Positions 1 through 37,651 of a stretch of DNA of 37,651 nt are shown here, piece after piece. The translations under genes and the position numbers were made by a program. The number at the start of each line of letters is the position of its first letter. Position 1 is the first letter of the stretch. Source of the DNA: an uncultured Desulfomonile sp. (GTDB lineage: Bacteria; Desulfobacterota; Desulfomonilia; Desulfomonilales; Desulfomonilaceae); contig CAITZA010000140.1 of NCBI GenBank assembly GCA_903896745.1, positions 1 to 37,651 on the forward strand, in the 5' to 3' direction. The notes beneath the pieces were generated by a model. It made no database searches. It saw only the letters and a program-made list of their open reading frames with translations, and was not told the origin of the DNA.

Positions 1-116
1 AGTAAACGCCCGTCATCCGGTGATCGAACTATTACCGTGTAATCCTCGGAACTAAGTTTTACAAGCCTCACAAAGGCCCCGCGAATACCTTCTTTTTGTT
101 TTGCTATTTCAAACAT
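1..116 (-). CDS. Unknown protein, N-terminal part only
   Basis: The open frame runs off the left edge of the window, so only about 38 N-terminal residues are visible (begins MFEIAKQKEGIRG). It starts at an ATG at 116-114. No Shine-Dalgarno sequence precedes it; instead a TATAAT box in an extended -10 context ends 7 bases before the ATG, so the message could be leaderless or nearly so. The visible residues are charged with short hydrophobic stretches, without a signal peptide or a motif I recognise. Frame openness and promoter placement are the only support, and the function is unknown. Confidence 0.5.
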   Translation of the reverse strand, partial: MFEIAKQKEGIRGAFVRLVKLSSEDYTVIVRSPDDGRL

Positions 117-122
117 AGGACA

Positions 123-131
123 ATTATACCA
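123..131 (-). promoter_or_regulatory. Extended -10 promoter element for the gene at 1-116
   Basis: Read on the minus strand this is TGGTATAAT, a perfect TATAAT hexamer with the TGn extension. No good -35 hexamer lies 16-18 bases upstream, which is tolerated in extended -10 promoters. The predicted transcription start falls at or next to the ATG at 116. Confidence 0.5.
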
Positions 132-279
132 CACAGGATAACAAATTTGATAACACTGTTGACTGTTAATTTTTCAACCAGTCAGCAATATAGTTTTATT
201 CCAATCTCCATTTTACAAAATTCTTCATCGAGAATATAATTAAACGATTGATTGGAAAAAATTTAAAGAGAAATATCTA

Positions 280-1026
280 ATGAAAAATGAATTAATAATA
301 GAAACCATCGATTTGGTTAAAGATTATTTTGATGGTGACAGAGTCATACATGCGCTGAGAAGCGCCAACATAAAAATTTTTCGGGGGGAGATGGTGGCAA
401 TCATGGGGCCTTCCGGGTCTGGAAAGTCAACCTTGCTTTATGTGCTGGGGTTGTTGCATCCACCTACGGCAGGACAATATCTGTTCAAGGGACAGGACAT
501 TCTAGAATATACAAAAGAAGAGCAGGCCCTGTTCAGGAATCGGGAGCTCGGTTTTGTTTTTCAGAGTTGTGACCTGCTCGCCAATTCAACGGTATTCGAA
601 AACCTGGAACTTCCACTTATTTATGCTGAAACAGACAGGCAATCCAGACGGTCGAAGATATTGCGAGCTCTTGATAGGGTAGGGTTATCCCATCGGGTTG
701 ATCATTGGTCCAACAGGTTGTCGGGAGGTGAGCGTCAGCGTGCGGCAATTGCGCGAGCCCTTGTCAACAATCCGTCATTGATACTTGGTGATGAACCGAC
801 TGGCCAGCTAGATCAGAAAAACACGGAAATAGTAATTGAGCAGTTGCGTGACATAGCCAGACAAGGCTTTACAGTGGCCCTGGTTACGCACGAAGACGAG
901 ATTGGAGCCGCGTGCGACAGAATAATAAAAATAAGGGATGGCGCTGTTGTTTCAGATGGTCTCGAAAACTATGTCGTACCCTCCGATCGCATACCGAAAC
1001 CATCAGAAATAAGCGCAGCCAATTAA
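280..1026 (+). CDS. ABC transporter ATP-binding protein, LolD/MacB type
   Basis: A cytoplasmic ATPase subunit of 248 residues. All core motifs are present: Walker A GPSGSGKST (43-51), Q-loop Gln95, signature LSGGERQR (147-154), Walker B LILGDEPTG (167-175), a D-loop near 177 and switch His204. The combination fits the LolD/MacB/FtsE class, which works with FtsX-like permeases in lipoprotein release, macrolide or peptide export, or cell division. No permease or membrane-fusion gene lies beside it here, so it is an orphan ATPase in this window and its substrate cannot be named. The ATG at 280 is preceded by a weak AAAGAG site at 265-270. The C-terminal tail after residue 225 is short and lacks a recognisable domain. 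Confidence 0.85.
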   Translation: MKNELIIETIDLVKDYFDGDRVIHALRSANIKIFRGEMVAIMGPSGSGKSTLLYVLGLLHPPTAGQYLFKGQDILEYTKEEQALFRNRELGFVFQSCDLLANSTVFENLELPLIYAETDRQSRRSKILRALDRVGLSHRVDHWSNRLSGGERQRAAIARALVNNPSLILGDEPTGQLDQKNTEIVIEQLRDIARQGFTVALVTHEDEIGAACDRIIKIRDGAVVSDGLENYVVPSDRIPKPSEISAAN

Positions 1027-1110
1027 TCTTCCCGTTTCACGCCGGCAGACCTGGATAATCATATATTGAATCGCTCTTTTTTATATCAACGCCTGTAAGT
1101 AAACAATGTC

Positions 1111-1416
1111 CTAATGTCCGCAGGCGCAGGGGTCTGACGCATCGGGCTGTATCGGATGAGTAAGCCTTATTCTGCCATTAGCAATTTCTATCAATCCAGC
1201 CTGTTCAATTGTTCCCAGGATAGCCCTGCATTCTTCAACCGGGATTCCAAGGTACACCGGCAAGAGTTTTTCATAATTATCCAGTTGCTTGCTCAAAGCT
1301 AAGGAATACAGGGTCATTACGACCTGTTTATGGACAATGTCCATGATAGGTTTGTTCATCAGTTCCTGAATATGATCATCATAAACAAGAATGTTTCCTA
1401 CACTGGCAGTACACAT
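1111..1416 (-). CDS. Small winged-helix-like protein with a Cys-rich tail, unknown function
   Basis: The open frame extends upstream to 1470, but AAGGAGAAGTCC directly before the ATG at 1416 is a strong ribosome site and fixes the start there, giving about 101 residues (begins MCTASVGNILVY). The C-terminal half (roughly residues 50-88) reads like a winged-helix fold, with a helix-turn-helix-like stretch around PVEECRAILGTIEQAGLIEI followed by a short beta wing. The protein ends in DPCACGH, which could bind a metal. It is the last gene of a minus-strand operon, 57 bases after the nucleotidyltransferase. It could be a small regulator or a metal-linked accessory protein. The fold is a guess from residue pattern and no family name is claimed. 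Confidence 0.6.
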   Translation of the reverse strand: MCTASVGNILVYDDHIQELMNKPIMDIVHKQVVMTLYSLALSKQLDNYEKLLPVYLGIPVEECRAILGTIEQAGLIEIANGRIRLTHPIQPDASDPCACGH

Positions 1417-1473
1417 GGACTTCTCCTTAACGCATTTTTTAGAATATAGTTCTGTTTGTAAGGTTATCAAGGT

Positions 1474-2217
1474 TTAGAAGCATCTTTTTTGGCGGGAGTA
1501 GATAAAATCTATGAACTCGGCATAACTGTGAGGAGTTCCTATATCAAAAAAAGCGCCGGTCTGTTCAAGCCCATACATTGAACCACTGGATACCAGGGAT
1601 GGAAAAATGTCCTTTTCCATGGAAAAAACCTTATTATCCGGCAAGTTACTAATCAGGTCATAAGATACCATGGAAAAACCCGCGTTGATCAAACCCGGCC
1701 CATCTGAGATTTCTGATTTTTCCTGAAACTCTTGAATCATACCGGATGGCTTCAGTAAAACAGACCCATACCTACTAACATCCGGAACCTTGCACAAAGA
1801 CAATGTTACAATTGCATCAGTTTTATTATGGAATTCAAAAAGTCTAGCAATATCAGCGTCAAAATAGGTGTCACCATTAACAAGCAAGGTAGGGTTGGTA
1901 GCAAATTGCTGAGCGTTTTTCACTGCGCCACCGGTTCCTAGAGGAGTTGTTTCCCGGGAAATCTCTATAGAGATGTCGGACGACCGGTACTTGTGAGCAA
2001 AAGTCTCAATATGTTCGGACATGTATCCAGTTAACAGGACTATTCGCTGGATTCCCTTTTGGGCCAGAGATTCTATTAGGATTTCCAGGAAAGGCTGATC
2101 TCCTATCAGGGCCATGGGCTTTGGTCTGTCGGACACAACCGTTTTCAGGCGAGATCCGATCCCTCCGGCAAGTAAAAAGGCGCTAAATGGGAAAGGTTGA
2201 GTAATCAAGTCCGTCAT
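1474..2217 (-). CDS. Sugar-1-phosphate nucleotidyltransferase, HddC/GmhD-like
   Basis: A Rossmann-type nucleotidyltransferase of 247 residues that would transfer NMP from an NTP to a sugar 1-phosphate. The N-terminal signature LAGGIGSRLKTVVSDRPKPM and the metal-binding LVNGDTYFD are intact, and the size is typical of the short forms without an acyltransferase tail. The closest recognised type is D-glycero-D-manno-heptose 1-phosphate guanylyltransferase, but mannose- and glucose-type enzymes share these motifs, so the sugar is uncertain. The frame is open from 2262, yet the ATG at 2217 forms an ATGA overlap with the stop of the E1-like gene, indicating translational coupling. No other heptose or LPS gene is adjacent, which makes the pairing with a ThiF-type enzyme unusual. 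Confidence 0.75.
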   Translation of the reverse strand: MTDLITQPFPFSAFLLAGGIGSRLKTVVSDRPKPMALIGDQPFLEILIESLAQKGIQRIVLLTGYMSEHIETFAHKYRSSDISIEISRETTPLGTGGAVKNAQQFATNPTLLVNGDTYFDADIARLFEFHNKTDAIVTLSLCKVPDVSRYGSVLLKPSGMIQEFQEKSEISDGPGLINAGFSMVSYDLISNLPDNKVFSMEKDIFPSLVSSGSMYGLEQTGAFFDIGTPHSYAEFIDFIYSRQKRCF

Positions 2218-2987
2218 TCCGATGTTACAAAATTGGATTTCCTGATTCTGGCGCAGATACATTCAGGGCCACGACTCAAATGGACAACCTGATAATGATT
2301 GCGCCACACATCTATCGTTAAAAGACCCGGAATCAGGTTTGCAAAATCGCCCACCAGCAATTTGATAGTTTCGGTGACCTGAATGGAAGCGACCAAGGTA
2401 GCGATTGAAGACAGGACTCCCACTGTAGAGGCCTTTTGATGTCCGGAAACTTCACATGGATCAGGCCAAAGGCATCTCAGGCATGGTGTCATGCCGGGTA
2501 TTATGGTCATGACATTCCCTGCCGTTTCTACCGCTCCGCCAAATACATAAGGGATTCCACGAGACAATATCGAATCGTTCACAACATATCGGGTTGTTGT
2601 ATTATCCACCGCATCAACCACAACATCAATCGAGTCGATAAGCGCATCGATGTTGTGGGGGCCAATCTCGGCATCAATAGCCTCAATCCGGATATTGGAA
2701 GCGCTTCTGGCAAGATGTCTCTGACCAGCCTCAACTTTACTCAAGCCGTTGGCCACATCACACTCGTCATAAAGGATTTGACGATGTAAGTTGTGGATTT
2801 CAGGAAAATCCCTGTCTACAATTCGAATAAAACCGACACCGGCTCGCGCCAGTAATATGGAGATCAATGATCCCAACGCCCCCTGGCCGGTAACCAGGAC
2901 TCGCGCAGACTCTATCCTCGACTGGCCTGACTCGCCAATAACATTCAGAAGTGTGTGACGATCATATCTGGAAACAGAATTACCCAT
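2214..2987 (-). CDS. E1-like adenylyltransferase, ThiF/MoeB/HesA family
   Basis: A 257-residue member of the family that adenylates the C-terminus of ubiquitin-like sulfur carriers (MoaD, ThiS) or of peptides. Visible hallmarks are the nucleotide-binding GQGALGS (34-40), EIHNLHRQILY with the conserved Arg69 (64-73), VDAVDNTTTRY (124-133) and two zinc-binding cysteine pairs, CLRC (169-172) and CIC (243-245). Length matches MoeB/ThiF without a rhodanese domain. No MoaD, ThiS or other -GG tailed partner is encoded in the window, so the substrate is open. It sits between a receiver protein and a nucleotidyltransferase, with an ATGA junction to the latter. A weak AGAG precedes the ATG at 2987. Confidence 0.82.
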   Translation of the reverse strand: MGNSVSRYDRHTLLNVIGESGQSRIESARVLVTGQGALGSLISILLARAGVGFIRIVDRDFPEIHNLHRQILYDECDVANGLSKVEAGQRHLARSASNIRIEAIDAEIGPHNIDALIDSIDVVVDAVDNTTTRYVVNDSILSRGIPYVFGGAVETAGNVMTIIPGMTPCLRCLWPDPCEVSGHQKASTVGVLSSIATLVASIQVTETIKLLVGDFANLIPGLLTIDVWRNHYQVVHLSRGPECICARIRKSNFVTSE

Positions 2988-3029
2988 CTCTGCATTTGTC
3001 TCTTGTTCAATCGATGAAAAAACTTCCCG

Positions 3030-3512
3030 CTAGTAACTCGGGGGCTTTGGAGGTCTCTCGATGTCTTCCCATACTACTCCAAGTCGCTCCCTGAAAAATG
3101 GCCCAATCCGCTTGAATAACTGAGGCCAATGAGCCTGAGTTTTTCCAATACTATCAAAAATTTCACTGATAAATATTGGCAATCTAGCCAGTTCATCTTT
3201 TGGGATGAATGAAACAGCCCCGAGTCTTATAGATCTGTTCAGGCTGTCTATGTTGATGGCGTGGGCTGTCAGCATGGCAGCGGGCAAATTTCTCTTACGG
3301 CACTCTTCCAGAAGATCAAAACCGCTAACACCCATGATGTCCAGGATCACCAAATCAAAACTGTCGTTCAGAATATAATTTAACCCCGCATCAAAATTTC
3401 CAGCGGTTTCAACTTGGCACTCAGGCAATTGTTCCTTGATAACTTCAAGAATATCCGGTTCATCGTCAACAGCAAGAATTCTCTTCCCTCTCATGATCTC
3501 TGATGTCGACAT
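3030..3512 (-). CDS. Single-domain response regulator (receiver)
   Basis: A CheY-like receiver with a C-terminal extension and no DNA-binding domain. Acidic pocket DDEPD, phospho-acceptor Asp in LVILDIMG, the Thr of MLTAH and the Lys of FIPKDE are all present. The C-terminal 40 residues (around HWPQLFKRIGPFF and ending RPPKPPSY) are not a known output domain. Two upstream in-frame Met codons exist, but CAGGAGAGCGCC immediately before the ATG at 3512 selects that start (160 residues). It is the first gene of the operon with the E1-like enzyme, which follows after 42 bases. No cognate kinase is adjacent, so it probably acts through protein contact, possibly on an operon partner (inference). Confidence 0.8.
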   Translation of the reverse strand: MSTSEIMRGKRILAVDDEPDILEVIKEQLPECQVETAGNFDAGLNYILNDSFDLVILDIMGVSGFDLLEECRKRNLPAAMLTAHAINIDSLNRSIRLGAVSFIPKDELARLPIFISEIFDSIGKTQAHWPQLFKRIGPFFRERLGVVWEDIERPPKPPSY

Positions 3513-3930
3513 GGCGCTCTCCTGAAACATGTCAGTTCATGAAGGTGAACATAAGTTGTACCATTGTGTTACCATTGAAAATCATGTGACGATCTCAATT
3601 GTGTCTTTAGAAAGTTAAATAATCCGAACAAAACTGTCAAATTTTTTCCTTACTAATATTTCCGGACCTAACACGACTTTTTTGCCTGACCTGAATTGAA
3701 ACCGAAAAAAATAGTTCATCAAAAACAAAGAAGTAATATCATAACTATTGGGCATATATTCATAATAATGAATTACAGACTCAAATAAGCTCATCACATC
3801 AAGAATGCAGATTTAGAAGGCCTCGCAAATAGAAATGCGTCGGATTTTTCGAATTAACTGAATTCAGTGAATAGTTTTTGTTGGTAAGCTATGCTATAAT
3901 TGATAATTATTGATCAAAGCGCTGGTAGAG
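3513..3930. other. Divergent intergenic region, AT-rich, with short direct repeats
   Basis: About 420 bases lie between the receiver gene (minus) and the secreted protein gene (plus). I see two direct copies of TACCATTG at 3559-3566 and 3570-3577, 11 bases start to start, and an extended -10 (TGCTATAAT) at 3892-3900 for the rightward gene. A 60-codon open frame on the minus strand at 3615-3797 has a GTG start without a ribosome site and is not accepted as a gene. Nothing else is recognisable. Confidence 0.45.
3892..3900 (+). promoter_or_regulatory. Extended -10 promoter element upstream of the secreted protein gene
   Basis: TGCTATAAT has a perfect hexamer with the TGn extension. The predicted start of transcription near 3907 leaves either a leader of about 24 bases before the ATG at 3931 or almost none before the TTG at 3910. 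No convincing -35 element is visible. Confidence 0.45.
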
Positions 3931-4515
3931 ATGATCTGTAAGTTAGATAACATATTGATGGCAATACTGTTTGTGGCTGTTTTTGTCGTTTGGGGTGATC
4001 AATGTTTTGGGCAGAATTTTCCGTTCATGGTTCCTGAAGCCCCCGAGTTTGATTCCCCTGATTCCATGGAAAAACCTCCGTCATCGAGTAGACCGATTGA
4101 TCAGAACAAACCCTTCCGGTCCAATTCAGGAAACCTCAAACCGCAGTTCGAAGTTGGCTCGATGATGCCATCCAATGTTCCCGAGGCCCCGGTATCGAAT
4201 AATGATTATTCGGCTTCTTACAGGCCTGGTCCCGTCAGAACGCCTGCTGCGGAAACGCAACAAGCTCCGCCCGCCATGGCCCAACCCCAAAAACCAGTAG
4301 CCTCAATACCGCCACAAGGCTCAGCTACGGGTATGCGACCTCAAACTGACTGTTCTGAGTTTCCCATGCTGATAGCTCGTTCCAAATCAGATATGGAAAT
4401 GCAGATGACCTCTCGTCATTACCTGACGTGTTTGATGCAGGGCGGCTGGTCGATGGAACAGGCCAGAGACCAGGTAATCAGAACCATTGAGACTGCATAC
4501 AGGCCCGGCAGATAA
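3931..4515 (+). CDS. Secreted proline-rich protein, unknown function
   Basis: An exported protein of about 194 residues. The N-terminus from the ATG at 3931 gives a classic signal peptide: Lys4, a hydrophobic core ILMAILFVAVFVVW, and a likely cleavage site after CFGQ. A long low-complexity middle rich in Pro, Ser, Ala and Gln follows (to about residue 135), then a compact, probably folded C-terminal module with two cysteines (around DCSEF and YLTCLMQGG) and an amphipathic helix near EQARDQVIRTIETAY. A TTG at 3910 opens the same frame earlier; neither start has a well-placed ribosome site, so the N-terminus is uncertain by seven residues. It is convergent with the SEC-C gene. The architecture suggests a periplasmic linker protein with a small globular tail. 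Confidence 0.6.
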   Translation: MICKLDNILMAILFVAVFVVWGDQCFGQNFPFMVPEAPEFDSPDSMEKPPSSSRPIDQNKPFRSNSGNLKPQFEVGSMMPSNVPEAPVSNNDYSASYRPGPVRTPAAETQQAPPAMAQPQKPVASIPPQGSATGMRPQTDCSEFPMLIARSKSDMEMQMTSRHYLTCLMQGGWSMEQARDQVIRTIETAYRPGR

Positions 4516-4581
4516 AATTGAGCCCGATCATCTGAACCTCAAGCTCAAGCAGTCTATAAATAAAAAACAGAAAATCATCTC

Positions 4582-4872
4582 TCATGATGCGCCACAACAC
4601 CTCTTAAATTTTTTTCCCGACCCACAGGGACACGCGGCATTCAGTGTGGGCCTGTCAGACCGAACGACTGTCGATTTAGGGCGAATCATTTTTTGGGCTT
4701 TCGCATTTTGAAATAGCGCATACAATGTGGCGCCTACCATGACTACCCATACGATGATGAGTCCAATATTTTCTGTTGTGTTGAACATGCCAGAACTGAG
4801 GAACCAGATCAACGCTGCTGTCCAGAGAACAATCCAGAACATTGCGTAGTAAGGGCTTTTTATTTTTTTCAT
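4582..4872 (-). CDS. Small membrane protein with C-terminal SEC-C zinc motif
   Basis: The protein has 96 residues. Two transmembrane helices (about 9-27 and 36-54) are followed by a basic linker and a C-terminal SEC-C motif, CPCGSGKKFKRCCG (81-94), whose four cysteines 81, 83, 92 and 93 would bind zinc. In SecA and many stand-alone proteins this motif mediates contacts with SecB, ribosomes or other partners. By the positive-inside rule the motif should face the cytoplasm. A membrane-anchored SEC-C is less common than soluble forms, so a role at the membrane in protein export or ribosome contact is possible but unproven. The ribosome site before the ATG at 4872 is weak. It is transcribed divergently from the radical SAM gene. 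Confidence 0.72.
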   Translation of the reverse strand: MKKIKSPYYAMFWIVLWTAALIWFLSSGMFNTTENIGLIIVWVVMVGATLYALFQNAKAQKMIRPKSTVVRSDRPTLNAACPCGSGKKFKRCCGAS

Positions 4873-5063
4873 TTAATTTTGCGCTTGCCTGTCCCAATAT
4901 ATTTTTTGATAAAGATTCCTTTACCAGAACATTATTGTCAAACAGTAAATCAGATTTGGGGTAAAATTATATATGTTCGCTAAAAGCCGGGTCAATATGC
5001 TATTAATATAAATTTGGACTAAAGGCGCACTTAAATTAAACTATTTGCTGTAGAAGGTGAGCG

Positions 5064-7460
5064 GTGAGTTTCTTATTCATAAACGTTAATCAGGATGTTG
5101 GCTGGGAGTCCTCAGAGAGTATTCCCATTTCCTTGGGTTATATACTGGCAAACTTGAAAGGAGCGGGTTTTGATGGGACTATTCTGGACGATCTCAGGGA
5201 CAGTCCTCTGACTTTCAAGGCCCTGGATCAGGCAATATTGCGCCTGAACCCTGTGTTGATCGGTTTTACTGCTTATCAGAGCACCATAGACCGAATCAGG
5301 TTTTTAAGCAGGTATATCAAATCCCGTTACAGGAAGATTCTGATAGCCTTGGGGGGACCTCAAATCCCGTCGATGCCGTCTGACGCCCTGGAGGATCTGG
5401 ATGACATCGATATTCTGGTTCGAGGTGAAGGCGAAGTAGTAATTCTTGACATAGCGCATGCCCTGAAAGCGAGTCAGTCTCTCGAAAATGTGAATGGTAT
5501 AACTTACCGGCTCAACGCACGGATTATTGATCAGGCCCCAAATGTTGACGGTCCTGATGACCTCGACGTCTATCCGTCTCCCTATCTAAACAATATAATC
5601 AATCTTGACGGAAAAGATACCGCCATCCTTTTGTCATCGCGTGGATGCAAGAGCAACTGTTTTTTTTGTATAACTCCGTCCCTGTGCAAAGGAAAAATCA
5701 GATACCATTCGATTGAAAGAGTTATGCAGGAGATGGCGCATCTGTCCAAACAGGGCATTGAACGTTTTTGGTTTGCTGACCCCAATTTTACCGAGAACCG
5801 TCAGAGAACCCTAGATTTTGTGGAGAAGAAGATAGATCTTGGAATCGTTACACCTTTCTGGTTTCAAACCAGGAGTGATCTGATTGATGAGGAATTGCTT
5901 GAGGCTCTGAAAAAAAGCGGGGCTGACACAGTAGCCTTTGGATTGGAATCCGCTAGCCCTACGGTATTGAAAAATATCAACAAACGTCTGGATATTGGTC
6001 AACTCAGGAAAAATATCGAATACGCCAGGTCCATAGGATTAAATGCCGAGCTTTTCACTATTTACGGCTTGCCAGGCGAAACAGTGGATGATGCGCGAAT
6101 AACCCTTGATTTCGTGAAATCCCTTGAGATACCGGTTGAACTGAATTCCGGTTCCCAGCAAATGCAGCTTTATTTCGGCTCAGCCTATGAAAGAAATCCT
6201 GGTCGATATTCGATAAAACCATTCCAAAAAAGGAAGCCGCGGTATCTGTCAGTTGGAGACAACTTCGAAACCACGGCAATGTCTTCATCTGAAATCAGAA
6301 AAGTCAGAAACTTGTGGGCCCTGGCAAATGAACAACTTGAAAGGGACGTTTATTATAAACAGCGGGTTTTTGAGATAATAGATTTTCTTTTGGAAAATAA
6401 ACAGGATCTAGAGGATGAAATTCAGTATTACGCCTATGGGGCCCTATCTAGCGCTGCTATCGAAGAATTTGATTTGCTCGTCGGCTTTTTAAAAGGATAT
6501 ACAGGCAGGTCCTCTGGCGCGGATTCCTGCGTAGAGGACATAATCAGGGCGCTCAATTTTTTCAGGGAAACCCAGGAAGAGTCTGGTCCCTCAGATCGAC
6601 TCATTTTTGATTCAAGGAGTTACATGGATGGGGTCCCCTTTACAGGAATATCGGGTAAATACTGGGATGTGCTCCTGGGGCATGGACTCTTGCTTCCGGA
6701 ATTTGAGAGAGGACTGACCGGTGTCCAGTCAGGCCAGGAAGCAGAGTTTTCTTTTACGTTTCCCAATGATTACCACCAGGCGGAACTCCGCGAAAAAACA
6801 GTTGAGGTTCATGTCAAGATTCACAAGGTTTTCAAACCCGTGAAAGCAGAAACATTGGACGATGTTCTAAATCTTGACATTAGAAATCAGTATAAATTTG
6901 ATGACCTGGATACTCTAAGAGATCAAAATGATATTCTCTACTATTTAACACTACGTGACATTGATCCTCATGATCTTCTTGGAACTCCCAGCCATTTCCT
7001 GACCTTGGCTCATCGCTTGGCCAAGCTTGGGAAACAGGATAAAATACGGGAACTTGCCTCTCTTGTTGCCAATAAGCCTCCTGCTTTGAGAGCCCTGGCG
7101 GACACTTTAGCAGCGGCAGGCAAATTCGAGTTGGCCCTCGAAAATTACGTTGACCAATCGGGAAACCTGGTGTCAGGGGTTTTGAAGCGGGTGCGATTGC
7201 TTATCAGATTGGGGCGCTCGCAACAGGCAATAAATCTGTTGAAGACCATCCCGGAATCTACGGATCTGGATTTCCAGGAAACGATGCTTGAATGCCTGAA
7301 GTCCGGCGCCTCTGATTGGGGACGAATACCTTCACTAGAGAAGCATGTCCTGGATCTCAGGGTAAAAAACGCGCTTGAAAAAGAGCTTATGTCGAGAAAG
7401 GGGCAGGCATCGAATCGCCCTTCAATACATGGATTTCCAACAGGTGAAGATTCAAGGTAG
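5064..7460 (+). CDS. Radical SAM protein fused to a trigger-factor-type PPIase domain and helical repeats
   Basis: A 798-residue multidomain protein. Residues 1-140 form a cobalamin-binding-like Rossmann domain but lack the DxHxxG base-off histidine motif. Residues 185-375 form a radical SAM barrel with the [4Fe-4S] ligands Cys195, Cys199 and Cys202 (CX3CX2C) and the downstream GLES (293-296) and YGLPGET (334-340) motifs. After a helical linker, residues 515-595 match an FKBP fold of the trigger-factor PPIase kind: GHGLLLPEFERGLTGVQSGQ (539-558) and FPNDYHQAELREKTVEVHV (566-584). The C-terminal 640-775 is alpha-helical and TPR-like. The GTG at 5064 follows AAGGTGAGCG. The reaction is unknown; the PPIase and repeats suggest it works on, or is guided to, a protein or peptide. 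It lies 55 bases upstream of the crotonase gene. Confidence 0.82.
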   Translation: MSFLFINVNQDVGWESSESIPISLGYILANLKGAGFDGTILDDLRDSPLTFKALDQAILRLNPVLIGFTAYQSTIDRIRFLSRYIKSRYRKILIALGGPQIPSMPSDALEDLDDIDILVRGEGEVVILDIAHALKASQSLENVNGITYRLNARIIDQAPNVDGPDDLDVYPSPYLNNIINLDGKDTAILLSSRGCKSNCFFCITPSLCKGKIRYHSIERVMQEMAHLSKQGIERFWFADPNFTENRQRTLDFVEKKIDLGIVTPFWFQTRSDLIDEELLEALKKSGADTVAFGLESASPTVLKNINKRLDIGQLRKNIEYARSIGLNAELFTIYGLPGETVDDARITLDFVKSLEIPVELNSGSQQMQLYFGSAYERNPGRYSIKPFQKRKPRYLSVGDNFETTAMSSSEIRKVRNLWALANEQLERDVYYKQRVFEIIDFLLENKQDLEDEIQYYAYGALSSAAIEEFDLLVGFLKGYTGRSSGADSCVEDIIRALNFFRETQEESGPSDRLIFDSRSYMDGVPFTGISGKYWDVLLGHGLLLPEFERGLTGVQSGQEAEFSFTFPNDYHQAELREKTVEVHVKIHKVFKPVKAETLDDVLNLDIRNQYKFDDLDTLRDQNDILYYLTLRDIDPHDLLGTPSHFLTLAHRLAKLGKQDKIRELASLVANKPPALRALADTLAAAGKFELALENYVDQSGNLVSGVLKRVRLLIRLGRSQQAINLLKTIPESTDLDFQETMLECLKSGASDWGRIPSLEKHVLDLRVKNALEKELMSRKGQASNRPSIHGFPTGEDSR

Positions 7461-7515
7461 ATATCTGCAAATGTGCGGTTGTTTTCTTATGAAGCCATGA
7501 GGAGATTGGAACAAT

Positions 7516-8346
7516 ATGAGCAGCGAAAATAGCGATCAAAAGTTTGTTACTTACCATAGAGAAGGTGAAATCGGTTTTCTAACGTTAAATCGCCCGGAAA
7601 AACGAAATGCCCTAAACCTTGCGGTTTGGGATTCGCTTCAACAGGCTGTGCTGGAGGCAGGAAAAGACGTCGAGGCTCGCGTAATCATAGTCCGTGGGGC
7701 TGGAAAATCTTTCTGTTCCGGTCTTGAGTTAAGTCCTGACAATGATTTGATAAAGATCATAACAGCAACTCCATCCGCAAAACAAAAGGTTGAATTTTTC
7801 AGGATGGTCAGGAAAATCCAGGCAGCGCACACTAGCTTGGAACAACTTCCCCAACCGACCATAGCAACTATCCACAGTCACTGTTTGGGAGCAGGCCTGG
7901 AGCTTGTGGTTTGCTGTGACATACGACTGTGTTCGGCAGACGCTACCTTTGCTCTGCCAGAGGCTCGTTTGGCAATTATCACCGACGTCGGTGGGTTGCA
8001 AAGACTGCCGAGGATTGTCGGCAGAGGACATGCCAGGGAAATAGCGTTCCGGGGCAACAGTTTTGACTCTAATAAGGCTCTGGCCATAAACCTGGTTAAC
8101 GCTGTATATCCCGATCATGAAACCCTTGAAAAAGAGTCTCTGGCGATGGCCCGTGAAATCGCGGCCAACCCACCGTTGGCGGTTCAGGGGGCCAAGGAAG
8201 TTTTTCTTTTCAGCGATTATGGCCCTCTACGCCAATCCCTGGACTACAACTCTGCCAGATCATCCATGATTATGCCGTCAGAGGACATATTTGAAGCAAT
8301 GGCCGCACATATCCAGAAGAGACATGGATTGTTCAAGGGGGCGTGA
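7516..8346 (+). CDS. Enoyl-CoA hydratase/isomerase family protein, dienoyl-CoA isomerase-like
   Basis: A crotonase-fold enzyme of 276 residues acting on acyl-CoA. The oxyanion-hole and CoA motifs are present (GAGKSFCSGLE, 61-71; HCLGAGLELVVCCDI, 122-136). The segment PEARLAIITDVGGLQRLP (148-165) closely resembles delta3,5-delta2,4-dienoyl-CoA isomerase (ECH1), which uses an Asp in ADVGTLQRLP: Glu149 and Asp157 occupy the ECH1 acidic positions, while Glu129 replaces the first ECH1 Asp, as in hydratases. The function is therefore probably isomerisation or hydration of an unsaturated acyl-CoA. The FadH-like gene 50 bases downstream supports a role with conjugated dienoyl-CoA. The start has a GGAG site 9 bases upstream. 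Confidence 0.83.
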   Translation: MSSENSDQKFVTYHREGEIGFLTLNRPEKRNALNLAVWDSLQQAVLEAGKDVEARVIIVRGAGKSFCSGLELSPDNDLIKIITATPSAKQKVEFFRMVRKIQAAHTSLEQLPQPTIATIHSHCLGAGLELVVCCDIRLCSADATFALPEARLAIITDVGGLQRLPRIVGRGHAREIAFRGNSFDSNKALAINLVNAVYPDHETLEKESLAMAREIAANPPLAVQGAKEVFLFSDYGPLRQSLDYNSARSSMIMPSEDIFEAMAAHIQKRHGLFKGA

Positions 8347-8395
8347 CGGTTTGCCGATATTCCGTATAATTTGCGTTTTGACATATTAGGAGGAT

Positions 8396-10402
8396 GTGTT
8401 GATAAAAAAACTTTTTGAACCCATACAAATTGGTCCTGTAGGTCTTCCCAACAGGGTGGTCATGACCGCCATGCATCTCAACTATTCGCCGAACGGCGAA
8501 GTGAATGATCAGTTCATTAATTTTTACGAGGCCCGGGCCGCTGGAGGCGCTGGTCTGATCATAGTGGGTGGGGCAGAAATTAATGATCAGGCTGCGGGTA
8601 TTGACCTGATGCTGTCAATAAAAGACGACAGGAACATTCCTGGACTAAGATCATTTACCGACAGAATACACGAATATGAAACCAAAGTGGCGATTCAGTT
8701 ATACATGGCTGGCGCTTACTCTTTTTGCAGTTTGAAAGGGTTGCCGATCCTGGCGCCGTCAGAATACACAAGCTATTTCACAAGGCAAAAAACCACCCCT
8801 ATGACTCTTGATGATATTGAAAGGGTTCAGCATGATTTTGTGGAGGCGACCCGAAGAGCCAAAGAGGCCGGTTTTGACGCTGTTGAGGTAATTGCTTCTG
8901 CTGGGTACCTGATCTGTCAGTTTCTTTCCCCAAAGACAAACAAGCGGGAAGATCAATATGGCGGTTCGCTTGAAAACCGTATGCGTTTTGGGTTGGAAAC
9001 GATATCCAGGGTCAGGGAAGCCGCTGGTCCGGATATGGCGGTCATAGTCAGAGTCGCAGGTAATGACTTTGTTCCGGGCAGCCACACCAACAAGGAGTCG
9101 AGGGTGTTTGCCGCTGCGGCTCAAAACGCGGGAGCGGACTGTATAAATGTTACGGGTGGTTGGCACGAAAGTCGTGTGCCTCAGATCACTATGGATCTTC
9201 CACACGCCGGTTACGTGTACCTGGCCGGTGGCATAAAGGAAAATGTTTCAGTTCCAGTAGTTGGCTGTAATCGAATTAACGACCCATACGTGGCCGAGGA
9301 AGTCTTGAAAGAGGGCGTAGCCGATCTGGTCGGTGTAGCCCGAGGCCTGATAGCTGATCCCGATTTTGTGAACAAGGCAAAGTCCGGCAAGTCCGATGAA
9401 ATTCGCAGGTGTGTCGCCTGCAACCAGAAATGTTTTGACCATGTGTTTGCCCTTCAGCCGGTGGGTTGCCTGGTGAATCCCCGAGCCGGGAAAGAATCTA
9501 AAACGGTTATCAAGCCTACCGAAAACAGGAAAAAGATTGTAGTGGCCGGAGCTGGGCCGGCTGGTTGCGAGTTCGCGCTAAGGGCCGCCGAAAGAGGTCA
9601 CAAAGTCATACTTTGTGACCAGGAGAGCGAAATCGGCGGGCAGGTTTATTGGGCGGCCAATGCTACCAAGAAAACCGATTTTCACTATATTCTTGATTAT
9701 TACAAAGCAGTTCTTCCACGTCGAGGTGTGGAAACAAGGCTGCAAACAGAAGTAACATCAGACATGATCGCAACAGAAAAGCCGGACATGGTTGTGGTCG
9801 CCACAGGAGCCGCCCCTTTCAAACCCCCAATTGAAGCCGTAGAAGCCCCCTACGTTTATCAAAGCTGGGATGTTCTCAAAGGAAATGCGCAAACCGGCAA
9901 GAACGTCGTAATAGTGGGAGGTGGTTCTGTTGGTCTTGAAACAGCCATATTCCTTGCAGAAAAAGGAACTATTTCCCCTCAGCAGCTCTATTTCCTGACC
10001 GTTCATCAGGCGGAAACCCAGGAAACGCTCAGAGAACTCGCTCTAAAGGGAATCAAGAACGTCACCGTGATCGAGATGACAAGAAGAATGGGGCAGGATG
10101 TAGGCCCTTCAACCAGATGGGTAATAATGAAAGAACTGGAATTGCGAGGCGTAAAGCTTGTTACTCAGGCCAAGATGAAGGAAATTCACGAGAAACAGGT
10201 CATATATACAGGACAGGATGGCGTGGACGTCTCAATTGTGGCTGATTCAGTCGTCCTGGCGATGGGATCAAGACCCGAAAACTCACTGGCAAAAGCGCTT
10301 GAATTATCTGGAGTTGAGGTTCACGTTATTGGTGACGCCAAAAGATGCGGACGAATAGGAAACGCTATAGATGATGGTTTTGCCCTGGGAACGACCGTTT
10401 AG
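8396..10402 (+). CDS. fadH: 2,4-dienoyl-CoA reductase-like flavoenzyme (FadH / old yellow enzyme family)
   Basis: A 668-residue three-part flavoenzyme. Residues 1-335 form the FMN-binding TIM barrel, with Tyr171 in GYLICQFLSPKTNKR and His257 in GWHESRVP, the two catalytic residues characteristic of E. coli-type FadH. Cys339, Cys342, Cys346 and Cys358 would hold a [4Fe-4S] cluster. An FAD site (VVAGAGPAG, 382-390) and an NAD(P)H site (VIVGGGSVG, 505-513) complete the electron path. It would reduce 2,4-dienoyl-CoA to an enoyl-CoA in the cytoplasm. AGGAGG at 8388-8393 is the ribosome site; the GTG at 8396 is very close to it, so the TTG at 8399 may be the real start. Related anaerobic enzymes act on bile acids or cyclic compounds, so the exact substrate is inferred. 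Confidence 0.82.
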   Translation: MLIKKLFEPIQIGPVGLPNRVVMTAMHLNYSPNGEVNDQFINFYEARAAGGAGLIIVGGAEINDQAAGIDLMLSIKDDRNIPGLRSFTDRIHEYETKVAIQLYMAGAYSFCSLKGLPILAPSEYTSYFTRQKTTPMTLDDIERVQHDFVEATRRAKEAGFDAVEVIASAGYLICQFLSPKTNKREDQYGGSLENRMRFGLETISRVREAAGPDMAVIVRVAGNDFVPGSHTNKESRVFAAAAQNAGADCINVTGGWHESRVPQITMDLPHAGYVYLAGGIKENVSVPVVGCNRINDPYVAEEVLKEGVADLVGVARGLIADPDFVNKAKSGKSDEIRRCVACNQKCFDHVFALQPVGCLVNPRAGKESKTVIKPTENRKKIVVAGAGPAGCEFALRAAERGHKVILCDQESEIGGQVYWAANATKKTDFHYILDYYKAVLPRRGVETRLQTEVTSDMIATEKPDMVVVATGAAPFKPPIEAVEAPYVYQSWDVLKGNAQTGKNVVIVGGGSVGLETAIFLAEKGTISPQQLYFLTVHQAETQETLRELALKGIKNVTVIEMTRRMGQDVGPSTRWVIMKELELRGVKLVTQAKMKEIHEKQVIYTGQDGVDVSIVADSVVLAMGSRPENSLAKALELSGVEVHVIGDAKRCGRIGNAIDDGFALGTTV

Positions 10403-10447
10403 GAATCGAACCGAGGCCCTTTCTCCTGAAAAGTTGTCCGAAAGCAG

Positions 10448-10495
10448 AGAGGCAATGATGACGGCATCAGGCGATACCGGTCATTGCCTCTTTTT
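10448..10495 (+). terminator. Rho-independent terminator after the FadH-like gene
   Basis: An 11-base perfect inverted repeat, AGAGGCAATGA at 10448-10458 and TCATTGCCTCT at 10481-10491, merges into a run of five T (10491-10495). It lies 46 bases after the FadH-like stop codon and closes the rightward unit before the convergent nap operon. The remaining intergenic bases to 10647 hold only two TTGATCCAGA copies (10568, 10584) and a short palindrome. Confidence 0.85.
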
Positions 10496-10647
10496 CACGT
10501 TTCTTCAAACTGTGATTGCAACTGGCATGTCGGTCTGCGCCTAAATGTTTACCCTATTTTTCCGGAGTTGATCCAGATGTAGATTGATCCAGAACATCAA
10601 TCGATTGACAGGAGTCAGGTCAAAATTGTTTTTTCATTGAACAACTC

Positions 10648-11508
10648 TCAGGAATCGGACTGCTGTCTGGGAATGACAGGCGCTGCGTCATCAATCTGAA
10701 ATCCTGTGAACTGAAGCCTGTTGAATCTACACGAATCTATACATTTCCCACAGTTAACACATAACAGGTTGCCCGCTTCCCTGTATGGCGCCAGTCCCAT
10801 GGGGCAAGCCGATAAGCATGACCTTTCCTTACAGCACGGGGTGGTTTGGGGGCGGGATTTTGAAATGACTTTCATTGTAACGGATGTTCGAAAGAGAGAT
10901 ATGATAGAACCAGTGGGACACAATACTCTGCACCATATCTTGGGTAAGAAACTCAACTGAAGTACGAGAAGGATCACAACAAACCAAAACTCTAATGATA
11001 CGGCCCTTTCCTTGACAATCATCATGGCCTCTGCGCTCATGATTGCTGGAGCGTTTATGTAGTTGAGCACAGGGATTCCAACAGCTCCGGCAAGGGCAGT
11101 CCCACATATTAAAAAGGAAAAACGCGTCAAGTTGGCTGAAAACGCCTTTTCAATGGTTGCAGATGACTTCGGGGGCCTCCTGAAAAGAATCAGGCAAAGC
11201 TTGTTCCTTAACCAGTCAATGCCTTCGGATACAAAAAGATACGGACAAAGCCAGCCACACCAAAACCTGCCAAGTAGGATGGCCACGAGCAGCGGAAAGA
11301 TCGCAGCCGTCATAAGAGGTACGGTGATTTCTCCGGCCGCAAAGATGGCCTGCAGGATGACCGATGGGTCGGCCACACCCAGACCACCGAAGTTAATTGC
11401 ATAAAAAGTTCCAGTAATTACATAAATTTCAAAAATGTTCAGGACAGGAACCACAAACATCAAACCGAAAACAAGAAATTGTGTGGCCCTTCTGTAAGGT
11501 AGATACAT
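10648..11508 (-). CDS. napH: NapH-like membrane iron-sulfur quinol dehydrogenase component
   Basis: An integral membrane protein of about 286 residues. It has four or more hydrophobic segments, two CX3CP motifs (WCGWLCP and WCRVLCPTG) on the cytoplasmic side and two C-terminal [4Fe-4S] ferredoxin-type motifs (CKERSCLSACP and CVNCGKCIDSC). NapH with NapG oxidises quinol and passes electrons to periplasmic nitrate reductase. Although the frame opens with a TTG at 11517, the ATG at 11508 overlaps the napG stop as TAATG and has AAGGGAGAT upstream, so translation is probably coupled and starts there. It is the last gene of the long respiratory operon, next to napG and in the Desulfovibrio-type order. 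Confidence 0.87.
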   Translation of the reverse strand: MYLPYRRATQFLVFGLMFVVPVLNIFEIYVITGTFYAINFGGLGVADPSVILQAIFAAGEITVPLMTAAIFPLLVAILLGRFWCGWLCPYLFVSEGIDWLRNKLCLILFRRPPKSSATIEKAFSANLTRFSFLICGTALAGAVGIPVLNYINAPAIMSAEAMMIVKERAVSLEFWFVVILLVLQLSFLPKIWCRVLCPTGSIISLFRTSVTMKVISKSRPQTTPCCKERSCLSACPMGLAPYREAGNLLCVNCGKCIDSCRFNRLQFTGFQIDDAAPVIPRQQSDS

Positions 11509-12299
11509 TAATCCCAATCTCCCTTGATCCTGGGTTTCTCATACGGAAAGTCAAATTTTGGTTCCTGCCCACCGCTGTCAATCCTGTATTTCTGTTCGAG
11601 CAGACCCTCGCCGCTGAGAGGTTTCTGGGGTGAGGTTTCCCTGGACTGACTAATATCATAGTTAGATTTGGCCTTCTGAAAGTAAAACCCTGCCTCATCC
11701 ACGCGGCCCATTCCCGCTGGGATAACATTGATAGCCCTTCCAGGCCTTGTAGGGCACCGTTCAACGCAAATCCCACACCCAACACACCCATCCAGAATTA
11801 CGGGATACAGGTTGTCCTTTAAAGCAATGGCCCTGTCCTGTAACGGGCAAACATTGTAGCAGGTGTTGCATAACGCGCCTATTTTCTGAAGAGACTCTGT
11901 CGGAATGACATCATGCTCGAGGAAAAGGTGGCTGTAACAGATTGAAGGTTCAATCTTTGCTTTTCCCATTTTTACCTTGGGAGGTTCCTTGAGATTCCTG
12001 TCCAGAGCCCCTGTCGGACATAACCGGCAGCAGGCCATGCATAAATAACACGCTTTGGTTTCTGCAATTACATACGGCGTGCCTATCGTAGCGCTAAATC
12101 CGGCCCTCCTGATGGAATTGTAAGGGCAGACTTCCATGCAGCGGTTGCATCGTATGCACAAAGCCATAAACCTGACTTCGTCAACTGCGCCGGGAGGTCG
12201 TAACCGATTTACACGGTAATCGTTGATTATCGGGTTTTGTCTGTTGACAAAAATTCTCTTAAAAAAATCGAGGATTCCAGAACTCACTATTCTACTCAC
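11508..12299 (-). CDS. napG: NapG-like ferredoxin with four [4Fe-4S] sites
   Basis: A polyferredoxin of 263 residues. Cysteine groups lie at 48/51/54/58, 84/87/90-91/94, 144/147/151 (one ligand elsewhere, perhaps Cys121) and 172/175/178/182. The stretch RPPGAVDEVRFMALCIRC is a clear NapG signature. NapG relays electrons from the quinol-oxidising NapH towards the nitrate reductase. Unlike typical NapG it shows no twin-arginine signal: the N-terminus reads MSRIVSSGILDFFKRIF, an amphipathic rather than exported start, and a stop codon lies just upstream of the GTG at 12299. Either the N-terminus is cut short or this form stays cytoplasmic. The ribosome site is weak. It overlaps napH by one base. 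Confidence 0.85.
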   Translation of the reverse strand: MSRIVSSGILDFFKRIFVNRQNPIINDYRVNRLRPPGAVDEVRFMALCIRCNRCMEVCPYNSIRRAGFSATIGTPYVIAETKACYLCMACCRLCPTGALDRNLKEPPKVKMGKAKIEPSICYSHLFLEHDVIPTESLQKIGALCNTCYNVCPLQDRAIALKDNLYPVILDGCVGCGICVERCPTRPGRAINVIPAGMGRVDEAGFYFQKAKSNYDISQSRETSPQKPLSGEGLLEQKYRIDSGGQEPKFDFPYEKPRIKGDWD

Positions 12300-12359
12300 A
12301 TAATATCAAGAATAAGAACAAATCTTAAAGCAAGAGCTGAATCGATTCCATACCCCGGT

Positions 12360-12671
12360 TCAATCTCGTGAGAGTCCCCTCATTTGTTCGACTTCGTCTT
12401 CAAAATTGATGTAAACATGGCCTATGTCAATTATCTCCGGAACGGCCATTCTTAAATGTCTGCAGAGTTCATCGAGTTCATCCTGGTTCTGCGCTTCAAA
12501 ATTAACAATTAACTCCGATCCATTCTCAGAGCAAACCTGAAAAGTTATCTCAGGAAATTCACGGAGTCTTTCCAAGACGGTTTGAGAGTCACCGGGATTC
12601 ACAAATATGGCGCTACCAGTGATGATCAATGTTAATGCCCATAATAAACAAAAAGGGTCAGGAGCCCGCAA
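12360..12671 (-). CDS. napD: NapD-like maturation chaperone
   Basis: A small cytoplasmic protein of up to 103 residues. The core from about residue 17 (ITGSAIFVNPGDSQTVLERL) to residue 92 follows the NapD pattern of a beta-alpha-beta ferredoxin-like fold with a mid-protein acidic helix and a terminal GHVYINFEDE strand. NapD binds the twin-arginine signal of NapA to delay export until the molybdenum cofactor is inserted. Its position directly after napA, 35 bases downstream, supports the call. The first 14 residues from the TTG at 12671 look unlike NapD, and a second TTG at 12629 gives a more usual length, so the start is uncertain. No strong ribosome site marks either. Confidence 0.75.
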   Translation of the reverse strand: MRAPDPFCLLWALTLIITGSAIFVNPGDSQTVLERLREFPEITFQVCSENGSELIVNFEAQNQDELDELCRHLRMAVPEIIDIGHVYINFEDEVEQMRGLSRD

Positions 12672-12706
12672 AAAGCTGGCGAGCGTCCTAACCCGGGTAG
12701 GTTAAA

Positions 12707-15097
12707 TCAGACGGATACGGGAAACGTAGCGTTCACATCACTTATAATTGTCATGTCAGCCACGTCCTTGGGGTCTCCAACTCTTTCGAGCTTTACAGCG
12801 CAGATTTTGAACTCAGGCTGTTTGGAGCCGTCATCGAAAGCGTCGATTGTTACCCTGTTGATCATTCTGTCCCAATCCTGGTCAAACCACGGAACGAACA
12901 GGATTCCAGGTAGGGAATTCTTGACGACATGAGCCGGCATTATGTTGAATCCGCGGCGGCTCACGATTTTGACCATGTCGCCATTATTGATTCCGTAAGC
13001 CTCGGCGTCCTTTGGATTAATTTCCACGTACGCGTTGGGTTTGGACCTGGCGATTTCGGGCACCCTCATGGTCATTGTGCCGGTGTGCCACTGTTCAATT
13101 GTACGACCGGTTGTCAGGAAGAAAGGAAAGTCTTTGTCCGGAGGCTCTTCCGCTCCCTTGTAAGGCCTCAGAAACACATTAGCCTTACCTTCGTGCTGCT
13201 TATCGCCGTAAAAATATATCATCGCCGTTGGAGGCACTTTTACGATTTCGGGCATGTTCATTATGGGGTCATGCCCCCTGACGTAGCGTCTAGCGGTCCC
13301 TGGGCTCTTTTCGTTGGGGCATGGCCACTGCAGACCCTCATCCATATCAAGCAATCGTTGCCTTGTGATGCCGTACAGCGTGTGTTCGGTCAACCTGACG
13401 CATTCCCTGTAATCGTCCCAGGCCATTCCGTAAGCGACGTTTGGATCATCCATATTCCAGGGAATCAGTCTTTCAAGTCCCATTCTCTTTGCCAGTTGTG
13501 CGGCTATCCACAAATCAGGTTTGGCCTCCCCTGGGGGTTCAACACATTTCGGAGTTACCTGACTCCTGCGCTCAGAGCAACCATATACGCCACCCTTTTC
13601 GTAAATAAACGCAGCAGGCAATATGACATCGGCCAACTGAGTGGTTCTCGTGGGGAAAATGTCCAACACCACGAGGAATCCATCCTTCATGCCCTTAAAA
13701 AATTTCGGGGCGTTTGGCAAGGATTGAGCCGGATTAGTAGTGGAAACCAGCATTGCCTTCAGCGGTTTGGACTGATCATCCTCGGAGCCGAGTTTTGCAA
13801 ACATTTCCATGGTGTGGAAGCCGGGTTTGGGGTCAATCGAGCCGGCCGGTATCTTCCAGGATTTTTCGCAATCGGCTCTGGCCGCCGGGTCAGTAATTGC
13901 ACGGGTTCCCGGAAGTAACTGGCATAGAGACCCGGTCTCCCTGACCCCACCGCAAGCATTGGGCTGTCCTGTAATAGAGAAAGAATCAGCGCCTTCCTTG
14001 CATATATTACCGGAGATGAGATGGAGGTTGTGAATCAGGTTGTTGGCCCACACCCCTCGAGTCCTCTGATTAAGACCCATGGTCCATAAACTCATGCTAG
14101 GGCTATGAGCTCCGAACAAGCGTGCGGCTTCCCGTATATTGGCCGCCGGGCACCTGGTAATTTTCTCGACGGCCTCAGGTGTGAACTGCTCCAGAAAATC
14201 AGAATATGCCTTAAAATCAACAACCTGCGAGCCGGTATGGAATCTGCACAGGTTGTCAATAAAGAATTTGTCTGTCCATCCGTTCTTTATTAGCTCTCTG
14301 GCCATACAGTGAAACACGGCCAGATCGGTGCCTGGGTCGGCAGGAAGCCAGACATCCGCAATTCGGGCTGTAGGCGTCAGCCGAGGTTCACAGACAATTA
14401 TCTTGATGTTATCAGGATCTTTCATCTTTTGCCGGGCCACTCTTCTGAACAGAATCGGGTGGCACTCGGCAGTGTTGGAACCAACCAGGAAAAGAGTTCT
14501 CGCTTTTTCTATATCGGCATAAGATCCCGCCGGTTCATCCGTGCCGAAAGTGGTTATATATCCACCAACCGCTGAAGCCATACACAGTCTGGGGTTCCCT
14601 TCAACCATATTGGATTTGAAGCCACCCTTCCAAAGCTTGTTGAAAGTATAGCTTTCCTCGGTCATACATTGACCGGATCCATAATAGGCGACAGAATCCT
14701 TGCCGAACTTCTGGTGTAATTCCTTGAACTTGTTGGAAACCTTGTCAAGCGCTTCGTCCCAGCTCACTCGCTTGAACTTTCCATCATCACCTCGCACCAT
14801 AGGGTACTTCAGACGATCAGGGTGATACATGCTTGTGTATCCCTTGAAACCCTTGACGCAAAGAAAACCAAAATTGGTAACAGCCTTGGGATTGCCCCTG
14901 AGTCCTACAAGCTGACCATTTCTAACTCCGGCAAAGATGCCGCAGCCAGTGCCGCAGAATCTGCAAGTTCCCTTTATCCATTTGTCAACTTCTATATCCT
15001 CTTGAGCCGAAACCGGTTTGGCAAACGGTATGTTCAAAGCTGCAGCGGCGAAACCGGCAGCCGATAACTTGATCATTTCTCTTCTGGATATGTTCAT
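12707..15097 (-). CDS. napA: Periplasmic nitrate reductase catalytic subunit NapA
   Basis: A 796-residue molybdopterin enzyme. It has a twin-arginine signal (SRREMIKLSAAGFAAAA, 4-20), an N-terminal [4Fe-4S] site in CRFCGTGCGI with Cys45, Cys48, Cys52 and Cys80, the relay Lys82, and Cys172 in LCMASAV, the position of the NapA molybdenum-ligand cysteine. The segment TGQPNACGGVRE is also NapA-like. It would reduce nitrate to nitrite in the periplasm using two Mo-bis-MGD electrons. GGAGGAAGATTT precedes the ATG at 15097. The flanking napM, napD, napG and napH genes follow the Desulfovibrio order. NapB is absent, which suits monomeric NapA. The sequence diverges from textbook NapA, so another oxyanion is possible. 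Confidence 0.88.
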   Translation of the reverse strand: MNISRREMIKLSAAGFAAAALNIPFAKPVSAQEDIEVDKWIKGTCRFCGTGCGIFAGVRNGQLVGLRGNPKAVTNFGFLCVKGFKGYTSMYHPDRLKYPMVRGDDGKFKRVSWDEALDKVSNKFKELHQKFGKDSVAYYGSGQCMTEESYTFNKLWKGGFKSNMVEGNPRLCMASAVGGYITTFGTDEPAGSYADIEKARTLFLVGSNTAECHPILFRRVARQKMKDPDNIKIIVCEPRLTPTARIADVWLPADPGTDLAVFHCMARELIKNGWTDKFFIDNLCRFHTGSQVVDFKAYSDFLEQFTPEAVEKITRCPAANIREAARLFGAHSPSMSLWTMGLNQRTRGVWANNLIHNLHLISGNICKEGADSFSITGQPNACGGVRETGSLCQLLPGTRAITDPAARADCEKSWKIPAGSIDPKPGFHTMEMFAKLGSEDDQSKPLKAMLVSTTNPAQSLPNAPKFFKGMKDGFLVVLDIFPTRTTQLADVILPAAFIYEKGGVYGCSERRSQVTPKCVEPPGEAKPDLWIAAQLAKRMGLERLIPWNMDDPNVAYGMAWDDYRECVRLTEHTLYGITRQRLLDMDEGLQWPCPNEKSPGTARRYVRGHDPIMNMPEIVKVPPTAMIYFYGDKQHEGKANVFLRPYKGAEEPPDKDFPFFLTTGRTIEQWHTGTMTMRVPEIARSKPNAYVEINPKDAEAYGINNGDMVKIVSRRGFNIMPAHVVKNSLPGILFVPWFDQDWDRMINRVTIDAFDDGSKQPEFKICAVKLERVGDPKDVADMTIISDVNATFPVSV

Positions 15098-15133
15098 AAA
15101 TCTTCCTCCGAGGCTTCGTCAGAATTTGAAAAG

Positions 15134-15646
15134 TTAAAATCCAGGCACGTTAAACCGATCTGCGCGGCCAGGAGAGAATTTTTCGTACTGTTGAATCTTG
15201 TGAACGGTGAACCAATGGGATTTATGACAAAACGAACAGTTTGTGACAAGCGATGCCGGCGGCAGGTTATGCGCCTGCTCGGAATGACAACCGATGCAGA
15301 CAGACTTGTCCGGCCTGGCTCGATAGTTTAGAGCGTCACCGTGACATATTCCACATTTCACGTTGTTAATCCCGTGCTTCGAAGCCAGCCACTGATTATA
15401 GCTGGCTGGGGTCTCTTTTTTGTGACATTCCATGCAATCCTGCTTGCCAAACTGAACCCTATGGGCATCCGGTTTTTCACCAGGCGCCAGAGGGGGAGCT
15501 GTAAACTCCTTCCACTTGGGATCCAATCCGCCGGGTTTACCTGCAGTTGTTGAGGCGTTAGGAGCGACGGGCTCGGCAGCCTTCAAGGAAAAGGAAAGGC
15601 TAGCAATTAGCCCTGTTATGATCAAGAAGTAGACGGCGCGTTTCAT
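15134..15646 (-). CDS. napM: Tetrahaem c-type cytochrome, NapM-like
   Basis: A 170-residue exported cytochrome. A Sec signal peptide (MKRAVYFLIITGLIASLSFS, cleavage near AAE) is followed by a Pro-rich linker and four CXXCH haem sites: CMECH (71), CGICH (98), CIGCH (117) and CSFCH (137). In Desulfovibrio desulfuricans a tetrahaem NapM directly precedes napA and stands in for NapB as electron donor; the same place and haem count here make that role likely. An AGAGGA site lies 7 bases before the ATG. The gene ends 36 bases before napA. The family call rests on context and haem number rather than alignment. Confidence 0.8.
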   Translation of the reverse strand: MKRAVYFLIITGLIASLSFSLKAAEPVAPNASTTAGKPGGLDPKWKEFTAPPLAPGEKPDAHRVQFGKQDCMECHKKETPASYNQWLASKHGINNVKCGICHGDALNYRARPDKSVCIGCHSEQAHNLPPASLVTNCSFCHKSHWFTVHKIQQYEKFSPGRADRFNVPGF

Positions 15647-15706
15647 GTTCCGTTCCTCTCACCATTTTGTTTTATTCTATAAATTGCGTAAGGCCAGTAT
15701 TCTTAT

Positions 15707-16558
15707 CTACTTTATGTTGTTGCCGGAGCGAACGGCTTCCACCAGAGCTGGAGTCGCTGCGGCGCCAATGGCTACCAGAGCGTCGGCAGCCCTTCTTGAG
15801 GCTTCCTGATTGGGCTCTTTCAAAACCTTTATCAGGGGTAGCACAGCAGGCTTACCAATAAGAGACAATGCCCTGACCGCCTGGTCCGACGCCGGTCCCT
15901 GTTTTTTTAGTGATGCGACTAACGGTTCGACGGCAGGAGCTCCGATTCTCGCCAGCGCCTCAGACGCGGCGTTCGCAACCCTTGCATTGCCGCTATCAAT
16001 AGACTTGACTAAAATCGGAATGCTGTCTACGCCGAAACTTGCCAGGGCAGTCACCGCTGCATCCCTGGTTTTATTGCTCTCATCACCAAGCAGATTAGCG
16101 AGTTCTGTCGAAGACGCCTTGGCCGACGAACCAATGACCATTAATGCCAAGACAGCCGCCTCTCTTACGAGCGGGTCCTTGTCTTTCAGCGAGCCAACCA
16201 GCGAAGGTAACGCCACCTCAGCCTCCGCCCCAAATTCTGCTATCGCATTCACGGCGCCGAGACGAACAAATTCTGACTGATTTTTCAGAGCCGTAACCAG
16301 GGCCGGGAGAGCGTCCTTTGGAGATATCTTAAGACCTTTCAGTTCAGAAATCGCGTTGGACGCCACTGAGGGGTCAGGGCTGTTCAAATCCTTCAGCAGA
16401 TCGTAAACAGTCCGGCCTGCGGCGTTCTGCTTCGTATCGGCGGATATGGCCTCACTGATTCCACATAAAAATATCGATGAAACAACTATAAGGGTTGAAA
16501 ACATTCTCAACCACGATTTTGCCAACCTGACGAACTCAAAAACATCTGCCCTTGGCAT
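15707..16558 (-). CDS. Exported HEAT-repeat protein in the nap-hao operon
   Basis: A 283-residue protein with an N-terminal hydrophobic export segment (about 18-36, FSTLIVVSSIFLCGISEAIS) followed by about seven HEAT/PBS-lyase-type repeats from residue 50 to the end. Repeat units carry the A-x-x-A-L-x-x-I/F-G pattern, for example AVNAIAEFG, AAVLALMVIG, ALARIGAPAV and RALSLIGKPAV. Such superhelices act as binding scaffolds. Its place between the NrfD-like subunit and NapM, with the ATG one base after the nrfD stop and GAGAGGG upstream, implies a conserved partner role in assembling or docking periplasmic redox proteins (inference). No HEAT protein belongs to classical nap or nrf loci. It has no bilin-lyase context here. 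Confidence 0.82.
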   Translation of the reverse strand: MPRADVFEFVRLAKSWLRMFSTLIVVSSIFLCGISEAISADTKQNAAGRTVYDLLKDLNSPDPSVASNAISELKGLKISPKDALPALVTALKNQSEFVRLGAVNAIAEFGAEAEVALPSLVGSLKDKDPLVREAAVLALMVIGSSAKASSTELANLLGDESNKTRDAAVTALASFGVDSIPILVKSIDSGNARVANAASEALARIGAPAVEPLVASLKKQGPASDQAVRALSLIGKPAVLPLIKVLKEPNQEASRRAADALVAIGAAATPALVEAVRSGNNIK

Positions 16559-16559
16559 G

Positions 16560-17792
16560 TTAGGCCCTCTCAGAGGCTAAACCGGCTGCCTTAGAACTGT
16601 ACTTTGTGAACTCTCCGGTCTCAATAGGGAGTATAATTTTAAGGTTGATGGTAAGTATGAGCAGACCGATTGCCCAAATACCCAGCGATACCATGATCTC
16701 CAGGGTGGTTGGCGCGTATTCCCAAACTTCACCTAACGGGGCCGGAATAAAACCCGGTATGATCAGTCCCATCCCTTTTTCAATCCATATCCCGATGATG
16801 ATCAAAACACACCCGAGGTTTAGCGTCAAAAACCTCTTGCGTGTGAAAGGAACGAGGAAAATAAGGAATGCTACTACATTGAAGGCAAAAGCGGTCCAAA
16901 TCCATGGAACCAGCCTACCTTTACCATCCATTCCGAGATACAAATACTTAAGCGGGGACAAATGGTGGGTATCAGAGTAGAGTTCCTTGAAGAACTCGGC
17001 TCCGAGAAGGAACAGGTTGATCGCCATGGCGATGCAAATCATTTCGGCGATTTTGTGTAGCGCCTCATCCTTCACGTGAAATTTTGTGTAATGACGCACA
17101 ATCTGGAACAGGAGTATGATCAGCGCAGGCCCTGAACAAAATGCTGACGCCAGGAACCTTGGGGCCAGAATGGACGCATTCCAGAAAGGCCTGGCAGCCA
17201 AACCGTTGTATATGAAAGCCGTGACGGTATGGATGCTCACGGCCCACGGTATTGACAGAAGAATGAAAGGAAGCAGGAACCTGTAATTGACAGGCCTTTC
17301 ATTATAGGCCTTGTAGATAATATAACCGGGGATGAGGAGGTTCAGAACCAAATACCCGTTTAGAACCACGATATCCCAGCCGAGCAGGGACTTTGGAAGG
17401 TTAAGGATCCCAAGCCCGGGCAATAAATGCCAGATCCGATCCGGTCTGCCCAAGTCGGCTGTAACAAACATCATGCACATCAGCAAGGCGCTGATCGCAA
17501 GAATCTCGCCTACGATGACGATATCCTTGATTGGACCAAAATCATACAGATAGGCGGGAATGATCAGCAAGACGGCCGCTGCGGCAACTCCGACCAGAAA
17601 GGTAAAGTTGCCCAGGTAAAAGCCCCAAGAAACATAACTCGTCATGCCCGTAGCGATGAGGCCCACCTCCAGCTGCTTGATATAACTACTAATGCCGATG
17701 ACAGCCAGAACCAGCAGCAGGGTAACCCACGCATAGTACAGTGGAGGTCCTGTCAGTATCCTTTTAACGGCTTGGACTATGAAACTTTTCAT
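16560..17792 (-). CDS. NrfD/PsrC-type integral membrane quinol-interacting subunit
   Basis: A polytopic protein of about 410 residues with roughly ten transmembrane helices, a Pro-rich N-terminus (ILTGPPLYYAWVTLLL) and the NrfD-family segments GFYLGNFTFLVG and FVTADLGRPDRIWHLL. NrfD-type subunits bind menaquinol and pass electrons to a partner ferredoxin; the HybA-like gene 15 bases upstream is that partner. The open frame starts with a GTG at 17804, but GGTGAGGGCCAAG just before the ATG at 17792 supports the later start. Similar modules occur in the Qrc, alternative complex III, Nrf and polysulfide reductase systems. In this operon it probably feeds the octahaem cytochrome, although feeding NapA is also possible. 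Confidence 0.86.
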   Translation of the reverse strand: MKSFIVQAVKRILTGPPLYYAWVTLLLVLAVIGISSYIKQLEVGLIATGMTSYVSWGFYLGNFTFLVGVAAAAVLLIIPAYLYDFGPIKDIVIVGEILAISALLMCMMFVTADLGRPDRIWHLLPGLGILNLPKSLLGWDIVVLNGYLVLNLLIPGYIIYKAYNERPVNYRFLLPFILLSIPWAVSIHTVTAFIYNGLAARPFWNASILAPRFLASAFCSGPALIILLFQIVRHYTKFHVKDEALHKIAEMICIAMAINLFLLGAEFFKELYSDTHHLSPLKYLYLGMDGKGRLVPWIWTAFAFNVVAFLIFLVPFTRKRFLTLNLGCVLIIIGIWIEKGMGLIIPGFIPAPLGEVWEYAPTTLEIMVSLGIWAIGLLILTINLKIILPIETGEFTKYSSKAAGLASERA

Positions 17793-17807
17793 CTTGGCCC
17801 TCACCAG

Positions 17808-18770
17808 TTACGTTGCAAAGAAATAATAGAATTTGGGTTGGGTATTTAATTCAGATTTGAGACGGAACACCCTCTTGTTTCGAATTATTTTGCTAATTTC
17901 ACTATCGGGGTCGAGAAGATTTCCGAATTTTCGGGCCCCGACGGGACAGACTTCGACGCACGCAGGATATTTTCCAACTCTAACTCTCTGAATGCAAAAA
18001 GTACATTTTTCGACCACGTTTTTCATTCTTGGCCGATTACCCAGATAATGTGTCACGGGGTTAATTTTGTCTGCAGGGATAACTGGTTCCGCAAAGTTGA
18101 ACCAACGCCCCATGTAAGGGCAGGCGGCCATGCAGTAACGACATCCTATGCACCAGTTGTAATCGACAACCACGATTCCATCAGGCTCTGTCCAGGTCGC
18201 CCTGACAGGACAAACCTTGGTGCAGGGCGGGTTAGCGCAGTGCTGGCACTGAACGGGCATGTAATAGTATCCGTCCTGGGGAACTTCCTGGGGATCGTAG
18301 TAGATAGTGGAGTGTTCAAAATCCATATCACCGTCTTTAAACTGTAATACGCGTATGTACTGAATCTGCGGGTCTCTGGACTGATTGTTTTCCTCCACGC
18401 ACGCATAAACGCATCTACGACAGCCTATACACCTCTGAATATCAAGGGCATATCCAAAGAGTGAGTTATCAATCGGTCCCTCGGTCCCTACTACGAAGTC
18501 CTTGCCATATTTTTCCCGATATTCTTTTTTTAATCGCTCTACGGTTTGATCAATCTCTTCTTTGGTCATCCTCTGAAAATTATTTTGGACAAATTCCTGC
18601 CAGGAGCAGGAACTTACCGCCAGCATGCCAAGGACACTTGCGACTCCCGCCAGGAATGTCCTTCGATCAGGAAGCTCATTCTTTCCCTCAAGGTTCGATG
18701 AGGTTCCCTGATTGTCGTAAGGACGATCTCCCGACAATGAGTCTGGGTCAGATGATTTGTCATATCTCAT
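17808..18770 (-). CDS. HybA/NrfC-like ferredoxin subunit with four [4Fe-4S] sites and Tat signal
   Basis: A 320-residue periplasmic electron-transfer protein. It begins with an unusually long polar region, then a twin-arginine signal DRRTFLAGVASVLGMLAVSS whose end has a lipobox-like VSSC (Cys55), so it may be a Tat-exported lipoprotein. Four cysteine groups follow: CIGCRRCVYAC, CQHCANPPCTKVCP, CIGCRYCMAACP and CTFCIQRVRVGKYPACVEVC, the last two arranged as in DmsB/HybA proteins. It pairs with the adjacent NrfD-like subunit to take electrons from quinol and pass them to the cytochromes. AAGGG lies in the 11-base gap after the tetrahaem gene. Confidence 0.86.
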   Translation of the reverse strand: MRYDKSSDPDSLSGDRPYDNQGTSSNLEGKNELPDRRTFLAGVASVLGMLAVSSCSWQEFVQNNFQRMTKEEIDQTVERLKKEYREKYGKDFVVGTEGPIDNSLFGYALDIQRCIGCRRCVYACVEENNQSRDPQIQYIRVLQFKDGDMDFEHSTIYYDPQEVPQDGYYYMPVQCQHCANPPCTKVCPVRATWTEPDGIVVVDYNWCIGCRYCMAACPYMGRWFNFAEPVIPADKINPVTHYLGNRPRMKNVVEKCTFCIQRVRVGKYPACVEVCPVGARKFGNLLDPDSEISKIIRNKRVFRLKSELNTQPKFYYFFAT

Positions 18771-18781
18771 CGTAGCAACCC

Positions 18782-19378
18782 TTAATGCTTGGCTTGAACT
18801 TCAATTGGAGTCCAAGGTTTTTTGGGTGGGGGCATAGGCGCCATCGGTTTAAATTTGGGATTGTGAGGGTCGTGGCATGTTATGCACAAATAGTAATTCT
18901 TGGTTCCATTCCATGATCCTGTGCGTTTTCCATGTATCCCGTCGCGCCAATCCCTGTAAATGGTGCCGTGACATTTGCCGCATAGCAGATACGACTGTTC
19001 AAATTCGATATTCTTGCCGTCGCTTAATGGCAGCAAATAGTTTCGGTTGTCAGGATGATGGCAGTCCAGACACCAGAGCCTTATCCCACCATGATTTAAT
19101 CGTATATTATTATGAACTAAAAGGTCTTCCCGACGTTTGAAATTGACCGGAAAGTCTTTCTCCGGTCCGTGACACGCCCTGCAAGGCGTAATAGTCTGAG
19201 GCAAAGGCCTCAATGGCACGGGAAACTCCTGGTCAGAAGTCGGGGCCTGTATGGCCTTTAGAGCTTCGGCATCCTCCTGGATTTGCGCTATCGCCAGTCC
19301 AGGGCCGGTTTCAATACAGGCTCCAACAATTCCTATGACCAATGCCGTGACTAGAGGTATGAATATTTTAGGTTTCAT
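18782..19378 (-). CDS. Tetrahaem c-type cytochrome, probable lipoprotein
   Basis: A 198-residue exported cytochrome. The N-terminal hydrophobic segment ends in IVGAC (Cys21), a plausible lipobox. Four CXXCH sites lie at 66 (CRACH), 103 (CLDCH), 133 (CGKCH) and 165 (CITCH), and the C-terminus is Pro-rich (KPMAPMPPPKKPW). It is not a NapC/NrfH type since it lacks that family's spacing and a long membrane anchor. Its place between the octahaem gene and the HybA/NrfD pair suggests it is the electron bridge from the quinol module to the octahaem enzyme (inference). AAGGG lies 7 bases before the ATG, and the preceding gene ends 39 bases upstream. Confidence 0.85.
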   Translation of the reverse strand: MKPKIFIPLVTALVIGIVGACIETGPGLAIAQIQEDAEALKAIQAPTSDQEFPVPLRPLPQTITPCRACHGPEKDFPVNFKRREDLLVHNNIRLNHGGIRLWCLDCHHPDNRNYLLPLSDGKNIEFEQSYLLCGKCHGTIYRDWRDGIHGKRTGSWNGTKNYYLCITCHDPHNPKFKPMAPMPPPKKPWTPIEVQAKH

Positions 19379-19417
19379 GACTCAGCCCTTGTTTAACAAC
19401 CACAGGATGGTCGATGA

Positions 19418-20779
19418 TCATTTAACCTCTTTGCCGCCGTATCTCTGCTGATAATACGATTCAATTTTCTGCAGCTCTTCTTTGCTCATTCCATCCTTGT
19501 ACCATTTATGCAACGGATCCTTGTAAACCATTTCATTGAGGATGGGGGCCGCCTGCTCTTTTCCACCCATAAGTTTTTCAACTTCTGGGATGAAATTGTT
19601 GTAGAAATGTTTGGCGACTTCATACATGCCATGCCACCAGGCATAATCAGGCCCCATCATGGAGGCGCCGTGACGAGCGCGTCGGCCCTCATGATGCCAT
19701 AATTCGTAATAAATCCAGTCAAGCTTGTCATCAAAGTCGGCTTTGGTCAATTTCCCGAGATCTATGAGCTTTTGACGGACATTAGTGGCCGGGATTGCGA
19801 ACTTGTTGTTATAGAGATCGACCAGATCGTCGAACTGTGTGTAGAAACTGTTGACCATGAAGTCGCCATGGCACTGTTTGCAAACATCCTGCATTCGGTC
19901 TCGTCGCTCTTTCCACTGCGTGAGTTTTTTGGAAACCGCTGGTCGCAATGTCCATGAAATACGGGCGCCAACTTCATGAGTGGCCGGTTGGTTCGGAGTG
20001 GCGCTCATGTGACAGGTTGCGCATGTGGCTGTATCCTGATAATCAACCCCCACTATCCACTCACTTCTGTCCATATTCATTTTATCGCGGAACGCCTGAT
20101 AGAGTATGCCGTGTTTCGACTCCTGGTAAACTTCTATCTGCGGGTGATCTGGACCGAGATGGCATTTACCGCACGCGTCAGGTCTTCTGGCCTGCTCTAC
20201 GGAGAATCTGTGGCGAGTATGGCAGGCGGCGCAACTACCCTTGCTGCCATCAGGATTGATTCTTCCGATGCCGGTGTTCGGCCAGGTTGAAGGGTCAAGC
20301 TTACCGTTGGCAAGAACCTTTACGTTCGATCCATGGCATTGACGGCATCCCGTTGACACCGCAGCGGGGCCCCCAACAACTGAACCAAGGTAATTGTCCT
20401 GTGAATTCAGTATGTCAGCGCCCTTGGCATGATGCGACCCCTGTTGTTGATCGAACTGTTCCTTGTGACATTTTGAGCAATCTTTGGGAGAGACAATCGT
20501 GGCTATCCAGAAACCTCGATGGTCATAGCCGTCCGGATCGCCAGCTACCTTATCGGTTTTCTTTTCCGCTTTGTGGCAATCGTAGCAGTTGACTCCGGCC
20601 TGTCCCATGCGCCCCATACGCCAAAGCTTGTAAAGTCCTGGCGTCTTCAGTTCATGACACTTGATACACACCTGTCCTTCAGGCGAACCGTAAAGCTTGG
20701 GATCAACCTTTACGGCGGCGTTTGCCCACCAAGAACTCACAATCACCGCCAGTGCGACCATCAAAAAAATTCTTCGCAT
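19418..20779 (-). CDS. Octahaem cytochrome c of the hydroxylamine oxidoreductase (HAO) family
   Basis: A 453-residue periplasmic enzyme with a signal peptide (MRRIFLMVALAVIVSSWWANA) and exactly eight CXXCH sites, starting at residues 38, 65, 101, 145, 183, 203, 253 and 300. The C-terminal motif HHEGRRARHGASMMGPDYAW (362-381), followed by WHG, is a strong HAO-family signature. There is no CXXCK site, so it is not NrfA or an Otr-type enzyme. In organisms that lack ammonia oxidation, such HAO homologues are proposed to reduce nitrite or hydroxylamine to ammonium; with napA in the same operon, that direction is likely. Whether Tyr379 matches the cross-linking tyrosine of oxidative HAO cannot be settled without an alignment. 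It is the first gene of the operon, with AGGGAG 8 bases before the ATG. Confidence 0.86.
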   Translation of the reverse strand: MRRIFLMVALAVIVSSWWANAAVKVDPKLYGSPEGQVCIKCHELKTPGLYKLWRMGRMGQAGVNCYDCHKAEKKTDKVAGDPDGYDHRGFWIATIVSPKDCSKCHKEQFDQQQGSHHAKGADILNSQDNYLGSVVGGPAAVSTGCRQCHGSNVKVLANGKLDPSTWPNTGIGRINPDGSKGSCAACHTRHRFSVEQARRPDACGKCHLGPDHPQIEVYQESKHGILYQAFRDKMNMDRSEWIVGVDYQDTATCATCHMSATPNQPATHEVGARISWTLRPAVSKKLTQWKERRDRMQDVCKQCHGDFMVNSFYTQFDDLVDLYNNKFAIPATNVRQKLIDLGKLTKADFDDKLDWIYYELWHHEGRRARHGASMMGPDYAWWHGMYEVAKHFYNNFIPEVEKLMGGKEQAAPILNEMVYKDPLHKWYKDGMSKEELQKIESYYQQRYGGKEVK

Positions 20780-20949
20780 GACTCAAACTCCCTATGGCTC
20801 AAGTTTTAGCAGGTTATGACTTGGGTTCCCCCGAGACTAATTTATGAAATCCGTGTACTACATCTCTTACGAACTCTATAAGAAAGACCACCTCAAAGGG
20901 CTATCGATAGAGCCAGACCAAAATTATCTCCGATTATGCTACGTGTTCG

Positions 20950-20987
20950 TGTAAATGTGCTGTAAAAGCGTGTAAAGAAGTTGTAAT
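20950..20987. promoter_or_regulatory. Four direct repeats (TGTAAA/T), candidate response-regulator binding site
   Basis: Plus-strand copies TGTAAA at 20950, 20961 and 20971 and TGTAAT at 20982 are spaced 11, 10 and 11 bases start to start, one helical turn each. Tandem direct half-sites at this spacing are how OmpR/PhoB-family dimers bind DNA. An OmpR-type regulator is encoded divergently at 23055-23750, and the octahaem gene starts 171 bases to the left, so this is a plausible operator for the nap-hao operon. Binding is inferred. Confidence 0.55.
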
Positions 20988-21130
20988 TTTTGGACCCGGT
21001 AAATTCACCGCTGTGTTTAACCACGCCCTGTTGTCAACACCATTGCTTATTATGTATACAGTCAAGGAAGAAATCTGAAAAACCCCAATATCAATAAAAT
21101 ATTTTAAACGGCTCAATATAGCAAGTTTTT

Positions 21131-21301
21131 TTGTTTGTTCCTCAGAGGCGCCAGGAAAACTTTCTGAAAGATCCCTCAGGGTTCGACCTGAAATTACGAA
21201 TGAATTTCGCCGGTGATCAAACCGCTCAATTGCTTGATCCTGACTGCGCGCAACCGCTCCATCAGGAGTATGCCGCGGTTCGCAAGCATTTGGTCAATTA
21301 A
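21131..21301 (+). pseudogene. Short coding remnant, possibly from a transposase
   Basis: A 57-codon open stretch (TTG at 21131 to TAA at 21301) that reads like real protein, with a balanced composition and fragments such as PQRRQENFLKDPSGFDL and QTAQLLDPDCAQPL. The RRQENF-FDL segment faintly recalls a block seen in some DDE transposases. It has no ribosome site and is far shorter than any transposase, so if the resemblance is real this is a decayed fragment. It could also be chance or part of the control region. No flanking inverted repeats were found. Confidence 0.25.
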
Positions 21302-21328
21302 TGACACCACTGCAATTGATTCTCTTGA

Positions 21329-21357
21329 TTGACGCCGGCATATTTACTTGTTAGATT
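21329..21357 (+). promoter_or_regulatory. Candidate sigma-70 promoter for the sensor kinase operon
   Basis: TTGACG at 21329-21334 and TAGATT at 21352-21357 are separated by 17 bases, and TGT directly before the second box gives an extended -10. The predicted transcription start is near 21364, leaving a leader of about 50 bases before the kinase start. Confidence 0.45.
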
Positions 21358-21414
21358 TTTGCACCGAATGTTTCGGTTAATATTCAGCCGCAAGTGTACA
21401 TAAGGCGTCTCGTG

Positions 21415-23058
21415 ATGGTGGGTAAAATTTCATTTTCTGGCGCTGGAATATCTTTCAAGTTCCTTATAGTGAGCGCTTCAGCGATCATTGCGATTTTTGC
21501 AGTGCTTTTGACCTGGTTCTGGAATTTGCAGACCGAGCATATCATGGAGCAGGTCCGAAAACAGGCGGTGATATTATACAAGCAGATAATACTCACCAGG
21601 CACTGGGTGTCGGAAAATAACGGTATTCTCGTTCAGAAAACCGAACACATGGGCTCGAATCCATATTTGATGGAACCTGATGTGATGACCCCCGATGGAG
21701 TAACTTACACGAAGGTAACTCCATCAATATTGACGACTTTACTTTCCCAGAAAGCCCAGACGAGCGATCTGTACTGGTTCAGGCTCACTAACAATACCTA
21801 TCTGAACCCAAAAAACGCGCCGGATGATATTGAAAAAAAAGCATTGAAAATTTTTAACACGAACGGTTCAGAAGGCATCTTTGAGACGGATGTTGTCAAC
21901 GGCAAGCCTACCTTGAGGTATTTGGCCCCTGTTTTTGTGACCAGTGATTGTGTCCAATGTCATGCTGAACAGGCCGGCAAAGTTGGAGACATTGGAGGTT
22001 GTCTCAGTGTTTTTGTTCCAATAGAAGGAGCGCAGGCGGCAATAAAAAAGAATTCGATAGTGGTTTTTGGAGGTGGGATGGGATTGGCCATGTCGCTGGT
22101 CGGATTATTGTACATTATCTCCAGATCACTCGTTTTCAAAAGAATCGGTGAAATACATAACGCAATTAGCCTGATAGATGTAAACAGGGGGATTCTGTCG
22201 GTAAACCATTCTGGTGACGAACTGAAAGAAATTTCTGATTTTTGTTATATGCTGGACAAAAAACTGCGTACCGAACACGATGAGCTTGAACTCAGAATCA
22301 AGGAGGCCACTCAGGATTTATCCCTTACCAAGGACAGGCTTGAAACAGCCAATAAGGAACTTGAAATCCTAAACAAGGCAAAAACGGATTTCTTTTCGGA
22401 TATTTCCCATGAACTTCGTACTCCCCTGACAGCAATAAAAGGCGCTGCTGACATCATTTCTCGCAAATACCCGTCGGAGTCTCCCCAGTATGTCGAAATA
22501 ATAAGGAGAAATACTGATCACCTGACAAAACTGGTGGTGGATTTTCTGGACTATTCCAAAATTGAAACAGGACATCTCGAACTCGATCTGAAAGAATATT
22601 CTATCAGGGACATTATCGACGAGGCTCTAAAGTCTTCTGAATCAGAAGCGTCAAGAAAATCAGTCATTTTTGTCAACAATGCTGATGATATAAGGTTTTG
22701 CTTTGATTCTACACGAATGTTTCAGGTAATGACCAACCTGTTGTCAAATGCGGTAAAGTTTTCACCGGAAAATGGGAAAATTACCCTGACTGCAGAAAAA
22801 ACGGGAGAAGGACAGGTTAAGGTTGTAGTTGAGGATCAGGGCCCTGGAGTGCCAAGGGAGCATCAAGACGATATATTCAGAAAATTTTACCAAATCATGG
22901 ATGAAAAAGGATATTCTTTTCACAAAGGTTCGTCTGGAATCGGACTTGCCATTTGCAAGGGTCTGATTGAAGCGCATGGCGGTCGTATATGGGTCGAAAG
23001 CAAGTCCAGTCAGGGCGCCAGGTTTGTCCTGCAAATACCGATGAGGCAACCAAGGTGA
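21415..23058 (+). CDS. Membrane sensor histidine kinase with a covalent-haem (Tll0287/DUF3365-like) periplasmic domain
   Basis: About 547 residues. TM1 (15-37) and TM2 (214-236) flank a periplasmic domain of some 175 residues carrying one CXXCH site, CVQCH (179-183), for covalent haem c. This layout matches Tll0287-like haem sensor domains. A short HAMP-like/coiled-coil linker leads to HisKA (FFSDISHELRTPLTAIKG, phospho-His332) and a HATPase domain with NLLSNAVKFSPENG, EDQGPGVP and GIGLAICKGLIEAHGG. It would sense redox state or a haem ligand such as NO and phosphorylate the regulator encoded next. The frame opens with a GTG at 21394; a GTG at 21412 or the ATG at 21415, each downstream of AAGG at 21402-21405, is more likely. 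It is divergent from the nap-hao operon. Confidence 0.85.
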   Translation: MVGKISFSGAGISFKFLIVSASAIIAIFAVLLTWFWNLQTEHIMEQVRKQAVILYKQIILTRHWVSENNGILVQKTEHMGSNPYLMEPDVMTPDGVTYTKVTPSILTTLLSQKAQTSDLYWFRLTNNTYLNPKNAPDDIEKKALKIFNTNGSEGIFETDVVNGKPTLRYLAPVFVTSDCVQCHAEQAGKVGDIGGCLSVFVPIEGAQAAIKKNSIVVFGGGMGLAMSLVGLLYIISRSLVFKRIGEIHNAISLIDVNRGILSVNHSGDELKEISDFCYMLDKKLRTEHDELELRIKEATQDLSLTKDRLETANKELEILNKAKTDFFSDISHELRTPLTAIKGAADIISRKYPSESPQYVEIIRRNTDHLTKLVVDFLDYSKIETGHLELDLKEYSIRDIIDEALKSSESEASRKSVIFVNNADDIRFCFDSTRMFQVMTNLLSNAVKFSPENGKITLTAEKTGEGQVKVVVEDQGPGVPREHQDDIFRKFYQIMDEKGYSFHKGSSGIGLAICKGLIEAHGGRIWVESKSSQGARFVLQIPMRQPR

Positions 23059-23750
23059 CTCAGTCCAGGATATTGCTAGTCGATGATGACGCTGACATTG
23101 CCCTGATCATCAAGGACAATCTTGAACTGGATGGCTATTTCGTCAGTGTCGCGTCTAACGGGAAAACTGCTCTAAGTTTTTTTGGTTCGGATAACTTCGA
23201 CCTTATTATTCTGGATCTGTCGCTTCCAGACATGGACGGTTTGCAAATCTGCAGGGTTATTCGGGAAAAGTCGGCTATTCCTGTAATAATGCTGACGGCT
23301 CGCGACAGGGTTCCTGACAAAGTGTTAGGTTTTGAATGCGGCGCTGATGATTATGTGGTCAAACCTTTTGATTACCTTGAACTGGCGGCCCGTATCAAAG
23401 CCTGCCTCAGACGTAGGGTTCCGGACACCCCGGCGTGTCAGGTCATCCAGGTAGGTGAAATCAAAATAGACACCGCAAAAAATATGGTCTGGAAAAATGA
23501 CGATCCGATTAACCTTACCAAAAGGGAATTTCTATTGTTGTCATTTATGGCAAGAAATTCAGGAAAAGTTCTGGACAGGAGGCTGATTCGGGAAAAAATA
23601 TGGCCCAAAGCCGAACTTTATAATGACAGCAGATCGATTGATGTTCACATTCAGCATTTGAGGTCAAAACTGGAAGAAAAGCCTGCAAACCCTAAATATA
23701 TCCGAACGGTTCAAGGCGTTGGCTACATATTTTGTGGCGATGAAGAATAA
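23055..23750 (+). CDS. OmpR/PhoB-family response regulator
   Basis: A 231-residue transcription factor. The receiver domain (1-120) has the acidic pocket DDD (10-12), phospho-acceptor Asp54, Thr81 and Lys103. The C-terminal winged helix (about 130-228) has the typical LTKREFLLLSFMARNSGKVL and SIDVHIQHLRSKL recognition-helix region and ends in RTVQGVGYIF. An in-frame extension to 22989 exists, but the GTG at 23055 overlaps the kinase stop as GTGA and has GAGG 8 bases upstream, so coupling with the kinase decides the start. It is the obvious partner of the haem kinase and the candidate ligand of the TGTAAA repeats upstream of the nap-hao operon. Confidence 0.88.
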   Translation: MTQSRILLVDDDADIALIIKDNLELDGYFVSVASNGKTALSFFGSDNFDLIILDLSLPDMDGLQICRVIREKSAIPVIMLTARDRVPDKVLGFECGADDYVVKPFDYLELAARIKACLRRRVPDTPACQVIQVGEIKIDTAKNMVWKNDDPINLTKREFLLLSFMARNSGKVLDRRLIREKIWPKAELYNDSRSIDVHIQHLRSKLEEKPANPKYIRTVQGVGYIFCGDEE

Positions 23751-23785
23751 TCCTTGGTTTTTTTGAAAAGTCAGGCAATGTTACC

Positions 23786-25384
23786 ATGAAAAATGAACAG
23801 GCCTTTTTCTCTGAGGCTTTAGGTTCAGGTTTGAACCTCTCTTTAACGGGTTTTGAAGAATATCTGAGGGATGAATCCAGGTTCGTCGGTTTCGCTACCG
23901 GTTTCATAAGAGCCAGACACGAAAACGATGTCATAACTTCAATAGCTCTTGCAAATCGCTTCCAGATACCGCTGACGGTTGTTTCAGGCAAAACATCCAT
24001 TACCGGGGCTTCAGCTCCTCATGGTGGAGTAATTCTCAGCGTGCGCGATTTAAACAATGTTGATGAAAATGATTTTAGCCTGGTTGGTCCCGGAGCCATC
24101 CTCAAGGACTACAAAAAACTTGTTGAATCAAAGGGCTTTTTTTATCCTCCAGACCCGACTTCAGAGGATTCATGCTGCATTGGCGGAACCATTGCATGTA
24201 ACGCGTCAGGCTCGCTGAGCTATCTTTACGGCCCTACCAGGGACTATATACAGGGACTCAGGGTAGTTTTGCCATCAGGAATAGTGCTGAATATTGCGCG
24301 AGGAGAGGTTTTTGCCGAAAACGGAGTCTTCAGACCCGAGGGAACTGATTCATCCGGTCGTCCCGTCACCGATTTAACAATTCCCGCGCCATCAATATCA
24401 CAGGCCCCATGGAGAATGGTGAAAAACGCCGCAGGTCTATTCTCCCAAGATAAAATGGACCTGATAGATCTCTTCATTGGTGGAGAAGGCGTGTTGGGTG
24501 TCATTGTTCAGGCCAGGACAAAATTACTCGCGAAGCGTTACCCTTACTTCGCTCTCATGATCTTTACACCGTCCAGAAAATCGACAGTAACGCTAGTGCG
24601 GACCCTGGACAGACTGAAGAAACTCTTCCATGACAGGTCTTGTTTGACCTCCGGAAATTCAGACCTGAATCAAGAGCCATTCCTCCCGGAAGATATTGGG
24701 GATTTGACAGATTTCAGCAAAATTTGTCCGTCCTGCATGGAATGGTTTGGCGCCTCGACTTCATCATTGCTTGGCGGAGATAGGGGCAAAAAGATCGAAC
24801 AATTTTACGGAGCGCTCTATGTGGAACAGGAATACAGCGATGATGAAGACATGTCAGACAAACTTACCCACTGGTCCAAACTCATAGATCTTTTTAACAT
24901 GTCAGATGAGCTTGGCCCGATGCAAACTGAAGCAGCGCTTGATGAAAAACATTTAAGGGCGCTCAGGCAAGACCGCATCAGGATTCCGGAAAGACTCAAC
25001 GAATTGATAAAACCAGGGCTTAGAAAAATAGGGACCGACCTTTCGGTCTCCATGGAAAAATTGGACTTGCTAATGAAACTATATGATGAAAAATTGCCCA
25101 AGGGTATCTCCTATATTTTTGGACATATCGGAAACGCGCATCTCCACGCAAACATCGTGGCGCGCAACCCTGATGAAATAAAACAGTTTACTGAGCTCCA
25201 CCAGGAACTTGCCAGACATGTTTGCTCCATCGGAGGCAGTGTTTCCGGAGAACACGGCATTGGAAAACTCAAGAAAGAACTTCTGAAAACCATGATCGGG
25301 GAACATGGAATCAATGAAATCAGGAAAGTAAAAACAGCGCTTGACCCTTTTGGAATTTTGAACCCAGGAAACATGATTGACTGA
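23786..25384 (+). CDS. FAD-binding oxidoreductase, GlcD / D-lactate dehydrogenase type
   Basis: A 532-residue flavoprotein of the VAO/PCMH fold. The FAD domain shows SGKTSITGASAPHGGVILS (67-85) and PDPTSEDSCCIGGTIACNAS (122-141). The C-terminal substrate domain has the metal-binding GHIGNAHLH and ends with SGEHGIGKLK and DPFGILNPGN, as in glycolate oxidase GlcD and D-lactate dehydrogenases. It would oxidise a 2-hydroxy acid and pass electrons to a partner; no GlcE, GlcF or other Fe-S partner is adjacent. It starts 35 bases after the response regulator and may be transcribed with it, which could tie hydroxy-acid oxidation to the same signal. The substrate is not determinable from sequence. Confidence 0.78.
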   Translation: MKNEQAFFSEALGSGLNLSLTGFEEYLRDESRFVGFATGFIRARHENDVITSIALANRFQIPLTVVSGKTSITGASAPHGGVILSVRDLNNVDENDFSLVGPGAILKDYKKLVESKGFFYPPDPTSEDSCCIGGTIACNASGSLSYLYGPTRDYIQGLRVVLPSGIVLNIARGEVFAENGVFRPEGTDSSGRPVTDLTIPAPSISQAPWRMVKNAAGLFSQDKMDLIDLFIGGEGVLGVIVQARTKLLAKRYPYFALMIFTPSRKSTVTLVRTLDRLKKLFHDRSCLTSGNSDLNQEPFLPEDIGDLTDFSKICPSCMEWFGASTSSLLGGDRGKKIEQFYGALYVEQEYSDDEDMSDKLTHWSKLIDLFNMSDELGPMQTEAALDEKHLRALRQDRIRIPERLNELIKPGLRKIGTDLSVSMEKLDLLMKLYDEKLPKGISYIFGHIGNAHLHANIVARNPDEIKQFTELHQELARHVCSIGGSVSGEHGIGKLKKELLKTMIGEHGINEIRKVKTALDPFGILNPGNMID

Positions 25385-25479
25385 AAAAGCCTCATCCGTA
25401 AGTATTCGCACAGGAATCAGTCAAGTCGAATGACATAATCATGCCAGCGTAATTCAAAGGTTGAATTGAGAGGTAGGAC

Positions 25480-26001
25480 ATGGCGAAAGGCCTTTTAATA
25501 GTCAACACCGGGGACGGCAAAGGCAAGACTACCGCCGCGCTAGGCCAGGTCTTCAGGGCCTTGGGGCACGGATTCAGGATTTGCGTTATTCAATTCATAA
25601 AAGGATCCTGGAAGTATGGGGAACTCGAAGCAGGGAAACAATTCCCGGATCAGCTCGAAATACACGTAATGGGAAGAGGTTTCACCTGGAAATCCGAAGA
25701 TATTGATAAAGATATCAAGGTTGCCCAAGAAGCATGGGATTTTGCCAAACAAGTCGTTTTATCCAATAAATATGACTTGATAGTGCTTGACGAGCTTACA
25801 TATCTGATAAGTTACGGCATGGTTGCTGAAGAAGAGGTGGTCAATTTCCTGAAGCTCAGGCCAGAAAAACTTCACGTCGTAGTGACGGGCCGCGGCGCCT
25901 CGCAATCGCTGATGGATGCAGCCGATCTGGTTACCGAGATGAAGGATATAAAGCATCCATTCGCCGCTGGGGTCAAGGCGCAACCAGGAATCGAATTTTG
26001 A
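25480..26001 (+). CDS. cobO: Cob(I)alamin adenosyltransferase, CobA/CobO/BtuR type
   Basis: A 173-residue cytoplasmic enzyme that transfers the adenosyl group of ATP to cob(I)alamin or corrinoid to form the coenzyme. Its P-loop GDGKGKTTAAL lies at residues 11-21, and further family motifs VIQFIKG, DLIVLDELTY and VVVTGRGA are present. Length is usual for the BtuR family. AGAGGTAGGAC before the ATG is a good ribosome site. The gene stands 95 bases after the flavoprotein. No cobalamin riboswitch pattern was recognised in the upstream gap, and no other corrinoid gene is in the window. Confidence 0.9.
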   Translation: MAKGLLIVNTGDGKGKTTAALGQVFRALGHGFRICVIQFIKGSWKYGELEAGKQFPDQLEIHVMGRGFTWKSEDIDKDIKVAQEAWDFAKQVVLSNKYDLIVLDELTYLISYGMVAEEEVVNFLKLRPEKLHVVVTGRGASQSLMDAADLVTEMKDIKHPFAAGVKAQPGIEF

Positions 26002-26008
26002 TATGCCC

Positions 26009-26037
26009 AAAAAAAAGTAGCCCGTTCGGAAACGGGC
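26009..26037 (-). terminator. Rho-independent terminator, minus strand
   Basis: On the minus strand a 7-bp GC-rich stem (GCCCGTT/AACGGGC) with a 4-base loop is followed by TAC and eight T. On the plus strand no T-run follows the hairpin, so it is not an efficient terminator for cobO. This orientation is what points to a leftward transcript. Confidence 0.75.
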
Positions 26038-26069
26038 CAAAGGAAGGATTAGGTTTGGTTTGTCGCTGG
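26009..26069 (-). ncRNA. Candidate small regulatory RNA, about 60 nt
   Basis: A promoter on the minus strand (-35 at 26104-26099, -10 at 26081-26076) predicts transcription from about 26069. The transcript would run through an unstructured CU-rich segment, with CCUUCCUUU as its core, into a strong hairpin (GCCCGTT, loop TCCG, AACGGGC; 26037-26020) and a U8 tract (26016-26009). The CU-rich segment is complementary to Shine-Dalgarno-like sequence (AAGGAAGG), a common design in small RNAs that block translation. No reading frame with a ribosome site fits. This is a prediction from three aligned signals, without expression evidence. Confidence 0.45.
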
Positions 26070-26075
26070 AAATGG

Positions 26076-26104
26076 AATCAATCATTTTATGAACAAGTTG
26101 TCAA
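26076..26104 (-). promoter_or_regulatory. Candidate promoter for the small RNA
   Basis: A perfect TTGACA -35 (26104-26099), a 17-base spacer and TTGATT as -10 (26081-26076), preceded by TGA as a TGn extension. The -10 itself is weak, so strength depends on the good -35 and the extension. Confidence 0.45.
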
Positions 26105-26217
26105 GTTTTTTTAAATCAAAATATCTTTATTTATAACTCAGTTTATAGCTTCATTTTGCAACTAACTATAACAACTATACATATTCTAACGTATTTATTT
26201 TGAAACATTTCCGGATT

Positions 26218-26252
26218 GCGCGGTTGCAACCGCGCCAGTGAGCGCGTATACT
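26218..26252 (+). promoter_or_regulatory. Promoter with an 18-bp palindrome centred on the -35
   Basis: GCGCGGTTGCAACCGCGC (26218-26235) is a perfect palindrome whose centre supplies the -35 hexamer TTGCAA (26224-26229). A 17-base spacer leads to TATACT (26247-26252). The spacer contains a second inverted pair, CGCGC and GCGCG. A repressor bound to the palindrome would cover the -35, so this may be an operator for the gene at 26328. Confidence 0.55.
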
Positions 26253-26327
26253 ATCAGAGGTTATGATTCGTAATCTTGAATGAATAGGTTTTTCTGGAAG
26301 AACCTTAAACTGGCACAGGAGATTCAA

Positions 26328-26615
26328 ATGACAAGAATGATAGTTTTAGCTGCAAGCCTGGTATTGCTTTTGACGTCTGCAGGTTTTGCCAAAAGCTCCT
26401 CAGACATGTTCGGCGGCACAACGACCAAATCGAAGTCAACGAGCGGTGTGACCAACAAGAGTTCCGGCCCAAAATCGGGAAATGTTCAACCTGGCTCTCT
26501 TTCGGGTACAAAGAATCAATCCAAGCCCAAGAAGGCCAAAGCGACGGTAGGCGGTCCGTCAAAAAAGGGCGCAACAGATCCGTTAAGCGGTAAGTCGGGC
26601 TCAAAGACTCGTTAG
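26328..26615 (+). CDS. Small basic secreted protein, low complexity, unknown function
   Basis: A 95-residue precursor. AGGAG lies 7 bases before the ATG at 26328, which also begins a clean signal peptide (MTRMIVLAASLVLLLTSAGFA); an in-frame extension to 26280 has no ribosome site and is rejected. The mature part is only about 75 residues, with many Ser, Lys, Gly and Thr (SKSTSG, KSSGPKSG, KPKKAKATVGGPSKKG), strongly basic, and probably disordered. Such proteins can bind peptidoglycan, lipopolysaccharide or nucleic acid, but no family is recognised. It has its own palindrome-controlled promoter and lies 68 bases upstream of the phosphatase gene. Confidence 0.65.
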   Translation: MTRMIVLAASLVLLLTSAGFAKSSSDMFGGTTTKSKSTSGVTNKSSGPKSGNVQPGSLSGTKNQSKPKKAKATVGGPSKKGATDPLSGKSGSKTR

Positions 26616-26683
26616 ATCCTGACAATTAATCTTAATTCCAAAGAGATACATTAAGGTATTTATCAAGAGCAAGGTTTTGATAA

Positions 26684-27949
26684 ATGGTAGATAATGCGTT
26701 CTGCCATAGAGATATGAATGAACCTGTGTTGAGTGATGTTTTTGAGGCGCTTGGGTTCATGGTAATGGAACCGTTAGGTTCTTCACGCTACAGGCTCATC
26801 GGTAAGGCGCCCGACTGGTTCTCCGGAATTTTTGGAGCCAAGTCTCTGGAAGGTAATGAAATAGGTCTGGAGAATATATCCCCGTTTACAGAGCATTTTG
26901 GTCCTGTTGCTGAGCAGTTCTGGTCGGAAGGGGACGCTGAACCACTCAAATCCGGAGCGTGGGTAGAAATCGACGAAAAGGGTGATGAAGTAAACCTGGA
27001 GCTTGTGGCGATGAACCTCAAGGGCAAACCGGTAATGCTTCTTCAGTTGCTGGGTCGGGATCATGCAGAGAAGAGGGAGTTGCTTCAGCGCTTTCGCGAA
27101 AAGGGCCTGGATTACGAGATTCTCTTCAAGACCCAGCGCGCATTGCGCATTGCTCACGATTTGCTCTTGGTCAAACAGAGAAAACTGAAGGAAGATCTTG
27201 CGGCGGCGGCAGAGATTCAGCGGCGCTTTCTTCCCAGGGACATGCCGCATACCCGTAATGTTAGGCTGGCTTTCAAGTTCAGACCATGCTCGTCAATTGC
27301 CGGCGATATGTTTAACGTTGTTGAGCTCGATGAGGACAACATAGCCATATACATTCTGGACGTAAGTGGCCATGGCGCTCCTGCAGCCATGATGGCGGTT
27401 TCTGTTTGTCAAATGCTACAGCTTCATTCGGGTCTCATTTTAAGACCCCAGCCACACGACCCCAATGCCAGATCCATTGTGTCACCCAATGAAGTTCTTG
27501 ACAACCTTGACCTGGAATTTCCAATAGAACGTTTTGACAAATATTTCACAATGTTTTATGCAGTTCTTAATTGTAATGAACATTTGCTGACTTACAGCAA
27601 CGCAGGTCATCCGTTGCCAATTATTGTCCACAGGGATGGAGCGTTGGGTGTTCTGGACAAGGGTGGAACGATAATTGGACTAGGAGGTTTGATTCCGTTT
27701 GAACAGGGACAGGCTCACCTGGAAGCAGGGGACAAGATTTTGCTCTACAGCGATGGTGTGACAGAGCTCGAAAATGGAAATGGTGAAGCTTACGGAATGG
27801 AACGTCTGCAGCAGGCGCTTGTTGAACATCACTCCCAGCCGGTGGATCAACTCCTAGATTCCATTCAGAATCATTTGACCAATTTTCTGGGGAATGCCAA
27901 ACCTCAGGATGACATCAGCCTTCTTGGGCTCGAAATTACAGGCGACTGA
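26684..27949 (+). CDS. SpoIIE/RsbU-type serine phosphatase with N-terminal PAS-like sensor domain
   Basis: A 421-residue soluble protein phosphatase. Residues 15-125 look like a PAS-type sensory domain (FMVMEPLGSSRYRLIG, then PDWFSGIFG). A coiled-coil (about 128-185) with the RsbU-type AAEIQRRFLP motif (175-184) joins it to the PPM phosphatase domain. Metal-binding aspartates are intact: Asp208 in GDMF, Asp226 in LDVSGHG, Asp357 in SDGVTE and Asp409-410 in QDDISLL, so the enzyme should be active. Members dephosphorylate STAS anti-anti-sigma proteins or other Ser-phosphorylated partners; no STAS or RsbW gene is nearby. Its neighbours are a coiled-coil protein, an OmpA-domain membrane protein and, converging, a Ras-like GTPase. 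AAGG precedes the ATG by about 9 bases. Confidence 0.85.
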   Translation: MVDNAFCHRDMNEPVLSDVFEALGFMVMEPLGSSRYRLIGKAPDWFSGIFGAKSLEGNEIGLENISPFTEHFGPVAEQFWSEGDAEPLKSGAWVEIDEKGDEVNLELVAMNLKGKPVMLLQLLGRDHAEKRELLQRFREKGLDYEILFKTQRALRIAHDLLLVKQRKLKEDLAAAAEIQRRFLPRDMPHTRNVRLAFKFRPCSSIAGDMFNVVELDEDNIAIYILDVSGHGAPAAMMAVSVCQMLQLHSGLILRPQPHDPNARSIVSPNEVLDNLDLEFPIERFDKYFTMFYAVLNCNEHLLTYSNAGHPLPIIVHRDGALGVLDKGGTIIGLGGLIPFEQGQAHLEAGDKILLYSDGVTELENGNGEAYGMERLQQALVEHHSQPVDQLLDSIQNHLTNFLGNAKPQDDISLLGLEITGD

Positions 27950-28086
27950 GAAGTCCTCTTTCATTACGGCGTGACGAAATCCAATAGTTGATCATAAGAC
28001 TAATCCGTAGACAGACCAGTTCGATTTCAATAATTCGTTTAAAATTAAATATGTCATTTAATCCCCAATAGTTATGGAGATCTAAC

Positions 28087-28734
28087 ATGGAAGAAACATG
28101 GCAGGAAGGAATTGAGCCGCAGCCCGTGCAGAGGGTGCGACCGGCAACGGCCGATTTTTCAGGATCAGTATCGAGTCAGGCGTCTGTATTGGCAGGCGCA
28201 GGGAATGTCGAGAAAATAAGGGACATACTCTTCGGAACTCAAATGCGTGAATATGATAAGAGATTTAACAGGCTGGAAGATCGGATGCAGAAAGAGGTCA
28301 ACAGTCTAAAGGATGAGCTGTCAAGGAGTTTTGAATCATTAGAGAAATTCATGAAAAAAGAGTTTGAGCTATTAAATGAGCGTCTTGAAAAAGAACAGGA
28401 AGACAGAGCCTCAGCTACAAAGAAATTGAACGAGGAGTTGAAGGATACTTCAGCGAACATTGAAAGGAAGATACTCCAGACAGAAGACAAACTTAACAAG
28501 AGGTCGAGAGAGCTTCACGAGCAGATTCTGGATCAATCCAAGAGTCTATCTGATGAGATTCGCCAAAAACACGAAACCATATCGGAACTTCTGGACAAGG
28601 AAGCCCAGGAGCTGCGAACGGATAAAGTTGAAAGAGCAGACCTCTCAGAACTCCTTATGGAGATGGCCATGCGTTTAAGCAACAAGGTCGATAAAAATTT
28701 TAATCTTTCACCGAATGATCTTATGAATGAGTGA
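28087..28734 (+). CDS. Coiled-coil protein, partner of the downstream OmpA-domain protein
   Basis: A 215-residue cytoplasmic protein without membrane segments. A low-complexity N-terminus is followed by a short block, VEKIRDILFGTQMREYDKRF (about 41-60), that I associate with families found beside OmpA-domain proteins. A long, highly charged heptad coiled-coil runs from about 60 to 185, and a short acidic tail ends the protein. It probably forms an elongated dimer or filament adaptor (inference). TGGAG lies 8 bases before the ATG. Its stop overlaps the start of the OmpA gene by 8 bases (ATGAGTGA), so the two proteins are likely made in matched amounts. Confidence 0.75.
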   Translation: MEETWQEGIEPQPVQRVRPATADFSGSVSSQASVLAGAGNVEKIRDILFGTQMREYDKRFNRLEDRMQKEVNSLKDELSRSFESLEKFMKKEFELLNERLEKEQEDRASATKKLNEELKDTSANIERKILQTEDKLNKRSRELHEQILDQSKSLSDEIRQKHETISELLDKEAQELRTDKVERADLSELLMEMAMRLSNKVDKNFNLSPNDLMNE

Positions 28735-30883
28735 CAAGGCGCCCAAAACAGATTTTTCCGGGCAAGAGGCGTCAGAGACGAAGGTTGTGGAAGAAGAGAC
28801 GCTTGTGGAATTACGCCACTTGCTAATTGGTCCGGTTGAAGATCAAGTAGACAGGATTCAGGAGAGACTTGACGACACGGAGGTTCGTTCGAAAGAGGTT
28901 GGGAATATCCTCCCGAGAGCCATTGCCAAACGTTCTTCTGAAGATGACGCCCTGGCTTCCGCATTGAGTCCCACAATAGTGCATGCCTTAAGGTTTTCTA
29001 TCCGTCATAACCTGAAGTCTCTTGCGGACGCCTTGTTTCCTGTAATTGGACCAGCCATAAGAAAGGCCATTTCCGAAGCATTGAGAGGTATGGTTCAGTC
29101 CCTGAATGAGGCCATGGACAAAAGCTTTTCTCTCAAGGGACTTAAATGGCGCATCGAGGCCTACAGGACCGGGAAGTCCTTCTCGGAAATAATGCTGCTG
29201 CACAGCATAGTATATCGGGTTGAGCAACTTTTCCTGATACACAGAAAGACAGGGCTTCTGCTCAGGCATCTGGTTACGGACGAGACGGAATTCCAGGACG
29301 CCGATATGGTTTCCGGCATGCTCACTGCGATAAGGGATTTTGTGGCCGATTCTTTCCGGGTCGATGAGAGGGAGGGGCTTGAGAGCATACATGTTGGGGA
29401 ATTGAATGTTTGGATCGAACACGGTCCGGACGCAATCCTCGCTGTGGTAATAAGGGGAACCGCTCCAGCGGCTTTAAGGTCAGTCATGAAGGAGACCCTG
29501 GAAAAAGTTCATCTGGAATTCGGGGACTTGCTGGAATCTTTCGATGGGGACACAGGTTCGTTTGAGCCAACAACGCCGATTCTTGAAAAGTGTCTTGTTT
29601 CACAATACAGGGAAGATAAGAAGAAAGCCTCCCCTTTGCTAGTTGCAGCTCTTGGTTTATTTGCTGTCGTATTGTCAACATGGATATGGTTCAGCCTGAA
29701 GGCTCATTTTAGGTGGCTGGATCTATTGACGGCATTGAATGGCGCCGAAGGTATTGTCATCACACGAGCGGAAAGAGACGACGGGAACTATGTAATAAGA
29801 GGATTGCGAGACAGCCTTGCGTTAAATCCGGTTGATCTGGTGATCCAGGCGGGAATAGATCCGGAACAGGTAACTTTTTACTGGACTCCTTATCAGGCTT
29901 TAAGTGATACGATTGGCCAAAAGAGAGCTGTCATGGTGTTGGGGCCTCCGGATTCCGTAAAGTTAACTCTGCGCCAAGGCATTTTGACCGCTGAGGGAGA
30001 ATCCTCTGCGGAATGGCTTGCTGAGGCTCAAAAGACAGCCAAGACCATAGCAGGTATTTCCGTATTCGATACTAGCGGACTGAAGATCACCGATAAGGAG
30101 CAAATCCAGGCTTTTCAGGATTATTTGCGAAGGCTTAGAATGGAAAAAGGAATAGTGATCACTTCTTCAGGGATTGAAAATGGAAAATTTTTTATTGCAG
30201 GCCTTCTTGATCCCTTGGCGGCCAAGCCCTCTGAAATACTTCCTTCAACTAAACTTCACGAATCAAATGTCACCCTCAGTTGGGAGCCATATCAGTCGGG
30301 CGACATTTCGATAATCCTGAAGAGGGCAATGAAATCTCTAACTCCGCCAAAAACAATCAACCTGGAGGTCAGGGATGACTGTCTTGTTGTTTCAGGGGCA
30401 GCCTCCAATGATTGGCTGGTCGAGATGAGGAGATGGATCAGAACCATGCCCGGCAACCCCTGTCTGGATGATGACAAGGTGGTTAATCTTGATATTGTGG
30501 CCATGAACAATTTGAGGGAGTCAATTGAGTCTGAAAACATTTTGTTTGTAGCTGATACTGTGACTCCAGCTAGGGGCCAGTTGGAAAACATGGAAAAAAT
30601 AGCCCAGGAAATTAGAGAATTAACGGATTTGTCGAAGAAACTGAGCAGCCCGGTAAGGATCGTGATAGTTGGCCATACTGACAGATCGGGTTCTGAAGAG
30701 AGAAACAAGAAACTTAGTCAGTTCAGGGCAGACCGTATATTTGAATTTTTTCTTTCGAGAGGTATTCAGTCCAATGTATTTTCGCTAGAGGCTGTCGGGC
30801 CGACACAACCATATACAACTGAAAATTCCGAACCGGGTAGAGAAAAAAACAGAAGAGTGTCCTTCAGGATATCAAGTCTGTGA
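28727..30883 (+). CDS. Inner-membrane OmpA-domain protein with large cytoplasmic domain and duplicated BON-like region
   Basis: A 718-residue, single-pass membrane protein. Residues 25-290 form a cytoplasmic helical domain with the blocks VEELR-like LVELRHLLIGP and ALFPVIGPAIRKAISEALRG (102-121). One TM helix (302-324) follows. The periplasmic part has two copies of a roughly 100-residue unit (342-446 and 475-575): each starts GIVIT, has WxPYQ, and ends in a BON-like V-x-L-x-V/L-x-x-G-x-L stretch followed by WL. The C-terminus (600-718) is an OmpA/MotB peptidoglycan-binding domain with GHTDRSGSEERNKKLSQFRA. It thus links a cytoplasmic signalling side to the cell wall. It overlaps the coiled-coil gene and converges with the PAS/GTPase pair. 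Confidence 0.83.
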   Translation: MSDKAPKTDFSGQEASETKVVEEETLVELRHLLIGPVEDQVDRIQERLDDTEVRSKEVGNILPRAIAKRSSEDDALASALSPTIVHALRFSIRHNLKSLADALFPVIGPAIRKAISEALRGMVQSLNEAMDKSFSLKGLKWRIEAYRTGKSFSEIMLLHSIVYRVEQLFLIHRKTGLLLRHLVTDETEFQDADMVSGMLTAIRDFVADSFRVDEREGLESIHVGELNVWIEHGPDAILAVVIRGTAPAALRSVMKETLEKVHLEFGDLLESFDGDTGSFEPTTPILEKCLVSQYREDKKKASPLLVAALGLFAVVLSTWIWFSLKAHFRWLDLLTALNGAEGIVITRAERDDGNYVIRGLRDSLALNPVDLVIQAGIDPEQVTFYWTPYQALSDTIGQKRAVMVLGPPDSVKLTLRQGILTAEGESSAEWLAEAQKTAKTIAGISVFDTSGLKITDKEQIQAFQDYLRRLRMEKGIVITSSGIENGKFFIAGLLDPLAAKPSEILPSTKLHESNVTLSWEPYQSGDISIILKRAMKSLTPPKTINLEVRDDCLVVSGAASNDWLVEMRRWIRTMPGNPCLDDDKVVNLDIVAMNNLRESIESENILFVADTVTPARGQLENMEKIAQEIRELTDLSKKLSSPVRIVIVGHTDRSGSEERNKKLSQFRADRIFEFFLSRGIQSNVFSLEAVGPTQPYTTENSEPGREKNRRVSFRISSL

Positions 30884-30926
30884 AAACTCAACAACAGATC
30901 GTCAGAAAACTTCTTGAAATACGTTC

Positions 30927-31355
30927 CTAAATCTTGTCATCCGGCTTTGAGTCCCTGATTGTCAGGAGCGCCTGCTGAAGCAGCTTTTTTGTTTCTATCA
31001 ATTGCTCACGGCACAGAAAAAGTTCATTTCCACTTTGTTGCATGGATTGGATCCGTCTCGCTTGGTTTGTTACATCCAGGAGTATGACGCATATTCCATT
31101 CGGTGTCACCGAAGATAAAACATTGGCATATAAGTTGTCGCCAAGGCTTACATACTCAAAAAATACCGTTTCGTTTTCCCTGAACATACCGTCCTGCACA
31201 AAAGCCAGACGATCTTCGACTGATTCTCCTGTCCCAAGCGTTCCCAGGCCGTAGTAAGTGAGATCGCCTCCTGACGAAATCAGGTTGTTATCCTTGTCCA
31301 GAAACAGATACGCTAACCTTCTTCTGTTAACAAGGTGGCTCAGGAGAATGTTCAC
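30927..31355 (-). CDS. Small PAS-like sensory protein with C-terminal coiled-coil
   Basis: 142 residues. The N-terminal 100 resemble a PAS-type fold: LAYLFLDKDNNLISSGGDL, a loop rich in Gly (LGTLGTGESV), then the strands ETVFFEYVSLGDNLYANVLS and GICVILLDVTNQ. Residues 105-135 form a helix or coiled-coil with leucine heptads (REQLIETKKLLQQALLTI). It is transcribed with the GTPase (17-base gap; GTG start at 31355, weak ribosome site), so it may be the regulator or effector of that GTPase in place of the Roadblock-type partners usual for MglA-like GTPases (inference). It converges with the OmpA-domain gene, leaving only 43 bases between stops. Confidence 0.68.
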   Translation of the reverse strand: MNILLSHLVNRRRLAYLFLDKDNNLISSGGDLTYYGLGTLGTGESVEDRLAFVQDGMFRENETVFFEYVSLGDNLYANVLSSVTPNGICVILLDVTNQARRIQSMQQSGNELFLCREQLIETKKLLQQALLTIRDSKPDDKI

Positions 31356-31372
31356 AACTGCAATAGGCAGGT

Positions 31373-31876
31373 CTATTTCTGGGCCTCCAGCATTTTTATG
31401 GCAAGCGCATTGAACGCTTCTTCAACTCCCTGACCGGTCCTGGCGCTTGTTCTCATGATTGACCAGCCCGTTTCAACGAGCTCAGAGAGTCTTTTTTCAT
31501 CAATTTCCCATGATTCGGACAGGTCGGCCTTGTTTATGAGTAACATGAACGGCAGATCCCCAACGGTCTGTTGCACTTTTTGCTGAAGTGTCATCGCCCT
31601 GTCAAGGGTCCATTCCCGCGTGCCGTCCGCAACAAGGAAGTATCCTGAACTCCCCCGAAGATAAGATACCTGGAGACTCTGAAACTCATCCTCACCCTGA
31701 AGGTCCCAAAGCATCAAATCTACGACCTCTTCTCCGATTCTTAAAGACTTCTTGTCTATTTTTACTCCAACCGTGGTGAGATATTTATCAGAAAAGAGAC
31801 TTTTTACAAAACGTTGAACCAGACTGGTCTTTCCTACCGCAAAAACGCCCACCATACAGATTTTCTTCTTGATCAT
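31373..31876 (-). CDS. Prokaryotic Ras/Rab-like small GTPase
   Basis: A 167-residue, single-domain GTPase. G1 GVFAVGKTS (10-18), a Rab-like G2 block TTVGVKI (34-40), G3 WDLQGED (57-63), G4 NKAD (115-118) and G5 TSA (143-145) are in order and spaced as in the Ras superfamily. The G3 box departs from the usual WDTAGQE: the catalytic Gln position holds Glu62, which predicts slow intrinsic hydrolysis or a need for a partner. There is no C-terminal lipidation motif. It belongs with the Rup-type bacterial Ras-like proteins of largely unknown role rather than MglA (inference from motifs). The ATG at 31876 has a weak ribosome site; the PAS-like gene follows in the same transcript. Confidence 0.82.
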   Translation of the reverse strand: MIKKKICMVGVFAVGKTSLVQRFVKSLFSDKYLTTVGVKIDKKSLRIGEEVVDLMLWDLQGEDEFQSLQVSYLRGSSGYFLVADGTREWTLDRAMTLQQKVQQTVGDLPFMLLINKADLSESWEIDEKRLSELVETGWSIMRTSARTGQGVEEAFNALAIKMLEAQK

Positions 31877-31923
31877 GAACTTACCATATTATGTTTTCAA
31901 AAAATTCAGACAGGAATTGAGCC

Positions 31924-31965
31924 AAAAAAATAAAACCAATCAAAGTTATTTCTCAGATTGGTTTT
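31924..31965 (-). terminator. Rho-independent terminator of the serC-serA-purA operon
   Basis: On the minus strand AAAACCAATC (31965-31956) and GATTGGTTTT (31941-31932) form a 10-bp stem with a 14-base loop, running into a T-rich tract (down to 31924). It lies 24 bases after the purA stop. Confidence 0.8.
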
Positions 31966-31988
31966 CGCAACTCGTTAACCCGTTCTAT

Positions 31989-33278
31989 CTAGAACGGAGG
32001 CTTTCTCAGAATACTCTGTTCACGTCCGGGGCCTATCGAAACCAATGTCACAGGCGTTCCCGAGAGATGCTCGACTGTTTCTACAAAATCACGCGCATTC
32101 TTGGGAAGATCATCGAAAGACCGACATTCATCAAGTGGCTCCGACCAGCCCTTGACTTCCCTGTAATGGGGGATGACCCTCCCGAGATCCTCAATATTGG
32201 ACGGAATCCGATCCGTAATCTTTCCATCCAGTTCATAGGAGGTGGCTATTCTAATGGGAGAAATTCCGGTCAGAACATCCATCTTGGTCAGAGCGATTCC
32301 CGTCAATCCATTTAAACGTACGCTGTGATTAACCACTACCATGTCAAGCCAGCCGCATCGTCGCGGTCTACCTGTTGTTGCCCCGTATTCGTATCCCTTT
32401 GAACGTAATTCTTCCCCGAGTTCGTTATCCAGTTCGGTTGGAAAACCGCCCTGACCTACACGAGTCGTATAGGCCTTGACCACACCCCAAACCTTTTCTA
32501 TAGAACTCGGCCCCACTCCGGAACCACAACATGCGTTGCCTGCCACCACATTTGACGATGTGACAAATGGATAGGTTCCGTGATCAATGTCGAGAAGTGT
32601 CCCCTGGGCGCCCTCGAACAGCACATTGCTGCCAGATGAAATCTTGCTGTAAATAAGGGATGTCGTCTCGGTTATATGTGAAGAGAGCTGAGCTCCGAAG
32701 TTCAGGTATTCATCAACCACCTGATCAAGTTTTAGGGGAGGTTTGTTGAAGCGTTTTTCGATGAGGAAATTCTTTTCGTCGAGCGCGGCAGCGATCCTCT
32801 TTCGAAGCCAATCAGGACGAAGCAGATCGCCAGCGCGTATTCCGATGCGGGCAGCCTTATCTTCATAAGCCGGCCCGATTCCGCGACCTGTGGTGCCTAT
32901 TTTTGATGAGCCAAGCAACTCTTCCCGACCCAAATCAATCAGTTTGTGATAAGGCATTATTACTTGAGCTTTTTCCGAAATGAGAAGCTGGGAATCCTGC
33001 AGGAAATGGCCTCGGCTGCGTAACTCGTTCTTCTCCTCCAGGATGACCGCCGGATCCATTACGACCCCATTCGCAATAATATTGGTGATGCCGGGGTAAA
33101 GTATGCCCGAAGGAATTAAATGAACGATTATCTGTTCGCCGGCCACTTTAAGGGTGTGACCAGCATTGGCGCCGCCCTGAAATCGCACGACTACATCGGC
33201 TCTGCTGGTTAGCAAATCAACAATCTTGCCTTTTCCTTCATCGCCCCATTGAGTTCCTAATATGACCAGAGTGCTCAA
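31989..33278 (-). CDS. purA: Adenylosuccinate synthetase
   Basis: A 429-residue cytoplasmic enzyme that converts IMP, aspartate and GTP to adenylosuccinate, the first committed step to AMP. The N-terminal GTQWGDEGKGK (8-18) phosphate loop, RFQGGANAGHT, the GTTGRGIGPAYEDK block and the C-terminal VSIGPGREQ are complete, and length is normal. Translation probably begins at the TTG at 33278, preceded by AAAGGCG; no ATG fits. It follows serA by 83 bases on the same strand and ends at the terminator 31924-31965, so it is likely co-transcribed with the serine genes. Confidence 0.95.
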   Translation of the reverse strand: MSTLVILGTQWGDEGKGKIVDLLTSRADVVVRFQGGANAGHTLKVAGEQIIVHLIPSGILYPGITNIIANGVVMDPAVILEEKNELRSRGHFLQDSQLLISEKAQVIMPYHKLIDLGREELLGSSKIGTTGRGIGPAYEDKAARIGIRAGDLLRPDWLRKRIAAALDEKNFLIEKRFNKPPLKLDQVVDEYLNFGAQLSSHITETTSLIYSKISSGSNVLFEGAQGTLLDIDHGTYPFVTSSNVVAGNACCGSGVGPSSIEKVWGVVKAYTTRVGQGGFPTELDNELGEELRSKGYEYGATTGRPRRCGWLDMVVVNHSVRLNGLTGIALTKMDVLTGISPIRIATSYELDGKITDRIPSNIEDLGRVIPHYREVKGWSEPLDECRSFDDLPKNARDFVETVEHLSGTPVTLVSIGPGREQSILRKPPF

Positions 33279-33361
33279 TTTGTAACGCCTTTCTCCAACT
33301 TTTTTGCCATCAAGACTTTTGAAACAAAACAGACATAAAGCAATGCGCGCAGCAATTCCGG

Positions 33362-34978
33362 CTATTCGTCAAGTATTACCTGGGTAACGCCTAGTATCCC
33401 CTCTATGGATCTTATGGAATTCAGAGTCTTCTCATCTGCGGGCGAGTCCAGGTTCAGAATTGACAGGGCCGTCCCACCAGCCTGATCCCTTGACAGATTC
33501 ATCTGGGCAATATTCGCGCCGCTTTTTGCCAATGCCCCCGACACGCCCGCTATCATTCCAGGAATGTCCCTGTTCCTGATAACCAGCATAGGGCCACTCG
33601 GCACAGCTTCCGTTAAAAACTCGCCAATCCCGATGATGCGCGGCTCGTTTCCAACCCGATGAATTAGCGCGCCCTCGATACTCGTTATCTGACCGCTCAC
33701 GGATGTGACCGTCATTTTTACGGTAGCCCCGAAATGTTGCTCGGATTTCCGGGTAGTCTGAAGGACCCTGATGCCTCGATCCCTCGCCGCCACAGGCGCA
33801 TTCACATAGTTTATTCGTGGTCCTTCAACTATTCTGAGCAAACCCCAGAGCCCGGCGTTGGCTATCGGCTCGACATCCACTCCGGAAATTTCGCCACCGA
33901 GCTGAACCTCGAATTTCGAAATACTTTCTGACACCAAACCGCCGAGGAACTGTCCAAGGCGTCTGGCCAAGTCCATATATGGGCCGACTACAACCATCTG
34001 TCCGGGGTCTATGTTTGGAACATTAACAGCATTGGTAAGAAGACCCTGTTCAAAATAGCCCATGATATTGTTAACCGCCGAGATGGCGAAATTTTCTTCC
34101 ACTTCACCCGTTTGAGAGCTAAGGTCCGGCGTGACCACGGTTGCGGGATGCTTGAGCAACGGTTGGGCCGTGTCCAGGTTTCGGTAGGTCACATCGAGCG
34201 CCGCACAACTCAACTGTCCGGTATCAAGCGCAGCAATCAACGCAGAGATATCCACAATGCCAAGATCTGATGTGTTGATGAAAATCGAGCCCCTTTTCAT
34301 GAGAGCGAAAGTTCTTGCGTTGAAAAGTCCCCGCGATCCCTCCGTCAAGGGAATATGAGCGGAAACGACATCGGAATTGGTTAGCATCTCATCGATCGTG
34401 ACCAGTTTTACACCGGCTGACTGGGCAGATTCGGGGCTAATGACCGCGTCGTAGCCTATTACATTCATTTTCAGGCCACGACCGGCTTTCCTGGCCACCA
34501 ATGCGCCAACCTGACCAAGTCCCAGTATTCCCAAAGTTTTGCCTGCGAGCTCAGCGCCCTGAAATTTCTTTTTCTCCCATTTACCTGCCTTCATCGAAGC
34601 GTCGGCAAATGGGATATGACGGCTGGAGGCCATCATCAACGCTATGGTATGTTCGGCGGTTGAAACAGCATTGACCCCGACGCTGGCGAGGACTGCCACA
34701 CCCTTGGTCGTCGCATAGGACACATCGATGTTTTCGAGGCCTGCGCCCGCCTTGCTGATTGCCTTAAGCCTATGGGCTCTATCCAGCGACGCCCTGGAGA
34801 CAATCGTTCTCGAACCGGTCAGCAGGCCATCATAACCATCGATGATCCCGATCAATTCCTCTTCAGTGAGGTATGGCCTGTAATCGATCGAAACACCCTT
34901 GCTCTTTTCGAGCAGGTTTAGACCACTGGCATGGATGACGTCCGACACCAGTATCTTGCAAACGTCATGATCAGCCAT
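33362..34978 (-). CDS. serA: D-3-phosphoglycerate dehydrogenase homologue with altered catalytic residues
   Basis: A 538-residue protein with the full type I SerA layout: substrate-binding and NAD domains (Rossmann GLGQVG, 153-158), intervening allosteric domain (about 320-455) and C-terminal ACT domain (about 465-538). The catalytic residues of the 2-hydroxyacid dehydrogenase family are missing. The Arg of the INxARGG motif is Asp238 (INTSDLGIVD), the Glu of DVFxxEP is Asn267 (DVTYRNL), and the His of TPHxG is Asp285 (TPDLSSQTGE). Genuine SerA activity is therefore doubtful despite the serC neighbour. The ATG at 34978 overlaps the serC stop by 8 bases with AGGA upstream; an earlier TTG at 34990 is less likely. 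Confidence 0.85.
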   Translation of the reverse strand: MADHDVCKILVSDVIHASGLNLLEKSKGVSIDYRPYLTEEELIGIIDGYDGLLTGSRTIVSRASLDRAHRLKAISKAGAGLENIDVSYATTKGVAVLASVGVNAVSTAEHTIALMMASSRHIPFADASMKAGKWEKKKFQGAELAGKTLGILGLGQVGALVARKAGRGLKMNVIGYDAVISPESAQSAGVKLVTIDEMLTNSDVVSAHIPLTEGSRGLFNARTFALMKRGSIFINTSDLGIVDISALIAALDTGQLSCAALDVTYRNLDTAQPLLKHPATVVTPDLSSQTGEVEENFAISAVNNIMGYFEQGLLTNAVNVPNIDPGQMVVVGPYMDLARRLGQFLGGLVSESISKFEVQLGGEISGVDVEPIANAGLWGLLRIVEGPRINYVNAPVAARDRGIRVLQTTRKSEQHFGATVKMTVTSVSGQITSIEGALIHRVGNEPRIIGIGEFLTEAVPSGPMLVIRNRDIPGMIAGVSGALAKSGANIAQMNLSRDQAGGTALSILNLDSPADEKTLNSIRSIEGILGVTQVILDE

Positions 34979-36056
34979 TTTTCCTAGCAAATTCTTTCAT
35001 GAATTCTACGAGCGAATTAACGGATTCCGGGCCAATTGCGTTATAAATCGAGGCCCTGCAACCACCAACCGACCTGTGCCCCTTTAAACCGCCAAGTGAA
35101 TTCTTGGTGGCTTCAGAGATGAATTTTTTCTCGAGGTCTTCACTCGGAAGCCTGAAAGTGACGTTCATGAGGGAACGGCTGTCTTTATCCGCTGTACCCC
35201 TGTAAAATCCACTAGCGTCCATGTAACCATAGAGAGCTTCGGCCTTTTGCTGGTTTCTTTTCTCCATGGAATCCAGTCCCCCTATCGTTTCCTCGATCCA
35301 CTTCAACACCAGACCCACCAGATATATGGCGATGCACGGCGGTGTATTGTAGAGCGAATTCTTTTCAGCATGCGTTGTGTAACGCATCATGGTGGGGATG
35401 TCCTTGGGGGTTCTATCCAGCATGTCCTCACGTATCATGACGACCGTTACACCTGCCGGGCCGAGGTTCTTCTGCGCACCGGCATAGACCAGTCCATGTG
35501 GATTGATGTCAAACGGTTTGCACAGTATGTCCGACGACATGTCCGAAACCAGGGGAACGTTTCCGGAAACTGGTGGAGCAGACCATTGGGTTCCTTTTAT
35601 CGTGTTGTTGGAAGTGTAGTGTAGATAGGCGGCATCCTGGGAGACATCGTAACCCTTCGGAATGTAACAGAAGTCCCTGTCCGCGCTGGAAGCTATCACC
35701 TTGTGAGGTTTTCCCAGAATTTCTATTTCCTTGATGGCTTTCGTCGCCCAAGTGCCGGTATTGATATATTCCGCAACCTTACCCGCAGGCAAAAGATTCA
35801 TCGGAACCATTGCAAACTGCGTGCTGGCTCCACCCTGTAAAAAAAGAACCCTAAAATTATCACCTGCTTTAAGTAGTCTCTTAAGCCTCGAAACCGCATC
35901 GTTAATAACCTCTTCAAAAAGGGGTGATCGATGGCTGATCTCGGCGATGGACATGCCCGATCCCTTGAAATCAAGGAATTCCACTTGAGCTTGTTCTAGG
36001 ACAGGCAACGGAAGGGCTGCGGGTCCAGGGTTAAAGTTATGTATTCTTGCGGACAT
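34971..36056 (-). CDS. serC: Phosphoserine aminotransferase
   Basis: A 361-residue PLP-dependent enzyme of serine (and possibly pyridoxine) synthesis that transaminates 3-phosphohydroxypyruvate with glutamate. It begins with NFNPGPAALP (8-17), has the QGGASTQF block (74-81), the PLP Schiff-base Lys196 in YAGAQKNLGPAG and the C-terminal GHRSVGGCRASIYNA substrate motif. Length and motifs are normal, so the enzyme looks active. GGAGGTG lies 8 bases before the ATG at 36056. It is the first gene of serC-serA-purA and overlaps serA. Confidence 0.93.
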   Translation of the reverse strand: MSARIHNFNPGPAALPLPVLEQAQVEFLDFKGSGMSIAEISHRSPLFEEVINDAVSRLKRLLKAGDNFRVLFLQGGASTQFAMVPMNLLPAGKVAEYINTGTWATKAIKEIEILGKPHKVIASSADRDFCYIPKGYDVSQDAAYLHYTSNNTIKGTQWSAPPVSGNVPLVSDMSSDILCKPFDINPHGLVYAGAQKNLGPAGVTVVMIREDMLDRTPKDIPTMMRYTTHAEKNSLYNTPPCIAIYLVGLVLKWIEETIGGLDSMEKRNQQKAEALYGYMDASGFYRGTADKDSRSLMNVTFRLPSEDLEKKFISEATKNSLGGLKGHRSVGGCRASIYNAIGPESVNSLVEFMKEFARKNG

Positions 36057-36112
36057 GACTCTACACCTCCAGGCAACTTGGTCTTTCAGATTTGTTCACA
36101 CACAAGTTTGTA

Positions 36113-36142
36113 AATATACATCATATCAATGGTTCTATTCAA
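36113..36142 (-). promoter_or_regulatory. Candidate promoter for serC-serA-purA
   Basis: Read leftward, TTGAAT (36142-36137) and TATATT (36118-36113) are separated by 18 bases. The predicted start near 36106 leaves a leader of about 50 bases to the serC ATG. Confidence 0.4.
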
Positions 36143-36254
36143 GAAAAATACGGTAAAACCTGTCGAATGTGAGATGATCAAATTGAATTGTGGATTATGA
36201 TGTGGCAATATACATTAAGATTACTAGAACTCCATTGAACGGAGGTACTGCTAA

Positions 36255-36584
36255 ATGCCGGATTTTGGGGCTTTGAAGGACAAGCTGGGAGATTTGTTAC
36301 CGGTTGTTTCTATTTTTTTGCTTTGGCTCGTTTTCAGTTTTTTCGGTTCGAAATTGCGGAAGCAGGAGGCAGAGGGCGAGCAGAATAAGGCTGCTCCGAG
36401 TTTGCAGGAAAAATTTCTCGAGATGATTTCGCCTGGCGCCCTTAATGAACCTCCTGCCAAGCAGGCCCCCAAATCAGACTTCGAAAGGCTCGAATCGGAA
36501 TCGGCCCGCTCTTTGACTTCAGTAAAGGGCGCGCCTCCAATCGTCACAGCCAAACCTATTACCCCTCGGTGGTGGGGTGCATGA
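36255..36584 (+). CDS. Small single-pass membrane protein, unknown function
   Basis: 109 residues. A short amphipathic start (MPDFGALKDKLGDLLP) is followed by one TM helix (about 16-31, VVSIFLLWLVFSFFGS), a Lys/Glu/Gln-rich linker, a small helical patch (LQEKFLEMISPGAL) and a proline-rich tail ending TPRWWGA. No family is recognised. The ribosome site GGAGGT, 8 bases before the ATG, is the strongest in this part of the window. Its stop is overlapped by the start of the next gene (ATGA at 36581), so the two products are probably made together and may form an envelope pair. Confidence 0.7.
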   Translation: MPDFGALKDKLGDLLPVVSIFLLWLVFSFFGSKLRKQEAEGEQNKAAPSLQEKFLEMISPGALNEPPAKQAPKSDFERLESESARSLTSVKGAPPIVTAKPITPRWWGA

Positions 36585-37159
36585 AATCGGCTGAAAACCC
36601 AATCATGCATCGAGTCGATGGATTGAGTTTATTCAGGCTGTCTCTTGTCCTGGCGGCGTTTGTGTTTTTACAGGCAGACATTGGCGCTCAGCAACAGCCT
36701 CCCAAAACAACGCCCGCGAATTCAAGCCAAACCAGACAGGATAATTCCGCCAGAAAGACATCAAGTTTCGACGGGAGGGGTGAATTATCCTGGGAAATGC
36801 CGGGAAGGCTGTCCATATATGATTTGCAGTTAGGCTCGGCCGCTTTTGATGAAGGTGACTGGAAATTTCTGGGGGCTTCGAGAACTTTTAATGCAGGTCT
36901 TTTTGGAGACCGCCTCACAATAATGATCAGATTTTCCTACAAGGCCACATCGGCAGAAATTCCGCTGAAATTTGTCATAAAACTACCGGATTCAAGACAG
37001 TATGAAGAAACAGTGAAACTGATCGGGAAAAACGGCCATCACAATTATCAGTTTACCATTCATAAGCCATTGGAATTCCTGGGGCCAGGTATGGTTTATC
37101 TCTATTACGGACTTAGTATAGTGGATGTATTGGACTTTACCATAGTTCCCGGATCATAG
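36581..37159 (+). CDS. Exported protein, unknown function
   Basis: About 192 residues. The ATG at 36581 overlaps the previous stop as ATGA and lies after a G-rich GGTGGGGTGC; an alternative ATG at 36605 would also keep the signal peptide (LSLFRLSLVLAAFVFLQADIGA). After a Gln/Pro/Ser-rich spacer the mature domain (about 65-192) looks like an all-beta sandwich, with alternating strands such as LTIMIRFSYKA, IPLKFVIKLP and MVYLYYGLSIV. No cysteine or catalytic motif stands out. It is likely a periplasmic binding or structural protein working with the coupled membrane protein upstream (inference). Confidence 0.68.
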   Translation: MKSAENPIMHRVDGLSLFRLSLVLAAFVFLQADIGAQQQPPKTTPANSSQTRQDNSARKTSSFDGRGELSWEMPGRLSIYDLQLGSAAFDEGDWKFLGASRTFNAGLFGDRLTIMIRFSYKATSAEIPLKFVIKLPDSRQYEETVKLIGKNGHHNYQFTIHKPLEFLGPGMVYLYYGLSIVDVLDFTIVPGS

Positions 37160-37175
37160 ATCATTATCAGCCATC

Positions 37176-37651
37176 ATGGAATTCACCCCAACAAAAGCCA
37201 GGCTGGATACGCTACTGCTCGAGAAGGCGCTTGTCTCGTCACGACAGCGCGCCCAGGCTTTGATCATGGCCGGTCGAGTTTTTGTCAATGGTCTTAAGTC
37301 TGAAAAGCCAGGCAGGGAAGTCCCCGTCGATTCATTGCTGGAAGTAAAGGAAGACTTGCCTTATGTCAGCAGGGGTGGCCTGAAATTAAAGGCCGCGCTT
37401 GACCACTTCAAGCTTGATGTACGTGGACTCTCCGTCATGGATGCTGGGGCGTCCACAGGTGGTTTTACGGACTGCCTCCTGCAACACGGCGCCGCCAAGG
37501 TCCTCGCAGTTGATGTCGGTTATGGGCAGTTTGCGTGGAAACTTCGCTCAGACCGACGGGTTACGCTGATTGAGCGGACCAATATCCGTTACCTTGACAG
37601 ATCGCTAGTCCCTTTCACACTCGACGCAGTGGTGGCTGACCTTTCATTCAT
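37176..37651 (+). CDS. tlyA: TlyA-family rRNA 2'-O-methyltransferase, 5' part
   Basis: The frame runs off the right edge; 158 of an expected roughly 250 residues are visible. The N-terminus is an S4 RNA-binding domain (RLDTLLLEKALVSSRQRAQA), then YVSRGGLKLKAAL and the FtsJ-type SAM site MDAGASTGGFTDCLL (88-102), with VDVGYGQFAWKLR after it. TlyA methylates 16S and 23S rRNA in bacteria where it has been tested and is often misnamed haemolysin. The ribosome site before the ATG at 37176 is weak, and the gene begins 16 bases after the exported protein gene. Confidence 0.9.
   Translation, partial: MEFTPTKARLDTLLLEKALVSSRQRAQALIMAGRVFVNGLKSEKPGREVPVDSLLEVKEDLPYVSRGGLKLKAALDHFKLDVRGLSVMDAGASTGGFTDCLLQHGAAKVLAVDVGYGQFAWKLRSDRRVTLIERTNIRYLDRSLVPFTLDAVVADLSF

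Follow-up and report, generated by a model that had tools for sequence, protein, structure and literature searches.

Phosphoglycerate dehydrogenase (PGDH) is a textbook example of allosteric feedback, and work on it has concerned a homotetramer whose chains each combine catalysis with sensing. HisZ, a regulatory subunit, derives from a different enzyme, histidyl-tRNA synthetase. It is the separate regulatory subunit of the HisZ-HisG(S) ATP phosphoribosyltransferase in histidine synthesis (PMC10795190). Trypanosomatids are known to have dead paralogues that activate a functional partner, namely the AdoMetDC prozyme and a deoxyhypusine synthase subunit (PMC5201418, PMC3663545).

The window analysed here, a 37,651-nt stretch of Desulfomonile DNA, carries a SerA paralogue between serC and purA, named serA*. 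It shares with type I PGDH (SerA; TIGR01327) the domain architecture, the NAD motif, the ASB and ACT domains, the serine-ligand positions and the serC/purA neighbourhood. It differs in that the window protein lacks the catalytic Arg, Glu and His and the phosphate-binding Arg, and its relatives lack varying subsets of these. As with the trypanosomatid prozymes, a seemingly dead paralogue is kept beside an active one, and the hetero-oligomer found there is proposed here; serA*, however, is bacterial, belongs to another enzyme and has a predicted amino-acid-sensing ACT domain. Like HisZ in HisZ-HisG(S), it would serve the first enzyme of an amino-acid pathway in bacteria as a separate regulatory subunit, whereas HisZ does not come from its partner's own family. 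A search of the open-access literature, with subscription papers mostly outside its coverage, found no report of a PGDH pseudoenzyme or pseudo-subunit or of a Desulfomonile SerA. Subunits that are dead paralogues are a known kind, and the PGDH case appears new.

The serA* locus and its active site

Features of the locus are listed in Table 1. The serA* reading frame has zero internal stops, and its start overlaps the end of serC by 8 bases. Pfam matched 2-Hacid_dh, 2-Hacid_dh_C, PGDH_inter and ACT, the complete type I set of substrate-binding, NAD-binding, ASB (PGDH_inter) and ACT domains. An AlphaFold model has a mean pLDDT of 87 and its best structural match is M. tuberculosis PGDH (E 6e-51), so the fold looks intact. 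The protein scores 474.1 bits against the NCBIfam PGDH equivalog TIGR01327 (cutoff 454). Because serA* passes this cutoff, automatic annotation would call it SerA, likely in error, and a metabolic model using serA* alone would assume an activity that is probably absent.

Table 1. Positions of serA*, its neighbours and its notable residues in the window
Feature	Positions	Strand	Evidence
serA*, catalytically degenerate type I PGDH paralogue, 538 aa (ATG at 34978, stop at 33362)	33362..34978	(-)	Full-length; TIGR01327 above cutoff; R/E/H replaced by D238/N267/D285
serC (phosphoserine aminotransferase, 361 aa), upstream, same operon	34971..36056	(-)	Orthologues adjoin serA* wherever contig reaches
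purA (adenylosuccinate synthase), downstream neighbour	31989..33278	(-)	Adjacency to serA also in sister family and many other lineages
Inter-subunit arm, residues 120-147 (RHIPFADASMKAGKWEKKKFQGAELAGK), including Trp134 and Lys136	34538..34621	(-)	Conservation profile; disorder in single-chain model
ACT domain, residues 456-535; serine-ligand positions Asn469, Asp471, Asn489	33374..33613	(-)	Pfam; alignment; ligand positions from PMC6300728
Asp238 codon (Arg in active PGDH, binds substrate carboxylate)	34265..34267	(-)	Alignment; role from PMC6300728
Asn267 codon (Glu in active PGDH)	34178..34180	(-)	Alignment
Asp285 codon (His in active PGDH, proton acceptor)	34124..34126	(-)	Alignment; role from PMC6300728
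Gly55 codon (Arg in active PGDH, binds substrate phosphate)	34814..34816	(-)	R in 125/125 others, 7/16 serA*

Residues were aligned with M. tuberculosis and human PGDH and with 140 other SerAs. The Arg238, Glu267 and His285 sites are D/N/D in window serA* and R/E/H in 125/125 comparison SerAs outside its clade. Arg76 is replaced by Lys; of the phosphate-binding cations, Arg55 is Gly and the trans Lys/Arg136 is kept as Lys136. The sequence-only reading had described a SerA homologue free of stops and frameshifts that keeps the NAD fold, the allosteric domain and the ACT domain and lacks the Arg, Glu and His of the active site. The open frame, the Pfam matches and the alignment bear this out. 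That reading would have fallen if the catalytic residues were supplied from other positions. In the window protein no nearby residue takes their place, as it has no Glu in residues 262-275 and no His in 278-300. Glu266, one residue before the 267 site, is present in nine serA* relatives. His277 is invariant in the serA* clade and was rejected as a substitute His because 23 active enzymes have it together with the catalytic His.

R/E/H is invariant in the 125 other SerAs and at least one of the three is missing in all 16 full-length clade members, so on this alignment chance is excluded as the cause of the losses. The window protein is predicted, with high confidence, to be non-catalytic. With the substrate- and proton-handling residues gone, serA* would be incapable of the PGDH reaction itself.

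Two further features of the window were noted by eye. After purA, at 30927-31876, a small Ras-like GTPase ORF is followed by a small same-strand ORF, which could be a GTPase-regulator pair. Positions 10648-20779 hold ORFs resembling a molybdopterin oxidoreductase, ferredoxin-type subunits, a membrane subunit and several multihaem cytochromes, together suggestive of a respiratory complex.

Distribution, probable stepwise loss and selection

A class survey covered 42 genomes, of which 18 belong to the GTDB family of the window (Desulfomonile and kin), a family of sulfate reducers. serA* was found in 17/18 family genomes, as 16 full-length copies, all with open frames, and one C-terminal fragment at a contig start adjoining purA (G016). 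The 15 full-length relatives are 45-51% identical to window serA*; serC orthologues are 68-78% identical (85% for one short fragment). The order serC-serA*-purA is kept in 15/16 complete cases, and the contig of the remaining case stops short of serC; in G001 and G016 the purA side alone is visible. Canonical SerA of the sister family also adjoins purA, in 13/14 loci read (the contig ends first in the remaining one), so the location of serA* next to purA looks ancestral. The exception within the family is G013 (99% complete), which has no serA* and an active-type SerA with Ala469; no recognisable serA* remnant was found in its serC-purA gap of ~366 bases. A GTDB scan for wider spread of the clade returned, among the matches listed, family members and intact-triad sequences and nothing else. 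A sequencing or binning artefact, or an oddity of a single genome, was ruled out, as erosion is seen in 16 genomes from nine genera, including a 6.5-Mb two-contig assembly.

Among the 16 full-length serA*, Glu is missing in 15, His in 9 and Arg238 in 2; phosphate Arg55 is lost in nine. The R/E/H states are DND (window), RKH (three), RLD (three) and RVD (two), with RID, RVN, RGH, RSH, RTH, GVH and REQ once each, and the Glu site is filled by N, K, G, S, T, L, V or I. Mapped on the tree, the Glu site requires two changes when scored as Glu present or absent and ten when scored by letter, which points to drift at this site. His and Arg55 need two changes each, and Arg238 was lost twice independently. 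G017 keeps Glu and has Gln for His, so Glu was either lost more than once or regained in the clade. The three losses, earlier taken to be simultaneous, look stepwise, since relatives mostly lack Glu alone, some lack Glu and His, and Arg was lost separately in two lineages. Window serA* is the most eroded member, with an end branch of 0.91 vs 0.15 for its active paralogue. A quick tree places serA* near the sister family and the active copy near the f37 sequences, and one joint clade was not rejected (p-AU 0.144); both duplication within the family and acquisition of the active copy from elsewhere are compatible with this.

It is improbable that serA* has kept enzyme activity, altered or weak, towards 3-phosphoglycerate or a different 2-hydroxy acid. 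The kept NAD motif is consistent with that, as are the six members that retain Arg238 and His285 and lack Glu alone among the three, the Glu at 266 in nine members, and the Asp285 common to window serA* and 6/7 g3 members. However, the residues that replace Glu vary across the clade, subclades differ at the His and phosphate-Arg sites, and the window protein has lost all three catalytic residues and Arg55 with no neighbouring substitutes. A different reaction, which the sequence-only reading had offered as one role, is unlikely because the replacement residues vary from genome to genome and are not conserved as a common new reaction would lead one to expect.

Selection was measured in relatives, the window lineage having no close relative. 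For close pairs dN/dS is 0.04-0.17 for serA*, 0.02-0.03 for active SerA, 0.04-0.06 for serC and 0.02-0.05 for purA; the serA* pair giving 0.17 has a dS of just 0.07, which makes this value rough, and distant pairs are saturated. The low ratios show that serA* is under purifying selection in these relatives. Catalytic residues have thus been lost from a gene that is selected and stays next to serC, in line with the earlier suggestion of selection for another role within the serC operon. It is very improbable that serA* is a redundant copy under relaxed selection, drifting towards loss. Such drift would fit its absence from G013 and its rapid evolution, with dN of 0.45-0.49 in window pairs vs 0.15-0.21 for serC, purA and the other SerA. 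Set against it are the dN/dS values in relatives and the retention of serA* in all but one of the family genomes with every complete copy open. The window ACT domain is also as conserved as that of relatives (0.70 vs 0.70) while the catalytic half has diverged further (0.46 vs 0.58), a pattern that does not look like uniform decay.

A conserved arm, a putative serine site and a second SerA

Conservation in serA* was compared with two active reference groups, one of the active paralogue and one of SerA from the sister family. Relative to these, column identity is lower by 0.24 across the catalytic half and by 0.18 across the ASB domain, with a change of 0.00 for the ACT domain, and no other of 528 circular shifts gives so extreme a contrast between catalytic half and ACT domain. 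In a sliding profile, conservation matches that of active enzymes in two islands, at residues 120-147 and about 435-535. Among 16-residue stretches of serA*, conservation is highest at 128-143 (92%).

The first island is the inter-subunit arm, in which W134-E-K136 aligns with E. coli W139-N-K141. Lys136 aligns with E. coli Lys141', M. tuberculosis Arg132' and human Arg134', residues that reach the substrate from the neighbouring subunit; human Arg134' contacts the substrate phosphate (PMC6300728). According to a title cited in that paper (PMC6300728), removal of the W139 side chain yields a dimeric E. coli enzyme. Lys136 is kept in 16/16 serA* vs 7/16 for the protein's own-site Arg55, a contrast that rests on few events because Arg55 needs just the two changes on the tree. 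In the single-chain AlphaFold model residues 122-139 are disordered, as expected of an arm needing a partner. The arm, including Lys136, could simply serve a serA* homodimer.

In the ACT domain, positions 469/471/489 correspond to serine ligands H344/N346/N364 of E. coli and Y461/D463/N481 of M. tuberculosis (PMC6300728). They are N/D/N in 16/16 serA*, which places probable ligand residues at the equivalent positions of a serine-responsive ACT domain. The NAD motif GxGxxG is kept in 15/16.

A second, active SerA, which the sequence-only reading had said would be needed elsewhere, was found by genome search. In the window genome it is a full-length type I SerA at G000 C374:18992-20563, 37% identical to serA*, with R/E/H intact. 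Canonical second copies occur in 17 of 18 family genomes, always with R/E/H and always at a place other than that of serA*, to which they are unlinked; none was found in G003 (82% complete). Save for G003, serA* is thus accompanied by an active paralogue in the same genome. Position 469 is Ala or Gly in 17/17 active paralogues, compared with Asn in 14/14 sister-family and 89/94 other SerAs. The f37 sequences, nearest relatives of the active copy, have Thr at 469, so the active copy may have lost Asn469 before any pairing with serA*. Both ACT domains, that of serA* and that of the active SerA, carry paralogue-specific residues.

As a separate observation, the active SerA of the window genome (L002 1501-3081) has Arg at position 474 of the ACT loop, where Gly is nearly invariant (DKPR vs DxPG); it is alone in this among the 17 in its group.

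On balance it is somewhat probable that serA* serves as a subunit without catalysis of its own, one that senses serine, pairs with the active SerA and completes the latter's site in trans. In this mechanism serA*, unable to run the reaction itself, would pair with the active SerA encoded at the other locus; its arm would complete the partner's active site through Lys136; and its ACT domain would bind L-serine and pass feedback to the active subunit. We infer the pairing, the serine binding and the direction of control from residue conservation. The conserved ACT domain, the three ligand positions and the arm strengthen the serine-sensing regulatory subunit suggested by the sequence-only reading, which remains putative. 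G013 counts against pairing, since an active copy that has Ala469 and no serA* implies that the active copy can live without it. The paralogue-specific ACT residues could also mean insulation of the two proteins rather than pairing.

It is rather unlikely that serA* instead works on its own as a sensor or scaffold, forming a homodimer or homotetramer that would bind serine, NAD or both and act on a non-SerA target such as SerC. Its strict linkage to and overlap with serC, the kept ACT domain and GxGxxG motif, and an arm that would support a homodimer as well are compatible with this, and a human PHGDH-PSAT-PSP assembly ('serinosome') has been proposed (PMC11139964, PMC12318971). Yet Lys136, known to complete a neighbouring subunit's site, would lack an evident purpose if every chain of the oligomer were dead, and the serC-serA order is common for ordinary SerA too, so linkage need not mean binding.

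A more specific form of pairing with the active SerA is tentative: in Desulfomonile and kin, PGDH may be split into two paralogous subunits, the active one providing catalysis and missing a serine-ligand side chain, serA* providing the serine site and the trans Lys, with feedback needing the hetero-oligomer. Such a natural pair, one chain without catalysis and the other without part of the sensing site, would make the two functions separable for study. If this is true, a bacterial amino-acid pathway joins the short list of enzymes with dead-paralogue subunits, as a bacterial counterpart of the trypanosome prozymes.

Degenerate SerAs outside the family

Outside the family, 4/14 sampled two-SerA Desulfobacterota genomes have a second copy that lacks the carboxylate Arg and keeps Glu and His. 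These are L178 (G051), L184 (G087), L187 (G129) and L191 (G148), with Gly, Gly, His and Gln at the Arg site, and three also lack Arg55. The SerAs of L199, L211 and L212 all have R/E/H. Like serA*, the four are degenerate second SerAs in a genome with another SerA; unlike it, they keep Glu and His and have lost Arg238. In the stretches read, no copy of the four sits between serC and purA, and L191 has purA two genes on. Degenerate SerA paralogues may therefore have arisen repeatedly.

Two neighbourhoods of these copies were noted by eye. At L216 5103-6698 (G087) the degenerate SerA stands just after ORFs resembling formate-tetrahydrofolate ligase and FolD, which hints at a one-carbon context. 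At L218 5339-9587 (G148) the SerA with Gln at the carboxylate-Arg site is followed by a HisZ-like ORF and then purA.
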